Of a stretch of 64,000 bases of DNA, positions 1-64,000 are shown one piece after another. The first letter of the stretch is position 1. The number at the start of each line of letters is the position of its first letter. The stretch comes from Hyphomicrobium sp. LHD-15 (lineage in GTDB: Bacteria; Pseudomonadota; Alphaproteobacteria; Rhizobiales; Hyphomicrobiaceae). The translations under genes and the position numbers were made by a program. The notes beneath the pieces were generated by a model. The model saw nothing but the letters and a program-made list of their open reading frames with translations. It was not told the origin of the DNA and made no database searches. The stretch covers positions 1 through 64,000 of the forward strand of contig NZ_JAVIFT010000001.1 in assembly GCF_031157355.1 (NCBI RefSeq). Direction: 5' to 3'.

Positions 1-798
1 ACCGCCGACGCCGCCGCCTCCGGCACCCAAGCCGCCGGTCGCGCTGCCACCGCCGCCTCCGCTCAGGCCGCCCGTACCGCCGCCCGCACTATCGCCGCCG
101 GGTGCTCCGTCGGCGACAATCCCAGGCGCACCATTGTTTCCGCTTCCGGTGCCGCCGTTAGCTCCGCTACCCAGGCCGCCGCCGCCGCCGTTGTTGAAGC
201 CGCCGTTGCCGCCCATGCCGCCGCCGGAGCCACCATAGCCGAACTGACCCGCGTTGCCGCCGACAGCGCTGTTATCAGCCAGGTTGACATTGCTGACGGT
301 CACAGTCGCGCCGGAATTGACGAACAGGGCGCCGCCGAGCCCTGCTCCGCCCCCGCCAGCGGCCTGCGCAACGTCGCCGCCCTTTGCGGCAGCGTTCTGG
401 ATGGTCAGATCCTCAATCCGCACCTGGCCCGAGTAGACAAACAGGCCGCGATAATCGCCTTCGCCGGAGAGCGTATTGCCGTTGCCGCTGATGGTGATGT
501 TGGCACCGGCATTGTTCAGTGCCGGCAGATCGCCCGACAGGGCGACGCTGCTCAGCCCGGCCTGGATGGCGATGGTATGCGTGCCCGCGCCCGCGGCGTT
601 GGCCTGATTGATGGCCCAGCGTAGCGTTCCGGGCGTCCCGTCGTCGGAGGTCGAGGTGACGTTGAAAGTGACAGCCGTCGCCGGACTTACGGCGATCATC
701 GCCACGGCCAGCGCCGCGAGGAAGACGGTGACTACTAACTGCGCAGACTTGCACAGCGGACGCCCACCGCGTTGCCGGCAACCGTCGACCAATACCAT
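1..798 (-). CDS. Gly-rich secreted protein, N-terminal part (C-terminus outside window)
   Basis: An open minus-strand frame of 266 codons runs from an ATG at 798 off the left edge. GAGGGG lies about 9 bases before the start. A hydrophobic segment ending in an Ala-rich cleavage-like region near residue 45 looks like a signal peptide. Residues about 50-150 have the look of a right-handed beta-helix (repeated short strands, TLRWAINQAN, ITISGNGNTL). After that the chain becomes very rich in Gly, Ala and Asn (GGGGGLGSGANGG and similar). This is typical of large adhesin or parallel beta-helix surface proteins, sometimes autotransporters, but the C-terminal anchor is not visible. The exact family and function cannot be assigned. 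Confidence 0.75.
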   Translation of the reverse strand, partial: MVLVDGCRQRGGRPLCKSAQLVVTVFLAALAVAMIAVSPATAVTFNVTSTSDDGTPGTLRWAINQANAAGAGTHTIAIQAGLSSVALSGDLPALNNAGANITISGNGNTLSGEGDYRGLFVYSGQVRIEDLTIQNAAAKGGDVAQAAGGGGAGLGGALFVNSGATVTVSNVNLADNSAVGGNAGQFGYGGSGGGMGGNGGFNNGGGGGLGSGANGGTGSGNNGAPGIVADGAPGGDSAGGGTGGLSGGGGGSATGGLGAGGGGVGG

Positions 799-988
799 TT
801 GCCTGTCCCCTCGGTTCCTCGCCGTATGACTCCACGGCAGGCACATTCCCCTGGGGCAAACCTAAAGCCGCTCTGCGCGACGCCAAGAACGAACAGGGTA
901 AATGAGACGCCACGTCGAAAGAATGAGACACCTTGCAAAGGCCATGGCTTCCGGGGCACGCTAAAACCCATGCTAACGAGGGGGAGCC

Positions 989-2059
989 GTGGATTTAGAG
1001 CCAGAACAGCGAGGCACGACATCGGCGCAATTCCGCCTGGATGTTTCGGTCTCCCCAGGAAACGCCCACCAATTCGACTTATGGCGCTTTGGCCTATCCT
1101 CTCTGGTAGACATGGAGCTTCTCGACACCGAAGCGCGCGCTTCATTTGCGATGAGCATGACGAGCTGGCAATTTGCCGACGTCGCCATATCTTTCGGATC
1201 TTCCTCTGCGGCAACATTCGAGCGGAGCCGGCAGACGATCGCGCGCACTGGGCTCGACGCCATTTCTCTACTTGTCTACCTCGTGGACGGAAGCCTCGAA
1301 ATCGACGGTCGAGAGACGGTTCTTAAATCCGGCGACATTCTGTTTTTCGACTTGACTCGCCGCTTCAAAATCCGAGTTCCGGATTTTCAGAGCCTTTCTC
1401 TGCTAATGCCGCGTGCTCTGCTTGCTCCCTTCGTTCCCAACATCGATGCATTGCACGGGCTTATCCTGCCAAACTTGAGCCCGCTCAATGCAATAGTCAT
1501 GGCCCACCTGAAGACGTTGCTCGCGGAGGCACCGGCTCTCGCCGCGCAGGACATTCGCACCGTTGCCCGCGCCAGCGCGGCTCTCATTGGCGCGGTCGCT
1601 GGCGCGGGCGTCAATGGACACAGCGGTGTTGTGCAGAACACGTCGTTCTCCTCGCTCCCCGCGCTGCGCCGGCTCGTCGACGCCAATCTGGCCAATCCGG
1701 AATTAGGCCCGGAGTTTCTCTGCAGGCAGCTGGGTATGTCGCGCGCCACGCTCTACCGGTTGTTTGAGCAGCTCGGCGGCGTGCGCCGCTATATCCAACA
1801 ACGGCGGCTGATGGGTGCGTATCAGAGGCTCACAGACCCAGTGAACGCCAGCGACCGCATAGGGAATATTGCCGCCCGCTACGGTTTCGGCAACGATTCG
1901 GCGTTCAGTCGTGCGTTTCGTGAGACATACAGCATGTCTCCGACCGATCTGCGTGAAGCTTCGCGCGAGGGAAAAACTGCACACCTCAGCCACGGCAAGG
2001 ATAGCGCGTTCATCACAATGAACCGTTGGCTACTCGGCCTAGACATTGCCGGGCGATAA
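989..2059 (+). CDS. AraC family transcriptional regulator
   Basis: The 356-residue protein has an N-terminal AraC-binding-like (cupin) sensor domain at about residues 35-200 and a C-terminal double helix-turn-helix at about 220-330. The recognition region reads LCRQLGMSRATLYRLFEQ and then IAARYGFGNDSAFSRAFR, the classic second HTH of AraC proteins. The start is a GTG at 989 preceded by GAGGGGGAG. The layout resembles regulators of aromatic or amine catabolism (FeaR-like), but no catabolic operon adjoins it, so the effector and target are unknown. It stands alone between the partial Gly-rich gene and the SDR gene. Confidence 0.9.
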   Translation: MDLEPEQRGTTSAQFRLDVSVSPGNAHQFDLWRFGLSSLVDMELLDTEARASFAMSMTSWQFADVAISFGSSSAATFERSRQTIARTGLDAISLLVYLVDGSLEIDGRETVLKSGDILFFDLTRRFKIRVPDFQSLSLLMPRALLAPFVPNIDALHGLILPNLSPLNAIVMAHLKTLLAEAPALAAQDIRTVARASAALIGAVAGAGVNGHSGVVQNTSFSSLPALRRLVDANLANPELGPEFLCRQLGMSRATLYRLFEQLGGVRRYIQQRRLMGAYQRLTDPVNASDRIGNIAARYGFGNDSAFSRAFRETYSMSPTDLREASREGKTAHLSHGKDSAFITMNRWLLGLDIAGR

Positions 2060-2278
2060 CTACTCTCTTGTTTATGTCCACTAGGGGTTAAAAGGTGAGG
2101 GTTTGCCTGCTCGCCTTGATGTCCGTTTGCCAGCCGTGAGCGGACTTGTTTCGCTGATGGATTTAGGCCCAATTTCGGATTCAGAGGATGTCGGCTAATG
2201 GGACGACGCCACCACCGGTCATGTCAGTTATAATAGGCTGACGCCGGACAGAGTGCCTACTCTGCCCGGCTGCTCTGG

Positions 2279-2932
2279 CTATGGCGTGTAGGTTGCTTCC
2301 ACTGTCCACGCCTCCTTCCGCTGGCTGTGAAGCTGCCAGAACTGTTCTGCCACCGCGTCGGCATGTTGTGAGCCGGGGTCGACAAAGCCCGCCACCGTGA
2401 CCGTCGCGATGTGAACACCCTTCTGTTTGAAACTTTCAAACAGCCCTTGCGCGAGCGCACGGATGCCCGCCTTCCCTATGCTAAGCGACAGGTAGTCGGG
2501 GTGTGGATAGAGACCAAAGCCCCCACCGGTGAGAAGGATGGTGCCTGCGCCCCGCTCGATCATCTTTGGCGCGCCGGACTTAGCTGCCGCCTGCGCGCCA
2601 CCAATATTCACCGCCAGGTCGGAATTGAACGAATCCAGCGCCTGTTCGTCGAGCGTCGCTTTGCGCATCGATGCTGCGTTGTAATGCAGAACATCAATGG
2701 TGCCGAATTCACGCTCGACGTTGGTTACCAGCGCTGCGACGCTAGCCGGATCGGCTGTATCAACCGTGCGGACGCTTACTTTGTAACCTTGGGATTTGAG
2801 CTGATCAGCTAGCGCTTTTGTCTTGGCCTCGTTGCGAGCGCTGAGGATGACGTGGAAGCCCTCTTTGGCGAACCGCTTCGCCGTTGCGAGCCCCATGCCA
2901 GGACCTGAACCGATGCTGAGAAATGTTTTCAT
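2279..2932 (-). CDS. Short-chain dehydrogenase/reductase (SDR) family protein
   Basis: The 217-residue protein is an SDR by its N-terminal Rossmann motif (GSGPGMG at residues 8-14), followed by the NAA-type motif (YNAAS near residue 84) and a TGGG strand. The usual catalytic Tyr-x-x-x-Lys is altered: the region reads YLSLSIGKAG, so the position four residues before the Lys is Leu, with a Tyr seven residues before it. Enzyme activity may therefore differ from classical SDRs. The protein is also a little short (usual length about 240-250). It is divergently transcribed from the LysR gene at 3025, so that regulator probably controls it. The substrate is unknown. Confidence 0.85.
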   Translation of the reverse strand: MKTFLSIGSGPGMGLATAKRFAKEGFHVILSARNEAKTKALADQLKSQGYKVSVRTVDTADPASVAALVTNVEREFGTIDVLHYNAASMRKATLDEQALDSFNSDLAVNIGGAQAAAKSGAPKMIERGAGTILLTGGGFGLYPHPDYLSLSIGKAGIRALAQGLFESFKQKGVHIATVTVAGFVDPGSQHADAVAEQFWQLHSQRKEAWTVEATYTP

Positions 2933-2988
2933 GTCGCTTTACTCCTCGACGTTTGGATGCGCATGAGATAACCAGGATCGTGGCTCGG

Positions 2989-3011
2989 ATAATCTGGGTC
3001 ATATGCATTAT
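2989..3011. promoter_or_regulatory. Candidate LysR operator in the SDR/LysR divergent region
   Basis: An ATAAT-N13-ATTAT inverted repeat lies in the 92-base gap between the divergent SDR and LysR genes. LysR proteins commonly bind interrupted dyads of this size (T-N11-A type) in exactly this position. The arms are short and AT-rich, so the match may be chance. Confidence 0.35.
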
Positions 3012-3024
3012 ATTCGTGCAAAAA

Positions 3025-3951
3025 ATGCAGGAATTGCTCGAGCGCGGCGGATTGGAGTTGTTGGCGGCATTCGTTGCCGTTGCCGATACCGGAAGCTTTA
3101 CCTCCGCGGCAAACAAGCTCGGGCGGGACGCGTCAATTGTTTCCCGCCGCGTAACCCAGCTCGAACAGCAGCTGGGCGTAAGTCTGCTTTCGCGCACCAC
3201 AAGGCGTGTAGCGCTGACGGAAGTCGGCTCACACTACTACGGCCGGGTCCAGGGCATCCTCGAAGAACTTTCCAACGCCAGCAGAGAGGCGAGCGACGTC
3301 GCTTCGAGTCCGCAAGGCTTGCTCCGCGTCTCGGTTCCAGTGACGTTTGGACGCCAGTGGATCGCGCCGCTTCTGCCGCAGTTCGTCAGTCGGTATCCGC
3401 AAATTCGCATCGACGCGCGCTTTTCCGATCGCTTCGTTGACGTCGTGGCGGAAGGGTTCGACATCGCGATCCGCGTAGGCAGGTTGCGCGACAGCTCGTT
3501 AAAGGCGCGGAAAATTTCCACCTTTAGAAATCTTCTCGTCGCGGCGCCCAGCTACATCGCGGCGCGCGGCAGGCCGCGCACGCCGGAAGATCTCAAGAAC
3601 CACGATTGTATCGGCTTCTCAGGCTACACGGGCTGGCCCGACTGGCCGCTTGCGAAAGCGGGCAAGCGCAAGACCATACGGCCCCATGGCCCAATCATCG
3701 CAGACAATTCGGAGGTCGCTCTGTCTGCAACGATAGCAGGCGTTGGGATTACCTTCACAGCAGACTGGCTCGCGGGGCCGGCAATGCGGGAAGGCAAGCT
3801 GGTCGAGGTTTTGCCTGGCTGGGGCGGCAAAGGTGAAGGCGGGGTCTTTGCTGTTTTGCCGCCTGGGCGTTTGGTGCCAGCGAAAACGCGGCTCTTCGTT
3901 GACGAAATCTCCAAGTCCATAAAAGCGGGATGGCAGAGGTCCGATTCGTAA
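3025..3951 (+). CDS. LysR family transcriptional regulator
   Basis: The 308-residue protein has an N-terminal winged HTH (FVAVADTGSFTSAANKLGRD, then SIVSRRVTQLEQQLG) and a C-terminal periplasmic-binding-protein-like effector domain of the CrgA/YhaJ type at about residues 95-300. The ATG at 3025 gives the normal family N-terminus. An in-frame GTG at 3016 and a longer upstream reading are possible, but the extra residues are unlike the family. It is divergent from the SDR gene at 2279-2932, the usual arrangement of a LysR regulator and its target. Confidence 0.9.
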   Translation: MQELLERGGLELLAAFVAVADTGSFTSAANKLGRDASIVSRRVTQLEQQLGVSLLSRTTRRVALTEVGSHYYGRVQGILEELSNASREASDVASSPQGLLRVSVPVTFGRQWIAPLLPQFVSRYPQIRIDARFSDRFVDVVAEGFDIAIRVGRLRDSSLKARKISTFRNLLVAAPSYIAARGRPRTPEDLKNHDCIGFSGYTGWPDWPLAKAGKRKTIRPHGPIIADNSEVALSATIAGVGITFTADWLAGPAMREGKLVEVLPGWGGKGEGGVFAVLPPGRLVPAKTRLFVDEISKSIKAGWQRSDS

Positions 3952-4182
3952 GTTTGGCGCTTGGCTAGCGGCGGCGCGGTGCCTCCGATGTCGTCTATTC
4001 GACACCTATCGGACATTGCCAATGGCTGAACTGCCTGAGCCAAGCTCGCTGTGACTGATGTCAGCTATTGGGACCGAGCGGTCACGTGAGAGCAGGCAGC
4101 ATTCCCGTCGCAAAATGGCCAATAGCTTCGGGCAGATTATGTTGGCTTCCGAGTGCCTTCTCCGCAACCCCATAGAGAGACG

Positions 4183-4563
4183 TCAGAGGTCAACCTTAGC
4201 GACGAGCGCTGGATTGAACCCTTCACCCTCGCCGTGACTTACGTAACCGCGCGGGTTGTTCATCACGCGGCAACCGCCAAGGCGATAGTCGCAGCCGGTG
4301 TGCGTGTGCCCATGAACCCAGAGAGTGGCTTGCTGAGTAAGCTGCTCGCAGTCAGAGGCGAAGCTGGCCGTCAGTAGATCGTCTTTGTAACGGTCATCAA
4401 TGCTCTTCATGCTGGGCGCATGATGCGTCACGACTATAGCGCTCCCAGCGCTGTTCTCGTCCAGCTGATGCGTAAGCCAATGCCTGCTTGCCTGGTGCTC
4501 TGCCAGTGCGTCGGAAGGCGTCCAAACGCGGCCGTTGTGCCTGATAAGCTTATGGTCGTTCAT
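4183..4563 (-). pseudogene. Metallophosphoesterase, C-terminal remnant
   Basis: About 126 residues match the C-terminal half of calcineurin-like metallophosphoesterases: MNDHKLIR, VVTHHAPS, and the metal-binding VHGHTHTGCDY followed by NPRGY. The N-terminal half, with the GDxH and GDxxD metal ligands, is missing. Immediately upstream the reading runs into the truncated integrase in another frame, which points to a deletion that removed the integrase 3' end and the phosphoesterase 5' end. It is probably non-functional. Confidence 0.65.
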
Positions 4564-5688
4564 GACCTTCTGAGCGCGCAGCAGTCGGCAGCACGACGTT
4601 GCGGAGGGGCACATCGATATCTTTCGGATCGGGAAACAACAGTCGGTCGGAATCCGAGAGCTTGATCGCTTCTTTAATCAGCGACACAGCGAGCGGAGAG
4701 AGCGGGACTAGGTGCTCTTTGCCGTTCTTTGAATGCTTCGATGGAATGACCCAGAGCGGCTGCGCGAACTTGAGGCGAAACTCAGAGCGCTCTGCACGAC
4801 GCACCTCACCGGGGCGTTGGGCCGTTAGGAGGATCAGCTTCAAAGCAAGCTTGGTGTCTGCCCGCACGGCACTTCCATCGAGGGCAGCAGCCCAGGCACT
4901 GATTTCATCGTCTCGCAAAGCCCTCGCTCTCGGCTTAGGCTTTGCATATCCGTCGGTGGCGCCGGTAACAGAGCCGCGCCGACGTCGCCCCAGCGTTGCT
5001 GCTGGGTTTTTCTCCACACCATACTTTTCGGCCAATGCCGGCCTATCGAGGAGGGCGAAGTTGTACATGGCCTTGACGTGCATAACCATGCGATAGGCGC
5101 TTGAGTTGGCATTGCGTACTTTCGCTGAGATAATCGCCCTACTCTTCGCGCGGCCACGAACTTGGGTTTTAGGTTTCCCTCCCACTTGCCGCGCCTTGAT
5201 CGCTGTTCCCACTTGGTCAATGTCTGCAGCGGTGATCTCAGACGGCCGCTTATTGCCCAGCGCCGGAATTACGTCCTTGCGGATTTCGCGCTCGACCTCG
5301 TCGATCCTGGCAAGACCCTGGCGCAGGAAAACGTATTCATCGAAGAAGTCTGTGAAGGTTAGGGCAAGGCGCTCTACCGACACCCTGCTCGCTTGATCGA
5401 CGGCAACAATGTCGCCCTCATTCTCGACACGCGCGTCAAGCGCAGACGCCTTGGCGCGAGCTTTGGCAAGGCTGACAGCCGGGTACTTACCGAGGCCGAC
5501 CTTTCGCTTTCGCCGCAGAGCACCGCTACCGAGCGAGTAATAGTATCGCCAAGAGCGCAGACCGGAGCGCTGAACGACGAAGACCAAGCCGCGATTGCCC
5601 ACAATCCGGTACTCGGTTCGCGCCCCTGACCTAGATGTTTGGCCGCCTTCAGCGCGGTATCTATTGGCGCAATTTCAAACCTTGCCAT
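4550..5688 (-). pseudogene. Tyrosine recombinase/integrase, frameshifted and 3'-truncated
   Basis: An ATG at 5688 has a near-perfect ribosome site (GGAGGAG). It begins an integrase N-terminus (MARFEIAPIDTALKAAKHLGQ) that continues only after a frame change near the CCCC run at 5623-5626, into GARTEYRIVGNRGLVF. Restoring one base would join the halves. The rest shows the N-terminal arm-binding domain, the core-binding domain and the first catalytic Arg (TAQRPGEVRRAE) plus the beta-hairpin Lys region (SKHSKNGKEHLVPLS). The chain stops soon after LLFPDPKDIDVPLRNVV, so the HxxR box and the nucleophilic Tyr are absent. It would be catalytically dead even if the frameshift were a sequencing error. 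Confidence 0.75.
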
Positions 5689-5871
5689 GCTCCTCCAAAT
5701 CTCGGCGGTCCCTTCGGCGGTCCCTTTTTGCGAGATACGATGGGGTAAGTGATACGTCATGGTAAAAGGCGGCGACAGATTTTTGAACGTATTTTCTGTT
5801 GATTAGGTGTTTATCATCGCAGCATGCCTCTCATGCTGTGTCATGCGTCTCGATGAGGAAAACTCCTGGTT

Positions 5872-5899
5872 CCAGGTTCGAGTCCTGGCGGGCCCACCA
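5872..5899 (+). repeat. tRNA 3'-end fragment (probable att site)
   Basis: The sequence forms a perfect T arm (CCAGG-TTCGAGT-CCTGG) followed by an acceptor 3' strand CGGGCCC and ACCA. No matching 5' acceptor strand GGGCCCG, D arm or anticodon arm lies upstream, so this is not a whole tRNA gene. It fits the duplicated 3' tRNA end left by integrase-mediated insertion. The amino acid identity cannot be told. Confidence 0.7.
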
Positions 5900-6162
5900 A
5901 TAAATTCAATGAGTTGGCGCCTTTTATTTTTTTTCTTCCCTTTATTGCAACGCCGGCTGGCCTCGCACAGGCACGTGAGGTTCGGACCCCACGCGTGGGA
6001 ATCGCGGCGGGAGGTTCGCGCCGCGGCCGTTGAATGCGCCTTGTGTGCTCGCGAACGAAGCCGGCGCCATAGCACCGTTGGTCTTCGGCGTCTCAAATGC
6101 CGTCTCTTCGTTTGTCTGCATTCTCCCCTAAAAAAGCATGAGCTCTCTGCTTAACCGTGAAA
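5900..6162. other. Intergenic, no gene seen
   Basis: The stretch starts with a T-rich run after the tRNA fragment (about 5928-5945). It has no frame with a ribosome site or protein-like composition on either strand. Confidence 0.5.
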
Positions 6163-6188
6163 GGCCGGCCGCGGGGGTGCGGCCGGCT
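6163..6188 (-). terminator. Hairpin terminator after the giant RTX gene
   Basis: A 9-bp perfect GC stem (GCCGGCCGC / GCGGCCGGC) with a six-base loop lies 15 bases past the stop codon of the RTX protein gene. On the minus strand it is followed by a short CTTTC tract, so the T-run is weak. Confidence 0.6.
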
Positions 6189-6202
6189 AGCGTGTTGTCG
6201 CG

Positions 6203-9200
6203 TCAGAGAACGAAATCGTGGGACGACAACGTTGCGACCTTGACCAGGATCTCGAAGTCCGCAACGCCGTCGCCATTGACGTCGCCGCTGACGAGCGCAC
6301 CGTCATCAGACGCCGTGTAGTGCAACTGTCCGGCCTTGTTCGTGAACTCGGCCGTGCCGAGCCACGAGAAGGCCTGATTGCCTTTCTTCAATGTGTTGGC
6401 GTCGATCCCGCTCAGATCGATGCGATCGTAGCGGTTCTGGAAGTCGAGGATCGTATCGCGACCCGCCCCGACAACCGTGTCCGCGATGTCGGCAAACACG
6501 AAGTAATCGCGTCCCAAGCCACCTTCCAGGATGTCGGTGCCGACCCCGCCGGAGAGCGTATCGTTGTCGGCCCCGCCGAAGAGGCTGTCGTTGCCGTCAC
6601 CGCCGTATAGCTTGTCGTTGCCGGCACCGCCGTAGAGCGTGTCGTTGCCCACGCGGCCGGACAGCATATCGTTGCCGCTGCCGCCATCCAGCCAGTCGTC
6701 ACCGTCGTCGCCGTACAGCTTGTCCTTGCCGCTGCCGCCGAACAGTCTGTCGTTGCCGGCGCCGCCGTAGAGCGTGTCATCGCCCGCTTCACCGCTCAGC
6801 GTGTTGTTGCCGGCGTTGCCGATGATCACGTTGTTGGACGCATTGCCGGTGCCGTCGAGGTCGCCGGTGCCGAACAGCGTCAGGTTCTCCACGTTCGCCG
6901 ACAGCGTGTGGCTGACCGATGCGTGCACCGTGTCCGTGCCCTGGCTGCGGCTCTCGACAACCTGGTCGCCGGCGCTGTCGACGACGTAGGTGTCGTTGCC
7001 CTTGCCGCCGCGCATCACGTCGTCACCGCCGTGCCCGTCGATGTAATCGTTACTCTTGGTGCCGGTGACCGTCTCGCTCGCAGCCGTTCCGTGCACCATC
7101 GCAACGTTGCGCACGTCGTTGATCGCGAGCTTGTAGGTGTCGGTGGTGGCATCGGGCGAGCCGGGGTAGGCCGGTTCGTCGAAGGCGACCGCGACCTGCA
7201 GCTCCTTCAGCGTCTTTGCATCGAGCGCCGCGCCGGCCTTGAGGAACAGCGCGAGTCCGACGATCTCAAACAGCGCCCGGTCGCGGCCGACCAGCGACAG
7301 CGTGCCGGTCGACGTCGAGCCGTTGGTGATGACGATGTCGGCGACCTTGACGCGCTCGAGCGTAGGGGTCGTCTCGGCGAGCGAGGCGACACGGTTGGTC
7401 AGCGTCACGGTCGGCGGGATAGTGTCGTTGACGTCGGTCACGTTGACGACAATCGTCTGCTCGATGCTGTTGCCGGCGCTGTCGGTGACGCGCACCACGA
7501 CCTCGTGCGAGGTCGCCGCCTCGTAGTCGAGGCCGGTGCTATCGGCGACGACGAGCTTGCCGTCGACGATGGCGAAGCGGCCGCCGGCGTTGTTGACGAG
7601 CTCGAAGGTGTGGGTGTCGCCGCTGTCCGGATCGACCGCCGACAGCTCCGCCACAACCGTCCCGTCCGCCGAGTTCTCCGCGACCGAGGCTTCGTCGGGA
7701 AGGATGTCGGTCGGCGCGGCGTTGCCGAGCAGATCGGCTAGCGCAAACGTACCGTCCGCAAACTGCAGGAACTCGATCGAGGAGAGCTGGTCGGTGCCGT
7801 CCGGCGAGCCATCGCGATTGTCTGTTATAATGACGTAGTCGGGATATTGCGGATACGGCTGCTCGAAGGTGTAGTCGGCGCGGTTGCCCGAGTAGATCGC
7901 CGTATCAGTGCCATAGCCGCCCTGAAGAAGATCGTTTCCGGCGCCGCCGTTGAGAATGTCATTTCCGGATTCGGCAAAGGTATAATCGTCGCCGCCGTGG
8001 CCCTCGAAGTAGTCGTCGGTGTAGCCGCCGAACCACTCGTCATAGGCATCCGTACCGATATAGTGCTCGGGTTCGACATCCGTGACTTCCACCCTGAACT
8101 GCTTTTCGAAGGTGCGTCCCGTCGAGTCCGTAACCTGGACCGTGAAGTCCGCATAATTACGCGCCTCGAACTCGAGCTTCAGGCCATTGGCGACGACGAT
8201 CTGATTGCCCTCGATCCGGAATGCGCCCTGGAAGTCGTTGACCAGGCTGTAAGCGAATGTCTCGCCTGTGTTCGGGTCCGCCGCAGACAACGTGGCGACA
8301 ACAGTACCGGTCTCGGCATACTCCGGAAGCGCGACGACATCGGAAAGGATTATGTCGTAAGGCGCACCCTGGCCATCGAGGCTGGCCGCAACCGCGATAT
8401 CGTTGAAAACGATACGTTCGATGCCGATGAGTGTGTCGTTGCCACTGTCGAGACCGGAAACAACCAGGTTTCCGTCGACCACGGTGAGCACGTAATCGTC
8501 GAAGTTGCCGTTGAAAATGACCGTGTCGAAGCCATTTCCACCGACGAACGTATCGCTGCCCGCACCACCCTTGAACGTGTCGTAGCCCGCGCCGCCAGTG
8601 AAGCTGACGGCCGTGTCGGTCATCGCGTGGACAATGACGCCGCCAGCGATGCCAGTCCCCGTGACGCCGCTCGCGTCGATTGTCGTCACGTGGCTGATAT
8701 CGGTTCCTGCGATTGTAAAGTCCCAGCCGACGTTGCCTGTGAGCGTTACCGTCGTCGCGTTATCGAGCACGAGCGCAAACTCGAACGAGTTCTCTCTCGG
8801 CAACGTAAAGTCGGGATAGAAAGGCAGAAGCGCTCGTAGATTGGGCGTGTAATCGGTGCGCGCCATAGTTGTGATATTGACGGCCGTGGCGTCGGCAATG
8901 TGCACGATCCCGTTGATGTCATAGTCCGGACGTCCTGCCGGGAGGCCGACATAGTCTTCGGTTTGCGTGAACTTGTCGGCGAAGAGGATATTGAGCGCGC
9001 TGCTGCCTCCAACGAGATTGACGGTGCCGAAGTTCGTCGCCGTGCTCATCGCCTTGAAGGTGACGAGAGAGCCTTCGGCAAGTTCAACGGTATTGTTGCC
9101 CGCAGTTCCGCTCGTTCCCATGACACGAATGTCGAGAAGATCGTCGAACTTGTCGGCGTTGACGGTGTGCGAGCCAGCGTCGACGTCGAACTGGACGGAT

Positions 9201-12200
9201 TCGAAGTTGGAAATCGAGCCGCTTATGTCGGCGATGGCCGCAGCGGTCGTGAACGACATGCGGATGACGTCCGACGATCCGACAGGGTTGTCGCCGCCGT
9301 CGATGGTGCCGCCGTCGATGGCGCCCGCACCAAGCAGCCACACCTCGTCGCTGCCACCACCCATGTCGATCTGACCCTTGAGGCCTTGGCCCGTGTTTTT
9401 CTCCGATGTTGCGCCGGTGCCGATATTGCCGAGTTGAACGAACTCACGCCCATCGCCGCCATAGAAGCGGAACTCCTCAGAACCGCCGGCGGTCGCGAAC
9501 GCGCTGTCATCGAGCGCCGTTTCGATGAAGATGCTGCCGTAGGGGCCATTGCCGCTGTTGTTCTGGCCTTCCAGCACTTCCAGCATGCTCAAAGCGCCAG
9601 TACGCATGTCGATCTCGCTGACCAGCGGAATGTACCACTTGAGCGCGAGCGTTCCGTCGTTCTGCTTGAACCTGATCGATTCCGCGGAGGCAAACGACAG
9701 ATTGTAATCGTCGTCACCCGCACCATTCATGTAGCTCTGATAGGCGAAGCCATGGTCGTAGAAGATGACATGGGTTGCCGCATCGTCGGTGATGCGCTGA
9801 CCATCCGCCAGATCTACACCCAGGAAGAAAAATTGTAGCGTGCGATCGCCTACTTGGTGGGCATCGACGGTGATGCTGCCGCTGCCGTGATTGTAAACGG
9901 AAAGTGACGTCACCGCGTCGGACGAAATAACCGTGTCACCTTTAACCCCGTCGAGGGTCACAAACTGCAATCGGTCCTTGCCACCGTTTTCGGCGCCGAC
10001 ATCCTGCAGGTTGACGTCGTTCGCACCGCCGATGAACGCCGCGACCTCGTAGTCGTCCGCCGTGAACGCCACATCAGGAAGCGGATTTGGCAAGCCTCCG
10101 GATCCGCTGATGAGGTCGTGGACGTACACGAGCGGCCGCACCATCTGATCCAGAGTCCGGTCGGTGAACTCGAATCTCTCGACGGTGTTGAATTGGACGA
10201 GTGTTCTCTCGACGTCGCCGGGGGTGGTGCGCTCGACGAGTATGAAGTCTCCGTTTAGGCCGGTGATGCGGTAATCTTCATATCGGCCTTCGAAAACTAC
10301 CGTGTCGATGCCGTCGACTCCCAAGGCAGGAATATAGCCGCCGACGGTGCCACCATACACCTCGTTGTGGACACCCGTGCCCGCATAGATGCGATCGTCG
10401 CCGAATCCACCTTCGATGTAGTCGCTACCGGCGCCGCCGTAGAGGATGTCATTACCACCGACAGTGCCGTAGTTGTGGTTGTCGCCCAGAATGATGTCGT
10501 CGCCGTCAAGGCCGTAGATGATGTCGTCGCCCCATTCACCAACCAGCTGATCGTCGCCGAACTGTCCCGAAGTCAAAAGGGTGAAGTCATTGAGCTGGTT
10601 GCTGCCCTGGATGAAATCGTTGCCCCTGCCGCCATAGATCGTCTCGCCTGCCGCGCGGAGGAGCGGACCGCCAGTGGTGTTTACGTTCGAGCCGCCACCG
10701 ATCAGCGTGTCGTTGCCATCGCCGCCGTAAATCTCGTCGCTGCCCGCACCACCATCGATGTAGTCGTCACCGCCGCCGCCGGACAGCACATCGTCCCCAC
10801 CCTTGCCGAAGATGCGATCGTTGGCGCTCTTAGCGTAAATGACGTCCGCTTCGTTCGTCCCGATGATTTCTTCATCGACCAGGCCGCGTAAGCCATCCGT
10901 CACTTCAGACGAAACCTCGACGGGGTTGAAGCCATCGGGGCGATCCTGGGCCTGCCCCATCGCATCCGGTGCGGCCGAGACGATCCTGAAATCGTCGAAT
11001 GACAGATCAAGCGGAATGTTTTCCGCCTCGAAGACTGCAAAAAGAATTGCAATCGAATCCGCGCCGCTACCGTCAGCATCGTAGTACAGCGATCCCGTCG
11101 CCAGATCGTAGAGAACATAGTCATCGCTGTCGGCAGCCTCGTTGCCGAGATAGAACATCGTCGACACGAGGGACGAGCCAATCAAGGCTGCGAGCGACGT
11201 AAAGATCGAGGCGTCGAGCCAAATGCTGTCATCGATGTGAGAAAAATCGGTGATGATATCAACGTTGGTCGCAGCATTCAGGGCGCGATCGAATAGGAAG
11301 TTGTCGGCGCCAACGCCTCCGGTCAGTCGATCGTTGCCGGCGCCGCCGGACAGGGTGTCATTACCAGCGCCGCCGAACAGCATGTCGTTGCCGCGCATGC
11401 CATGCAGCCGGTTGTCGAGATTGTTGCCGTAGAGTTCGTCGTTACCGTCACCAGTGACGGCATTCTCGATGTCGGTGCCAGCGGCAATCCTGACGAACTC
11501 CACGCCGCCTGCCGTCGAGGACGCGCCGCCTTCAAGGCGGATCACCAGATTGGAAGCAATCGCCGCGGCATTGATCCAGTCTTTGCCGCCGTCGCTATCG
11601 GTGAGCGTCAGGCGGCTGCCATCGCGCGCAAGAGATTCGAAGACCTCGTTGGTGTAGTGATAGACGTCCGCAGTCAGATCGTTGATTGCCTGTTCGCCGT
11701 CGGCGCCGTGCAGAGTGATCTTGACGGAGTCCAGCGTCCCGGCGTCTTCGACCCAGTGGTCAACGATCCGCAACGTCCACTCTCCGGCGCCGTCTTCGCC
11801 GCGGAACGCGTTCACGCCAAACTCGGCTTTCCAGCCCGTATTCGAGCCGTAGTACCATTGCAGGTTGAAGTCGATGAGGCGGATTTCTGTCCCGTCAGGC
11901 GAAATTAGAATGATCTCGAGGTCGTCGGTAAGCTCGTGTGACAACACGACCTCAACGTTGACGAAATCGACTGCGAATTCGCCGCCGTCGAACGTGAACT
12001 TTATGTCGGTCGTCTTGCCGTCTTCGAGGGCGACCCCCTCCGTCATTGTTTGGCTATAGCTCGACTCGTTAGCGCTTGCCTTCGGGCCACCGAATAGGGA
12101 CCAAACCTCCGCCATGCGTACGGCGTTGTAGGCGTCGACACCACCGAAGCCGTAATCGTTCGAGAAATGCAGGCCGCCACCGTTCCAGTTGTCGGCGTTG

Positions 12201-13492
12201 TTATAGAACCAGCGGTTGCTTTCGTTTTCTAGTTTGTCGCCGCCGACGCCGCTACCCTGCTCGTGCGCGGAGTAGGCCAAGATATTCTGCACATCGCGCC
12301 AGCCGAGGTTTTCGTTGGCCTGCAGCATGAGCGCGATAACGCCGGTGACGATCGGTGTGGCACCCGAGGTGCCGCCAAATCCGGGCGTATAGTCGGTATC
12401 GGTATTATTGCCGTTTTCATCAGTGAACCCGTTGTAGCCGTAATACCAGGGAGCACCACCGTCTTGAGCGTAAGCGCCAGATCGGTCGGTTGTGACCAAG
12501 CCTGCATTGCGCTGTTCCAGAATGTTTGCAAACCCGCTGGACGGCGCGGAGACGAGCAGGTTCGAGCCGTGGTTCGAATAGTAGGAGGCGTCGCCATCGT
12601 CGTCGAATGCGCCGACGATGATCGTTGCACGTGACGAGGAGCTCGACGTGCCGTTGGCATTGAGATTCTGGTTGCCGGCGGCCTTAACCTGGATCGTTCC
12701 CAAACCATCTCGACCGTTGTCGAGGGCAGACATCCATGCTTCGACGGTCGCCTGACCCTGCCAGTAGTAATAGGGATCCAGGTTCTCCTGGAAGAAGTAG
12801 GCGCCATCGCCCCAGCTATGGTTGACGACATCGAAGTTGGTCGTCTGGTAGGCCGCCTCGAGAAATCCGTCGAAGAAGGTATTGATGTCCGTCATCTTGT
12901 GACCGGACAGGATATCGACCGTCGTGAAGGTGACGTCGTAAGCGACGCCGACCGTCCCGACACCATTGCGGGCAGCCGCGATCAGGCCGGCGACCGCCGT
13001 GCCATGCTGTGCACCATCGTAGAAAGGAAGGCCGGTCGTCGAGGCGATCCCCGTGGGATAGGGATCGACGTGCATGAAGCCCCACAGCATCGCTTCAAGC
13101 GAGGCGTCGTAGTTGGCCGCGAGGTCGGGGTGATCAACCACGGGAACGCCATCGATGTAGGTGGCGTCCATACCGTCGTCATGAATGCCCACCTTCACGC
13201 CGAGGCCGGTGTACTCCTCCCAGATCTTCTGGATGTCGCCGAGCCAAGCGAAGTGCCACTGCTGCTCGAAAAGATGATCGGTGGGAGCAGCCTCGGTAGA
13301 GGCCGTGGTGGTGGTCGGCACGAACGCGACCGACGCTCCGCCGCCGGGAGCTAGAACAGGCCTCGCGCCGAATACGGCCAAGTCACCGCCTCCGACTGCG
13401 AACCGCATGCCGTCAACGAGCGAAACGTCGGACAGCTTTGCCCATGCGCTCTCGTTCAGCGCCAAGGCGCTGTTGGTCACTGCAGAACTCAT
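6203..13492 (-). CDS. Giant subtilisin-like (S8) protease with P-domain, RTX repeats and cadherin-like domains
   Basis: The 2429-residue protein has no Sec signal. A peptidase S8 domain spans about 85-465 with the catalytic triad visible: Asp105 (IHDDGMD), His163 (QHGTAVAG) and Ser376 (GGTSGATP), plus oxyanion Asn274 (AAGNQN). A proprotein-convertase P-domain follows at about 480-595. Calcium-binding GGxGxDxLx nonapeptides occur in several blocks (about 680-735, 890-1030 and 2215-2325), with cadherin-like DP..G..F/Y modules in the C-terminal half. The last ~105 residues resemble the serralysin C-terminal domain that serves as a type I secretion signal. Secretion through a TolC-type ABC exporter is inferred; no exporter genes lie in the window. 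GGGGAGGGAG precedes the ATG. Confidence 0.92.
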   Translation of the reverse strand: MSSAVTNSALALNESAWAKLSDVSLVDGMRFAVGGGDLAVFGARPVLAPGGGASVAFVPTTTTASTEAAPTDHLFEQQWHFAWLGDIQKIWEEYTGLGVKVGIHDDGMDATYIDGVPVVDHPDLAANYDASLEAMLWGFMHVDPYPTGIASTTGLPFYDGAQHGTAVAGLIAAARNGVGTVGVAYDVTFTTVDILSGHKMTDINTFFDGFLEAAYQTTNFDVVNHSWGDGAYFFQENLDPYYYWQGQATVEAWMSALDNGRDGLGTIQVKAAGNQNLNANGTSSSSSRATIIVGAFDDDGDASYYSNHGSNLLVSAPSSGFANILEQRNAGLVTTDRSGAYAQDGGAPWYYGYNGFTDENGNNTDTDYTPGFGGTSGATPIVTGVIALMLQANENLGWRDVQNILAYSAHEQGSGVGGDKLENESNRWFYNNADNWNGGGLHFSNDYGFGGVDAYNAVRMAEVWSLFGGPKASANESSYSQTMTEGVALEDGKTTDIKFTFDGGEFAVDFVNVEVVLSHELTDDLEIILISPDGTEIRLIDFNLQWYYGSNTGWKAEFGVNAFRGEDGAGEWTLRIVDHWVEDAGTLDSVKITLHGADGEQAINDLTADVYHYTNEVFESLARDGSRLTLTDSDGGKDWINAAAIASNLVIRLEGGASSTAGGVEFVRIAAGTDIENAVTGDGNDELYGNNLDNRLHGMRGNDMLFGGAGNDTLSGGAGNDRLTGGVGADNFLFDRALNAATNVDIITDFSHIDDSIWLDASIFTSLAALIGSSLVSTMFYLGNEAADSDDYVLYDLATGSLYYDADGSGADSIAILFAVFEAENIPLDLSFDDFRIVSAAPDAMGQAQDRPDGFNPVEVSSEVTDGLRGLVDEEIIGTNEADVIYAKSANDRIFGKGGDDVLSGGGGDDYIDGGAGSDEIYGGDGNDTLIGGGSNVNTTGGPLLRAAGETIYGGRGNDFIQGSNQLNDFTLLTSGQFGDDQLVGEWGDDIIYGLDGDDIILGDNHNYGTVGGNDILYGGAGSDYIEGGFGDDRIYAGTGVHNEVYGGTVGGYIPALGVDGIDTVVFEGRYEDYRITGLNGDFILVERTTPGDVERTLVQFNTVERFEFTDRTLDQMVRPLVYVHDLISGSGGLPNPLPDVAFTADDYEVAAFIGGANDVNLQDVGAENGGKDRLQFVTLDGVKGDTVISSDAVTSLSVYNHGSGSITVDAHQVGDRTLQFFFLGVDLADGQRITDDAATHVIFYDHGFAYQSYMNGAGDDDYNLSFASAESIRFKQNDGTLALKWYIPLVSEIDMRTGALSMLEVLEGQNNSGNGPYGSIFIETALDDSAFATAGGSEEFRFYGGDGREFVQLGNIGTGATSEKNTGQGLKGQIDMGGGSDEVWLLGAGAIDGGTIDGGDNPVGSSDVIRMSFTTAAAIADISGSISNFESVQFDVDAGSHTVNADKFDDLLDIRVMGTSGTAGNNTVELAEGSLVTFKAMSTATNFGTVNLVGGSSALNILFADKFTQTEDYVGLPAGRPDYDINGIVHIADATAVNITTMARTDYTPNLRALLPFYPDFTLPRENSFEFALVLDNATTVTLTGNVGWDFTIAGTDISHVTTIDASGVTGTGIAGGVIVHAMTDTAVSFTGGAGYDTFKGGAGSDTFVGGNGFDTVIFNGNFDDYVLTVVDGNLVVSGLDSGNDTLIGIERIVFNDIAVAASLDGQGAPYDIILSDVVALPEYAETGTVVATLSAADPNTGETFAYSLVNDFQGAFRIEGNQIVVANGLKLEFEARNYADFTVQVTDSTGRTFEKQFRVEVTDVEPEHYIGTDAYDEWFGGYTDDYFEGHGGDDYTFAESGNDILNGGAGNDLLQGGYGTDTAIYSGNRADYTFEQPYPQYPDYVIITDNRDGSPDGTDQLSSIEFLQFADGTFALADLLGNAAPTDILPDEASVAENSADGTVVAELSAVDPDSGDTHTFELVNNAGGRFAIVDGKLVVADSTGLDYEAATSHEVVVRVTDSAGNSIEQTIVVNVTDVNDTIPPTVTLTNRVASLAETTPTLERVKVADIVITNGSTSTGTLSLVGRDRALFEIVGLALFLKAGAALDAKTLKELQVAVAFDEPAYPGSPDATTDTYKLAINDVRNVAMVHGTAASETVTGTKSNDYIDGHGGDDVMRGGKGNDTYVVDSAGDQVVESRSQGTDTVHASVSHTLSANVENLTLFGTGDLDGTGNASNNVIIGNAGNNTLSGEAGDDTLYGGAGNDRLFGGSGKDKLYGDDGDDWLDGGSGNDMLSGRVGNDTLYGGAGNDKLYGGDGNDSLFGGADNDTLSGGVGTDILEGGLGRDYFVFADIADTVVGAGRDTILDFQNRYDRIDLSGIDANTLKKGNQAFSWLGTAEFTNKAGQLHYTASDDGALVSGDVNGDGVADFEILVKVATLSSHDFVL

Positions 13493-14061
13493 GATGCTCC
13501 CTCCCCGGGATAGCTTTTTTATATTTGTCTAGGTCGTTACCGACTTAAGATCAGATGACAGACCATTGTTTCGTCAGTACTTGTATAATTTCTAGGCGGT
13601 GAATAGCTGTCTCTGCAATGAGGGCTTATTCCCGATTTACACGGGAACTTAGGTCGGCCTCCCAAGGCGGTTGGGCATTAATGCAAAAATTGATCGGGAT
13701 TAACTCCCGACCACGATTGCCTCCCTCATTGTCATCACCGCCCCGTGATCAAAAGCATCCGATTGCGCTGACGCCTAGCTCGCTCAAGCAAACGGCGCGC
13801 TCCAGATGGAGCGCAGTATGCGACCCTCTGTTGTGGCCTTTCCAGGCACGCCTTGTTTCCAGCGACAGTCACTATGTCGTATTCAAGAACGGCGACACGT
13901 CATTGACGTCCCGAACGGCCAAGCCAATGCATCGTCGATGCGCACAAGCGAGTTTACGGATGCGCGTGACATGCTGCTGACAATGCGTGCGATGTTATTG
14001 TGTTGCAATTTCTTCCCGTGCAGCCGAGCTTGCTCCACCGCGACAACTCGGAGTTAGCATC
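13493..14061. other. Intergenic region between RTX protease and propeller genes
   Basis: About 570 bases divide two divergent genes and should hold both promoters. The stretch next to the protease start (13515-13600) is AT-rich, in keeping with a promoter, but no clear -35/-10 pair was identified. Open frames here lack ribosome sites and protein-like composition. Confidence 0.5.
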
Positions 14062-15021
14062 ATGAAGCCCGTCGGCTCAAAGGCCCTAGCAATTTGCAGC
14101 CTTCTGATCGTTTTCACTAAGCCCACGCACGCGTCGCAAGCGTTCGTTCCGGAATATGGCCGTGGCGCGGTCGCCGTGATCGACATGGCGCAGAACACGA
14201 TCATCGAACGCATTAAGACTGGGACCAGCACCTGGGGGGTGTCGGTCGATCCCTCGCGACACAGAGCCTATGTCACCAACAGCGGATCGGATGATGTTTC
14301 CGTCATCGATACACAGCTCCGGAAGGTGATCGCCACCGTTGATGTGGAGCGCAATCCGACGGGTTTGTCGGTCCTGCCAGACGGCAAGAAGGTTTACGTA
14401 GCCAACGCCGACGCCAATACCGTGTCGGTGATTGATACAAATTCTCAGGCCGTCACGAAATCCATCTCCGTGGAAACAAGTCCGCGATGCATTGTTGCTC
14501 ACCCGAGCTCGAAGTGGGTGTACGTCACCAACAATCACAGCAAGTCCATCTCCGTCATCTCGACCGAGACCGACGAGGTCGTATCCAGCATCGCCGTGCC
14601 CGGCGAAAAGCCTTATGGCATCGTGATCCATCCCAACGGGCGGACTCTTTATGTACCGATCTTCGAAGACAACAAGCTTGCGGTCATCGACATCGAGCAG
14701 AAGCAGGTCGTGGCAAACATCCCTGTCGCGGTGGGTCCGCAGGGCGTCGGCATCAGCGCCGACGGGAAGGATGTCTATGTGACGAGCGTAAAGGAAAACA
14801 TTCTCACGGTGATCGATACCGAGACGCATGCAGTAAAGGCCAGCGTCAGCGTCGGCAATTTCCCGCGCGGCATGAGCTACGACGCGCTCACGAAACGCCT
14901 CTACGTCGCCACGACGAGGGAAAATACCGTGACGGTTCTCGATGGGGCGACGTATCAACCGGTCGCCAAGATCGAAGATCTTCTTTGGCCCATGGCGTTC
15001 GGAAACTTCATCGTTCAGTGA
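14062..15021 (+). CDS. YVTN-family beta-propeller protein, exported
   Basis: The 319-residue protein starts at the ATG at 14062 (GGAG nine bases upstream), which gives a clean signal peptide ending near THA-S (residue 30). The mature part is about seven repeats of roughly 42 residues with the signature VYVTNxxSxxVSVIDT, forming a predicted seven-bladed propeller. It resembles the family often annotated as PQQ-dependent-catabolism-associated or YVTN beta-propeller proteins. A paralogue lies at 17664. A periplasmic binding or scaffolding role next to the TonB-dependent receptor is inferred; the ligand is unknown. Confidence 0.85.
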   Translation: MKPVGSKALAICSLLIVFTKPTHASQAFVPEYGRGAVAVIDMAQNTIIERIKTGTSTWGVSVDPSRHRAYVTNSGSDDVSVIDTQLRKVIATVDVERNPTGLSVLPDGKKVYVANADANTVSVIDTNSQAVTKSISVETSPRCIVAHPSSKWVYVTNNHSKSISVISTETDEVVSSIAVPGEKPYGIVIHPNGRTLYVPIFEDNKLAVIDIEQKQVVANIPVAVGPQGVGISADGKDVYVTSVKENILTVIDTETHAVKASVSVGNFPRGMSYDALTKRLYVATTRENTVTVLDGATYQPVAKIEDLLWPMAFGNFIVQ

Positions 15022-15468
15022 CACGCTCGCACGCCGCGCAGACCGCTCTCGAGGGTGGGTGCCTGGCGCCGGCATCACGATCCGCTTGCGGATCAACTCG
15101 CGTACGGAGGGTGTTGTCGCCCAAAAGTCCCACTGAAAGTTGGGAACTAATCCCGTTCACAATCGAGACACATTCTGACTAACTTTCCCGGGGATTGGCA
15201 GCAAGAAGACGGTCGGAAAAACAACTCAGTAAGCTGATCGTAATTCGCGGGCGAGGACGCCACTTGCGGATCGAAATGAAAATAAAAACGCGTCCATGGG
15301 AGCAAAGTAGGGGGATGTTTTATATGCGTATCAAAGCAACGTGACCGACGTGGCTCGGCCGCGCCGCATCACGCGCTAGCGACCGCGCCAGCTAGGGCCT
15401 CGTGCCCACGATCTCATCAACAATCAATAAACTAACAACCCGCATCGAAAGATGTGTTTGGGGGGAAG
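15022..15468. other. Intergenic region before the TonB-dependent receptor
   Basis: About 450 bases have no convincing gene. A small perfect hairpin (GATCCGC/GCGGATC, 15079-15094) lies in the first part and may mark the end of the propeller transcript. The later AT-richer part (15270-15440) probably carries the receptor promoter, but no defined element was recognised. Confidence 0.45.
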
Positions 15469-17658
15469 ATGTCGTTTGTGTTTTTGCCCAAGGCGCCCGT
15501 TCAAAAGAACGCGGCGGCAGTCCGCTGTTCGGTGGCCGCACTCGCGCTTTATTCTGTGTCCTCTATCGCGCCCGCATTTGCGCAAGAAACGCAGCTCGAT
15601 CCGTTCGTGATCTCTGCGACGCGTAAATCGGAATCCCTGTCGTCGCTCTCGAGTTCCGTCACCGTGGTCACCCGGGAGGAAATCGAAAAGCAGGTCAGCC
15701 TCAGCAACAACGATCTCGCTTCCGCGCTCGGAAAGCTCGTGCCCGGTCTCGCTGTCGGCAATCAGACGATGAGCACCTACGGACAGACGCTGCGCGGGCG
15801 CAAGCCGATCATTCTCGTGGACGGTGTCCAGCAGAACCCGGCGTTCGATCCCGGCAAGAATTTCTGGGTGATTGATCCCTCGCTGATCGAACGCATCGAG
15901 GTCGTTCGCGGCACCACGGCGATATTCGGCGACGGCGCAACAGGCGGCCTGATCAATATCATCACCAAGAAGCCCACCGACGGCGCGCCCGTCAACACCA
16001 CGACGGTCGGCACGAACTTTGCGCTTTCGTCCTTGGAAGAGGACGGCTTCAGCAAGAGCGTCAGCCACACCACGACCGGCAAGTCCGGCGCGTTCGGATA
16101 CGTGTTCGGGGCGTCCTACGTGGACACCGGCGCGTTCTTCGATGCCGACGGGGATCGCATCGCACCCAATCCGCATCGCGATGGCGGCATCTCCGACACC
16201 GAGCAATGGGACTTCTTCAGCAAAACCTCGATCGATATCGACAAGCTGCAGACCGCTCAGCTCACGCTGAATGCGTTTCAGAATCTGCAGGATACGAATT
16301 GGATCGGTGATCCGTCTCAACACGAGGTGTACAACGGCGAGAAAGGCCGCGTCGTGAACGGCGCGAGCTTCGACGACCCGGTCGGGGTCCGGAATCTAGC
16401 AGCCACCTTCGACTACAATCACCAGGACGTCTTCGGGAGCGCACTTCATTTTCAAGCCTTCTACAAGGACTATTGGGCACGCTCGACGCCCTTCTTCGGG
16501 TTCAGTCCCATCACTTACCAGGATCGGATTGAGTCAGAAAAGGCCGGCGGCCGTATCGAGATCGATACGCCGATCTCTAGCCAGGCGTCCGTGCTTTGGG
16601 GTGCCGACTATCTCCACGAGGACATCCAGCAGAATGTCCGCGAGATGGATGCCGCTACAGTTACGAGTAGCGGCCGGCGCGTGTTCCGCTACACCGGCAA
16701 CGAGTACGGCTGGCTGAATCCTTATGCGCAGGACAGCATTGCCGCGTTCGCCCAGGGTGAATGGCGGCCATTCGAGAAGCTCACGCTTCGCGCCGGCGTG
16801 CGCCACGAGGAAACGTTCATCGACGTTCCGACATTCACGGTTCTGGGTTCGAACACGGTTGTCGACGGCGGCAAGCTCGATTTTTCCGCCACGCTATTCA
16901 ACGCTGGCGCGGTCTACGACCTCACCCAGTCCCTCAACGTGTTCGCCAACTTCTCGCAAGGCTTTTCGTTGCCCGACGTGAGGCAGGTTCTGCGCAGAGG
17001 CCGCGCCGGTCCGACCAGCACGCCGTTTTCGGATGTCGATGGTCTCGTGATCGAGCCAGAGCTGGTTGACAACTACGAGATCGGCGCGCGCGGAAACTGG
17101 GATCGCATCAGTGGATCGATCTCGCTTTTCTACAACGAGTCCGATCTTGGAGCGAACCCGCCGCTCAACGTCAACTCGGGCATCGTTCGGGCGCCCGAGA
17201 AAATCTGGGGCGTCGAAGTAACCACCGATGTGCGCGCAACCGACACGCTGACATTCGGCGGAACGTTCACGTGGCTCGAGGGCAAGCAGGATCTCGAAAC
17301 GGATACGTTCGGCTGGTTGTATTTGAACAACCAGCGCATCCGCCCGCCGAAGGGCACGGCGTACATCGAGCACCAGACGACGCCGTGGATGAAGAACCGT
17401 ATTCAGATGCTCGCCAGCGGGCACCGGGATCGCTTCAACGGCTCGACCGCCTCGTTCAAGCGCGAGATCGACGGGTACGTGGTGTTCGATTGGATGAGCG
17501 AGATCAAAATTGGCGAAGACACGCTGATGCTCGGCGTCGAGAACATCTTCAATCGCTTGTACTACACGCCGCAGTCCCAGCAGTTCCTGGAAGGCGACGT
17601 GACCCACGCGGCGGCCCAAGGCGCGACCTTCAGCGCCCGCTATACGCACAAGTGGTGA
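15469..17658 (+). CDS. TonB-dependent outer-membrane receptor
   Basis: The 729-residue protein has a signal peptide (residues about 1-40, ending PAFAQE). A plug domain includes TLRGRKPIILVDGVQQNP and IERIEVVRGTTAIFGDGATG, followed by a 22-strand-type barrel that ends in an aromatic residue (YTHKW). The ATG at 15469 is chosen because it follows GGGGGGA; a GTG five codons upstream is possible. Such receptors import iron chelates, haem, cobalamin, metals or other large ligands using TonB energy. The substrate cannot be told. The next gene (a propeller) follows after 5 bases and a TonB-like gene after that, so this looks like a dedicated uptake operon. Confidence 0.93.
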   Translation: MSFVFLPKAPVQKNAAAVRCSVAALALYSVSSIAPAFAQETQLDPFVISATRKSESLSSLSSSVTVVTREEIEKQVSLSNNDLASALGKLVPGLAVGNQTMSTYGQTLRGRKPIILVDGVQQNPAFDPGKNFWVIDPSLIERIEVVRGTTAIFGDGATGGLINIITKKPTDGAPVNTTTVGTNFALSSLEEDGFSKSVSHTTTGKSGAFGYVFGASYVDTGAFFDADGDRIAPNPHRDGGISDTEQWDFFSKTSIDIDKLQTAQLTLNAFQNLQDTNWIGDPSQHEVYNGEKGRVVNGASFDDPVGVRNLAATFDYNHQDVFGSALHFQAFYKDYWARSTPFFGFSPITYQDRIESEKAGGRIEIDTPISSQASVLWGADYLHEDIQQNVREMDAATVTSSGRRVFRYTGNEYGWLNPYAQDSIAAFAQGEWRPFEKLTLRAGVRHEETFIDVPTFTVLGSNTVVDGGKLDFSATLFNAGAVYDLTQSLNVFANFSQGFSLPDVRQVLRRGRAGPTSTPFSDVDGLVIEPELVDNYEIGARGNWDRISGSISLFYNESDLGANPPLNVNSGIVRAPEKIWGVEVTTDVRATDTLTFGGTFTWLEGKQDLETDTFGWLYLNNQRIRPPKGTAYIEHQTTPWMKNRIQMLASGHRDRFNGSTASFKREIDGYVVFDWMSEIKIGEDTLMLGVENIFNRLYYTPQSQQFLEGDVTHAAAQGATFSARYTHKW

Positions 17659-17663
17659 GCAGC

Positions 17664-18626
17664 ATGAAAAAGCGAGCACCACAGATCGTTCTCGCATTGG
17701 CCGCGATTGTGCTGCTCGCCGTTCCTCTGGATCCGGCGCAAGCCGGATCCACCGTGTACTCGACAGACGAAGGCGCGGGAACGGTATCGATCATCGACGT
17801 CGAGACCGGTTCGGTCGTGGGCAGCATCGTTGCCGGAGACAAGCCACGTGGCGCTGCCATCACGCCCGACGGGCGGACGATGTATGTCAGCGATCAGCCT
17901 AACAATTCTCTGGTCGTCATTGATCTCGAGCAGCGGAAGCGGATCTCGAGCATCCGGCTTTCCTCCTCACCCGAGGGGGTGACCATCTCGGCCGACGGAA
18001 AGTGGATCGTCGTCGCGAATGAGGAAGCCAACACGGTTTCCTTCATCGACACCGCCGACAACACCGAAAAGTTTCAGGTGGCAACCCAGGGCGAGAATCC
18101 GGAACGCGCGCAATTCAGCCCGGACGGAAAGTGGCTCTACGTCACAGCCGAAAACGGGACCGAGGTCGATGTCATCGACACCTCTGCTCGCAAATCGGTG
18201 AAGCTGGTGATGGTCGGGGTGCATCCCAGGGACATCGCCTTTTCGGCGGATGGGAAGCGCGTATTCGTCGCCTGCCAGGATTCCGATTATCTCGCGGTTC
18301 TGGATGCCACCACGCACGAGCCGTTGTCGCAGGTGCCGTTTCGCAAAGGTGGCGTCGGGCTCGCCGTGAACCCCGACGGAAAGTCCATCTACCTATCGAA
18401 CAGGCTGGACAACACGATCACCGTCTTCGACGTGGCGACGCTGGAGAAAGTAACAGAGATCAAGGTTGGAAAACGCCCCTGGAACATGACGACGACACGA
18501 GACGGAAAGCGCCTGTTCGTCGCCAACGGCAAGTCTAATAGCGTTTCCATTATCGACACCGGTACGAACACGATCATCAAGGACGTTCCGGTCGGAGCGA
18601 CGCCGTGGGGTGTGTTCCTGCGCTGA
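17664..18626 (+). CDS. YVTN-family beta-propeller protein, exported (second copy)
   Basis: The 320-residue protein starts 5 bases after the receptor stop and has a signal peptide ending near AQAGS (residue about 32). Seven repeats show the pattern PDGxxxYVSN-xxNSxxVID. It resembles the PQQ-dependent-catabolism-associated beta-propeller family (recalled, not searched) and is a paralogue of the protein at 14062. Translational coupling with the receptor suggests that the two work together, perhaps with the propeller as a periplasmic or surface-bound partner that binds the imported ligand. Confidence 0.87.
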   Translation: MKKRAPQIVLALAAIVLLAVPLDPAQAGSTVYSTDEGAGTVSIIDVETGSVVGSIVAGDKPRGAAITPDGRTMYVSDQPNNSLVVIDLEQRKRISSIRLSSSPEGVTISADGKWIVVANEEANTVSFIDTADNTEKFQVATQGENPERAQFSPDGKWLYVTAENGTEVDVIDTSARKSVKLVMVGVHPRDIAFSADGKRVFVACQDSDYLAVLDATTHEPLSQVPFRKGGVGLAVNPDGKSIYLSNRLDNTITVFDVATLEKVTEIKVGKRPWNMTTTRDGKRLFVANGKSNSVSIIDTGTNTIIKDVPVGATPWGVFLR

Positions 18627-18639
18627 GCGAGCAAGGGGA

Positions 18640-19632
18640 TTGAGTTCTTTGACGACGCTGCTCGATCAAGATGGCGATGTGGACGGTGGCTCCAGCCAAG
18701 GGGGATCTGGCGGCTGGGGTTTGCCGCTGGTTTACGCACTGGGCGTCAATGGCAATCTTGGTAGTCTCGAAAACGCAATCCGGCCTGCCGCCCTTCGTGC
18801 GTTGAGCGTATCGGTTTCCGTCGCGCTCCATGCCAGTCTGATCGTTCTTGCCGTGTTTTGGATCAGCCGGGCGCCAGGCCTGATCCAGGAGATGTCGGAC
18901 GCGATCAGTGTCGAAATGCTGCTGACCAACATGACCGAGCAGCACGAGGCCGAGGAGGTGTCGGAGGTTGTCGAGGTTGCGGCCCAGGAAGCGCAAGCCG
19001 CAGATCCCTTGCCGGTCAGTGAATTGCAAGCGGTCGAGACGCAAGACGCGCCGCCGGCGCCTTCTGTTTCGTCTGAACTCGACGAGGGGATGGAGGCACT
19101 TACCGGTAAAGCTGAGACCGAGGACGCGATCGGCGTCGAAAAACACGAGAACAATCCGAAGCAGGCTCAGGCTCAGGCTGACGCTGAGGCGAGAGATCGT
19201 AAGGATCGCGAGAGCGAGCGCGGGAAAACGAGCACTGAAAAGAAGCCTCCTGCGGCGCAGCCGCCCGACAAGAAGGCAACGGATAAGCCGAAGAAGGCCG
19301 TGACAGCGGAAGCAGACAGCGCCGGGGCAAAAGCGAAGGCGCCTCGCGTTTCCGGCAGCACGGGGAACGTGCTCAACTACGGCTCGCGCGTCCGTGCGAA
19401 AGTTGCCGGTCATGTCCCCCGGAGCGGTGCGGGCAAAGGAACGGTTGTGGTTTCTTTCGGCGTAACGCCCTCGGGCGGGCTTGCCTACGCGCGTATCTCC
19501 CGGTCTTCGGGCAATGCTGCGATCGATCGCTCGGTGCTGGCCGGCGTTCGAGCGTCCTCGCCGTTCCCGGTTCCGCCAGCCGGCGCTTCGCCGTCTCAGC
19601 TTCGTTTTTCAGCCTCGTTTCAGTTTCGCTAG
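18640..19632 (+). CDS. TonB-like energy transducer
   Basis: About 330 residues. A cytoplasmic N-terminus is followed by one membrane helix (ALHASLIVLAVFWI), a long acidic then Lys/Pro/Ala-rich periplasmic spacer (EKKPPAAQPPDKKATDKPKK) and a C-terminal TonB domain (GTVVVSFGVTPSGGLAYARI...). This is the expected TonB layout, although the cytoplasmic part before the helix is longer than usual. No standard ATG fits: TTG codons at 18640 and 18649 follow AAGGGG, and a GTG at 18610 would overlap the propeller gene. It is probably the private TonB for the receptor at 15469; exbB and exbD are not in the window. Confidence 0.85.
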   Translation: MSSLTTLLDQDGDVDGGSSQGGSGGWGLPLVYALGVNGNLGSLENAIRPAALRALSVSVSVALHASLIVLAVFWISRAPGLIQEMSDAISVEMLLTNMTEQHEAEEVSEVVEVAAQEAQAADPLPVSELQAVETQDAPPAPSVSSELDEGMEALTGKAETEDAIGVEKHENNPKQAQAQADAEARDRKDRESERGKTSTEKKPPAAQPPDKKATDKPKKAVTAEADSAGAKAKAPRVSGSTGNVLNYGSRVRAKVAGHVPRSGAGKGTVVVSFGVTPSGGLAYARISRSSGNAAIDRSVLAGVRASSPFPVPPAGASPSQLRFSASFQFR

Positions 19633-20003
19633 CAAGGTGCAAAAGCTCCAAACCAGCTTCGTGGACCTTTCCGCCGCCTAAGTGTCCGCCCAGATCTCTC
19701 GGGCGTGGGTCACAGCTAAGTCAATCGCGACCTGCGCAAGCGTATTGGGTTGAACACCCTTAGGACCACACATGTGACGTCCCATTTCGCTGGCCGCGCG
19801 GCAGGTTCGTGTCTTGACTGGCCGCCAATATTTTCAAAGGGTTGATCGTTGAGAGCTTTTTGCTGGCGCGAAGAGAACGGGGCTGACGGCCTCCCGCTCC
19901 GGGCTTGGCGCAGCCGCGGCCGGGCAATTTGCCCGCTCGGGGGGCGCGCAATTTCACATCCTGCGAGGATGTGCGACAATCCGTAAAATTTGGAGGGGAC
20001 CCC
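19633..20003. other. Intergenic region upstream of the histidine kinase
   Basis: About 370 bases lie between the TonB-like gene and the kinase. The region holds the 15-bp palindrome at 19921-19935 and presumably the kinase promoter. No other gene or repeat was seen. Confidence 0.5.
19921..19935. promoter_or_regulatory. 15-bp palindrome, candidate operator (copy 1)
   Basis: CGGGCAATTTGCCCG is a perfect 7-1-7 palindrome 68 bases before the histidine kinase ATG. Its exact reverse complement recurs at 22050-22064, between the response regulator and the aldoxime dehydratase gene. Position and repetition suggest a binding site for the response regulator; there is no T-run to suggest a terminator. 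Confidence 0.5.
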
Positions 20004-21383
20004 ATGCGCCTTCTCACGTTGCTTGTCCTGCGGATCATGGCCGTCGTGCTGCTCTGCCTGACCGTTGCCATCGCCTGCCTGATTTTCGATGCGCATCGCT
20101 CCATTGAAAGCGACGTGTCGGCGACGGGCGCCCGCGTCAATCAGCACCTTCAGGGGCTTTACTGGCAGCGCCTGCTCTGGCGCGACGGCACGGAACGGGG
20201 CTCCTTGCTTCCGTTGCCGGAATGGAAGTCGCTCGCGACGCAAAGCATCATCTCCCCCGGTGTTTGCGTCTCCTTCTCTCCACCGGGCTCCGAGCAGCAG
20301 ACGCTCTGCAGCCAAGTCGAGGTGTTGGGCCCGCCAGCCCCGCAGTGGTTCGCCACAGCCTATCTCGCGCTTCTCGGCCCTCATGAACCCATCGAGCAGG
20401 CCCTCTCTATTCGCGACGCGTCTGCCGGCATCGTCGCGACGAGCGTGGATCCGGATGCAGCGCTTCGCAGAGCCTGGCGCGAAATCTCAACGGTTGTCGA
20501 AATCGCCGTGATGATGGCGGGCGGTATCGCGTTTCTGGCGGCGGTCATGATCGGCCATGCCCTGATGCCTGCCCGTGCCATCATCGATGCGCTTCGAAAG
20601 CTCGAGGAGGGGCAACTTTCGCCGCGGTTGTCAAAGTTCAAAAGCACCGAGTTCACGCACATCGCCGATGCGGTCAACAGGCTGGCCGGGACGCTTCGCC
20701 AGACCAACTCGGAACGCTTGACCCTGACCAATCGCCTCTTCCAGGTTCAGGAAGAAGAGCGACGAGCGCTTGCGCGCGATCTTCACGATGAGTTCGGGCA
20801 GGCTCTCGCTGCGACCTCCGCGCTCGCGACTTTGATCGAGAGCGGCGCCCCACCGGATCGGCCTGATATTGCCAAGGACGCGCGCGCTATTGCGAAAACG
20901 CAAAAGCAGCTGATGGATGCCCTGAGATCCACACTCGTCCGCCTGAGATCGCAGAGCATCGAGGAAGTCGGCTTGGAGGCCAGCCTTCGGCAGCTCATCA
21001 ACGACTTCAATGCGCAATCGAATACCGGCACGATATTCAAGTTGCAGATGTCAGGCCGCATTGCCGACCTGCAAAAGCGCATCGCCGTGGATCTCTATCG
21101 GATCGTGCAGGAGTGCTTGACCAATGCGTCCAAGCACGGCCGCCCCACGGAAGTGAGCGTGCGGCTGGAACACGTCATGGAAAATGCGCCGCATGTCGCT
21201 TTGACCATCGAGGATGATGGCGGCGGCGACATCAGCAATGTCCGCACCACCTCGGGGCATGGCATTCTCGGCATACGCGAGAGGCTTGCAGGGATCGGCG
21301 GAGCGCTTTCGATTGCCAACGCGCCGCATGGTCTTCGCATTCTGGCCATCGTGCCGGTGGGCCCGACAGAAGCATTCGCATGA
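20004..21383 (+). CDS. Sensor histidine kinase, NarX/UhpB type (HisKA_3)
   Basis: The 459-residue membrane kinase has transmembrane helices at about 8-28 and 164-188 flanking a periplasmic sensor of about 130 residues, which contains two Cys (CVSFSPPG, LCSQ). These are followed by a HAMP segment, a HisKA_3 dimerisation domain with phospho-acceptor His261 (ARDLHDEFGQ), and an HATPase with N box (LTNASKHG) and G boxes (IEDDGGG, GHGILGIRERL). The ATG at 20004 follows GGAGGGG. The stop overlaps the next start (ATGA), so kinase and regulator are translationally coupled. Similar kinases govern PQQ-alcohol oxidation, nitrate or sugar-phosphate responses; the signal here is unknown. Confidence 0.92.
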   Translation: MRLLTLLVLRIMAVVLLCLTVAIACLIFDAHRSIESDVSATGARVNQHLQGLYWQRLLWRDGTERGSLLPLPEWKSLATQSIISPGVCVSFSPPGSEQQTLCSQVEVLGPPAPQWFATAYLALLGPHEPIEQALSIRDASAGIVATSVDPDAALRRAWREISTVVEIAVMMAGGIAFLAAVMIGHALMPARAIIDALRKLEEGQLSPRLSKFKSTEFTHIADAVNRLAGTLRQTNSERLTLTNRLFQVQEEERRALARDLHDEFGQALAATSALATLIESGAPPDRPDIAKDARAIAKTQKQLMDALRSTLVRLRSQSIEEVGLEASLRQLINDFNAQSNTGTIFKLQMSGRIADLQKRIAVDLYRIVQECLTNASKHGRPTEVSVRLEHVMENAPHVALTIEDDGGGDISNVRTTSGHGILGIRERLAGIGGALSIANAPHGLRILAIVPVGPTEAFA

Positions 21384-22048
21384 GCACCGGCATTTCCATT
21401 CTCCTCGTCGATGACCATCCTGTGGTTCGCGAAGGCTATCGACGCCTGCTGGAGAGGCGTCCGCAGTTTTCCGTGTGCGCAGAAGCGGAGGATGTGACGC
21501 AAGCCTATCTCGCCTACAAGACCCACAAGCCCGACGTCGTCATCATGGATTTGACGTTGCAGGGCGCGAGCGGGCTGGAAGCCGTGCGCCGGATCCGTGA
21601 GTGGGACAAGGAGGCGCGCTTACTTGTTTTCACGATGCATGCCGGCTCCGCGTTCGCGCTGAAGGCTTTCGAAGCCGGTGCGAGCGGATACATTACCAAG
21701 AGCAGTCCGCCGGGCGATCTGGTCCAAGCCGTGGAAGTGGTCGCTCGCGGCGGGCGCGCATTGAGCGACGACATATGCCAGGCGCTTGCGGCCGACAGGT
21801 TGAGCGGCACCAACCCCGCCATCGACGCATTGTCGACGCGGGAGACGGAAATTCTCAGGCTTCTGGCCACGGGGTTGAGCAGCGACGCGATCGCTCAGCT
21901 CTTGAACCTCAGCCAGAAGACCGTCCGCAATCACCACTATGCCATCAAAGCGAAAATCGGCGCCGAAAACGATGCGCATCTGGTGTGGCTCGCGCTCAGT
22001 GCCGGCCTGATCAGTCCGGACAAGCTGGCCGGAATGACCCAGCAATGA
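21380..22048 (+). CDS. Response regulator, LuxR/NarL family
   Basis: The 222-residue protein has a receiver domain with acidic pocket D11/D12, phospho-acceptor Asp57 (VIMDLTLQ), the Thr/Ser switch and Lys107-region (YITKSS), and a C-terminal LuxR-type HTH (STRETEILRLLATG, then LNLSQKTVRNHHYAIKAK) at about 147-212. It is the partner of the overlapping kinase gene. Its likely targets are its own operon and the downstream dehydratase gene, since the same palindrome flanks the pair. Confidence 0.94.
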   Translation: MSTGISILLVDDHPVVREGYRRLLERRPQFSVCAEAEDVTQAYLAYKTHKPDVVIMDLTLQGASGLEAVRRIREWDKEARLLVFTMHAGSAFALKAFEAGASGYITKSSPPGDLVQAVEVVARGGRALSDDICQALAADRLSGTNPAIDALSTRETEILRLLATGLSSDAIAQLLNLSQKTVRNHHYAIKAKIGAENDAHLVWLALSAGLISPDKLAGMTQQ

Positions 22049-22049
22049 G

Positions 22050-22064
22050 CGGGCAAATTGCCCG
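22050..22064. promoter_or_regulatory. 15-bp palindrome, candidate operator (copy 2)
   Basis: CGGGCAAATTGCCCG starts 2 bases after the response regulator stop and 231 bases before the aldoxime dehydratase ATG. It is the exact reverse complement of the copy at 19921-19935. A transcript-end hairpin is the alternative, but no T-run follows. Confidence 0.5.
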
Positions 22065-22225
22065 AAGAGAGCAGGCACGCTGCTCTGGCGTGTTACCCCG
22101 GTCTCGCTAATTGTCCGAGGTAGGGAGCGACGAAGGTCGCGCCTCGGCACCAGGACACCGATCCACGAGAAGACCGATGACAGCGCGACGGCGAACATGA
22201 TTTCGGCCGGTTCGGCCTGACATCA

Positions 22226-22253
22226 CGCGTTATATCTCATAAAATATATCGCG
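22226..22253. promoter_or_regulatory. Imperfect palindrome upstream of the aldoxime dehydratase gene
   Basis: CGCGTTATAT and ATATATCGCG form an imperfect dyad with an AT-rich centre about 40 bases before the start codon. The AT-rich core could be the promoter -10 region or an operator. It stands out because the surroundings are GC-rich. Confidence 0.35.
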
Positions 22254-22294
22254 CCGCCGCTGGTGGTGAACATAAAAAACGGGAGGACGACCCA

Positions 22295-23347
22295 ATGCCT
22301 TTGGACTCTTCAATTCCAAGCCACCTGAGATGTCCGCGCACGAGATCGCGCCGGGTTAGCGACACCTGGAACCCGCCGGTTCCGATGTATTCCGCGCGCG
22401 GCGCGGAAACGATCCAGCACCTCGTCATGGCGTACTTCGGCGTTCAGTCGAAGGGCGACGCGATGAAGGGGCCAGCCTGCTCGGCCTTCCAGAAAATCTT
22501 GCAGAGCTTCAAGGAAGCTTCCGGGCCGGAGCGCCACGACCTCGTGCAGTTCGTCGACGCGCAGGGCTACCTCAATCTGATCGCCGTCGGCTATTGGGTC
22601 GACCCAGCCCAATTCGACACCTGGAACGACAGCCCCGCCATCTCGGGCTGGTGGTCGTCCGATGACCGCCTCAAGGAGGGCGTCGGATATTTCCGCGAGG
22701 TTCTGCGACCGCGCATGGAGCAGTTCGAGACCATCTTCACCCACCAGCATGGGCCGCTCGAAGGCGTCAGCATTCTGTTGGGAGACATGAGCGAACCGAT
22801 CATCGAGCACGGCTACTGGGGCTCCATGCGGGATCGCCTCCCGCTGTCTCAAACCGACACCATGGATCCGGTTGGCGAGTTGGCGCTCAAGCAGGGCACG
22901 CCGGCTCTCGGCGGTCGCGTCATCGTTACCGGTCATGACAACCTGGCGCTCATCCGCTCAGGAGAGGACTGGAGCCTCACGGAAGGCGAGGAGCGCCGTA
23001 CTTGGTTCGAAGACATCGAGCCCGTGCTCCACGAAGGCATGAACTATCTGCGCGACGATGGCCTCGAGGCGGGCTGCTACTGCAATCGTTACGTCCATCA
23101 CATGGACGAGAACGGCAATCTCCTTGAGAAGGGGTTTGGCGTCAGCCTTTGGCGCTCGCTCACCAATCTCGAGCAGTGGGCGGAGTCACACCACACGCAT
23201 CTGCAGATTTTCGTGACGTTCAACCGGCTGGCAAAGAAGTTCAAGAACCTCACGCTCTATCACGAGGTGTCGGTGTTCGACGCGTCGAACCAGTACTTCG
23301 AGTACATCAACTGCCATCCGAAGACGGGCGTTCTTCGAGCCGTCTAG
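22295..23347 (+). CDS. oxd: Haem-containing aldoxime dehydratase
   Basis: The 350-residue protein closely follows Pseudomonas/Rhodococcus aldoxime dehydratases (OxdA/OxdRE, as remembered). These enzymes remove water from R-CH=N-OH to give a nitrile, using ferrous b-type haem. Expected functional residues are all present: Arg179 (YWGSMRD), Ser222 (ALIRSGEDW), proximal haem ligand His302 (HHTHLQIF) and catalytic His323 (LYHEVSVFDA). They correspond to Arg178, Ser219, His299 and His320 of OxdA. The N-terminal HLRCPRT region is also conserved. GGGAGGA precedes the ATG. In known pathways a nitrile hydratase or nitrilase gene adjoins it; none is seen here. Control by the upstream two-component pair is inferred. 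Confidence 0.93.
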   Translation: MPLDSSIPSHLRCPRTRSRRVSDTWNPPVPMYSARGAETIQHLVMAYFGVQSKGDAMKGPACSAFQKILQSFKEASGPERHDLVQFVDAQGYLNLIAVGYWVDPAQFDTWNDSPAISGWWSSDDRLKEGVGYFREVLRPRMEQFETIFTHQHGPLEGVSILLGDMSEPIIEHGYWGSMRDRLPLSQTDTMDPVGELALKQGTPALGGRVIVTGHDNLALIRSGEDWSLTEGEERRTWFEDIEPVLHEGMNYLRDDGLEAGCYCNRYVHHMDENGNLLEKGFGVSLWRSLTNLEQWAESHHTHLQIFVTFNRLAKKFKNLTLYHEVSVFDASNQYFEYINCHPKTGVLRAV

Positions 23348-23399
23348 ATCCAGTCAGCCCGCTGTTGGCTGATCGAGCAAGGTATCCGACGCGACGATT

Positions 23400-23427
23400 G
23401 CGGCGCCGACCTTCGGGTAGGCGCCGC
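23400..23427 (+). terminator. GC hairpin after the aldoxime dehydratase gene
   Basis: GCGGCGCC and GGCGCCGC pair perfectly over 8 bp with a 12-base loop, 50 bases past the stop. There is no T-run, so intrinsic termination is uncertain. Confidence 0.35.
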
Positions 23428-23528
23428 GTTACCTGTCGTGCCGCGGAACACTGTGCCGTCGCAGCGAAGGTCGTAAGCGCGGACCGCATGCGGCCGACAC
23501 AGCAGGCAAGAGAGACGCTCCCGGCTTC

Positions 23529-23939
23529 TTATTTCTTGAGCTCGGCGTCGATGTCGAGGGACCTGCAGCCGAAGCCCGGGAGCATTCCGTTCAAAGCGTC
23601 GACCTGTCCGCGCTGGCGCGCGGCGAGCTTGCGGCTCTCGGCCGAGGTGTCTGCTCTCGCGACGATCTGGTCGTCGAGCTCTTTGCCATGCAGGAGGCGA
23701 TCGGTGCTTTTCTTGCTCTTCTTGGACTTGGCGAAATCCTCAAGGCCTGAGCTGCTATGCCCGAGGAGCTGCTTGAGAGACTTGATATCAGCCTCGAGCG
23801 TTCGAACCAGCGATGCGCACGGCTCGGTCTCGTTCGGAGACGCGCCTCCAGCTTCCGCGCCTGACGCCCACAGACAGAAACCCGCGGCGACCACCGAGGC
23901 GGTCATGACGAGCGAACGATACATCTCGGTCTTGCTCAT
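23529..23939 (-). CDS. Hypothetical exported protein
   Basis: About 136 residues from the ATG at 23939. A signal peptide (VVAAGFCLWASGAEAGG) is followed by a charged, probably helical mature region with two Cys (EPCASL near the start, GFGCRS near the end) and a Lys-rich stretch (KSKKSKKSTD). No recognisable domain. No ribosome site stands out, and an in-frame ATG at 23924 is an alternative start. It stands alone, convergent with the aldoxime dehydratase gene. Confidence 0.55.
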   Translation of the reverse strand: MSKTEMYRSLVMTASVVAAGFCLWASGAEAGGASPNETEPCASLVRTLEADIKSLKQLLGHSSSGLEDFAKSKKSKKSTDRLLHGKELDDQIVARADTSAESRKLAARQRGQVDALNGMLPGFGCRSLDIDAELKK

Positions 23940-24200
23940 GATGGATGATGGTTGATGGAATGTAGCGCCCACTAAACCACGCAACGTCCGGTTAGGCGAA
24001 GTCCGCACCTCAAGACATTTTAGCGCATACGACGGCGGCGCACAGTCTTGGCCGGAGAGGCAAAATCACCCTCCCTTCCGCCAAGGCCGGCATTACAGCC
24101 AGCGGTCCATGGTCTAAAAATGGCGCGTCAGACGTCTGTTACAACCGGTTACACAAAGAACCCCGTCTCCACCGAATGCTTTTCAGGGGCCCGATCGAGA

Positions 24201-24713
24201 CTAGTCGCTGATCCAGTCTGCACACCTGACAGGCGGGGTGTTTTGCCCCCACGGGCTGATCGGCACGCTGGAGGTCGAGTTCTCGGGGCTGCCTTCGATG
24301 ATCTTGTCAGTATAGACAATATAGACGAGGACGTTCCGCTTGGGATCGCAGCCGCGCACGATTTGCATTTTCTTGAAAATCAGCGAGCGGCGCTGGCTGA
24401 AGGCGTCGTCTCCCTGCGAGAGCTTGCGCTTGAACTTGATCGGCCCGACCTGGGTGCAGGACAACGACGCATTCGACAGCTCCTCGGCGAGCCCCAGCCA
24501 CCCGATCCAGCCGCCCTTTTCCGGCACGGTGAAATAGCAGGCGACGCCTTCGACATCCGGGTCGTCGATGGCGTACGTGCCGAGCTTGTGATCCGGCGAC
24601 AGAAATTTCCAAACCGTCGTTTTGCGGAAAATCAGATCTGGGTCGTCGGCCTTGGCAGCGGCGGTGCCGATGAGCAGGCACGCGAGCGCCAACAGACCAT
24701 CTCGTAGTTTCAT
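24201..24713 (-). CDS. creA: CreA family protein
   Basis: The 170-residue protein matches CreA proteins along its length: VWKFLSPDHKLG, the Cys-containing DDPDVEGVACYFT, GLAEE, SCTQVGPI, SLIFKKMQIVR, VYTDKIIEGSPENSTSSVP and PW near the end. A signal peptide (LALACLLIGTAAAKA) indicates export to the periplasm. The molecular function of CreA is not known; the conserved Cys pair may form a disulfide. It is a single gene with no obvious operon partner. Confidence 0.9.
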   Translation of the reverse strand: MKLRDGLLALACLLIGTAAAKADDPDLIFRKTTVWKFLSPDHKLGTYAIDDPDVEGVACYFTVPEKGGWIGWLGLAEELSNASLSCTQVGPIKFKRKLSQGDDAFSQRRSLIFKKMQIVRGCDPKRNVLVYIVYTDKIIEGSPENSTSSVPISPWGQNTPPVRCADWISD

Positions 24714-25084
24714 TGAAGGCTCCCTTGGCCGGCGGCCGCGCGCACCATGCGGCTCGCTTCCGGTCCGGCTTTCTGCATCCTTTTACGGTCGCGCTCCAGG
24801 TTCTTGGTGAGACCGATAATTCATGCTTCAGGCTGATAAGGCCCGAAGCGATCATGGTCTAACGAGACAGCACAAGCCGGGTTCCCAGATGCCTCCGACA
24901 CCTCATCAAGGCAAGGCGGCAAATCGGCAAAGCCCCCCTGCCCCGGGCGCCCAATGCACTCCGGCTGCTGCGATGCACCCGCGATCTCTTCGCATTTTCT
25001 TTGTGGATCATGCGGAAACGAGCGATGCGCTCGCACGAAACTTGGCTAACCTTCGGTCTGTAGTCATATCCGGCGGAGGCATCC
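24714..25084. other. Intergenic, no gene seen
   Basis: About 370 bases lie between divergent creA and the small gene at 25085. No frame has both a ribosome site and a plausible product. Promoters for both genes must lie here but none was pinpointed. Confidence 0.4.
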
Positions 25085-25387
25085 ATGCTCGACACGCGCC
25101 CGACTGACGACACCACATTGCGCTGTGAAGCTTTGTTCGATCGCGTTGCGGCCACGCCGATCGGCCGGAACCCGCATGCTCTCAGAGTCGCGCTCGCAGA
25201 ATGCGACGCTCTCGAACGCGGCGCGCGTGATCCGCTGACGATCTGCAAAGTACGAGACGCACGCCACTGGTTTCGCCTCGCCTACGGCGACACGCTGCAC
25301 GGCTATCCCGCCGACCAGCTCCGCAGAATCCTACTCGATGTCATTGCCGGATGCGGCGGTCGCCAGGCTGAAACGGCTCCGATCTAG
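25085..25387 (+). CDS. Small hypothetical protein
   Basis: A 100-residue soluble protein with a strong ribosome site (GGAGG six bases before ATG). It is Arg/Ala/Asp-rich with three Cys (LRCEALF, AECDAL, TICKVR, and GCGG near the end gives a fourth) and no signal peptide or recognised domain. The good start context makes it likely to be real. It is convergent with the chemotaxis receptor gene. Confidence 0.6.
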   Translation: MLDTRPTDDTTLRCEALFDRVAATPIGRNPHALRVALAECDALERGARDPLTICKVRDARHWFRLAYGDTLHGYPADQLRRILLDVIAGCGGRQAETAPI

Positions 25388-25434
25388 CAGCGCGCCACGC
25401 GTTCCGTTCACTCTGCGGGGCAGCCGCTCCACGG

Positions 25435-26907
25435 TTACGCGACCAGAGTCTTCGAGGCCTCCATGACCGTCCGCGCCGAGGCGCTGGCGGCTTCCGTCGC
25501 GCCTTGAATGCGGGTCATGTCCTCGGTAATGGCCTGGACGCCGTTGGAGGCGGTCAGCATGTTCGAGGATATTTCCTGGGTCACCGCGCCCTGCTCTTCG
25601 ATCGCCGCCGCAATGCCGTTCGAGATGTCGTTGATCGAGTTGATCACCGCGGTGATTTCCTGAATCGCCGACACGGCGTCGCTGGTTCCCATCTGAACCG
25701 TTCCGATCTGCGAGGCGATCTCCGCCGTTGCCTTAGCCGTCTGGCTAGCCAGCGTCTTGACCTCCGACGCCACGACCGCGAAGCCCTTGCCGGCTTCGCC
25801 GGCGCGGGCGGCCTCGATGGTCGCGTTGAGTGCCAAGAGGTTCGTTTGCGAGGCAATCGTGTTGATCAGGCTCACGACCTGGCCGATGCGATCGGCCGAC
25901 GACGCGAGACCCGACATGATCTCGTTCGTGCGCTTTCCGATCGTGACGGCCTGGTTGGTGATCTGGGAGGCCTCGTCCACTCGCCGTCCGATTTCGCGGA
26001 CCGACGTCACGAGCTCTTCCGCCGCCGATGCGACCGCCTGCACGTTGCTGGACGTCACCGCAGAGGCGTTCGCAGCACTCGCGATTCGCCCGGTGGTGTC
26101 GGCGATGGCTTGCGTGACCTTGCCGAGATCGATGTCGATGGTCTGCTTGAGGGCGGCCTTCATCTCCACCTGCGCGGTGATGTCGGTGCAGAACTTGACG
26201 ACCTTGAACGGACGGCCCATCGCGTCGAATATCGGGTTGTAGGTCGCCTGCAGCCACAGCTCCTTGCCACCTTTACGGACGCGCTTGAACTCTCCGGCCT
26301 GAAACTCGCCCCGCTTCAGGTTTTCCCAGAACGCGGCATAGGCTTGGCTCGAGCGCTCGGCCTCGGACACGAACATCCGGTGGTGGCGGCCCACGATCTC
26401 GTCCAGCGCATAGCCGACTGCGCCGAGGAAGTTCGCATTGGCCGTGACAATGGTCCCGTCCAGATTGAAATGGATCACGGCGCTGGATTTGCTGATGGCC
26501 GCGATCTGTCCCTCGAAGTCAGCAACCTGTTGTTTTCTGGCGGTGATGTCGGTGCAGAATTTCACGACCTTGTAGGGGTTCCCGCTCGAATTCAGCAGCG
26601 GGTTGTAGGTCGCCTGGATCCAGATCTCGCGACCGCCCTTGCCGAACCGGAGGTACTCGCCCGACTGGAACTCGCCTCTGTTGAGCGCCGCCCAGAACTG
26701 CGTGTAGGCCGCACTGCCCCGATCGGCCGCTGACACGAAGAGGCTGTGGTGCTTGCCCGCGATCTCCTGAAGCGTATAGCCGACAGCGTCCAGAAAGTTG
26801 CGGTTCGCGGTGACGATCGTACCGTCGAGATTGAATTCAATGACGGCCTGCGACTTGTCGAGAGCTTCGAGCTTGGACTGCAACTCGTTCGTTTTCGGGC
26901 TGAACAT
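25435..26907 (-). CDS. Methyl-accepting chemotaxis protein with two PAS domains
   Basis: The 490-residue receptor lacks transmembrane helices. Two tandem PAS/PAC domains (about 10-130 and 132-250) share near-identical segments such as [19 protein letters not shown] and [10 protein letters not shown], so they look like a recent duplication. The C-terminal signalling domain has the hairpin-tip motif ([26 protein letters not shown]). The ATG at 26907 follows AAGGA; an upstream in-frame start exists but adds an unrelated N-terminus. Soluble PAS receptors usually sense redox, oxygen or energy state. No other che genes lie in the window. Confidence 0.92.
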
Positions 26908-27644
26908 AGCAGTGGTCCTTCTGCCGAATGTTTTCGCTCGGAGATGATGCGTTCTGAACAGCGCGCACGAATTGCACGTGGACGTCGCATCCGCCGGTTG
27001 CAGAGAAGATTGCCGTATTAAGGATAATGGCTGATTAATGCCGGTGGCAATTTCAGCCCTTACGCGATTCTGCAATGGAATGAAGAACTGTTCAACCAAC
27101 CAGGATGGCGCTTTTAACACCTGGAAATCATGCCTATTTTTGCATCAGAAAATATCGCGATTAAAATCTCGCTCGCGTTTCATAGAAAACAATATTCAAA
27201 ATTTCCGCCCGCAATCTTGAAAATAAACGCTGGGCAATATTAACCCTGCCAATAGGGGACTACTGCCTTCCAGCCCGCAACAAAGGGATAGAGAACGGCC
27301 GGAATTGGCTGTTATTCCGTGTGCTGGTCTTTATTTTTCGAGTTCATAATTCGTTATCCAAACGCGGCTCACCGTCGTGTTTCCGAGACATCGCCCTCAT
27401 CCTTGTCTCGGTCACGAGGAGAAGGTCTCGTCCCGTCCCCGCGTTCGAGACCTTCTCTTGTCTCGCCGAATCTGGCATCCAGGCCGCTCAAAATCCCGTC
27501 AAGTCAGCCGTTTACGTACTCCGTGACATTCCGTCTCAACGGAATTCAATTGTCGCCTTGCGGAACTTAATTATCTGAGAGTACGTTCAGGCCCATTATT
27601 GACGGCAAAGTGCCTGCCAATCGCCACAAAGTCGGGACGCCCAA
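26908..27644. other. Long AT-richer intergenic region
   Basis: About 740 bases between divergent genes. The stretch 27050-27250 is clearly AT-rich compared with the surroundings and probably holds promoters. A cluster of inverted repeats lies at 27384-27457. Short open frames at 27319-27578 have no ribosome site and odd composition. Confidence 0.5.
27419..27457. repeat. Perfect 12-bp inverted repeat
   Basis: GAGAAGGTCTCG and CGAGACCTTCTC are perfect inverted copies with a 15-base spacer. A second, smaller pair (CGAGACA at about 27384, TGTCTCG at 27404) lies just upstream. This may be a hairpin of a non-coding transcript, a terminator-like element or an operator. No T-run follows. Confidence 0.6.
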
Positions 27645-28358
27645 TTGAAAGCCCAAGCCTCGCTTGAAGACGCTCCCTGGGAAGGGGGCCAGACGGACGG
27701 CGTCGTCTCTACGACGTGGTATTCGTTCACCGACAATCGCCGGGACGCGCTTGCGCTCCGTCATCGCGGTTACGTTCGGGCCGGCCTGATAGAGCCCTCG
27801 CCGTTCGGCATCTATACCGACGCCTACGACGACCTGCCGACCACGGTCATCGCCGGGCTGTTCCGCCGTGGCGCCTGCATCGCGACGCTGCGGCTCAGCT
27901 TCTATACGCCCGGCACAAACGGGCCTGCCCTCCCCTGCGAGAAGGTCTACCCGGAAGTGGCGGACGTCAAAGCTCGGGCCAAGGGGCTCGTGGTCGAGCT
28001 CTCTCGCCTCTCGATCGATCCCGACATCACCAACACGCGCTATCGCGCCCGCCTTTACGCGGCGGTGATTCGCGCCGGCGTCATGGCCTGCGTGGCGATG
28101 AATGCCTCGCACCTGCTCGTTGCGACGCAGACGAAGTGGCGGAAGTTCTACGAACACGTCATGGACTTCAAGGTGATGGGGCCGCCGCAGCTCTATCCCC
28201 CAGGCGACGTGCCGGTGGTGCTTCTCGAGCGTGCGCTCGACGACAGCCTCAAGCGGCGCATTGCCAGGAACATATTCTTCAAGATCGAGGAAGCCGAGCT
28301 GCAGGAACTACGCGGCCTGCTTCCGCGCCTTGTCGGAGCCGACCAAACGGTGGCTTGA
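27645..28358 (+). CDS. FeeM-like N-acyl amino acid synthase (GNAT fold)
   Basis: The 237-residue protein resembles the catalytic core of FeeM, the N-acyl tyrosine synthase first found in environmental DNA clones. FeeM joins an acyl chain from acyl carrier protein to an amino acid. Family-like features are RHRGYVRAGLI near the N-terminus, the GLFRRGACIATLRLSF strand, VELSRLSIDPDI and HLLVATQTKWRKFYEHVMDF. The start is a TTG at 27645 with a weak ribosome site, so the exact N-terminus is uncertain. A KAS gene and an ACP gene lie 1.3-3 kb away on the other strand and could supply the acyl donor. The product and role are unknown. Confidence 0.75.
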   Translation: MKAQASLEDAPWEGGQTDGVVSTTWYSFTDNRRDALALRHRGYVRAGLIEPSPFGIYTDAYDDLPTTVIAGLFRRGACIATLRLSFYTPGTNGPALPCEKVYPEVADVKARAKGLVVELSRLSIDPDITNTRYRARLYAAVIRAGVMACVAMNASHLLVATQTKWRKFYEHVMDFKVMGPPQLYPPGDVPVVLLERALDDSLKRRIARNIFFKIEEAELQELRGLLPRLVGADQTVA

Positions 28359-28454
28359 CGGCCTCTCGTGCGTCCGCATTTCGCAGCGCTGCAAGGCGCG
28401 CGGACGCGAGCGAGAGCCTGTAAACACAATCAATCTAACGAAGGAAATGCGGCG

Positions 28455-28955
28455 TCAGCCGCTGGTTCCGCTCTCGTCCACCGACGGACAGAGAGCCGCC
28501 GCACCGCACATGGCGGTCGCGGACGGGATGTGCTTGTCGCGGAGCTTCGTGCTCGCCGCCCACGTCTTGCTGTCGCCGATCAGCTCCGCTTCGATGATCG
28601 AGACCTGCTCGCCGGGATAGACGTGCCTCAGCTGATCGACGTCGTCGATCGCGACCGCCCACACGTTGCATTTACTGGTGAAACGGATTTCGCCGCGCTT
28701 GGAAATCGGCGTGGCACCAAATCCAATGGTGATGGCATCGCCATCCGGCCAAAACGCGATCTCGCCCTTGCTGACGACAATCCGCGCGTCAGGCTCGGCG
28801 TCCTGCGAGATCGGGGTCCGGAAATAGACTTCCTTGCCCCAGGTCTGGGCCGGGCCGCTGATGGGCAGAGCGTTCCAGATACGATCCGCCGTCGGCGTGG
28901 CGAGCAGCCGCGCACGAATCGTCACCTTCCCTGCTCTGATGAGTATGTGCCGCAC
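28455..28955 (-). CDS. Cyclophilin-like fold protein (paralogue B)
   Basis: About 166 residues. The core (ILIRAGKVTIRARLLATPTA, DRIWNALPI, TWGKEVYFRTPI, FGATPIS, SKCNVWA) matches the small cyclophilin-like family (PF04126 type, as remembered), whose biochemical role is unknown. The start is taken as the GTG at 28955 because GGAGG lies five bases upstream. A C-terminal extension of about 40 residues is absent from paralogue A. The two genes are 87 bases apart and likely co-transcribed. Confidence 0.75.
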   Translation of the reverse strand: MRHILIRAGKVTIRARLLATPTADRIWNALPISGPAQTWGKEVYFRTPISQDAEPDARIVVSKGEIAFWPDGDAITIGFGATPISKRGEIRFTSKCNVWAVAIDDVDQLRHVYPGEQVSIIEAELIGDSKTWAASTKLRDKHIPSATAMCGAAALCPSVDESGTSG

Positions 28956-29042
28956 CACAGCCTCCCGAGACCTTATTGGACCGATCCGCCCCCTAGTAAC
29001 GCACATCGAGCGAATCCGGTTCGCTCCGATAGCGCTGCGAGA

Positions 29043-29489
29043 TCAGGCGGCCGTCACCGACACCTTCTCACCTGGCGCGACGCGGTTCAAGGGGGTTACG
29101 TCGTCTAGTGCATTTGCCCAGACGTTGCAGGGGCTTGGAAGACGCATTTCCCCGGGGCGCGAGATCGGCGTCGGGCCGAATGCGATCAGTACGCGGTCTT
29201 CCTCGACCCAGAAGCAAATATCGCCGACCTTCGCGAGAATCCGCGCGCCGCGCTCACGTCCTGTCTCAACCGGCGTCTCGAAGTGAATGGCAGCGCCCCA
29301 GGTTTCGGCAGTGGAGTAAAGCGGTAGTGCGGCCCAGATGCGATCGGCGGTCGGAGTTGCGGCAAGCTCGGCGCGGATGGCAACGCGTCCGGCCTTGATC
29401 AGGATTCGACGCGGCGCTCCCTTTTTGGTCTCGCCGGCATTTGCGGGCCGTACGGGCGGCGTCTTTTTGCGAAGAAGATTGGTCGGCAT
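29043..29489 (-). CDS. Cyclophilin-like fold protein (paralogue A)
   Basis: The 148-residue protein has a basic N-terminal extension (LLRKKTPPVRP) followed by the same core as paralogue B: ILIKAGRVAIRAELAATPTA, DRIWAALPLY, TWGAAIHFETPV, FGPTPIS, SPCNVWANALDD. GAGG precedes the ATG. It is a member of the cyclophilin-like family; peptidyl-prolyl isomerase activity has not been shown for the family as far as recalled. It lies downstream of the KAS gene in the same direction, separated by a hairpin. Confidence 0.78.
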   Translation of the reverse strand: MPTNLLRKKTPPVRPANAGETKKGAPRRILIKAGRVAIRAELAATPTADRIWAALPLYSTAETWGAAIHFETPVETGRERGARILAKVGDICFWVEEDRVLIAFGPTPISRPGEMRLPSPCNVWANALDDVTPLNRVAPGEKVSVTAA

Positions 29490-29529
29490 GCCGCGCCTCT
29501 GTCGCTCGTCATCGAGTTTCCGGAACGCA

Positions 29530-29553
29530 ATGAGCCCCGTTTCCGGGGCTCAT
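29530..29553 (-). terminator. Hairpin after the ketoacyl synthase gene
   Basis: ATGAGCCCCG and CGGGGCTCAT form a perfect 10-bp stem with a 4-base loop, about 40 bases past the KAS stop and before the next gene. No T-run is present, so it may only attenuate or stabilise the transcript. Confidence 0.4.
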
Positions 29554-29594
29554 GCAAACATTGAAAAGATGTCGTCGGGAGATCCGTCGCGCGA

Positions 29595-30839
29595 TCAGGC
29601 CGGCGGGGGGCCGAAAACCAGAACGGCATTGAGGCCGCCGAACGCGAACGAATTCGACATCGTGTAGTTGACCTTCATATCGCGGCCGACGTTCGGCACG
29701 TAGTCGAGGTCGCACTCGGGATCGACCTCGTCGAGACCGATGGTGGGGGGGACCCAGTTTTCCTGCATGGCCTTGATGCAGGCCACGGCCTCGAGACCGC
29801 CACCGGCGCCAAGCGGATGACCGGTCATCGACTTGATCGACGAGATCGCGAGCTTCGACGCTGCGTTCTTGAAGACGTTCTTGATCGCCTTGGTCTCGTT
29901 GATGTCGTTGTCCTTCGTCGCCGTGCCGTGGGCGTTCAGGTAGTCGATCTCGGACGCCTCGATACCGGCGTCGTCGAGCGCCATCTGCATGGCGTAGCTC
30001 GGGCCTTCGACGGTGGGCTTCACCATGTCCTGGCTGTCGGACGCCATGCCGAAGCCGGAGAGTTCGGCCAGGATGGTCGCGCCACGGCGCTTGGCGTGCT
30101 CATATTCCTCAAGCACCAGGATGCCTGCGCCTTCGCCGAGCACCGTGCCGTTGCGCTTCTTGGCGAACGGGAAGCAGCCCTGCGGCGAGAGCACGTGAAG
30201 CGCCTGCCAGGCCTTCATGGTGCCGTAGTTGATGACGGCCTCGGAGGCGCCTGCGATGGCCACATCGACGAGGTTGTTCTGGATGTAATCCCGCGCGATG
30301 CCGATGGCGTGCGATGCGGTCGAGCAGGCCGAGCAGGTCGCGAACGTCGGGCCCTTGATGCCGAACTCGATGCCGACGTGTGCGGACGCCGACGAGCCGA
30401 TGATGCGGAGCAGCGTCAGCGGATTGGTGGCGCGCTTGTTGTGAATGAAGAGATCGCGATAGGCGGTCTCGTAGGTGGTAAGACCACCGGCGCCCGAGCC
30501 GATGATGCAGGCCGCGCGATAGGGATTGGTCAGCGGAAACTCGATTCCCGACTGATTGACCGCCTCTTCCGCGGCAGCCGCAGCGAACCACGAATAGCGG
30601 TCCGCATGCATGATGATCTTGTCGCGCTTGAAGTTCTTGAGGCGAACCTTGGGATCGAAGTCCTTGATCTGGGCGGCGATCAGGATCTTGAGATCCTCGA
30701 GGGGGAATCCGCCGAGCTCGCTGAGGCCCGACTTGCCCTCTTTCATGCTCGCCCAGAAATCGGCCACGTTGAGACCGATCGGCGTCACCGCGCCAATACC
30801 CGTGACGACCACGCGACGCGTGCCGTTGCCCTTTGTCAT
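29595..30839 (-). CDS. Beta-ketoacyl-ACP synthase (KAS II/FabF type)
   Basis: The 414-residue condensing enzyme has the Cys-His-His triad: Cys172 (CSACSTASHA), His306 (NAHGTAT) and His343 (SMTGHPLGAGG), with the C-terminal SNSFAFGGLNA loop. It elongates acyl-ACP by condensation with malonyl-ACP. It lies 106 bases downstream of an acyl carrier protein gene in the same direction, so the two probably form a private acyl-chain-making unit distinct from the housekeeping fab genes. The pairing resembles the NodE/NodF type of specialised lipid synthesis. The product is unknown; hand-over to the FeeM-like enzyme is one possibility. Confidence 0.93.
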   Translation of the reverse strand: MTKGNGTRRVVVTGIGAVTPIGLNVADFWASMKEGKSGLSELGGFPLEDLKILIAAQIKDFDPKVRLKNFKRDKIIMHADRYSWFAAAAAEEAVNQSGIEFPLTNPYRAACIIGSGAGGLTTYETAYRDLFIHNKRATNPLTLLRIIGSSASAHVGIEFGIKGPTFATCSACSTASHAIGIARDYIQNNLVDVAIAGASEAVINYGTMKAWQALHVLSPQGCFPFAKKRNGTVLGEGAGILVLEEYEHAKRRGATILAELSGFGMASDSQDMVKPTVEGPSYAMQMALDDAGIEASEIDYLNAHGTATKDNDINETKAIKNVFKNAASKLAISSIKSMTGHPLGAGGGLEAVACIKAMQENWVPPTIGLDEVDPECDLDYVPNVGRDMKVNYTMSNSFAFGGLNAVLVFGPPPA

Positions 30840-30945
30840 GCTTCACTCGATCCTAAGCTGTTGGACAGTCGGCAGCCGCTGACGGCCGCGGGCCGCCCTT
30901 TCGGGCGACCCCAGCGCGGGGCTCACGGACTTTTCGAACAAGCCG

Positions 30946-31212
30946 TTATGCCTTCGCGGCGGCAGGCCCAGCGGCCATCAAGCCCTTAACCTTGTCGACC
31001 ACCGAGCCGACGGTCTTGAAATCGCCGACGTCTTCGTTGGCGTTGTAGGGAATCTCGATACCGAAGGTATCTTCGATGTCGAACACAATCATCGCAAGGT
31101 CTAGCGATTCGATCTTAAGATCGGTCAAAGCCGTCGAGAGAGAGATATCGTCTCTCGGCTCTTTCATGTGCTTCTTGAGAATTTCGATGATTTTGGTTGC
31201 GACTTCGTCCAT
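30946..31212 (-). CDS. Acyl carrier protein
   Basis: The 88-residue protein has the phosphopantetheine attachment site in LKIESLDLAMIVFDIED (Ser36 counting from the ATG at 31212). GGAG precedes this ATG; an in-frame TTG four codons upstream is less likely. An Ala-rich C-terminal tail follows the helical bundle. The site has ESLD in place of the usual DSLD, which marks it as a specialised carrier. It is the first gene of the ACP-KAS unit and has a conspicuous twin palindrome upstream. Confidence 0.88.
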   Translation of the reverse strand: MDEVATKIIEILKKHMKEPRDDISLSTALTDLKIESLDLAMIVFDIEDTFGIEIPYNANEDVGDFKTVGSVVDKVKGLMAAGPAAAKA

Positions 31213-31758
31213 CTCGCTCTCCAAACCCTGCCCAACGCGACTTGCAGGGACCCCGTGTTATTCGACTTAAGTAATTGAACACTTAAGTAGTCGAGGGCCG
31301 CAATTATCACAAGCGTGGGCGTCACATATCCTTAAACCGTCCTGAAGTCCAGCCGACGGGGGTATGCCACCCTGCGGCCGTGCGGCACAAGCCAGTCATC
31401 TCAGATCCTGGGCGGCGGCGAAGTTCCGTGGGAGACATTCCTGCCCGCCACATCCCTAGGTACAGAACTCAGAGCGCCGGGAAAAGCCGTTCTGTGCGAA
31501 CTGGCGCTAAGTGCTTGTTTTAGATTCTGTTTCAGTCCCTGGCCAGAGACAAAAACATCCCCTGCCGAAGCCGATCAGGCTCTAGGCGAAAGGTCCAAAT
31601 AAGTGTTGAATACCAAAAGCGAGATGCCGTCAGCGCCTCGCCTAAAGTACAGATAATGATTGCCCGGAGGATAGTGAAAGCCTCGGAACCCCTACGCGAC
31701 ACGCAGACGCGGGTTTCCCGGGTTCGTCTCCCTCACGGGTGGCTCGGGAGGACGATTG
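31213..31758. other. Intergenic region between divergent acp and fadD-like genes
   Basis: About 545 bases. They contain the twin ACTTAAGT palindromes at 31265-31288 near the acp start and otherwise no recognisable gene. The promoters of both genes must lie here. Confidence 0.5.
31265..31288. promoter_or_regulatory. Twin ACTTAAGT palindromes, candidate operator of the ACP-KAS unit
   Basis: Two copies of the perfect 8-bp palindrome ACTTAAGT start 16 bases apart, about 1.5 helical turns, 53 bases before the acp start codon. The outer flanks also mirror (CGACT ... AGTCG). Such an arrangement is typical of a dimeric repressor covering a promoter. The regulator is unknown. Confidence 0.5.
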
Positions 31759-33480
31759 ATGGCGATCACTGGTGCTGACCAGGATTCCGACCGTGCAGTG
31801 CGTGCCTGGAGCAAGAGCTATCCACGCGACGTGGACTGGCACATGGCGCTTGAGCCGCAGCCCTTGTTCAGCCTGATCGATGCGGCCGTCGCACGGAGCC
31901 CCGATCGCCCCTGCACGACATTCCTCGGCCGAACATTGACTTACGGCGAAATCGGCGAACTCGTTGACCAAGCCGCCGCCGGCCTGCAGCAACTCGGCGT
32001 CATCAAGGGAACGAAAGTCGGACTTTTTCTGCCGAACAGCCCGACGTTCGTCGTTTTCTACTTCGCGATCCTCAAGGCCGGCGGTGTCGTCGTCAATTAC
32101 AACCCGCTTTACTCTCTCGAAGAACTCACGTTCCAGGCCAAAGACAGCGAAACCGAACTCATGGTGACGCTCGATCTCAGCGTCCTGTTCGACAAAGTCG
32201 AGAAACTCATCGAGCGGAAGGTTCTCAAAGGCGCGGTCGTCTGCTCCTTTCCGTCGCTTTTGCCCGCGGCGAAGGCGGTGCTGTTCAAGCTATTCAAATC
32301 GAAAGAGCTGGCGCGGCCGCGCGCGTCGCCGGTGCGGGATCTCATTCGCCTCGAAAGCGAGGTGCTGTGCGACCCCGCGCTGTTCACGCCGGTCGCCATC
32401 GACCCGACCGCCGACCTCGCCGTGCTGCAATATACCGGCGGCACGACAGGTACGCCCAAGGGCGCCATGCTCACGCACGCCAACGTCTTTCTCAACGTGC
32501 AGCAGATCGCCGCCTGGGCGCCGGACCTGCAGCACGGCCGCGAAAAGGTGCTGGCCGCACTCCCCTTCTTCCACGTCTTCGCGATGACGGTGGTCATGAA
32601 CCTCGGCGTCAAGGTCGCCGCGGAGATGATCCTGATGCCGCGGTTCGTGCTGGCAGACGCATTGGAGCTGATCGCCAAGCATCGCCCGACCATCATGCCG
32701 GGCGTGCCGACGCTGTTCAACGCTATCCTCAACCATCCGCGCATCCAGTCCTACGATCTCAAGTGTCTCAAGTTCTGCCTGTCGGGCGGGGCGGCGTTGC
32801 CGCTCGAAGTGCGCGAGCGGTTCGAGGCGACGACGGGCTGCTCACTGGTGGAAGGCTACGGACTGTCGGAGGCTTCGCCGGTCGTGACCTGCAATCCGCT
32901 CGGCGGCCCAGTCAAAAGCGGATCCATCGGATTGCCGCTGCCGGGCACGATCGTCTCGCTGCGTGACCTCACCGACCCCACCCACGAAGTGCCGCGGGGC
33001 GAGCGCGGAGAGGTTTGCATTTCGGGACCGCAAGTCATGCGCGGCTACTGGAACAAGCCAGCCGAAACGGCCGCGCAATTCGCCGGCACCTTCCTTCGGA
33101 CCGGCGACGTGGGCGTGATGGACGAGGACGGCTTCTTCTACATCGTCGACCGCATCAAGGATCTCATCATCTGCTCGGGCTATAATGTCTATCCGCGCCG
33201 CATCGAGGAAGCGCTCTACGATCATCCCGCCGTCGAGGAGGTGGTCGTGATCGGGATCGCCGACAAATACCGGGGCGAGGCACCGAAGGCGTTCGTCAAA
33301 CTCAAGGCCGGACAGGTCGCCACCCGCGCCGACCTCATGAAACATCTGGAAGTGAAGATCTCGAAGCTCGAGTTCCCGGCCGACATCGAGTTCCGCGATA
33401 CGCTGCCGAAATCGATGATCGGCAAGCTCTCCAAGAAAGAACTCAAAGCGGAGGAAACGCAGAAGGCGCGCAGCGGCTGA
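31759..33480 (+). CDS. fadD: Long-chain fatty acid--CoA ligase
   Basis: The 573-residue AMP-forming enzyme has the P-loop motif YTGGTTGTPKGAMLTH (about residue 225), the VEGYGLSEASP motif, the RTGDVG motif and the C-terminal KDLIICSGYNVYPRRIEE hinge plus catalytic Lys near SMIGKLSKKEL. It activates fatty acids with ATP and CoA for beta-oxidation or lipid synthesis, probably at the inner membrane face. GGGAGGA lies six bases before the ATG at 31759. It stands alone on the plus strand next to the fad genes, which run the other way. Confidence 0.93.
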   Translation: MAITGADQDSDRAVRAWSKSYPRDVDWHMALEPQPLFSLIDAAVARSPDRPCTTFLGRTLTYGEIGELVDQAAAGLQQLGVIKGTKVGLFLPNSPTFVVFYFAILKAGGVVVNYNPLYSLEELTFQAKDSETELMVTLDLSVLFDKVEKLIERKVLKGAVVCSFPSLLPAAKAVLFKLFKSKELARPRASPVRDLIRLESEVLCDPALFTPVAIDPTADLAVLQYTGGTTGTPKGAMLTHANVFLNVQQIAAWAPDLQHGREKVLAALPFFHVFAMTVVMNLGVKVAAEMILMPRFVLADALELIAKHRPTIMPGVPTLFNAILNHPRIQSYDLKCLKFCLSGGAALPLEVRERFEATTGCSLVEGYGLSEASPVVTCNPLGGPVKSGSIGLPLPGTIVSLRDLTDPTHEVPRGERGEVCISGPQVMRGYWNKPAETAAQFAGTFLRTGDVGVMDEDGFFYIVDRIKDLIICSGYNVYPRRIEEALYDHPAVEEVVVIGIADKYRGEAPKAFVKLKAGQVATRADLMKHLEVKISKLEFPADIEFRDTLPKSMIGKLSKKELKAEETQKARSG

Positions 33481-33516
33481 CCGACTACGCGCCCTCTCTG
33501 CGATGACAAGAGGTGC

Positions 33517-34380
33517 CTACGTTCCGCTTCCGGGAACGATCGAGCCCTTCCCACGCTGCCGCGTCGGGCCGCCTTCCATACCCGGCGGCGGGCCTCCCGG
33601 AGGAGGACCGCCTGCGCCGGGGGGTGGTCCGGGCGGGCGACCGAAGCCGGCTTTCTCGGGCTCGGCTGCCGGGTTCACACCGATGATCAGCGTCGCGACG
33701 TAGCCATCGGCTTCCTCGCGGACGCTCACGAACGAGATGTGATCTCCGTCCGCGCCCGCGATCCAATCCGTGCTGTTCAGCGTGTCACGCTTGGCTGCGC
33801 GTGCGTTGTAGGGCGGGACGTTGGCGAAGATGTACTCCGACAAGGCATCCGGGAAATACATCTGCCCTGTCAGCATCGCCTTCTCGTCGAGGAGAACCTT
33901 GAAATGGATGTGCGTGGTGCGGCCGCGATACCAGCCCGGATAAATGCTCGCGAACGTGACCTCGCCGGTGGCGCCGGTCATCTGCGTTCCGCGCAGGAAC
34001 TTCTCGCCCTTGGTCGAGATGTTCTGGCCATCCCCCTGCCCTGGATAGCCCGAGTATTGCCCCGTCGCGTCGCAATGCCAGACATCGACGCGCGCACCAC
34101 TGATGGGCTGACAGGTTGCGCCTTCGACGACCTGCAGCACGAGCTTCAAAGGCACGCCGGGGCGGCCTTCGGTGATTTCGGCGCGCAGGAGCGCCGGATC
34201 GAAATAGAACGGCCCTTCCACCATGCGCGGGGTCATGCGGCACACGTTGGCAGCAGCGGGGATGGCGGGCGCTGTCGCGGGTGAAGCGGCGGCCGCCTTC
34301 CTCTCGCCCGCAAGCACCGCTGCGGAGCCCGCGATCCCGGCCAAGGCGCTTCGGCGCGAGATATTTGTTTTTTCCGTCAT
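33517..34380 (-). CDS. Tat-exported intradiol ring-cleavage dioxygenase
   Basis: About 287 residues from the ATG at 34380. The N-terminus carries a twin-arginine signal (NISRRSALAG, then an Ala-rich hydrophobic stretch). The catalytic domain (about 50-250) keeps the non-haem Fe(III) ligands of intradiol dioxygenases: Tyr109 (DATGQYSGY), Tyr151 (GWYRGR), His157 and His159 (THIHFKV). Intradiol enzymes cleave catechol-type rings between the hydroxyls. The C-terminus is an unusual Gly/Pro tail (PPGPPPGAGGPPPGG). No aromatic pathway genes adjoin it, so the substrate is unknown; an extracytoplasmic aromatic or lignin-like compound is plausible. Confidence 0.88.
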   Translation of the reverse strand: MTEKTNISRRSALAGIAGSAAVLAGERKAAAASPATAPAIPAAANVCRMTPRMVEGPFYFDPALLRAEITEGRPGVPLKLVLQVVEGATCQPISGARVDVWHCDATGQYSGYPGQGDGQNISTKGEKFLRGTQMTGATGEVTFASIYPGWYRGRTTHIHFKVLLDEKAMLTGQMYFPDALSEYIFANVPPYNARAAKRDTLNSTDWIAGADGDHISFVSVREEADGYVATLIIGVNPAAEPEKAGFGRPPGPPPGAGGPPPGGPPPGMEGGPTRQRGKGSIVPGSGT

Positions 34381-34601
34381 AGCGGCGCCTTTCGCACTGA
34401 TCAGCTGATGTCCGTCAGACCTGAGCCGGCCGACGATCCCGGCTCTATAACGCGACACGCACTCCCGATCCTGCGCGCCGGGGCGACGCAGGGCAGCGCG
34501 ATTGTGTTTCAGTTTGTTTCAACGTGGCGTCATGGCGCCACGCCGTTCTACCGCCGCCTGCGGTTTGGCCGGAGCCCGCGACGGAGCTTTGATCGTTCGA
34601 C

Positions 34602-35906
34602 TTACGCCGCTGCGCGGGCCTCGGCGCGGGTGGCACTTTCGAGAATGGCCGCAACGCCCATTCCGCCTGCCGTGCAGATCGAGATCAGTCCGCGCCCGCC
34701 GTTGTCAGCCAAAAGCTTCGAGAGGTTCCCAAGCACGCGCGCGCCGGTGGCCGCGAACGGATGGCCGAACGCCAGCGACGAACCCTTGACGTTGAGCTTG
34801 GCGCGGTCGATCGCGCCCAGCGGGTGATCCTTGCCGAGGTACGTCCTGCAGTAAGCCGGGTCTTCCCAGGCTTTGAGCGTCGCCAACACTTGCGCGGCGA
34901 AGGCCTCGTGGATCTCGTAGAAGTCGAAATCCTGCAACGTGAGATGGGCGCGATCGAGGATCTTCGAGACGGCGATCGTCGGCGCCATCAGCAGTCCTTC
35001 GCCAGCGACGAAGTTGTTGGCCGCGCTCTGGCTATAAGTGAGGAACGACTGGATGGCGAGACCTCGCTTAGCCGCCCACTCTTCGCTGGCGAGCAGCACG
35101 CACGCGGCGCCGTCGGTCATCGGCGTCGAGTTGGCCGCCGTCAACGTGCCCTTGTCGGACTTGTCGAAGGCGGTCTTCAGGGTCGCGAGCTTGTCGAGGC
35201 TCATGTCCTCGCGCAGGTTGTTGTCGCGGAACACGCCCGCGGTCGGCACGATGAGGTCGTCCATGTAGCCCGAGCGATAGGCTTCGGCGCCCTTCTTGTG
35301 GCTTTCGAATGCGAAGCGATCCTGCGCCTCACGCGTCACTTTCCATTCGCGCGCCATCAATTCGCAGTGCTGACCCATGGTGAGGCCGGTGCGCGGCTCG
35401 GCGACGTTGGGCGGCTGCGGGGCGAGTTCTCGCGGGCTGAAGCCCTTGAACACGCGCAGGCGGTCCATGGCCGTCTTCTGCTGGGGAAGCTGGACGAGAC
35501 GCGTCGAGAACTTTTTCGAAAAGACGATCGGCGCGTCGGAGGTCGTGTCCGATCCGGCGGCGATGCCGCAGTCGATCTCGCCGGTCGCGATCTTGGCGGC
35601 GATCATGCTCGCGGCCTGGAGGCTGGTGCCGCAAGCCTGCTGCAGCGTGACGCCTGGCGTCGAGGGCGCAAGCTTGGTGCCGAGCACGGCCTCGCGCGCG
35701 AGGTTGTAATCCTTGGAATGGGTGACGACCGCACCGCCGACGACCTCGTCGATGTGGGCCCCCTTCAGCCGGTACTTGTCGACGAGGCCATTCAATGCCG
35801 CCGTCATCAGATCGAGGTTCGAGAGATCCGCGTAGAACGTGTTCGAGCGGCAAAACGGCGTGCGCACGCCCCCCACGATGCCGACCCGCCGCAATGTCTC
35901 AGCCAT
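34602..35906 (-). CDS. Acetyl-CoA C-acyltransferase (3-ketoacyl-CoA thiolase)
   Basis: The 434-residue thiolase has the acyl-accepting Cys92 (QQACGTSLQA), the EIHEAFAAQ motif, GHPFAATGAR and the second catalytic Cys in CTAGGMG. It performs the last step of beta-oxidation, releasing acetyl-CoA. Its length and sequence style fit the FadI branch. It is the third gene of the minus-strand fadE-fadJ-thiolase operon (77 bases after the fadJ-type stop). Confidence 0.93.
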   Translation of the reverse strand: MAETLRRVGIVGGVRTPFCRSNTFYADLSNLDLMTAALNGLVDKYRLKGAHIDEVVGGAVVTHSKDYNLAREAVLGTKLAPSTPGVTLQQACGTSLQAASMIAAKIATGEIDCGIAAGSDTTSDAPIVFSKKFSTRLVQLPQQKTAMDRLRVFKGFSPRELAPQPPNVAEPRTGLTMGQHCELMAREWKVTREAQDRFAFESHKKGAEAYRSGYMDDLIVPTAGVFRDNNLREDMSLDKLATLKTAFDKSDKGTLTAANSTPMTDGAACVLLASEEWAAKRGLAIQSFLTYSQSAANNFVAGEGLLMAPTIAVSKILDRAHLTLQDFDFYEIHEAFAAQVLATLKAWEDPAYCRTYLGKDHPLGAIDRAKLNVKGSSLAFGHPFAATGARVLGNLSKLLADNGGRGLISICTAGGMGVAAILESATRAEARAAA

Positions 35907-35983
35907 TGTTCGATCTCCTCTGACCCCGACCAGACCGGCCGGGAAGCACGTTCTAGAGCCGTTCCGGCTTTGCTTGTCTGACG

Positions 35984-38017
35984 CTATTGCGCCGCTTCAC
36001 TATTCTCAGATCGCGCTGCGAATGCGCCCTCTTCGTTCGCCTTGAAGTGCAGCGGTCCGCCGCGGAACGGCGCGAAGCCGGTACCGAAAATCACGCCAGC
36101 ATCGACGAGATCGGCACTCTCGACGACACCCTCGTCGCGCGCGCGCTCGGATTCGCGAACGAGCGGCTCGACCAGCTCGCGTCCGAGACGCGCGAGTTCT
36201 TCGGGAGCATAGGTCTTTTCGCCCCTCTCGGGCTTGCCATCCTTCCAGACATAGAAGCCCTCACCGGACTTCTTGCCGAGCTTGCCACCTTCGACGAGGC
36301 GCTGCAGCAGCGAGCCGTCGGGCGAGAGACCGAGAATGCGGCCGACGTGCGCGCAGACATCGAGGCCCACCGCATCGGCCAGCTCGATCGGACCCATCGG
36401 CATGCCGAACGTGCGCGCGGCTTCGTCGATCTTTTCCTTCTCCTCGCCTTTCTCCAAGCGTGCCATCGCCGACATCATGTAGGGCGCGAGCACGCGGTTG
36501 ACGAGGAAGCCCGGAACGCTCTTGGCAACGAGTGGGAACTTGCCGATGGCGGTCACGAAGGTGGCGCCCTTCTTCACTTCCTCCTCGCGGCTCGAAGCCC
36601 CGCGCACCACTTCGACCAGGGGCATCATCGCGACGGGATTGAAGAAGTGGATGCCGATGAGGCGGCCCGGATCTTTCAGCGGGGCGGCGATGGCTTCGAT
36701 TTCGAGCGACGAGGTATTGGTTGCCAGTACCGCACCGGGCTTGATCTTGCCTTCGAGGTCGGAGAACAGCTTCTGCTTGATGTCGAGGCGTTCGACGATG
36801 GCCTCGATGATGACGTCGGCGCGTGCCGCCCCGGCTCCGGTGGGATCCGCGATCAGGCGCGCCTTGGCGGCAGCCTTCTCGGCTTTGGTCTTGAACTTGC
36901 GCGAGAACAGCTTGCCCTGTGCCTTGATGCCCTTCTCGATCACCTCGGGCGAGAGATCCTGAAGCGTGACCTCCATTCCCGATGCCACGCACCAGCCGGC
37001 GATGTCCGCGCCCATGGTACCGGCTCCGATGACGTGCACGCGCGTCGGCTTCCAGGATTGATCCTTCGGCGCCTGGCCTTTCAGAAGCTCGGACAGCTTG
37101 AAGACGCGGCGCAGGTTACGCGATTGATCGGAAATGAGGAGCGGCGCGAAATAGCGGGTCTCGGCGGCCTTCAGAGCCTCGTAGTCGCCGCCGTGCAGCT
37201 CGAAGAGATCGATCAGGCGGAACGGCGCGGGATAGTGCGCTTCGCGCGCCTTCTTCTTGGTCTCGTCGCGCATCTTCTTGGCCAGCAGCGCGCGGGCGGG
37301 CCAGCGCGTGAGCAGCGATTTGGCGAGGCCGGCTGGCTTGGCCTTGCGTTTTCTCAGCACCGCCTTGCGCGCAGCCCAGCGCAATGCGCCGCGGCTTGCG
37401 ACCAGTTCGTCGATCAAGCCGATGGCGCGGGCGCGGGACGCAGAGATCATGCTGCCAGTCAGCATCGCCTGCATGGCGGCGATGGGGCCGGCCTGGCGAA
37501 TGGAGCGGGCCGTGCCGTGCCAGCCGGGGAAAATGCCGAGCTTGACTTCGGGGAAGCCGACGCGTGTTCCGGGATCGCGCGTCGCGATGCGGTAGTGGCA
37601 GGCCAGAACAAGCTCCAAGCCGCCACCGACGCAGACGCCGTGAATGCCGGCCACGACCGGAATGGAAAGCCGCTCGATGCGATCGAACAGCGCGAGCACG
37701 AGCCGCAGGCGGTCGATCACCTGGGCTTCGGTCTCGAAGCCGTCGAACTCGTTGATGTCGGCGCCGACGATGAAGCCCTTTTCCTTGCCGGAAAGAATGA
37801 CGAGGCCCGCGATGGTGCGCATGCGCGCGCCTTCCTCGACCCAGTCGACGATCGCCGACAGCTCTTCCAGGGGGCGGCTGCCCAGCGCGTTGGCGCTTGC
37901 CCCTTCACGATCGAAGGTGGCCCAGCCGATGCCTTCCTGATCGACGGAAAACCGCCAATCGCGAAACGCAAGCGTGCCCGCCGGCGGAGCCAGAGGTTCC
38001 TCACTATCAGCAGCCAT
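35984..38017 (-). CDS. fadJ: Multifunctional enoyl-CoA hydratase / 3-hydroxyacyl-CoA dehydrogenase
   Basis: The 677-residue fusion has an N-terminal crotonase domain (oxyanion motif GVCVGGGLELVLACHY) and a Rossmann NAD domain (GAGTMGADIAGWCVASG at about 340). The hydroxyacyl-CoA dehydrogenase part has IHFFNPVAMMPLVEVV and a C-terminal KSGEGFYVW. It carries out the hydration and NAD-dependent oxidation steps. It starts 15 bases after the fadE stop, so the two are co-transcribed. The fadJ/fadB distinction is by gene context and the FadI-like thiolase, and could be argued either way. Confidence 0.92.
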   Translation of the reverse strand: MAADSEEPLAPPAGTLAFRDWRFSVDQEGIGWATFDREGASANALGSRPLEELSAIVDWVEEGARMRTIAGLVILSGKEKGFIVGADINEFDGFETEAQVIDRLRLVLALFDRIERLSIPVVAGIHGVCVGGGLELVLACHYRIATRDPGTRVGFPEVKLGIFPGWHGTARSIRQAGPIAAMQAMLTGSMISASRARAIGLIDELVASRGALRWAARKAVLRKRKAKPAGLAKSLLTRWPARALLAKKMRDETKKKAREAHYPAPFRLIDLFELHGGDYEALKAAETRYFAPLLISDQSRNLRRVFKLSELLKGQAPKDQSWKPTRVHVIGAGTMGADIAGWCVASGMEVTLQDLSPEVIEKGIKAQGKLFSRKFKTKAEKAAAKARLIADPTGAGAARADVIIEAIVERLDIKQKLFSDLEGKIKPGAVLATNTSSLEIEAIAAPLKDPGRLIGIHFFNPVAMMPLVEVVRGASSREEEVKKGATFVTAIGKFPLVAKSVPGFLVNRVLAPYMMSAMARLEKGEEKEKIDEAARTFGMPMGPIELADAVGLDVCAHVGRILGLSPDGSLLQRLVEGGKLGKKSGEGFYVWKDGKPERGEKTYAPEELARLGRELVEPLVRESERARDEGVVESADLVDAGVIFGTGFAPFRGGPLHFKANEEGAFAARSENSEAAQ

Positions 38018-38032
38018 TGGACGCTTCTCCCA

Positions 38033-40555
38033 TTACGATTGGTTCGCCCCCGCTGTCAGTCCGCGAGAGTTATGGCCGAGGCTCGACGGATCGGCCTTGG
38101 GATAGTTCGGCCGCAGCTCCTCGGGCGAGAAATGATCGACGGCGATGACGCGTGCCGTCAAGATCTCCGCCTCCTTCAAAAGCAGCGCCTCGCTTTCGGT
38201 GATCGAGCCGGCCTCTGCCGCCGCCTCGATCCAGTCGAGCCCGTGATAGCGGCGTACGGTTCCCGCACGAATGGCACGTTCGAGCTTCTTCTCGGCCTCC
38301 TCGGCCGCGACAACCTTCTTCAACGTCACTTCGAGCAGGCCGGTTGCATCGTCGGGGTCGTCGGAGATAAAAATATCGCGCGTGAGCCGGTCGCGGACCT
38401 CGCCGGGCTCCAGCACCAGGCGCACGATTTTCGTCCCAAGCGCATCGGGGGCGGGGAAATAGTGGCGACCGAACGGGAAAACCAAGACGCGCAGCAAGAC
38501 GCACGCGGCCGGATTGGGGAAGTTCAGGATCGTACCGCGAATGGCCTCCTCGTAACGGGCCAGGCCGTTCGCCGCCGCGAACGCAACGATCGCGCGGTCG
38601 GCTTCGGGGCGGCCGTCGTCCTCGAAGCGCTTCAAGACACAGGAGAGCATGTAGATTTCCGACAGCGCATCGGCGAGGCGCCCGGTGAGTTTCTGCTTCA
38701 CCTTGAGCCCCCCTCCGAGCAGCGCCACCGTGACATCGGCGACGAGCGCGAAGTTGCGGGAGGCGCGCGAGAGCTGGCGGTAGATGGTTTCGAGACCATC
38801 GACGCGCTCGGGCACATCCGCGAAATAGCCCAGCGTGAGGTTGTGAAAGAACGCCCCGGTCGCGTTCGAAATCGTGAACGCGACATGCCCCGACAGCGCT
38901 TCGTCGAAGGCGTCGAGCCCCTTCGCGCGGTCGGTATCCTGGACGGCCTGCACCTCCTTGTAGAGATAGGGGTGCGAACGCAGCGCTCCTTGAGCGAACG
39001 TGATCAGCGTGCGGGTCAGGATGTTGGCGCCTTCGACGGTGATGCCGACAGGAACCAACTGATAGGCCGCTTGCAGGTAGTTGGTGGGGCCATCGCAAAT
39101 GGCGCGGCCGCCGTGGATATCGAAGGCGTCGTTGACGGCGTGGCGCAAGCGCTCGGTGGTCTGGTATTTCATCAGCGCCGAAATGACCGACGGACGCTCG
39201 CCGCGCGAGACCATGGCGGCGGTGACAGCGCGGGCCGCCTCGTTGACGTAGGCCGTCTCGACGAGGCGCGCCAACGGCTCCTCGACACCTTCCATGCGCC
39301 CGACGGGCAATCCGAACTGGCGGCGAATGCGGGCATACGCACTCGAAACCCGCAGCATGGCCTTGGCGCCCGCAGTGGCCGAGGACGGCAGCGAAATCGC
39401 GCGCCCCGCGGCAAGGCACTCCATCAGCATGCGCCAACCTTGGCCCACCATCTTCTCGCCGCCGATCACCCAATCGATCGGAATGAACACGTCGGTGCCC
39501 CAGTTGGGGCCATTGGGGAACGCGGCGCCCGACGGCAGATGGCGGCGGCCGATGTTGACACCCGGATGGCGCGCCGGAATGAGCGCAACGGTGATCCCGA
39601 CATCTTCTTTGTCGCCGAGGATCTTCTCGGGATCGAAAAGGCGGAAGGCGAGACCGACCAGCGTCGCGTCGGGGCCAAGCGTAATGTAGCGCTTGTCCCA
39701 CGAGAGGCGAATGCCGACGACCTCACGGCCCTCGTGCTGGCCCGTCGTGACATAGCCGATATCGCGCATGGTGGCCGCGTCGGAGCCGGAGGTCGGCCCG
39801 GTCAGCGAAAAGCACGGCACCTCGAGGCCCTGGGCGAGACGCGGCAGGTAGTGATGCTTCTGCGCGTCGGTGCCGTATTTCTCGATCAACTCGCCGGGGC
39901 CGAGCGAATTCGGCACCATGACGATGGTCACGACGTCGGGCGAGCGCGATGCGATCTTGCCGAGGATCAGCGATTGAGCCTGAGCCGAGAAGCCGAGGCC
40001 GCCGTGCTCTTTCGAAATCAGCATTCCGAGGAAGCCGTTCGCCTTCACGAAATCCCAGATTTCGGTCGGCATGCGCCGCTCGGTATGGCGGATCTGCCAG
40101 TGGTCGATCATCCGGCAGAGTTCTTCGGTCGGCCCATCCAGAAAGGCGCGCTCTTCAGGCGAGAGCACGATTGGCGGAACGGCGCGCAGCTTGGTCCAGT
40201 CGGGTGTGCCGGAGAAGATTTCGGCGTCGAAACCGACGGTGCCGGCATCGAGCGCCTGCTGCTCAGTGTCGGAGACTTTCGGAAGAATGCCGCGCACCAG
40301 CTTGAACGCCGGCTCGACGACGAAGCGGCGACGGATCGTCGGCACCGAGAGCGCGCCGATCGCGGCTATCGCCAGCCAGACGAGAAATCCGAAAAATCCA
40401 ATATCGGGGGCGTGCGCGTGACCGTGAAAGAAGCCGCTTTGCCAGGCGAGCGTGACAGCTGCGAGCCCGACCGCCCATTGCCACGGAACCGCGCGCGCCA
40501 TGCCGAGCACCATCGCGATTGCGATCAGGGCGATCAGAAGCAGAATCAACGCCAT
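38033..40555 (-). CDS. fadE: Long-form acyl-CoA dehydrogenase (FadE type)
   Basis: The 840-residue protein has two N-terminal membrane helices (LILLLIALIAIAMVLG and GFFGFLVWLAIAAIGA). The acyl-CoA dehydrogenase domain has LTGPTSGSDAA, FIPIDWVIGG and YQTTERLRHAVNDAFDIHGG, and a long C-terminal domain typical of FadE follows. This size (about 815-840) separates it from the usual 380-residue enzymes. It is FAD-dependent, catalyses the first dehydrogenation of fatty acyl-CoA and is probably membrane-attached. It leads the three-gene operon fadE-fadJ-thiolase. Confidence 0.94.
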   Translation of the reverse strand: MALILLLIALIAIAMVLGMARAVPWQWAVGLAAVTLAWQSGFFHGHAHAPDIGFFGFLVWLAIAAIGALSVPTIRRRFVVEPAFKLVRGILPKVSDTEQQALDAGTVGFDAEIFSGTPDWTKLRAVPPIVLSPEERAFLDGPTEELCRMIDHWQIRHTERRMPTEIWDFVKANGFLGMLISKEHGGLGFSAQAQSLILGKIASRSPDVVTIVMVPNSLGPGELIEKYGTDAQKHHYLPRLAQGLEVPCFSLTGPTSGSDAATMRDIGYVTTGQHEGREVVGIRLSWDKRYITLGPDATLVGLAFRLFDPEKILGDKEDVGITVALIPARHPGVNIGRRHLPSGAAFPNGPNWGTDVFIPIDWVIGGEKMVGQGWRMLMECLAAGRAISLPSSATAGAKAMLRVSSAYARIRRQFGLPVGRMEGVEEPLARLVETAYVNEAARAVTAAMVSRGERPSVISALMKYQTTERLRHAVNDAFDIHGGRAICDGPTNYLQAAYQLVPVGITVEGANILTRTLITFAQGALRSHPYLYKEVQAVQDTDRAKGLDAFDEALSGHVAFTISNATGAFFHNLTLGYFADVPERVDGLETIYRQLSRASRNFALVADVTVALLGGGLKVKQKLTGRLADALSEIYMLSCVLKRFEDDGRPEADRAIVAFAAANGLARYEEAIRGTILNFPNPAACVLLRVLVFPFGRHYFPAPDALGTKIVRLVLEPGEVRDRLTRDIFISDDPDDATGLLEVTLKKVVAAEEAEKKLERAIRAGTVRRYHGLDWIEAAAEAGSITESEALLLKEAEILTARVIAVDHFSPEELRPNYPKADPSSLGHNSRGLTAGANQS

Positions 40556-40850
40556 CGGTGTCTCCGCTCTGCGTTACCGGGCCGGCTTCGTGGCCATTTC
40601 GAGTTGTCTAGACTCCCACGGAAAAGCACTTCACCGACCGACTTGGGGCAAACACGCCTCCCGTCGCGTCATGATAAACGAAGAGTATAAAGCGTTTCTC
40701 TCCGAGGCGACGACCCGGCTTCGGCCGCGGTGGAAATCATAGGAGGCCCAGGCCTCCTCCCGGTTGTATTTGCTCGCTTTTTATTTGAATTCGCTTCGAG
40801 GTTTGGAGACAGACACGCGTCGTTCGTCCATTTGACGACCATTGGCTCGC

Positions 40851-42182
40851 TCATCCGCGCCCGCTTCCTGGAATGCGGCCCGATGCCGAATCCGACTTCG
40901 CGAACATGCTGCCGGTGAGCGTCTCGTACCAGGCAATGCTCTCCTCGAAGGTCTCCTTGCGCAACTCGGCGCTTTCGCCGGGCTGGGATATGAAGCTGTC
41001 CTTGGCGACCAGCACGTGCTTGCCCTTCACGTCTCCAGGCGTGTAGTTGGCGCCGATCTTGACGCTGTCGTCGGGCGCCAGCATCGACCAGCATGTATTG
41101 CGATAGATGGGCGACGGGCGCTCCGTCCCGGTAAGGTCGGCCAGGATGTTTCCCGCGACCACGAGGGCCTGGTTGCTGGCCGAGTACGCCGACTTCGGCA
41201 TGTCCTGCGCGATGGCGGCATCGCCCAGGACATAGACGTTCTCGGCTTTTGCGGAGCGAAAGGTTTCGACCTCGACCGGGCACCAGCCGCCTTCAGCAAG
41301 ACCGGCCTCGAGCGCGATGGTGCCGGCTGTCTGGTCCGGGATGATATTGGCGACGGCCGACTTGAACACCTCGCCCGACTTGGTGACGACCTCGCCGGTT
41401 TTCGGATCGACGCGCACAACGCCCATGTCGTCGAGATCGTTGGTGAGGCGCAGCTCGATGATGCCCTTGTAGTATTTCTGGAACGCCTCCTCGAACACGG
41501 CCTGCTTCGAGAACGACATCTTGGGATCGAGGATGACGAGCTTGCTCTTGGGCTTCTCGCGTTTCAGATAGTCCGCAATCACGCAGGCGCGCTCGTAGGG
41601 GCCGGGCGGGCAACGATAGGGATTGCGCGGGGCCGATATGACGACGAGGCCGCCGTCCTTCATGTCGTCGAGCCGTTCGCGCAGAAGGCGGGACTGGCGT
41701 CCGCCCGACCAGGCGTGCGGCATGAAATAGCTCGCCTCCTCACTCAGGCCTTCGATGGCGCCGTACTTGAACGCGATGCCGGGCGCCACGACGAGACGAT
41801 CATAGGCGACGGGCTCGACATGCTCGATCCGGACAACCCGGTTGGCGAGATCGAGAGCGGTCGCGCGCTCGTGGATGACATCGATGCCGAGCGCGGTGAG
41901 CCCCAGGTAGTTGTGCGTGATGTCGTTGAAGGTGCGATAGCCGCCAATATAGTGGTTCGAATAGAAGCATGTCGTGTAGCGCCGCTGCGGCTCGATCAGC
42001 GTCACGTCGATATCGGGTGCCGCGCGCTTCAGCGTAACGGCCACGGTGGCGCCCCCGGGGCCGCCGCCGACGATGACCACACGGGCGCGTGCCGCCGCGC
42101 GCGGCCGGCGCGAACCCGCTATCAAAGCCAACGACAGGGCGCCGATCCCCTGCGTAAGCTGGCGGCGGTCGATGTCTTTCAT
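40851..42182 (-). CDS. soxF: Flavocytochrome c sulfide dehydrogenase, flavoprotein subunit (FccB/SoxF type)
   Basis: The 443-residue FAD protein has a Tat-like leader (DRRQLTQGIGALSLALI) and an N-terminal dinucleotide fold (VVIVGGGPGGATVA). The Cys pair forms the redox-active disulfide of FccB: Cys191 in RNPYRCPPGPYERAC and Cys364 in RNTCWSML. The FCSD C-terminal domain follows. It oxidises sulfide to sulfur in the periplasm, passing electrons to a c-type cytochrome. No cytochrome subunit gene adjoins it. It lies next to soxS/soxY/soxZ, as SoxF does in some sox clusters. Confidence 0.9.
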   Translation of the reverse strand: MKDIDRRQLTQGIGALSLALIAGSRRPRAAARARVVIVGGGPGGATVAVTLKRAAPDIDVTLIEPQRRYTTCFYSNHYIGGYRTFNDITHNYLGLTALGIDVIHERATALDLANRVVRIEHVEPVAYDRLVVAPGIAFKYGAIEGLSEEASYFMPHAWSGGRQSRLLRERLDDMKDGGLVVISAPRNPYRCPPGPYERACVIADYLKREKPKSKLVILDPKMSFSKQAVFEEAFQKYYKGIIELRLTNDLDDMGVVRVDPKTGEVVTKSGEVFKSAVANIIPDQTAGTIALEAGLAEGGWCPVEVETFRSAKAENVYVLGDAAIAQDMPKSAYSASNQALVVAGNILADLTGTERPSPIYRNTCWSMLAPDDSVKIGANYTPGDVKGKHVLVAKDSFISQPGESAELRKETFEESIAWYETLTGSMFAKSDSASGRIPGSGRG

Positions 42183-42242
42183 GGAGCCACGGTCTCCGAG
42201 AGAGTTTGCCGAAAAACCAACGACACAAACGAAAGGCCCCGA

Positions 42243-42611
42243 TCAAGGGCCTGGAAAAAATCCGGCGACTGCAAGAATCGCCCGCAACTCGTCGTAGAAG
42301 TAATCCGCACCCGGATATCCCGTGATCCGCCCCAACTCTTCATTGGAGCGCACGACGAGAAACGTCGGGGTATAGACGACAGGCGCGAAATTTCTGATCT
42401 CCGGCGCACCGCGCAACACGCGCTTCAAGGGTGCGAAACGGCCCTCGGCCGACTTGCGATATCCGTTGCCGATCTCTGCGTCCCAGGCCCGGCAAAAGCG
42501 GCACCCGGCTTCTTCGACCATGATCAGGCGAACGCCGTCGGCCGATCGCACGTCGTATCCAGCCGGCCCCATCGCACCGAGCCCGACGACGAACAGTGCG
42601 ACCCAGAGCAT
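42243..42611 (-). CDS. soxS: SoxS-like periplasmic thioredoxin
   Basis: The 122-residue protein starts at the ATG at 42611, six bases after GGAGG. A longer frame exists upstream but lacks such a site. An N-terminal hydrophobic signal (LWVALFVVGLGAMGPAG) is followed by a thioredoxin-like domain with CxxC (MVEEAGCRFCRAWDAEIG) and the cis-Pro segment YTPTFLVV. SoxS proteins keep Sox carrier proteins reduced or reactivate SoxY. It precedes soxF on the minus strand (60 bases) and is divergent from soxYZ. Confidence 0.82.
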   Translation of the reverse strand: MLWVALFVVGLGAMGPAGYDVRSADGVRLIMVEEAGCRFCRAWDAEIGNGYRKSAEGRFAPLKRVLRGAPEIRNFAPVVYTPTFLVVRSNEELGRITGYPGADYFYDELRAILAVAGFFPGP

Positions 42612-42848
42612 GGCCGGCCTCCCGCGCATTCTTTTTATCACGCACTTCTTTTTTGGCGCATCGAACTGCTTTTTTGCGCATGATGCCATATTCGCGAGGC
42701 CGCACAACAAGGCCGCGCGATTTGCACCTTCTTTTGCACCTATGGTAGCAGTCCCAAGGTTCGGCGAGAAGCGCTATGGCCATAACGACGGGCCATTCCT
42801 ATCTAATGAATTCAGCGCTCTTCACCGCGTACAAACGTCCCCAGCGAG

Positions 42849-43394
42849 ATGAATGCGAGATCGATCTTGACCCCTCCCAAACCGGCCCGAGATCGGCTTG
42901 TCGACAGACGCGAGGTGCTGGCCGGCGCAGGGGTGCTGGCTTTTGTCATCAGCGGGGCGCGGGGCGCTCGTGCCGAGACGGGAGCCGGCCGGGCTGCGGT
43001 GATCGCCGATCCGCCACCGCTCGTTCCGACCGCTCAGTTCCAAGATGCTTTCCAGAAAATCGTCGGCTCGGGCACGCCGATCGAAGGGCGTCTCGTGCTC
43101 GAGCTTCCGGAAGACGCTGAGAACGGCAACATCGTGCCCTACAAGATCTCAGCCGAGAGTCCGATGACGGAAGCGGACCACATCCAGCGCATCCATCTGC
43201 TTTCGACGCAAAACCCGCAGGCGTCGGTCGCCACCTTCCACCTCACCACCCTCTCCGGCAAGGCGGCGGTCTCGGGGCGCATGCGGCTTGCCAAGACGCA
43301 AGAGGTGGTGGCGGTGGCGGTAACGTCCGACAATGCGCTGTTGGTCGCGCGCCAGGTCGTGGCGGTCGGCATCGGCGGCTGCGGAGTGGATTAA
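42849..43394 (+). CDS. soxY: Thiosulfate oxidation carrier protein SoxY
   Basis: The 181-residue protein has a Tat-type leader (DRREVLAGAGVLAFVISGARG) and the immunoglobulin-like SoxY fold. The only Cys is at the end of a flexible C-terminal arm, the point where sulfur substrate is bound covalently. The arm reads VGIGGCGVD, while the usual ending is GGCGG, so two residues differ. It forms a heterodimer with SoxZ, encoded 4 bases downstream. Other Sox enzymes (SoxXA, SoxB, SoxCD) are not in the window. Confidence 0.9.
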   Translation: MNARSILTPPKPARDRLVDRREVLAGAGVLAFVISGARGARAETGAGRAAVIADPPPLVPTAQFQDAFQKIVGSGTPIEGRLVLELPEDAENGNIVPYKISAESPMTEADHIQRIHLLSTQNPQASVATFHLTTLSGKAAVSGRMRLAKTQEVVAVAVTSDNALLVARQVVAVGIGGCGVD

Positions 43395-43398
43395 GCGA

Positions 43399-43725
43399 AT
43401 GCCAGCCACAAAACCCCGCGTCCGTTTCCCCGAGCAGGCCGCCGCCGGCGAGATCATCGAGATCAAGGCGCTGATCACGCACGTGATGGAAACCGGCAAC
43501 CGAAAAGATGCCGAGGGGCAGCCAATCCCGCGGAACATCATCCATACCTTCACCGCCCACTATGACGGCGACCTGATCTTCACCGCCGAACTCGGGTCCG
43601 GGATCTCGGCCAACCCCTTCCTCTCGTTCTTTTTCAGGGTGCCTGGACCGGGCGAGCTGTGGGTCTCGTGGAAGGACGACGAGGGCGGCGAAACCGTCGA
43701 GCGCTACCCGCTGAATGTGGTCTGA
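43399..43725 (+). CDS. soxZ: Thiosulfate oxidation carrier complex protein SoxZ
   Basis: The 108-residue protein has no signal peptide and is expected to be co-exported with SoxY. Typical features are VRFPEQAAAGEIIEIKALITHVMETG, RNIIHTFTAHYDG, SANPFLSFFFRVPG and SWKDDEGG. The ATG lies 4 bases after the soxY stop, so translation is coupled. It is the partner of SoxY in the periplasmic sulfur-carrier complex. Confidence 0.94.
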   Translation: MPATKPRVRFPEQAAAGEIIEIKALITHVMETGNRKDAEGQPIPRNIIHTFTAHYDGDLIFTAELGSGISANPFLSFFFRVPGPGELWVSWKDDEGGETVERYPLNVV

Positions 43726-43904
43726 GGCTCGCCTTCGGCGCCCCTCAAACACGTGGCCAGCAGTCGGATTTTTCGCGCGGTATCAGCCGTAACTGAGGCC
43801 GTTTTCTGCTCTCTTGTCCTTGATCAAGTCTGAGGCATGCTGGCTCTTGCCCAACGCTTAGGAAGCCGGTACGCCGAAATCGCCGGCTCAACAGGGAGGG
43901 GACC

Positions 43905-44147
43905 ATGGCAGAAGAACCCGTCGTCGCACAAACAAGCCCCTACCAGGTGGGTCTCGTGGAAGGCGAAACCTATTGGTATTGCCGCTGCGGCCGCTCCAAG
44001 TCGCAGCCATTCTGCGACGGCTCTCACGAGGGCACCGGCCTCGAGCCGCTGGAGTTCGTGGCCCCCTCGACCGGGACGTTCAATATCTGTGGCTGCAAGG
44101 CAACCGACGACGAGCCCTGGTGCGACGGCAGCCATAATATGATCTGA
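43905..44147 (+). CDS. CDGSH-type iron-sulfur protein, double motif
   Basis: The 80-residue protein has two CxC-x-CDGSH-type [2Fe-2S] sites: CRCGRSKSQPFCDGSH and CGCKATDDEPWCDGSH (the usual 3Cys-1His ligand set). GGGAGGGGACC precedes the ATG. Such small proteins transfer clusters or electrons. It follows soxYZ by 179 bases in the same direction; a link to sulfur oxidation is possible but not shown. Confidence 0.92.
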   Translation: MAEEPVVAQTSPYQVGLVEGETYWYCRCGRSKSQPFCDGSHEGTGLEPLEFVAPSTGTFNICGCKATDDEPWCDGSHNMI

Positions 44148-44367
44148 CCCGCTGCCGCAGGACAGAATCCGGACGGCTGCCTTCGCCGGCCCCTCAGGAA
44201 GAGGCCAGGCGGACGCCAAACTTTGCTCCTATAGTGCCTAAATCCACAGCAGTTGCAGGCGCCAACGGGTCTAGTTGGTCGCCGAAGCGAAAAATCAGTT
44301 CCCATTCCGGTCTTTCACCCTCTAAACAGCGAAGGGACCGGAGCCACTCTCGGGGGAAAGGCGCTTC

Positions 44368-45282
44368 ATGGATTATTTCGTCCAGCAGCTTATCAACGGA
44401 CTGACGCTCGGCTCCATCTACGGTCTCATCGCCATCGGCTATACGATGGTCTACGGCATCATCGGCATGGTCAACTTCGCCCACGGCGACGTGTTCATGC
44501 TGGCGGCCTTCATCGCGCTCATTCTGTTCCTGATGCTGACCCAGCTGCTCGGCGTCGGGTCGCTCGGCCTCGCGCTCATTGTCGTGCTGGTGCTCGGCAT
44601 GGCGCTGACCAGCCTGTGGGGGTGGGTCATCGAGCGCCTGGCCTACCGCCCTCTAAGGGGCTCGTTCCGTCTCGCGCCGCTCATCTCGGCGATCGGCATG
44701 TCGATCTTCCTGTCGAACTTCGTGCAGGTCGTGCAGGGGCCGCGCAACAAGACGATGGAGCCCTTGCTGTCCAACGTGCTGGTGTTGCCGATCGGGAACG
44801 GCTCGGTCACGCTCGCAGAGAAGCAACTCCTGATCATGGCGGTCACGGCCGCGCTGCTCGCCGGCCTCTGGTACGTCGTCAAGCACACGTCGCTCGGACG
44901 CGCGCAGCGCGCCTGCGAACAGGACCGCAAGATGGCGGCGCTGGTCGGCGTCAATGTCGACCGCACGATCTCGCTCACGTTCATCATGGGCGCGGCGCTC
45001 GCCTCCGTCGCGGGGCTCCTGTGGATGACCTACTACGGCGTCGTCAGCTTCAATGACGGTTTCGTCCCGGGCGTGAAAGCCTTCACGGCGGCCGTGCTCG
45101 GCGGCATCGGCTCGCTGCCGGGCGCCGTGCTCGGTGGGCTCCTGATCGGCCTCATCGAGACCTTCTGGTCGGCCTATTTCACTATCGACTACAAGGATGT
45201 GGCGGCATTCTCGATCCTGGCGATCGTGCTGATCTTCCTGCCCTCCGGCCTGCTCGGCCGTCCTGACGTCGAGAAGGTCTGA
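44368..45282 (+). CDS. livH: Branched-chain amino acid ABC transporter permease LivH
   Basis: The 304-residue inner-membrane protein shows the LivH pattern: QQLINGLTLGSIYGLIAIGYTM at the start, GMVNFAHGD, LGRAQRACEQD and GGIGSLPGAVLGG. It forms the channel with LivM, and LivG/LivF energise it. It is the first gene of a tight plus-strand operon, with the livM start 6 bases after its stop. Confidence 0.95.
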   Translation: MDYFVQQLINGLTLGSIYGLIAIGYTMVYGIIGMVNFAHGDVFMLAAFIALILFLMLTQLLGVGSLGLALIVVLVLGMALTSLWGWVIERLAYRPLRGSFRLAPLISAIGMSIFLSNFVQVVQGPRNKTMEPLLSNVLVLPIGNGSVTLAEKQLLIMAVTAALLAGLWYVVKHTSLGRAQRACEQDRKMAALVGVNVDRTISLTFIMGAALASVAGLLWMTYYGVVSFNDGFVPGVKAFTAAVLGGIGSLPGAVLGGLLIGLIETFWSAYFTIDYKDVAAFSILAIVLIFLPSGLLGRPDVEKV

Positions 45283-45287
45283 GCGCC

Positions 45288-46616
45288 ATGCAGAATCCGG
45301 GAGACGCGTTGAAGAAGGCGCTTCTCGCGGCCCTTATCACGTTCGGGCTTTCGTTCCCGATTGTGGCGCTTCGCACCGACACCAACCTTTCGAACCAGCT
45401 GGTTTTGACCGAGCGCTGGAGCCTCGCGTTCACGCTTTCGGGGATCGCGTTCGTCGCCTTTCTTCTGTTGGGCCTCGTGCGCCCGGCAGGAGATGAGCGT
45501 GCGACCCCAAAGACGGCACGCAGCGCAGCGCCGCCGCATCCCTTCACGCGCTATCTGCCGCGTATCGGGCTGGCGTTTCTGATCGCCTACCCGTTCCTTG
45601 CCGTCGCCATTTCGGGAAGCGCCGGCGCGGTCAAATGGATCGACAATTTCGGCATTCAGATCCTGATCTACATCCTGCTCGGATGGGGGCTCAACATCGT
45701 CGTCGGGCTCGCCGGACTGCTCGATCTCGGATATGTCGCCTTTTATGCGGTCGGCGCCTATTCGTCCGCGCTGCTCGCCAAAAATTTCGATCTCTCGTTT
45801 TGGCTGACGCTGCCGCTGGCGGGCATTCTCGCCGCCTTCTGGGGGCTCCTGGTCGGCCTGCCGGTGCTGCGGCTCCGGGGCGACTATCTCGCCATCGTCA
45901 CGCTCGCCTTTGCCGAGATCGTGCGGCTCGTGCTGATCAACTGGGTGCCGGTGACGGGCGGTTATGCCGGCATCTCAGGCATTCCGAGGCCGACCATCTT
46001 CGGCTACTCGTTCATGCCGGGGCCTGACAACATCGCGACCGCGCTCGGTCTGCCGGCCTCGCCGCTCTATCGGTTGTTCTTCCTGTTCTACCTCGCGCTC
46101 GTGCTGGCGCTTGCGGCCTACTGGGTTACCACGCGCCTGCGCACGCTGCCGATCGGGCGGGCCTGGGAAGCGCTGCGCGAGGACGAGATCGCCTGCCGCT
46201 CGCTCGGCATCAACACGGTAACGACGAAACTGTCGGCGCTGGCGGCGGGCGCGTTCTTCGGCGGCATCGCGGGTGCCTTCTTCTCGACGCGGCAAGGCTT
46301 CATCAGCCCGGAAAGCTTCACCTTCATGGAGAGCGCCGTCATCGTCGCGATCGTCGTGCTCGGCGGGCTGGGCAGCATGGTCGGCGTCGCGATCGCCGCC
46401 ATCGTGATGATCGGCGGCACCGAGCTGCTACGAGAGCTCGACGTGCTCAAGGCCGTGTTCGGCGGCGAGTTCGATCCCGCGCAGTATCGCATGCTGTTGT
46501 TCGGCCTCGCCATGGTGGTGCTGATGGTTCTGAGGCCCAAGGGCCTGGTCGCGACGCGCGAGCCAACCGTACGGCTGAAGCCCAAGGTCGCGCGCGGCGC
46601 GCCGGCGGCCGAGTGA
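45288..46616 (+). CDS. livM: Branched-chain amino acid ABC transporter permease LivM
   Basis: The 442-residue permease has an N-terminal extension with two to three extra helices, followed by the LivM core (GLAGLLDLGYVAFYAVGAY, LRLRGDYLAIVTLAFAEI, GRAWEALREDEIACRSLG, VLGGLGSMVGVAIAA). It partners LivH. It lies between livH (6-base gap) and livG (start close to its stop). Confidence 0.95.
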   Translation: MQNPGDALKKALLAALITFGLSFPIVALRTDTNLSNQLVLTERWSLAFTLSGIAFVAFLLLGLVRPAGDERATPKTARSAAPPHPFTRYLPRIGLAFLIAYPFLAVAISGSAGAVKWIDNFGIQILIYILLGWGLNIVVGLAGLLDLGYVAFYAVGAYSSALLAKNFDLSFWLTLPLAGILAAFWGLLVGLPVLRLRGDYLAIVTLAFAEIVRLVLINWVPVTGGYAGISGIPRPTIFGYSFMPGPDNIATALGLPASPLYRLFFLFYLALVLALAAYWVTTRLRTLPIGRAWEALREDEIACRSLGINTVTTKLSALAAGAFFGGIAGAFFSTRQGFISPESFTFMESAVIVAIVVLGGLGSMVGVAIAAIVMIGGTELLRELDVLKAVFGGEFDPAQYRMLLFGLAMVVLMVLRPKGLVATREPTVRLKPKVARGAPAAE

Positions 46617-46624
46617 GGGAGCCG

Positions 46625-47530
46625 ATGCGCTGGATCTCCGACCCGCTGCTGACCGTTGACCACCTCTCGATGCGTTTCGGGGGGCTTGTCGCGATCAACG
46701 ATCTCTCGTTCAGCGTCGGACGCGGCGACATCACGGCGCTGATCGGCCCCAACGGCGCCGGCAAGACGACCGTATTCAACTGCATCACCGGCTTCTACAA
46801 ACCGACAAGCGGACGCCTGGCGCTCACGCATGGTACAGGCGCTCCGGCCGGCGCCATCGACGCGCTGACGCGCTCGGACCTCAGGCGCACGCGCGGGGCG
46901 AATCCAGAGCTGTTCCTGCTCGAGCGGATGCCGGATCACGAGATCTCCGCGCAAGCCCGCGTGGCGCGCACGTTCCAGAACATCCGCCTTTTTCCGGGCA
47001 TGACGGTTCTCGAAAATCTCATCGTCGCGCAGCACAAAACCCTGATGCGGGCTTCAGGGCTGAGCCTCGCCGGGCTGTTCGGGCTCGCGAGCTACCGCGC
47101 CGCGGAACGCAAAGCTTTCGAGCTCGCGCGCGCCTGGCTCAATGTGGTCGGGCTTGCCGACCGGGCCGACGATCCGGCCGGCGATTTGCCTTACGGTGCC
47201 CAGCGCCGGCTCGAAATCGCGCGCGCCATGTGCACCAATCCCGTGCTGCTGTGCCTCGACGAACCGGCGGCCGGCCTCAACAACCGCGAAAGCGCGGAGC
47301 TGACCCGGCTCCTGCGCGGTATCCGCTCCCAGACCGGCGTCTCGATCCTGCTCATCGAGCACGACATGTCGGTCGTTATGGACATCTCCGATCATGTCGT
47401 CGTCATCGAGTACGGCGTGAAGATCGCAGACGGCACCGCCAACGACGTCAAGAACGATCCAAAGGTGATCGCGGCCTATCTCGGTGTCGACGATGAAGAG
47501 GTCGCCGCCGCCGGAGGAGGCGTCCCATGA
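46625..47530 (+). CDS. livG: Branched-chain amino acid ABC transporter ATP-binding protein LivG
   Basis: The 301-residue ATPase has Walker A (GPNGAGKTT), a signature region written PYGAQRRLEIARAM in place of the common LSYGQQRRLEI, Walker B (LLCLDEPAAGL) and the switch His (IEHDMSVV). An insertion before the signature is usual for LivG. The ATG at 46625 after GAGGGAG is preferred; an in-frame GTG at 46613 would overlap livM. The stop overlaps the livF start. Confidence 0.94.
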   Translation: MRWISDPLLTVDHLSMRFGGLVAINDLSFSVGRGDITALIGPNGAGKTTVFNCITGFYKPTSGRLALTHGTGAPAGAIDALTRSDLRRTRGANPELFLLERMPDHEISAQARVARTFQNIRLFPGMTVLENLIVAQHKTLMRASGLSLAGLFGLASYRAAERKAFELARAWLNVVGLADRADDPAGDLPYGAQRRLEIARAMCTNPVLLCLDEPAAGLNNRESAELTRLLRGIRSQTGVSILLIEHDMSVVMDISDHVVVIEYGVKIADGTANDVKNDPKVIAAYLGVDDEEVAAAGGGVP

Positions 47531-48246
47531 GCGCGCTGCTTTCGATCGAGGGCGTATCGGCCTTCTACGGCAACATCCAGGCGCTCAAAGGCGTTTCGCT
47601 CGAGGTGGCGCGCGGCGAGATCGCGACGCTGATCGGTGCCAATGGCGCCGGCAAGTCTACCCTCATGATGACGGTGTTCGGCAATCCGCGCGCACGCGAC
47701 GGGCGCATCCTGTTCGAAGACAAGCCGATCACCGAGCTCACGACCCACGAGATCGCGCACCTGAGAATTGCGCAGGCCCCGGAAGGGCGCCGCATCTTCC
47801 AGCGCATGAGCGTGTTCGAAAATCTGCAGATGGGCGCAACGGTGGATGGTGGTGCGCATTTCGAGGAGGATCTCGAGCGCGTCACGCGGCTGTTCCCGCG
47901 CCTCAAGGAGCGCCTCAACCAGCGCGGCGGCACGCTGTCAGGCGGCGAGCAGCAGATGCTCGCGATCGCGCGCGCATTGATGAGCCGGCCCAAGCTTCTC
48001 ATGCTCGACGAGCCCTCACTCGGTCTCGCGCCCCTGATCGTCAAGCAGATCTTCGAGACACTGGCCGAGCTGAACCGCCAGGGCATGACGATCTTTCTCG
48101 TGGAGCAAAATGCGTTCCACGCCTTGAAGCTCGCGCACCGGGCCTATGTGATGGTCAACGGCGAGATCACGATGAGCGGATCGGGACGCGAGCTTCTGGC
48201 CCGCCCGGAAATCCGCCAGGCCTATCTCGAAGGCGGGAGGCACTAG
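47527..48246 (+). CDS. livF: Branched-chain amino acid ABC transporter ATP-binding protein LivF
   Basis: The 239-residue ATPase has Walker A (GANGAGKST), the LivF hallmark APEGRRIFQRMSVFENL, signature LSGGEQQMLAIARA, Walker B (LLMLDEPSLGL) and VEQNAF. It overlaps livG by ATGA, so translation is coupled. It is the second ATPase of the importer. Confidence 0.96.
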   Translation: MSALLSIEGVSAFYGNIQALKGVSLEVARGEIATLIGANGAGKSTLMMTVFGNPRARDGRILFEDKPITELTTHEIAHLRIAQAPEGRRIFQRMSVFENLQMGATVDGGAHFEEDLERVTRLFPRLKERLNQRGGTLSGGEQQMLAIARALMSRPKLLMLDEPSLGLAPLIVKQIFETLAELNRQGMTIFLVEQNAFHALKLAHRAYVMVNGEITMSGSGRELLARPEIRQAYLEGGRH

Positions 48247-48247
48247 G

Positions 48248-48619
48248 ATGATCGAACCGCTGCTCGCTTCGATCGGCTACGACATGCCTGCCTCGAATGG
48301 CGGGCTCGCGTTCGTGTTGCTGACCCTCCTCGTGGGCGGTGGGGCGGCCTGGAGAACCGGGCAAGCCGTTGCCCAATCCTGGCAGCCGTTCTGGCCGGTG
48401 GCCGCCTACACGGCGCTGATCGCGGCCGCCGTGCGCTTCCTGCATTACGCGCTTTTTGGCGGCCTGCTGCTGTCACTTCCCAGCTATCTCATCGACTTGG
48501 CAATCCTGATCGTGGTCGCGCTGCTTGCGTACCGGATGCGGCGCACCCGGCACATGACGGAACAGTATTCCTGGATGTTCGAGCGCGTGAGCCCGTTCCT
48601 GTGGCGGGACCGGTCGTAA
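48248..48619 (+). CDS. Small inner-membrane protein of the liv operon (DUF6867-like)
   Basis: The 123-residue protein has three or four predicted helices (FVLLTLLVGGGAAW, PVAAYTALIAAAVRFLHYALF, IDLAILIVVALLAY) and a conserved-looking C-terminus (TEQYSWMFERVSPFLWRDR). Proteins of this kind follow liv genes in Hyphomicrobiales and are, as recalled, called DUF6867. The start lies 1 base after the livF stop, so it belongs to the operon. Its function is unknown; it may assist the transporter. Confidence 0.8.
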   Translation: MIEPLLASIGYDMPASNGGLAFVLLTLLVGGGAAWRTGQAVAQSWQPFWPVAAYTALIAAAVRFLHYALFGGLLLSLPSYLIDLAILIVVALLAYRMRRTRHMTEQYSWMFERVSPFLWRDRS

Positions 48620-48763
48620 GATCCGCTTTGTCATGCGATCTGCCGGACAGGGTCCGGCAACCTCCGGACGTGACTTCGCCACCGTTTCGGGGGAAAAGCG
48701 TATCGAAAGCCCGACCAGCTTGCCTTCCTCATTGCCCAAGAAGCCCGATCGAGAGGACACCCC

Positions 48764-49879
48764 ATGCGCTTCGTGAAACTTGCGGCCGCCGTTTTCGTCA
48801 CCTTGGCGCTCGCGTCCTGCGGCGGCGAGCAGAAGCTCAAGATCGGCGTGGCCGGCCCCCTCACCGGCAGGGACGCGGTGTTCGGCGCGCAGCTCAAGTA
48901 TGGCGCCGAGCAGGCGGTGGCAGACATCAACGCGGCGGGCGGGCTCAACGGGCAGCAGCTCGAGCTGCTTTACGGCGACGATGCCGGTGATCCGAAGCAA
49001 GGCCGATCCGTCGCCAACAACTTCGTCGGTGAGGGCGTCAGCTTCGTCATCGGGCACTTCAACTCGGGCGTTACGGAGCCTGCCTCCGAGGTTTATGCCG
49101 AGAACGGCATCCTGATGATCACGCCTGGATCGACCAATCCCAAGATTACGGAACGCGGATTGACCAGCGTGTTCCGCACCTGCGGGCGCGACGACCAGCA
49201 GGGCAAGGTGGCGGGCGAGTACATCGCCGCGAACCTCAAGGACAAGAAGATCGCCATCGCCCACGACAAGACGACCTACGGCAAGGGCCTCGCCGACGAA
49301 ACAAAGAAAACGATGAACGGCCTCGGCGTCACCGAAGTGCTCTACGAGGGCGTCAACACCGGTGAACGAGACTTCAGCGCGCTCGTCTCCAAGATCAAGG
49401 CCTCGGGCGCCGATGTCGTCTATTGGGGCGGCGTGCACACCGAAGGCGGCAGCATCCTGCGCCAGATGCGCGGCGCCGGCGTCACGGCCGTCATGATGGG
49501 CGGCGACGGCATCGCGACCAACGAGTTTGCGCAGCTCGGTGGCCCCGGCACGGAAGGCACGCTGATGACGTTCGGACCCGATCCGCAGAAGCGCCCGGAG
49601 GCGCAGGCGGTGCTCGCGAAGTTTGCCGCGCGCAACTTCAAACCCGAAGCCTATACGCTCTACAGCTATGCGGCCGTGCAGGTGATCGCGGAAGCCGCCA
49701 AGGCGATCAACTCGGTCGATCCGGCCAAGATCGCGGCTGAGCTGCATACCGGCAAGAGCTACAAGACGGTGATCGGCGATCTCGCGTTCGACGCCAAGGG
49801 CGACGTGACCCGCCTCGATTACGTGATGTACACATGGCAGAAGCAGCCCGACGGCAGCATCACCTACGTCCAGAACTGA
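48764..49879 (+). CDS. Branched-chain amino acid ABC transporter substrate-binding protein
   Basis: The 371-residue type I periplasmic binding protein has VGVAGPLTG-type start (IGVAGPLTGRDAVFG), GYGDDAGDPKQG region, VIGHFNSGVTEPAS and DKTTYGKGLADETK. The leader ends in LALASCGG, a plausible lipobox, so it may be anchored as a lipoprotein. It is the cognate binder for LivHMGF, encoded 144 bases after the small membrane protein gene. Confidence 0.92.
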   Translation: MRFVKLAAAVFVTLALASCGGEQKLKIGVAGPLTGRDAVFGAQLKYGAEQAVADINAAGGLNGQQLELLYGDDAGDPKQGRSVANNFVGEGVSFVIGHFNSGVTEPASEVYAENGILMITPGSTNPKITERGLTSVFRTCGRDDQQGKVAGEYIAANLKDKKIAIAHDKTTYGKGLADETKKTMNGLGVTEVLYEGVNTGERDFSALVSKIKASGADVVYWGGVHTEGGSILRQMRGAGVTAVMMGGDGIATNEFAQLGGPGTEGTLMTFGPDPQKRPEAQAVLAKFAARNFKPEAYTLYSYAAVQVIAEAAKAINSVDPAKIAAELHTGKSYKTVIGDLAFDAKGDVTRLDYVMYTWQKQPDGSITYVQN

Positions 49880-49901
49880 GGCGACTGCGCCTTCTCAACC
49901 C

Positions 49902-51107
49902 ATGAGGATCTTCACGCATCGGGCGAACTTTCTTTCCCCCTTGTTGGGAAACGCGCTCGATTGCGTATGGCCTCGCGGCTCTCGTAAGCAGTCTCGCCCG
50001 CACGAGCGAAGCAAACGTGTCCGCTTTTCGCTCGTCGCCGTTGCGGCGGCTTCAATCTTTTCCGCACCGGCTGTGGCCGAAGTCCGCGTCGGGCTCGCCG
50101 CACCTTTCACCGGGCGCATGGCCGCCACCGGCCTCGCGATGCAGCGCGCGCTCGAAGCGGCCATCAGCGATGCCAATGCAGCCGGGGGCGTGCTCGGACA
50201 ACGCTTGGTGCTGTCGGTGGAGGATGACGGCTGCGCGAGCGCGACCGCCCAAGGGGCGGCAAACACGCTTCTTGCGGGCAAACCCGCGCTGGTCGTCGGT
50301 CATCCCTGCTCGAGCGCGGCGATCGCCGCGCGGCCGCTCTATGGACAGGCCGGCGTTCTGCTCATGGCTGTCGGTGCGCGCCACCCGGACGTGACGCGGC
50401 TCTCCTCTCCTGCTCCGTTGCTGCGGCTTGCGGGACGCGACGACTGGCAGGGCGAGGCCGCCGCCCGCTGGCTGTTGTCCCATGCACCCTCGCGCCGCGT
50501 CGCGCTGGTCCACGATCGCACGGGCTATGCGCGCGCTCTCTTCGACGGTGCCGTTGCCGGGCTCAAAGCGGCGGGTGTCGATCCGGTTTCGCTGCTCCCG
50601 ATCATCGCCGGCAAACCCGACTACGAGGAGGTCGCGCTGCGTCTCAAGGAGGATCGGGCGGAAGCGCTGTTCTTTGCCGGCTATCCGGACGAGGCGGCCA
50701 TTATCGTCGCCCGCCTTGCCGCGCTCGGCCTCGATGTTCCCGTCCTCGGATCCGACGCGCTTGCGACTCCCGAGTTCGCGCGCACCGCGGAAAAAGCCGG
50801 GATGCGTATCGCGGTGTTGCTGCCGTCCGAACTTCCGCCCCTCGCCGCGAAAGACGCCTCCTCACTGGAGAGCATGAATGAAGCGGTGGCCGCGGGCCTG
50901 CGCGCACGCGGCGCATTCGAAGCCTGGCTGCTGACCGTCAATAAAATGGGAACGTTCGATGGCGCTGCGCTCGCTCAAGCGCTTAAAGGGGCTGCCATTC
51001 GTACGCCCACGCTGGGTGAGATCGGATTCGATGCGAACGGGGATCTCGACGCGCCAGCCTTTGCCCCGGCCTCGCCGCGTGGAGGCCGCTGGATTCCAGA
51101 CAATTGA
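49902..51107 (+). CDS. Second branched-chain amino acid-type substrate-binding protein
   Basis: The 401-residue type I binding protein follows the first after 22 bases but is clearly diverged (VRVGLAAPFTGRMAATGLAMQ, VGHPCSSAAIAARPLYG, VALVHDRTGYARALFDG). The leader is unusually long (about 60 residues) with the hydrophobic stretch at FSLVAVAAASIFSAPAVAE, so the true start may lie further in. It probably gives the LivHMGF importer a second specificity. Its mature part has two Cys (DDGCAS and HPCSS) absent from the first binder. Confidence 0.85.
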   Translation: MRIFTHRANFLSPLLGNALDCVWPRGSRKQSRPHERSKRVRFSLVAVAAASIFSAPAVAEVRVGLAAPFTGRMAATGLAMQRALEAAISDANAAGGVLGQRLVLSVEDDGCASATAQGAANTLLAGKPALVVGHPCSSAAIAARPLYGQAGVLLMAVGARHPDVTRLSSPAPLLRLAGRDDWQGEAAARWLLSHAPSRRVALVHDRTGYARALFDGAVAGLKAAGVDPVSLLPIIAGKPDYEEVALRLKEDRAEALFFAGYPDEAAIIVARLAALGLDVPVLGSDALATPEFARTAEKAGMRIAVLLPSELPPLAAKDASSLESMNEAVAAGLRARGAFEAWLLTVNKMGTFDGAALAQALKGAAIRTPTLGEIGFDANGDLDAPAFAPASPRGGRWIPDN

Positions 51108-51110
51108 GGC

Positions 51111-51172
51111 TTCGCGATGTGTCGCGCGCTTTTGCTTCGCGACAGGCTGTTTCGCGAATGGCTGTTTCGCGA
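51111..51172. repeat. Repeated TTCGCGA motif
   Basis: TTCGCGA occurs at 51111, 51136, 51151 and 51166; the last two are 15 bases apart within the repeated phrase GGCTGTTTCGCGA. It starts just after the stop of the second binding protein. The function is unknown; it may be a small degenerate tandem repeat. Confidence 0.5.
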
Positions 51173-51324
51173 TCGGCAAACCGCGACGGCCTTAACGCGG
51201 CCGCCGCACGCTCTCGCAAACATAGTTTCCGGCACGCGCCTTTGGCACACGCGCCGATCTGCTGTGTACATGATCCCGCGCGTGGTGAAGAGCGAGATCA
51301 GACCTTTTTTGGCCTCGGCAGGGC

Positions 51325-51522
51325 TTAGCGGCCCTGGGACTCGAGGCGGCAATCTGCGGCGAGACGGCGCTCCATCAGCGCGAGTGCCTCGGGAACCTGG
51401 TAGCCATGCTTGCGGTAGGAACGGATGCGTTCCTGCACCAGCGCATAGGATCTACGCGGATCGTCGATCTCTTCGAGTCGAAGATTGAGTTCTGCAATCT
51501 CCGCCTGCATTTGTTCGGTCAT
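51325..51522 (-). CDS. Small coiled-coil-like hypothetical protein
   Basis: A 65-residue, highly charged, probably all-helical protein (QAEIAELNLRLEEIDDPRRS, LALMERRLAADCRLE). GGGG lies seven bases before the ATG. No signal peptide and no known domain, but its composition and start context look genuine. It is convergent with the binding-protein gene. Confidence 0.6.
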   Translation of the reverse strand: MTEQMQAEIAELNLRLEEIDDPRRSYALVQERIRSYRKHGYQVPEALALMERRLAADCRLESQGR

Positions 51523-52116
51523 TTAATTACCCCTAGCTTCGTCGCGGCATTGACGGGTTTCTCGAGGTCTAGACGCTTCCTGAAATGCGCCTTTGATATT
51601 TCTCAAGTCCCGGATCTTCGTCCAAGCTCAATGACCGCGATTCAAGACTATCGGGTCTTTGAACACTTGGCTCTGACAATTTCGCAACAGTTACAACATG
51701 GTTTCTACTTGAGCCCTCGACGCGAGGCGCTGATCAACCACCCAAATATGGCTCGATCTGGGCTTGTACCGTGGATCTATTGTTGCGTTGCAAAAATGTG
51801 ACTTCGGCAACGCAGCATGTCGCAATCGTCTGGGCGACTTTATTTTTTTGAATATTTACGGGACATGAATGAAATGAAACTGTCGCAATGCAAAAGACAT
51901 TTGAAATGCCGGCTGCGAGAAAGAATGGTCGAAAAATCAGGCTATTCCGCGTGAGCCGGCGCTCTCCCCACTGACATAATGTCGCAACGCAGGCTATCCA
52001 CACCCTCCCGGCCGCGACAGGCCGTCCGCGGCGGCGAAGCGGTTTCCCCTCGGCCGGAAAATGCTCTATGGCGTGGGCCTTCCTCTCTAATCGGCGCGCA
52101 ATTCGAAGAGAAACCG
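51523..52116. other. Intergenic region upstream of purB
   Basis: About 590 bases, partly AT-rich (51540-51900), probably holding the promoters of purB and of the small minus-strand gene. No gene, repeat family or riboswitch was recognised. Confidence 0.45.
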
Positions 52117-53424
52117 ATGATTCCCCGCTACTCACGCCCTGAAATGGCTTCCATCTGGACGCCCGAAACCCGCTTTCGGATCTGGTTTGAGATCGAGGCC
52201 CACGCAGCCTCGGCCATGGCGGAAATTGGCATCATCCCGAAGGAGGCCGCGCGCGTCATCTGGGAGAAGGGCTCGAAGGCGGTTTTCGATACGGCGCGCA
52301 TCGACGAGATCGAGGCGGTGACCAAGCATGACGTCATCGCCTTCCTGACCCACCTTGCCGAGCATGTTGGGCCGGACGCGCGTTTCGTGCATCAAGGCAT
52401 GACCTCCTCCGACGTCCTCGACACCTGCCTCAACGTGCAGCTGGTGCGCGCCGCCGACCTCCTCATCGCCGATCTCGACCGGCTGCTCGCCGCTCTCAAG
52501 ACGCGCGCCTTCGAGCACAAGACGAGCGTCACCATCGGCCGCAGCCACGGCATCCATGCCGAGCCGACGACGTTCGGCGTCAAGCTGGCGTTCGCCTATG
52601 CCGAGTTCGCCCGCGCCCGCGAGCGGGTGGTGGCGGCACGACGCGAGGTTGCGACCTGCGCGCTCTCGGGTGCCGTCGGCTCGTTCGCCAACATCGATCC
52701 CTCGGTCGAGATCTACGTCGCCGACAAGCTCGGGCTGGTGCCGGAGCCGGTCTCGACGCAGGTGATCCCGCGCGACCGGCACGCGATGTATTTCGCGACC
52801 CTCGGCGTCGTTGCGTCGTCGGTCGAACGGCTGGCCACCGAAGTCCGCCACCTTCAGCGCACCGAAGTGCTCGAGGCGGAAGAGTATTTCTCGCCGGGCC
52901 AGAAGGGCTCTTCGGCCATGCCGCACAAGCGCAACCCCGTGCTGTCGGAGAACCTGACGGGCCTTGCCCGCATGGTGCGCGCCTATGCGCTGCCGGCAAT
53001 GGAGAACGTCGCGCTCTGGCACGAGCGTGACATCTCGCACTCCTCGGTCGAACGCATGATCGGACCGGACGCGACGGTGACCCTCGATTTCGCGCTCGTG
53101 CGTCTCGCCGGCGTGATCGAGAAGCTGGTGATCTATCCGGAAACCATGAAGCGCAACCTCGACAAGCTCGGCGGTCTCCACAATTCCCAGCGCGTTCTGC
53201 TCGCGCTCACGCAGGCCGGGGCCTCGCGCGAGGAAGCCTATGCACTCGTCCAGCGCAATGCGATGAAGACTTGGGAAAAAGGCCTCGACTTCCTCACCGA
53301 GCTCAAGGCCGACAAGGACGTGACGGCCAAGCTTTCGGCTCATGAGCTCGAGGCGATGTTCGATCTCGGCTATCACCTGAAGCACGTCGATACGATCTTC
53401 AGCCGCGTGTTCGGGACGGCATAA
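52117..53424 (+). CDS. purB: Adenylosuccinate lyase
   Basis: The 435-residue lyase has MIPRYSRPEMASIW at the start, the catalytic His regions (TSSDVLDTCLN, GRSHGIHAEPTTFG) and the family signature GSSAMPHKRNP. It acts twice in purine synthesis, splitting SAICAR and adenylosuccinate with release of fumarate. The ATG at 52117 gives the normal family start after GAAGAG; a longer reading upstream is unlike the family. It lies in the usual alphaproteobacterial neighbourhood of purC-purS-purQ-purL. Confidence 0.96.
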   Translation: MIPRYSRPEMASIWTPETRFRIWFEIEAHAASAMAEIGIIPKEAARVIWEKGSKAVFDTARIDEIEAVTKHDVIAFLTHLAEHVGPDARFVHQGMTSSDVLDTCLNVQLVRAADLLIADLDRLLAALKTRAFEHKTSVTIGRSHGIHAEPTTFGVKLAFAYAEFARARERVVAARREVATCALSGAVGSFANIDPSVEIYVADKLGLVPEPVSTQVIPRDRHAMYFATLGVVASSVERLATEVRHLQRTEVLEAEEYFSPGQKGSSAMPHKRNPVLSENLTGLARMVRAYALPAMENVALWHERDISHSSVERMIGPDATVTLDFALVRLAGVIEKLVIYPETMKRNLDKLGGLHNSQRVLLALTQAGASREEAYALVQRNAMKTWEKGLDFLTELKADKDVTAKLSAHELEAMFDLGYHLKHVDTIFSRVFGTA

Positions 53425-53437
53425 CGGCAAGGACCGG

Positions 53438-54427
53438 ATGGGATCGTCAGTCAGCCGCGCCGTTGGCTACGGGTGCGCCGCGCTCGGCGCCGCGTTCTTC
53501 TCGACCAAGGCGATCTTCATCAAGCTCGCCTTCGAGGAGCAGGTCGACGCGAGCCTGATGCTCGCCTATCGCATGCTGTTCGCGACGCCGGTGTTCGTCG
53601 CCATCGGCATCTGGGCCTACGCGCAGCGTCGCGCCAAGGGACTGCCGCCGCCTGACCGGCGCAACGTCGCCTGGGCCGTCGTGACGGGCTTTCTCGGCTA
53701 CTACGTCGCTTCCGCCTTCGACTTCGCCGGTCTCCAGTACATCAGCGCCTCGCTCGAGCGGCTGGTGCTGTTCACCTATCCGCTGTTTGTGATGCTGATC
53801 GCGGCCGCCTTCTACGGCGAGCCGCTCACGCGCTTCGGCATTGCGGCGGCGGCCGTTACCTACATCGGCCTCGCCATCGTCTTTACCGTCGATTTGCCGA
53901 CCGGCGGGCGGAATACGGCGATCGGAACCGCCCTCGTGCTCGGCGCGGCGATCTCGTTCGCCTGGTATCAGATCCTCGCCAAGCGCTTCATCGCGCCGCT
54001 CGGCACCGCGCTGTTCACAAGCGTCGCGCTGACGTCGGCAGGCGTTTTCTGCGTGCTGCATCAGGTGGTGTTCGGCAGCGGCAGCTTTGCGGCCTCGCCG
54101 CGCTTCCTGTGGCTGTCGTTCGGCTGCGCGATGGTGGCGACAGTACTGCCGACATTCCTGATCAACGCGGGGCTCGCGCGGGTTTCGCCCCAGGCTGTCT
54201 CGATGATCTCGACCGTGTCGCCAGTGGTGACGATCGGCCTTGCGATCCAAATCCTTGGCGAGCCGTTCACGCCCGTCGACGCGATCGGCTCCGCGCTCGT
54301 GTTGCTGGGCGTCGGGCTTTTTACCTTCGGTGACAGCCGGTCGAGACCGGCACGCGTTGCACCGCAGGCATCCGCGTCCGCTCCCGCCGAAATCCTTCCC
54401 GGTCCGGCCCGGGCTTCCGAGCCCTGA
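53438..54427 (+). CDS. EamA/DMT family transporter
   Basis: The 329-residue protein has about ten membrane helices in two EamA repeats (first KAIFIKLAFEE...MLAYRMLFATP, second FAWYQILAKRFIAPLG). The C-terminal tail after residue 305 is Arg/Pro/Ala-rich and cytoplasmic. DMT transporters export or import small metabolites; the substrate is unknown. It starts 13 bases after purB and may be co-transcribed with it. Confidence 0.9.
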   Translation: MGSSVSRAVGYGCAALGAAFFSTKAIFIKLAFEEQVDASLMLAYRMLFATPVFVAIGIWAYAQRRAKGLPPPDRRNVAWAVVTGFLGYYVASAFDFAGLQYISASLERLVLFTYPLFVMLIAAAFYGEPLTRFGIAAAAVTYIGLAIVFTVDLPTGGRNTAIGTALVLGAAISFAWYQILAKRFIAPLGTALFTSVALTSAGVFCVLHQVVFGSGSFAASPRFLWLSFGCAMVATVLPTFLINAGLARVSPQAVSMISTVSPVVTIGLAIQILGEPFTPVDAIGSALVLLGVGLFTFGDSRSRPARVAPQASASAPAEILPGPARASEP

Positions 54428-54578
54428 ACCCGGGTTCGTAGTCTAGGCCCTGAACGCGTGTGCCGCGCGGAACACGTCGTCGTTGCCAATCGAGGCTACC
54501 TCTCGGACTATGGCCCGCGGAGGCCAGGCGTTGCAGGTCTTGGTGACATGCCGCTCCGATATGTGCCGGACAAACCAG

Positions 54579-55652
54579 ATGCCTCAGAAGTTCGACCTCT
54601 CGTTCGACCAAGGCTCGCTCGCGCGGCGCGGCGCCATCACACTGGCCGCGCTTTTGGCTTACTGCGTCGGGTCATGGATCGTGCTGCCCGGGATTGACGC
54701 CAGCGCGCTCATTGGGCCGGCATCGCCCAGCGGGCTCGCTTCCAAAATCGGCCGGCTTTCCATCCTGGCGCTCGGTATCGTGCCGATGCTGTCGGCACTG
54801 GTCCTGGTAGAGATCGCTCAGATGGCGTGTCCGCCGCTGCGCCGGTGGGCAGGCGCGACCGCATCCAACGGGAGATCGCTCGATGGCTGGGTGATCGTGC
54901 TCACGCTCGCTATCGCCGGGTATCAAGCGAATGGGGTCGCGGTCGCGCTCGAAGGCATTGGCGCGCTGGTGCCCACGCCGGGACTTGCGTTCCGCGCCGG
55001 CGTGATCGGGACGCTCGTCGCCGGGAGCGCCTTCGTGGTCTGGCTGACCTCGCTCGTCACACGTCATGGGCTCGGGTCCGGATTTCTGCTGCTGCTTGCA
55101 GCACCCCTGTTGATGGCCCTTCCAAGCCTCTTGCCGTCGCAGATCCTCGCCTGGGGAGATGAGAGCCAGCTCACCATCCCGCTGACGCTCGCTGCTTTTC
55201 TCGCGGCGGCGAGCGCAGTGGTGGCGGCTGCCCGCATCTCAGCGCAGCCTGACGGCAAGGGTCAGTTGCTGTGGCCGGTGCTGATTGCCTACACACTCGC
55301 GCCGTGGCTGCTCGTGCCGCTGCTGCCGCAATTTTCGTCCGAGGCATTCCTCAACGCACTCGAGGCTATGAAGCCCGGCCAGCCGTGGCGGGTTGCGATC
55401 CTGCCGGCACTGACGCTCGTCTTCTATTTCCTGCGCGCCCGATCGTTGGCGCAGGCAAGTTCGACGCCGGACGAGGGCGTGCGATGGCTGCCGGCACTTC
55501 TCGTCGCGTTTGCCGTCGTCGTCTCGGAGTTGATCATGGTCTGGTTGCCCGCGCCGCTCGCCCTCGACGGACGAAACGTGGTAGTCCTCGTGCTGTTCGC
55601 GCTTGCGATCATCGAAGGTCTTGGCCTGCGACATTCGTCAGCAGCCGCGTAG
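54579..55652 (+). CDS. Divergent SecY-like membrane protein
   Basis: About 357 residues with eight to ten predicted helices. The first half follows SecY: TM1 with VGSWIVLPGIDASAL (SecY: PIPGID), SILALGIVPMLSALVLVEI (SecY: ALGIMPYISASI), PGLAFRAG...TLVAGSAFVVWLTSLVTRHGLGSGF (SecY: [20 protein letters not shown]). The second half keeps AFLNAL...QPWRVAILPALTLVFYF but lacks the basic cytoplasmic loops that bind the ribosome and SecA. It is shorter than housekeeping SecY (about 440) and is not in a ribosomal protein operon. It could be a specialised paralogue or a derived membrane protein. The start is uncertain (ATG at 54579 or 54561). Confidence 0.72.
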   Translation: MPQKFDLSFDQGSLARRGAITLAALLAYCVGSWIVLPGIDASALIGPASPSGLASKIGRLSILALGIVPMLSALVLVEIAQMACPPLRRWAGATASNGRSLDGWVIVLTLAIAGYQANGVAVALEGIGALVPTPGLAFRAGVIGTLVAGSAFVVWLTSLVTRHGLGSGFLLLLAAPLLMALPSLLPSQILAWGDESQLTIPLTLAAFLAAASAVVAAARISAQPDGKGQLLWPVLIAYTLAPWLLVPLLPQFSSEAFLNALEAMKPGQPWRVAILPALTLVFYFLRARSLAQASSTPDEGVRWLPALLVAFAVVVSELIMVWLPAPLALDGRNVVVLVLFALAIIEGLGLRHSSAAA

Positions 55653-55770
55653 GACTTCAAAACCGGCTCGGCGACCCCATTTGACAATCCGCATGGATCG
55701 TAAGCACCATGCGCCTTCACCCTTATTTCCCTTCCCCCAACTTCGTGCATTGCTTGTCGAGCGAGGCCCC

Positions 55771-56352
55771 ATGCGTACGTCTGATGTCGACATCCTGATC
55801 GTCCCCGGCAGGTCGGGCTCCGGTCCGGATCATTGGCAGTCGCGATGGGAGCGCACGCTCAAGACCGCGCGGCGCGTCGAGCAGGAAAACTGGGAAGAGC
55901 CCGAGCGCGAAGCGTGGGTGAGCCGCATCATCGAGGCGGCGACGCAAAGCACACGCCCGGTCGTGCTGGTCGCGCACAGCCTCGGCGTGGCAGCGGTCGC
56001 GCATGTGGCGTCACGTATTCCGAAGGGATTCCTTTCGGGAGCGTTCCTTGTCGCGCCCGCAGACGTCGATGCGGCACCCGGATGGCCGGAGACAGACGGC
56101 TTCCAGCTGGACGGGATCAACAGCGGATTTGCGCCGCTGCCACTCGCCCCGCTGCCGTTTCCGTCGGTGCTGATCGCTTCTTCGAACGATCAGTATTGCA
56201 GCCTGGATCGCGCCAAGGCGTTCGCCAACGCCTGGGGCTCGACCCTGGTCGAAGCGGGCGACGTCGGACACGTCAACAGCGAGTCCGGTCATGGCCCGTG
56301 GCCCGAGGGCGTGCTGCGCTTTGGCACGTTTCTGTCTACGCTCACGGACTGA
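55771..56352 (+). CDS. RBBP9/YdeN-type serine hydrolase
   Basis: The 193-residue alpha/beta hydrolase has the early motif VPGRSGSGPDHWQSRWE, nucleophile Ser in VAHSLGV, acid in SSNDQYCS and His in DVGHVNSESG. Proteins of this family are small hydrolases of unclear substrate. The ATG at 55771 follows GAGG; an earlier start adds a non-conserved stretch. It lies downstream of the SecY-like gene in the same direction. Confidence 0.88.
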   Translation: MRTSDVDILIVPGRSGSGPDHWQSRWERTLKTARRVEQENWEEPEREAWVSRIIEAATQSTRPVVLVAHSLGVAAVAHVASRIPKGFLSGAFLVAPADVDAAPGWPETDGFQLDGINSGFAPLPLAPLPFPSVLIASSNDQYCSLDRAKAFANAWGSTLVEAGDVGHVNSESGHGPWPEGVLRFGTFLSTLTD

Positions 56353-56445
56353 AGCAGTCGGCAAGACGTTTGCACTGCACACATGAAGAGGGCGGCGCAT
56401 GGAGACCCACGCGCCGCCCTCATCGTCTTGAATTTCGCTCAGGCC

Positions 56446-56772
56446 TTACTTGCTGCTGGCTTCAACGTCGGCAACAGCCTTGGCGAGGAACTCGCCAAGC
56501 TTGCTGCGGATCTCGGCGTCATCAACCGTGAGGCCCTTGTCGGCGAAGTCCTGCTTCACCTTGCGCAGCACGTCATCATCGCCCTTTTCGGCGAGGTCAG
56601 CCTTGCGCACCGCCTTGATGTACTCGTCGAGTGCAGGTCCGGTGATGCCGAGCTTGGCCGCAGCCCACTCCGCCAGCATCTTGTTGCGCCGGCTCTCGGC
56701 CTTGAAGCGCAGATCCTGGTCGAGAGCAAACTTCTTCTCGTATGCCTTTTCACGCTCATCGAACGTCGTCAT
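56446..56772 (-). CDS. F1-ATPase inhibitor zeta subunit (DUF1476)
   Basis: The 108-residue protein matches the alphaproteobacterial zeta inhibitor family: MTTFDEREKAYEKKFALDQDL at the N-terminus (the inhibitory segment), RRNKMLAEWAAAKLG, and a charged C-terminal helical part. In Paracoccus the protein blocks ATP hydrolysis by F1Fo. GGAG is placed six bases before the ATG at 56772; an in-frame ATG at 56784 is less likely. It is a single gene convergent with the hydrolase gene. Confidence 0.9.
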   Translation of the reverse strand: MTTFDEREKAYEKKFALDQDLRFKAESRRNKMLAEWAAAKLGITGPALDEYIKAVRKADLAEKGDDDVLRKVKQDFADKGLTVDDAEIRSKLGEFLAKAVADVEASSK

Positions 56773-57132
56773 GACCGTCTCCAACTGGGGTGTTTCCGAC
56801 CGGGTCTGTTCCGGCTTTGTTCTGGGCGAAAAGTGTGTTGTATGGGTCGCACAATTACGCTCTCACCCGGGAGCCGTAACCCGACGTGGCAGACAAATCA
56901 ACGGCTTGTCCGCCGCATGGCCAACAGGGGGTTTGGCCCCCTCGTTTAGATTGTTTCTGCCCCCTGCTTCAGCTAGTGTCCAGAACATGATTTTTGTGCG
57001 TTCGGCCGCCCCCCACCAAGACGAGAAGTCCTAAAATCTCGCTGAAAGATCAAGGGCTCACTGCGTGGGGCAGGCCGTGCTTCCTCAGAGACAAGATTGA
57101 ACATGAGCGTGATCGTCAAGGGACCAGGGTCG
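56773..57132. other. Intergenic region upstream of purC
   Basis: About 360 bases lie between divergent genes; promoters are expected here. Nothing else was recognised. Confidence 0.4.
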
Positions 57133-57921
57133 ATGAACAAGCGGCGTCGGATCTACGAGGGAAAAGCAAAGGTTCTTTACGAAGGACCGGAGCCCGGAAC
57201 TCTCATTCAGCATTTCAAAGACGACGCGACTGCGTTCAACGCGAAGAAGCACGCGCTGATCGAAGGCAAAGGCGTGCTCAACAACCGCATCTCCGAATAC
57301 ATCTTCCAGCGGCTCGGCGAGATCGGCGTGCCGACGCACTTCCTCAAGCGCCTCAACATGCGCGAGCAGCTGATCCGCGAAGTCGAAATCATTCCGCTCG
57401 AAGTCGTCGTGCGTAACGTTGCGGCCGGCTCGCTCGCAACGCGGCTCGGCCTCGAAGAAGGCATGCAGCTGCCGCGCTCGATCATCGAGTTCTACTACAA
57501 GGCCGACAACCTGAACGATCCGATGGTCTCGGAAGAGCACATCACGGCGTTCGGCTGGGCGACCCCGCAGGAGATCGACGAGATCATGCAGCTCGCGCTG
57601 CGCGTCAATGATTTCCTCGTCGGCCTGTTCCTCGGCATCGGCATCCGCCTCGTCGACTTCAAGGTCGAGTTCGGGCGCCTGTGGGACAACGAGCAGATGC
57701 GCATCGTGCTCGCGGACGAGATCAGCCCCGATTGCTGCCGCCTGTGGGATATCTCTTCGGGCGACAAGCTCGACAAGGATCGCTTCCGCCGCGATCTCGG
57801 CGGCGTGCTCGAGGCCTATCAGGAAGTCGCGCGCCGTCTTGGCGTGCTGACCGAGAACCGTCCGCCGAAGGGCGTCGGGCCGGTGCTGGTTGCGTCGAAC
57901 CCGACGGGTAAACCGAACTAA
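57133..57921 (+). CDS. purC: Phosphoribosylaminoimidazole-succinocarboxamide synthase
   Basis: The 262-residue SAICAR synthetase has [52 protein letters not shown] and VDFKVEFGR...LADEISPD. It joins aspartate to CAIR using ATP. The ATG at 57133 gives the usual N-terminus; starts at 57103 and 57097 would add a short unconserved stretch. It leads the purC-purS-purQ group. Confidence 0.96.
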
Positions 57922-57933
57922 AGACCGGCATGC

Positions 57934-57984
57934 GGCATTCGGCACTGGGCAATCGGCTGGTTTCCGATGCTATTGCCGAATGCC
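57934..57984. repeat. Inverted repeat between purC and purS
   Basis: GGCATTCGGCA (57934-57944) and TGCCGAATGCC (57974-57984) are perfect 11-bp inverted copies with a 29-base spacer, and related fragments (GGGCAATCGG, CTATTGCCG) lie between and after. It looks like a small intergenic repeat element that could form a hairpin in the pur mRNA. Confidence 0.6.
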
Positions 57985-58007
57985 TATTGCCGTTTGCCGA
58001 GGACACA

Positions 58008-58250
58008 ATGAAAGCCCGCATTAAAATCACGCTCAAAGCCGGCGTGCTCGATCCGCAAGGCAAGGCCATCCAGAACGCGCTCGGCGCGCTCGGCTTCGAA
58101 GGCGTCAACGACGTGCGCCAAGGCAAGTACATCGAAGTCGACGTTGCCGGAATGAGCGAGGAAAAGGCCCGCGCCGAAGTCGACCGCATGTGCCGCGACC
58201 TGCTCGCCAATACCGTGATCGAGAACTACAGCTACGAGCTGGCACCCTGA
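58008..58250 (+). CDS. purS: Phosphoribosylformylglycinamidine synthase subunit PurS
   Basis: The 80-residue protein follows PurS throughout (MKARIKITLKAGVLDPQGKA, GFEGVNDVRQGKYIE, CRDLLANTVIENY). It bridges PurQ and the small-type PurL in the FGAM synthase complex. GAGGACACA precedes the ATG at 58008. Confidence 0.96.
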   Translation: MKARIKITLKAGVLDPQGKAIQNALGALGFEGVNDVRQGKYIEVDVAGMSEEKARAEVDRMCRDLLANTVIENYSYELAP

Positions 58251-58251
58251 C

Positions 58252-58701
58252 ATGGTGCGCTTGCCGGCCGTTGTCCTCACCGCCGCCGCGCTCGCCGCTC
58301 CCATCGCCGCAGCCGCCGGAGATCCGGCCGCGCCGACGATTGATTGCACGCTCGGGTTCGGTGGATTGCGGACGTCGGCCGAAAGCCTAGCGGGCGTTCA
58401 GTGGACACAAGTGGGCGGTTACGATATCGCCACGCTGTCGGTGCCGGAGGTCTGGCGCGTCGAGATCGCGTTCACCTCTCCCGGCCATCCGGCGCATCCG
58501 GCCGTTACCCTCAGAACCCGGCGCAAGCAGGTGACGGAGGTGTGGACTGCCGACAGCAAAGGGTGCGGCTACGGTGACCAGGGCCAGTTCGCCATCCTCA
58601 TGGCAGATATGAAATCCGGCGACACCGAACTCACCAACGCGTCACGCTACGACGTCGAGCAGAGGAAGCGGGGCCAATCGCCTCTCGCGCCCGCGAACTG
58701 A
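58252..58701 (+). CDS. Hypothetical exported protein between purS and purQ
   Basis: The 149-residue protein starts 1 base after the purS stop. A signal peptide ([17 protein letters not shown]) is followed by a compact mature domain of about 125 residues with two Cys (IDCTLG, KGCGYG) that may pair. No domain was recognised. Its position inside a purine operon looks like chance insertion and need not mean a role in purine synthesis, but co-transcription is likely. Confidence 0.75.
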
Positions 58702-58732
58702 CCGACGCATAAAAACTAGGAGAGCCACGTCC

Positions 58733-59437
58733 ATGCTCCGCGCATCCGTCATCGTTTTCCCGGGCTCGAACTGCGACCGCGACGTCAAGACGGCGCTCGA
58801 GGCCATCACGGGCTTTCCGGTGAAAATGGTCTGGCACGGCGACGCCAGCGTGCCGGCGTCCGATCTCATCGTACTGCCGGGCGGGTTCTCCTACGGCGAC
58901 TATCTGCGTTGCGGCGCGATGGCCGCGCATTCGCCGATCATGCGCGACGTCATCGCGAAGGCGAAGGCCGGAACGCCGGTGCTCGGCATCTGCAACGGCT
59001 TCCAGATCCTTTGCGAGTCGGGGCTGCTGCCCGGCGTGCTGATGCGCAACGCCTCGCTGCGGTTCATCTGCCGCGATGTTCATCTCAAGGTCGAGACCGA
59101 CAAAACCTTCTTCACGAGCTGCTACCGCAAGGGCGAGGTCATTCGCGTGCCCATCGCGCACGCCGAGGGCAACTACTTCGCCGACGCCGAGACGCTGGAT
59201 CGCCTCGAAGGCGAAGGCCAGGTCGTGTTCCGCTATTCGGATGGCGAGGGCAATGTGTCGGCGGAGACGAGCCCGAACGGCGCCCAGCGCAACATCGCGG
59301 GCATTACCGATTCCAAGGGTCGTATTCTCGGGATGATGCCGCATCCGGAACGGCTCTATGAGAAAATGCTCGGCGGCACCGACGGACGGCGCATTTTCGA
59401 AAGCGCGCTGCTGAGCGCCGTCGCAGCGATGAGCTAG
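58733..59437 (+). CDS. purQ: Phosphoribosylformylglycinamidine synthase subunit PurQ
   Basis: The 234-residue glutaminase has [12 protein letters not shown] at the start, the nucleophile Cys in [10 protein letters not shown] and the His/Glu pair in MMPHPERL. It supplies ammonia from glutamine to PurL. AGGAGAG lies before the ATG. Confidence 0.96.
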
Positions 59438-59700
59438 CCGCCAAGAAGCCGGCTCCTTCTCCAAAAACTGCGCACCACGGCGGCGATCCAGCTGCGGATC
59501 GGGTGCGTCCGCGCGCACGATCATGCCGAACCAGAACGCGCCCGCCTTCCTTTACTTTTTAGACAAGCTTGCGTCTGCCGATTGATCGCCTGCCCTTGCG
59601 ACCCGATCTATCTGGTTAGTTCACACGGAGAAGATGTTGCGACCCACTGCGGGCTGAAACCCGCAAGCGGAACCGCGTGTTCAGTCAGAAGGGTAAAGTC

Positions 59701-60027
59701 ATGACATCCAGAAAGCAGATTCTCGCTCTCGCCTTCGCGGCTTCGATCGCCACGGCCGGCGCCGCAACTTTCGCCAACGCGGCGCCTATGCACGGAGGCC
59801 ACGGGCCTGGCGGCCCCGTTGTCGCTCACATGCACAGTCCCGGCCCGGGGCCGGGTCATGGACATGGGCATTGGCACCATCGCGGATGGTGGGGCTTCGG
59901 CGCATACCCGGTACTCTACGGCGGCGACTATTACTACGGCGGCGGCTGCGGCTGGTTACACCGCAAGGCGGCTGTCACAGGTAGCCGTTACTGGTGGTCG
60001 CGCTACCATGCCTGCATCGGCGAATGA
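59701..60027 (+). CDS. Small His/Gly/Tyr-rich exported protein
   Basis: The 108-residue protein has a signal peptide (LALAFAASIATAGAATFANAA). The mature part is rich in His and Gly (GGHGPGG, GPGHGHGHWHHRGWWG) with YYYGGG and a C-terminal domain with two Cys (GCGWLHRK, YHACIGE). AAGGG precedes the ATG at 59701. The His cluster suggests metal binding, but no function is known. It is followed by a strong terminator. Confidence 0.72.
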   Translation: MTSRKQILALAFAASIATAGAATFANAAPMHGGHGPGGPVVAHMHSPGPGPGHGHGHWHHRGWWGFGAYPVLYGGDYYYGGGCGWLHRKAAVTGSRYWWSRYHACIGE

Positions 60028-60045
60028 GACTGGTGCACGACAAGC

Positions 60046-60079
60046 AAAAGGGGACGAACCTTGCGGTTCGTCCCCTTTT
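60046..60079 (+). terminator. Strong rho-independent terminator
   Basis: A perfect 15-bp stem (AAAAGGGGACGAACC / GGTTCGTCCCCTTTT) with a 4-base loop ends in a T-run. It lies 19 bases past the stop of the His-rich gene and could work in both directions. Confidence 0.92.
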
Positions 60080-60348
60080 TATCTCCCGCCTTCGGCAGGA
60101 TGAGTTTCGGTACCCGGCATCTCACCGGGAGGGCCGAACTCAGCGCCGCTTGCCACGGCCCGTATCGGGCGACATGGACTGAAGGAGCGCGAGCAACACG
60201 GCTTTCATCGGAGTTCTCTCTGTATCGTGTCTATCTTGCGATGCAATATAGCCGAGTCAGATGCACAAAAGAACTGCGGCACTTGCTCGCCAGCAATGCA
60301 TTTGCGGCTGCGGCGGCGTGCCGCCCATTGAAATATAACAATAAAAAA

Positions 60349-60373
60349 GGAGGCAGATCTGGGATCTGCCTCC
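60349..60373 (-). terminator. Rho-independent terminator of the minus-strand gene at 60402
   Basis: GGAGGCAGATC and GATCTGCCTCC form a perfect 11-bp stem with a 3-base loop. On the minus strand it is followed by TTTTTTATTG. It lies 29 bases past the stop of the exported protein gene. Confidence 0.9.
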
Positions 60374-60401
60374 ATCTTAGTCAGAACGCGATCGGTTGCC
60401 C

Positions 60402-60797
60402 TTACGACTTGTAGGGCGCACGATCGAAGACGCGTGCGTTCATGCGGGTGGCGCCCGGTCCGCAGAAGAACTCGGCCGACTGGCCGGCGCTGGCGTCCAC
60501 CTGGACACCCTTGCCGGGAACGACCGGAACCACGAACCGCGTGCCAGGGCTGTCGAGACCGCTCTCACCGCCCGTGACATCGGCCACGACGACGGTCAGG
60601 TGGCAGGACTGGTCCTTGGTCTCGAAGTAGCCGACGGCGTGCTTGCCGCCGATGTCCAGGCTCAATCCACGACCCGGGACCATGATCTCATGCGAACTGC
60701 CCAGGTCGACCTTTGCGGGAGAGCCGGCGAAGACCACTCCTGCTGCCAGAACACCCATCACTCCCACTGCTGCGAGACGCTTGATCGCCTTCGACAT
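60402..60797 (-). CDS. Hypothetical exported protein
   Basis: The 131-residue protein has a signal peptide (LAAVGVMGVLAAGVVFAGSPA) and a beta-rich mature part with two Cys (QSCHLTV, FFCGPG). The ATG follows AAGGGAT. It is a monocistronic gene with its own terminator. No known domain. Confidence 0.75.
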   Translation of the reverse strand: MSKAIKRLAAVGVMGVLAAGVVFAGSPAKVDLGSSHEIMVPGRGLSLDIGGKHAVGYFETKDQSCHLTVVVADVTGGESGLDSPGTRFVVPVVPGKGVQVDASAGQSAEFFCGPGATRMNARVFDRAPYKS

Positions 60798-61151
60798 GGT
60801 GGATCCCTTTCTTTTCAGGTTGCTCTAAGATCGCCGCGGCGGGACAAAACGATGTCCTGCAATCCGGCTTGGGCATTTTCTAACACTATGACTCAGCAAG
60901 CAAAATACAGATTGCTGCATAGCAGTGGCCAACTTTGTGCAGCGCGGCAATGTCGCAATCGTTCCGATGTCGCACCAAGGTTGTCCAAACGCAAATTGGC
61001 CAAGGTTCAGTCTGGGGCGGGCCGATGCGGCGTCCTGGATGCGGGAGAAGGCCTCTCGCAGGAGCGACAAGGGCCGAAGCACTCGCTATAAAGCTGCGCT
61101 TTAACGCCCTTAAAGCTTTGCTTGCTCTCGAGCTCCCGAAAGCCACTTTTG
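60798..61151. other. Intergenic region upstream of purL
   Basis: About 350 bases between divergent genes. It should hold the purL promoter. No gene or recognised element was seen. Confidence 0.4.
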
Positions 61152-63392
61152 ATGCAGGACACCGTGACCGACACGCCGACCGCCAAAATCACGCCCGAGA
61201 TCGTCGCTCAGCACGGGTTGAAACCCGATGAATACGAGCGGCTTCTTGAGATCCTCGGACGCGAACCGCAGATCACGGAGCTCGGCATCTTCTCGGTGAT
61301 GTGGAGCGAGCACTGCTCCTATAAGTCGTCGCGCGTTTGGCTTCGCACGCTGCCGACCACCGGCGCAAAAGTGATCCAAGGCCCGGGCGAGAACGCGGGC
61401 GTCGTTGACCTCGGCGACGGCGACGCGGCCATCTTCAAGATGGAGAGTCACAACCACCCCTCCTACATCGAGCCCTACCAGGGCGCAGCGACCGGCGTCG
61501 GCGGCATCATGCGCGACGTGTTCACGATGGGCGCGCGGCCGGTTGCGAACCTCAATGCCCTCCGCTTCGGCGATCCCAGCCATCCCAAGACCCGCCATCT
61601 CGTATCCGGCGTCGTGTCAGGCATTGGCGGCTACGGCAATTGCGTCGGCGTGCCGACCGTCGGCGGCGAAGTGAACTTCGATGCCGGCTACAACGGCAAC
61701 ATCCTGGTCAACGCCATGTGCGTCGGCCTCGCCAAGACCGACAAGATCTTCTACTCGGCCGCCAAGGGTGTCGGGCTGCCGGTGGTCTACGTCGGCTCCA
61801 AGACCGGACGTGACGGCATCCACGGCGCAACGATGGCGTCGGCCGAGTTCGACGACAAGAGCGAGGAGAAGCGCCCCACCGTACAGGTCGGCGATCCCTT
61901 CACCGAGAAGCTCCTGATCGAAGCGTGCCTCGAGCTCATGGCTTCGGATGCGATCATCGCGATCCAGGACATGGGCGCGGCGGGCCTCACCTCCTCGACT
62001 TCGGAGATGGCCGACAAGGGCGGCGTCGGCATCGAACTCGACCTCGATCACGTGCCCCAGCGCGAAGCGAACATGACGGCCTACGAGATGATGCTCTCGG
62101 AAAGCCAGGAGCGCATGCTCATGATCCTGAAGCCCGGCCGCGAGGCCGAGGCCGAGGCGGTGTTCCACAAGTGGGGTCTCGACTTCGCAGTCATCGGCGT
62201 CACCACCGACACCGGCCGCATGGTGGTGAAGCACAAGGGCGTCATCGAAGCGGACCTGCCGGTGCCGGTGCTCGCCAACTCGGCGCCGGTTTACGAGCGT
62301 CCGTGGGTTCCGACGGTTCCGCCGCAGCCGGTGCTGCCGCAATGGGTGAAGGCACCGAACGGCAATCTCGACGCCTTGAAGACGATGTTCGGCGCGCCGG
62401 CACTTTGCTCGCGCCGCTGGATCTACGAGCAGTACGATCACATGGTGATGGGCGACACCATCGGGCGCCCCGGTGGCGATGCGGGCGTCGTGCGCATTCA
62501 CGGCACGCAGAAGGGCCTCGCGGTCACCTGCGATGTCACGCCTCGCTATGTGGCCGCGGACCCGGAGATGGGCACCAAGCAGGCCGTGGTCGAGACGTGG
62601 CGCAACCTCACTGCCGTCGGCGCCGATCCGATCGCGATCACCGACAACATGAACTTCGGCAACCCTGAACGCCCCGAGATCATGGGACAGTTCGTGGGCT
62701 CGGTGAAAGGCATGGCGGAAGCCTGCCTCGCCCTCGACTACCCCGTCGTGTCCGGCAACGTCTCGCTCTACAACGAGACCAATGGCGTCGGCATTCCGCC
62801 CACGCCCGCGATCGGCGCCGTGGGGCTTATTCCCGATGTCGCGCACATGGCCGACATCCGCTTGAAGCGCGAGGGCGAACTTCTAATCGTGCTCGGCCGC
62901 GAGCAGGGCTGGCTCGGCCAGTCGCTCTATCAGCAGATCATCTGCGAGAAACTCGAAGGCGCTCCGCCGCCGGTCGATCTCAACGAAGAGATCAAAGCCG
63001 GCCGGCTCGTGCGCGCGCTGATCCGCGAGGGCAAGGTGTCGGCGGTGCACGACATCTCGGACGGCGGGCTTCTGGTCGCGGTTGCCGAGATGGCGCTGGC
63101 CTCCGGCGAAAAGGGCAGCGGGCTCGGCGTCGAGCTATTTGCCTACGAGGGCAAACTGCCGGTGCACGCGATCTGGTTCGGCGAGGACCAGGGCCGCTAC
63201 GTGCTGGCCGTCGATCCCGAGCGCGCCGAAGAGGTCGTCGAGCGGGCGCGTCTGTTGGCGCTGCCGGCACGTATCGTCGGGCGCACGGGTGGCGATGCGA
63301 TCACGCTCAAGGGCGAGGAGCCGCTGACGCTCAAGGAGCTGGCCGCGATCAACGAGGCCTGGCTGCCGACATACATGGCTGGCGAGGTTTAA
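61152..63392 (+). CDS. purL: Phosphoribosylformylglycinamidine synthase subunit PurL (small type)
   Basis: The 746-residue protein is the small PurL that needs PurS and PurQ. Key motifs are [51 protein letters not shown] and [12 protein letters not shown]. It makes FGAM from FGAR with ATP. The ATG at 61152 (MQDTVTDTP) gives a family-like N-terminus; an upstream in-frame non-ATG start lacks a ribosome site. It is separated from purQ by two unrelated small genes. Confidence 0.95.
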
Positions 63393-63432
63393 GAGGCCGC
63401 CTTTGCAAGGCCTGACGGACGTCCGTTGCGCA

Positions 63433-63456
63433 GAGCCGTCGCGTTCGCGACGGCTC
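63433..63456 (+). terminator. GC hairpin after purL
   Basis: GAGCCGTCGCG and CGCGACGGCTC pair perfectly (effective loop of 4 bases), about 40 bases past the purL stop. There is no T-run, so it is a weak or factor-dependent terminator. Confidence 0.45.
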
Positions 63457-63631
63457 AACGGCGGTTTCCGCATGTCTGCTTCGGGCCAGAAGCGGACAAG
63501 CAAACACACCGCTTCGACGCGGCTTAAGCGACCGCATCTTTAACCGCGGGCAAGAGACGACGCATCCCGAACAACAGGGATCGCGCCTCTTGCGATGCCG
63601 CGCTATTTTTTATTTGCTCCGAGCGACGACG

Positions 63632-63934
63632 TCAGCCGGGTAAGCACAACCAAGCGCCCAGGCAGGTTTTGGGTGTCGACACCTTGCATGCCATCTGCCA
63701 AGAGCGACACGTCGTTGTACCCGACCCGTCTTCGCACTTCGTGTGGACAGGGCCTTTGCCCTCGCGGCCCTGCCCATAAATGATGTTCGCAAGACCGTTC
63801 GTCGCGAAGGTCTCGGCGATACCGCGGGTCACAGCTTCGCCGACCGACCCGACTTTGACGCAATCGGCTTGAGCCGACGCCGAAAGTGCACAGATCGCTG
63901 CCGTGGCGGCTAAGCCGAGCTTGAAAATACGCAT
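63632..63934 (-). CDS. Small Cys-containing exported protein
   Basis: The 100-residue protein has a signal peptide (LGLAATAAICALSASAQA) and a mature part with five Cys (ADCVKVG, TKCEDGSG, TTCRSW, MACKVS, KTCLGA). GAGGGG lies about 8 bases before the ATG. No known domain; disulfides are likely. It is convergent with purL. Confidence 0.72.
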   Translation of the reverse strand: MRIFKLGLAATAAICALSASAQADCVKVGSVGEAVTRGIAETFATNGLANIIYGQGREGKGPVHTKCEDGSGTTTCRSWQMACKVSTPKTCLGAWLCLPG

Positions 63935-64000
63935 TTGCCCCTCAGTAAAATGACCTAATTCCTGCCTGGAAACTAGGTCAGCGCGTGGCCTTCGACAACA

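Follow-up and report, generated by a model that had tools for sequence, protein, structure and literature searches.

SecY is nearly always encoded by a single gene, as a scan of 242 genomes of the class indicates, and is slow to change; here a lineage keeps a second copy. The gene in question lies at 54579..55652 on the plus strand of the window, by which we mean the whole 64,000-nucleotide stretch of Hyphomicrobium DNA analysed here, and it raises the questions of whether its product is a SecY at all, how much of SecY it retains, and what such a protein could do next to the housekeeping translocon. An earlier note, made from the letters of the sequence, had taken it for a divergent, shortened SecY-like protein encoded outside the ribosomal operon, possibly a specialised translocon or an exapted membrane protein.

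A diverged SecY paralogue outside the ribosomal operon

The reading frame encodes 357 amino acids, from an in-frame ATG at 54579 to a stop codon ending at 55652; since the frame is open upstream of 54579, the start is not certain, and translation might begin earlier, at an in-frame ATG (54561) or at a TTG (54483). Comparison of the protein (hereafter the short SecY) with the Pfam model for SecY (PF00344) gave a match with an E-value of 4.4e-18 and a score of 66.1 bits, above the curated cut-off of 32.2, and SecY chains in the PDB matched down to 3.5e-19. The Pfam scan, taken to an E-value of 10, returned SecY and a weak HRG match only, with no YidC match and no family scoring better than SecY. 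The landmarks on which the earlier note had relied are present in the frame, namely LPGID after TM1 (residues 36-40; 54684..54698), ALGIxP, here ALGIVP (residues 64-69), and the GSAFVVWL...HGLGSG segment (residues 149-168; GSAFVVWLTSLVTRHGLGSG).

Models that are specific to particular kinds of SecY were not matched at their cut-offs. The housekeeping SecY equivalog (NCBIfam TIGR00967) reached 71.6 bits where 253.6 are required, and with the accessory SecY2 models, TIGR02920 and PRK12417, the scores were 34.2 against 249.6 in one case and 35.5 against 353 in the other. A separate, normal secY (398 bits) is located 450 kb away in the same genome, at G000:C1:505606-506634, with an rpoA-like frame (recognised by eye) nearby, which places the short copy outside the ribosomal operon, as had been proposed. 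We conclude that the gene at 54579-55652 genuinely encodes a diverged paralogue of SecY, one that might go unnoticed if annotation relied on PF00344 alone and named it simply SecY.

Homology to SecY over the whole length

The Pfam match spans profile positions 1-148 of 306 only, which makes it fair that the earlier note saw SecY landmarks in the first half of the protein; profiles built at the level of the family extend the homology into the second half. Specifically, a profile of the C-terminal halves of 18 short proteins recognised the C-terminal half in every one of 22 housekeeping entries, which represent 19 genomes because three were entered twice, with E-values from 1.6e-8 to 2.8e-5 calculated for 1000 sequences, and it matched the housekeeping SecY in all 15 of the genomes with a short copy that were compared (3.5e-9 to 0.019). 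At an E-value of 10 no hit was obtained among 15 reversed proteins, and no other frame among the window's 385 did better than 1.1; these two controls rule out a chance likeness of hydrophobic helices. The truncated protein of genome G033 scored 0.9 bits with the same profile. In a profile-profile comparison over the whole length, 349 columns were aligned with a probability of 99.9% and an E-value of 3.5e-33, the reversed control giving 0.035, whereas the C-terminal half on its own was weak by this method (probability 10.6%, E-value 0.0029 over 162 columns, compared with 0.37 over 33 columns for the reversed control). Taking the profiles together, the short SecY is shown, as far as sequence comparison reaches, to be homologous to SecY and colinear with it over its whole length.

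The plug helix is gone and the C4 and C5 loops are largely missing

To describe the anatomy of the short SecY we used an alignment in which 18 short proteins, that of the window among them, stand beside 15 housekeeping SecY sequences and that of E. coli. The protein of G033, which is cut by the end of its contig, is left out of the alignment and of the pore-ring and hydropathy counts below. E. coli positions 58-68, 145-147, 244-264, 299-302, 343-355, 361-373, and 423 are gapped in at least 80% of the 18. The claim that the large cytoplasmic loops are shortened or missing is therefore borne out at 244-264, 343-355, and 361-373, stretches that belong to what we take to be the C4 loop, which joins TM6 to TM7 (244-264), and the C5 loop, which joins TM8 to TM9 (343-373). 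In the window protein the docking loops are reduced to a remnant of C4 at residues 217-230 (55227..55268), where E. coli 244-264 are missing from the alignments, and a remnant of C5 at residues 286-304 (55434..55490), where most of 343-373 is missing. An arginine stands at the place of E. coli R357 in the window protein, as in 2 of the 18, in a part where the alignment is unsure. The plug helix, TM2a, is also absent, a loss that the earlier note had not mentioned: in the window protein E. coli positions 58-67 are lacking from the alignments and a junction of residues 49-56 (54723..54746) takes the place of the helix. The C-terminal tail does not resemble the SecY tail, yet it is not clearly lost.

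Hydropathy averaged over the short proteins has ten peaks at SecY-like places, by a crude method that counts 12 for housekeeping SecY. The distribution of positive charge follows the positive-inside pattern broadly, with 7.3, 3.6, 0.8, 1.6, 2.4, and 1.8 charges per protein in the loops predicted to be cytoplasmic (the first figure being inflated by untrimmed protein starts) against 1.3, 0.2, 0.9, 0.5, and 0.5 in the opposite loops; the loop at 155-170 breaks the pattern.

The plug is described as the periplasmic seal of the SecY pore ring, and the cytosolic loops as the docking sites for SecA, FtsY, and ribosomes, with C5 as the main ribosome contact (PMC8082313). With the lateral-gate helices and the pore ring predicted to be kept, and with gaps opposite the plug helix and the greater part of C4 and C5, the protein is, by its predicted anatomy, a SecY pared down to its channel core. 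Loss of the docking loops speaks against a role as a conventional translocon driven by SecA or the ribosome.

A related protein in G033, encoded at locus L034 (3077-4207), looks intermediate from its alignment. It lacks part of the plug region and keeps part of C4 and a nearly full C5, in which VPPG is found where E. coli has IRPG; the glutamate at E. coli Q93 that is discussed below is already present, and the contig ends inside the gene.

The pore ring is kept and new residues are conserved

Six positions of E. coli SecY, which we take to form the pore ring and whose letters the alignment confirmed, can be traced through the short proteins. In the window protein they correspond to I67 and L71 in TM2b (E. 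coli I82 and I86; 54777..54791), F169 and L173 in TM5 (I187 and I191; 55083..55097), L235 in TM7 (I278; 55281..55283), and V336 in TM10 (I408; 55584..55586). Across the 18 proteins these positions are hydrophobic in 106 of 108 cells, compared with a mean of 68% for 52 other helix columns in which E. coli has I, L, or V, and sets of six columns drawn at random reached the hydrophobicity of the pore ring 7 times in 100000. A ring preserved to this degree favours a channel-like or insertase-like use of the predicted pore.

The family has also acquired constants of its own. An acid in TM2b, E78 of the window protein (54810..54812), stands at E. coli Q93 and is glutamate in 18 of 18 short proteins as well as in G033. 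It is seven residues, or two helix turns, from L71, and so it may face the cytoplasmic funnel. Tryptophans at the positions of E. coli I105, S188, and I275 are each found in 17 of the 18, and an arginine at A334 in 15; the window protein departs from one of these constants, having L170 instead of tryptophan (E. coli S188).

The short SecY is patchily distributed within one family

We found the short SecY in 19 of 103 genomes of the family, in 7 of 25 genera: in 6 of the 8 genomes of the window's genus, in six of genus g8, in two each of g5 and g23, and in one each of g14, g11, and g4. The truncated G033 is included in this count. Candidates that we dropped were those of G064 (a second match in a frame of 206 amino acids, E-value 1.4e-34), G086 (a short fragment where a contig carrying ribosomal genes ends), G024 (E-value 3.5e-4, with no SecY-like gene at its locus L084), and G034 (pieces of the housekeeping secY). 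A scan of named genomes with three members of the family as queries gave two loci, one in an uncultured Hyphomicrobium and one in H. zavarzinii ATCC 27496. The two Hyphomicrobium genomes in which no short SecY was found, G003 and G005, also yield no more than a weaker paralogue when searched for the serine hydrolase that accompanies the gene (see below); the absence from these two is uninformative because the assembly of G003 has no purC and in G005 purC lies at the end of a contig. The gene is, in addition, missing from the assembled loci of the close relatives G083, G086, G118, G119, and G029, which indicates that it is dispensable.

Beyond the family, the C-half model applied to the order at an E-value of 1e-8 hit 5 of 397 genomes, all of them in the family of Hyphomicrobium, in a scan that scored at most eight first-look candidates per genome, so that weak members can be missed. 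The earlier note had taken second SecY copies to be uncommon in Proteobacteria, and in the class this stood up, PF00344 matching twice in 5 of 242 genomes and not at all in 2. The five comprise the window's own genome, three in which the two matches are apparently parts of a single secY that is split or cut by a contig end, and one with a second match of 20.9 bits, under the cut-off. In the order the claim needs tempering, as 10 of 159 genomes have two matches: the window's own, G014 and G088 (both with known short copies), and seven others, which means that second SecY-like genes outside the family are uncommon, yet possible. These seven (G241, G244, G248, G270, G271, G291, and G294), known from match counts alone, belong to other families (f35, f41, f42, and f50), three of them to genus g111, and they are probably among the 397 genomes of the C-half scan. 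So far the short SecY paralogue has been seen in this one family only, and in a literature search on SecY paralogues, accessory Sec systems, plugless or minimal SecY, and Hyphomicrobium none of the matches listed describes such a protein in its title or the start of its abstract.

Fast evolution under light purifying selection

The short SecY changes much faster than its housekeeping counterpart. Between the window genome and 13 others the short copies are 31-41% identical and the housekeeping SecY proteins 84-99%; against G004 the figures are 39% and 99%. The dN/dS ratio of the short copy is 0.19 in both of two close pairs, about eight times that of the housekeeping secY in the same pairs (0.026 and 0.023), so that the constraint is light; eight other genes of the locus range from 0 to 0.18, with the hydrolase at 0.10 in the one pair measured. 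The gene is thus under purifying selection, but light.

A tree built from 19 short and 6 housekeeping proteins puts the short copies on one side of a branch, and in it every genus with several members forms a single group (support 94/90 for g1, 100/99 for g8, and 100/100 for both g5 and g23), from which descent within genera looks vertical. G020 and G097 sit on long branches, and the intermediate-looking protein of G033 falls outside the other 18 short copies. Within g1 the window copy lies outside the other five (100/99), even though the housekeeping SecY proteins of its genome and of G004 share 99% identity; fast change or replacement could account for this. Replacement of the window copy by another allele is possible, and we estimate that light constraint alone could also give this placing.

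The short SecY occupies a variable slot at a purine locus

In the window the gene lies downstream of an adenylosuccinate lyase gene at 52117..53424 that marks the upstream border of the slot and that we take to be purB, and of an EamA-type transporter gene (53438..54427) that is found at some loci only. It is followed by a gene for a serine hydrolase (PF06821; 55771..56352), by one on the minus strand for the ATPase inhibitor subunit zeta (PF07345; 56446..56784), a conserved neighbour that we do not think part of the system, and by what, from its sequence, is presumably purC (57097..57921), the downstream border of the conserved locus; except for the zeta gene, all of these are on the plus strand. 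The usual order is purB, sometimes EamA, short SecY, hydrolase, zeta (on the opposite strand), purC, purS, purQ, and purL. When G033 is left out, purC is near the short SecY in 16 of 18 loci and purB is upstream in 13. The hydrolase follows within about 1.5 kb in all 18, even in G020 and G097, whose loci showed no purine genes. In 11 of the 18 the short SecY and the hydrolase have no called gene between them; opposite-strand frames intervene in the six g8 loci and in G097, and in three loci the two genes overlap by 4 bases.

The interval between purB and the hydrolase (53424-55771 in the window) is variable and may hold the short SecY, EamA, genes that from their sequences we take to be GST-like or DJ-1-like, other genes, or nothing. 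We had considered that the slot might always hide a SecY, an idea refuted by these other occupants and by the genomes with none.

Several further genes of the window are worth recording. A small protein with no Pfam match, encoded at 58252-58701 between purS and purQ, is in place in many loci and has a dN/dS of 0.18 (one pair), close to the rate of the short SecY. Another small protein with no Pfam match (60402-60797, minus strand) has a start that by eye resembles a signal peptide; four of the five other Hyphomicrobium loci have it between purQ and purL. A DUF6867 protein (48248-48619) directly follows genes of a branched-chain amino-acid ABC transporter, as it does in several relatives, and an open frame of 2429 amino acids at 6203-13492 (minus strand) has a strong coding bias.

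What the short SecY might do

The reading that we favour, tentatively and at somewhat less than even confidence, is that the short SecY is a paralogue inherited within genera of the family, stripped to the channel core and provided with a new acid on TM2b, that would act post-translationally as an insertase or chaperone. Without C4 and C5 the protein would have no known docking site for SecA or the ribosome and could not receive substrates from either in the known way; the most likely role would then be that of a YidC-like insertase or a chaperone serving a few membrane proteins or peptides after their synthesis. It might use the single housekeeping SecE and SecG, or neither, and the neighbouring serine hydrolase might work in the same pathway.

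Nearly as likely as an insertase is an auxiliary or regulatory subunit that pairs with SecYEG or competes for SecE, and that tunes or blocks the translocon while moving nothing itself; we regard this as a real possibility, if on balance an improbable one. Each of the 8 genomes of the window's genus has one SecE match, one SecG match, and one full-length SecA match, so that any SecE would have to be shared, and the loss of the docking loops from a core that is otherwise kept is what such a subunit might be expected to show. Fast evolution and patchy presence also fit a non-essential modifier. A pure scaffold, however, would not need the hydrophobic pore ring. If the short SecY does modulate SecYEG, it would be a kind of translocon regulator that these searches have not turned up in Proteobacteria.

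Exaptation of the fold is possible and in our judgement rather unlikely; the protein would then conduct or flip something other than a protein, be it an ion, a peptide, a lipid, or a metabolite, and share a pathway with the serine hydrolase. The constancy of the hydrolase as a neighbour speaks for exaptation, including as it does the two loci away from purB and purC and the three in which the genes overlap, and so do the new conserved acid and the tryptophans. The linkage may nevertheless be positional, given that the hydrolase search hit 86 of the 103 family genomes (G003, G005, and G096 with a weaker paralogue only) against 19 with the short SecY and that purB, hydrolase, and purC occur together without it. 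Opposite-strand frames intervene, moreover, in 7 of the 18 loci.

We think it very unlikely that the gene is a decaying duplicate heading for loss. The constraint on it is relaxed relative to secY, its presence is patchy, and relatives lack it from assembled loci, as would be expected of such a duplicate. The frame is, however, unbroken inside the match in 19 of 19 genomes (the TGA counted in G084 and G088 is the gene's own end, and G033 runs off its contig), and the same stretches are missing from most of the 18 complete proteins, unlike random damage. The pore ring and the family-specific residues are kept across genera. Together with a dN/dS of 0.19 in both close pairs, the unbroken frames, shared losses, and kept ring led us to reject a pseudogene.

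A Gram-positive-type accessory SecY2 system, the parallel that the earlier note had drawn and that proved weak, is scarcely credible here: the existence of another SecY gene, the low-scoring hits to the SecY2 models, and a second SecA_DEAD match in each of the 8 genomes (six above the Pfam cut-off) are outweighed by scores far under the SecY2 cut-offs, by the single SecE, SecG, and full-length SecA matches, by the loss of the plug and docking loops, and by flanks in which, as far as shown, we recognised no adhesin or glycosylation genes. The second SecA_DEAD matches look like helicases, since they score low (21-27 bits, against a cut-off of 24.6), are partial (within positions 99-205 of 290, in frames of 709-770 amino acids), and turn up as well in G003 and G005, two genomes that yielded no short SecY.

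Comparison with known systems

The closest known relative is the housekeeping SecY (PF00344, TIGR00967; E. coli SecY), with which the short SecY shares full-length colinearity, the pore ring, and the TM1 and TM5 signatures, and which it may resemble in having about ten helices. Unlike it, the short SecY has no plug helix, little of C4 and C5, and a glutamate for Q93, is encoded outside the spc operon, and evolves far faster. With the accessory SecY2 (TIGR02920, PRK12417) it has in common that it is a second, diverged SecY gene and that the pore ring is kept. SecY2 is described as keeping that ring and as working with SecA2 and with the SecE- and SecG-like Asp4 and Asp5 (PMC5076819).

A third comparison is with the proto-SecY proposed as an ancestor in a paper on the origins of SecY that also considers YidC/Oxa1 proteins. 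In a table of that paper the plug and C4 share a row as one element, h1h2, that connects the two halves, and C5 is given as an additional connector; the authors mention that mutants with the plug deleted are tolerated, and argue that the plug may have been absent from proto-SecY (PMC8675477). The short SecY resembles it in this respect, being without the plug and the greater part of both loops. Were a plugless, dock-less SecY core to work alone as an insertase, with neither SecA nor the ribosome, it would be a living counterpart of proto-SecY that bridges SecY-type and YidC-type insertion, an idea to which we give some weight and which we nonetheless consider unlikely. The short SecY has no Pfam match to YidC, and it is no relic of the ancestor but a derived paralogue seen in a single bacterial family. 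Should it insert polypeptides or let them pass, it would show what the bare core can do and make ideas about a plugless ancestor testable in a living system. It could serve as a natural test of how little of SecY suffices.
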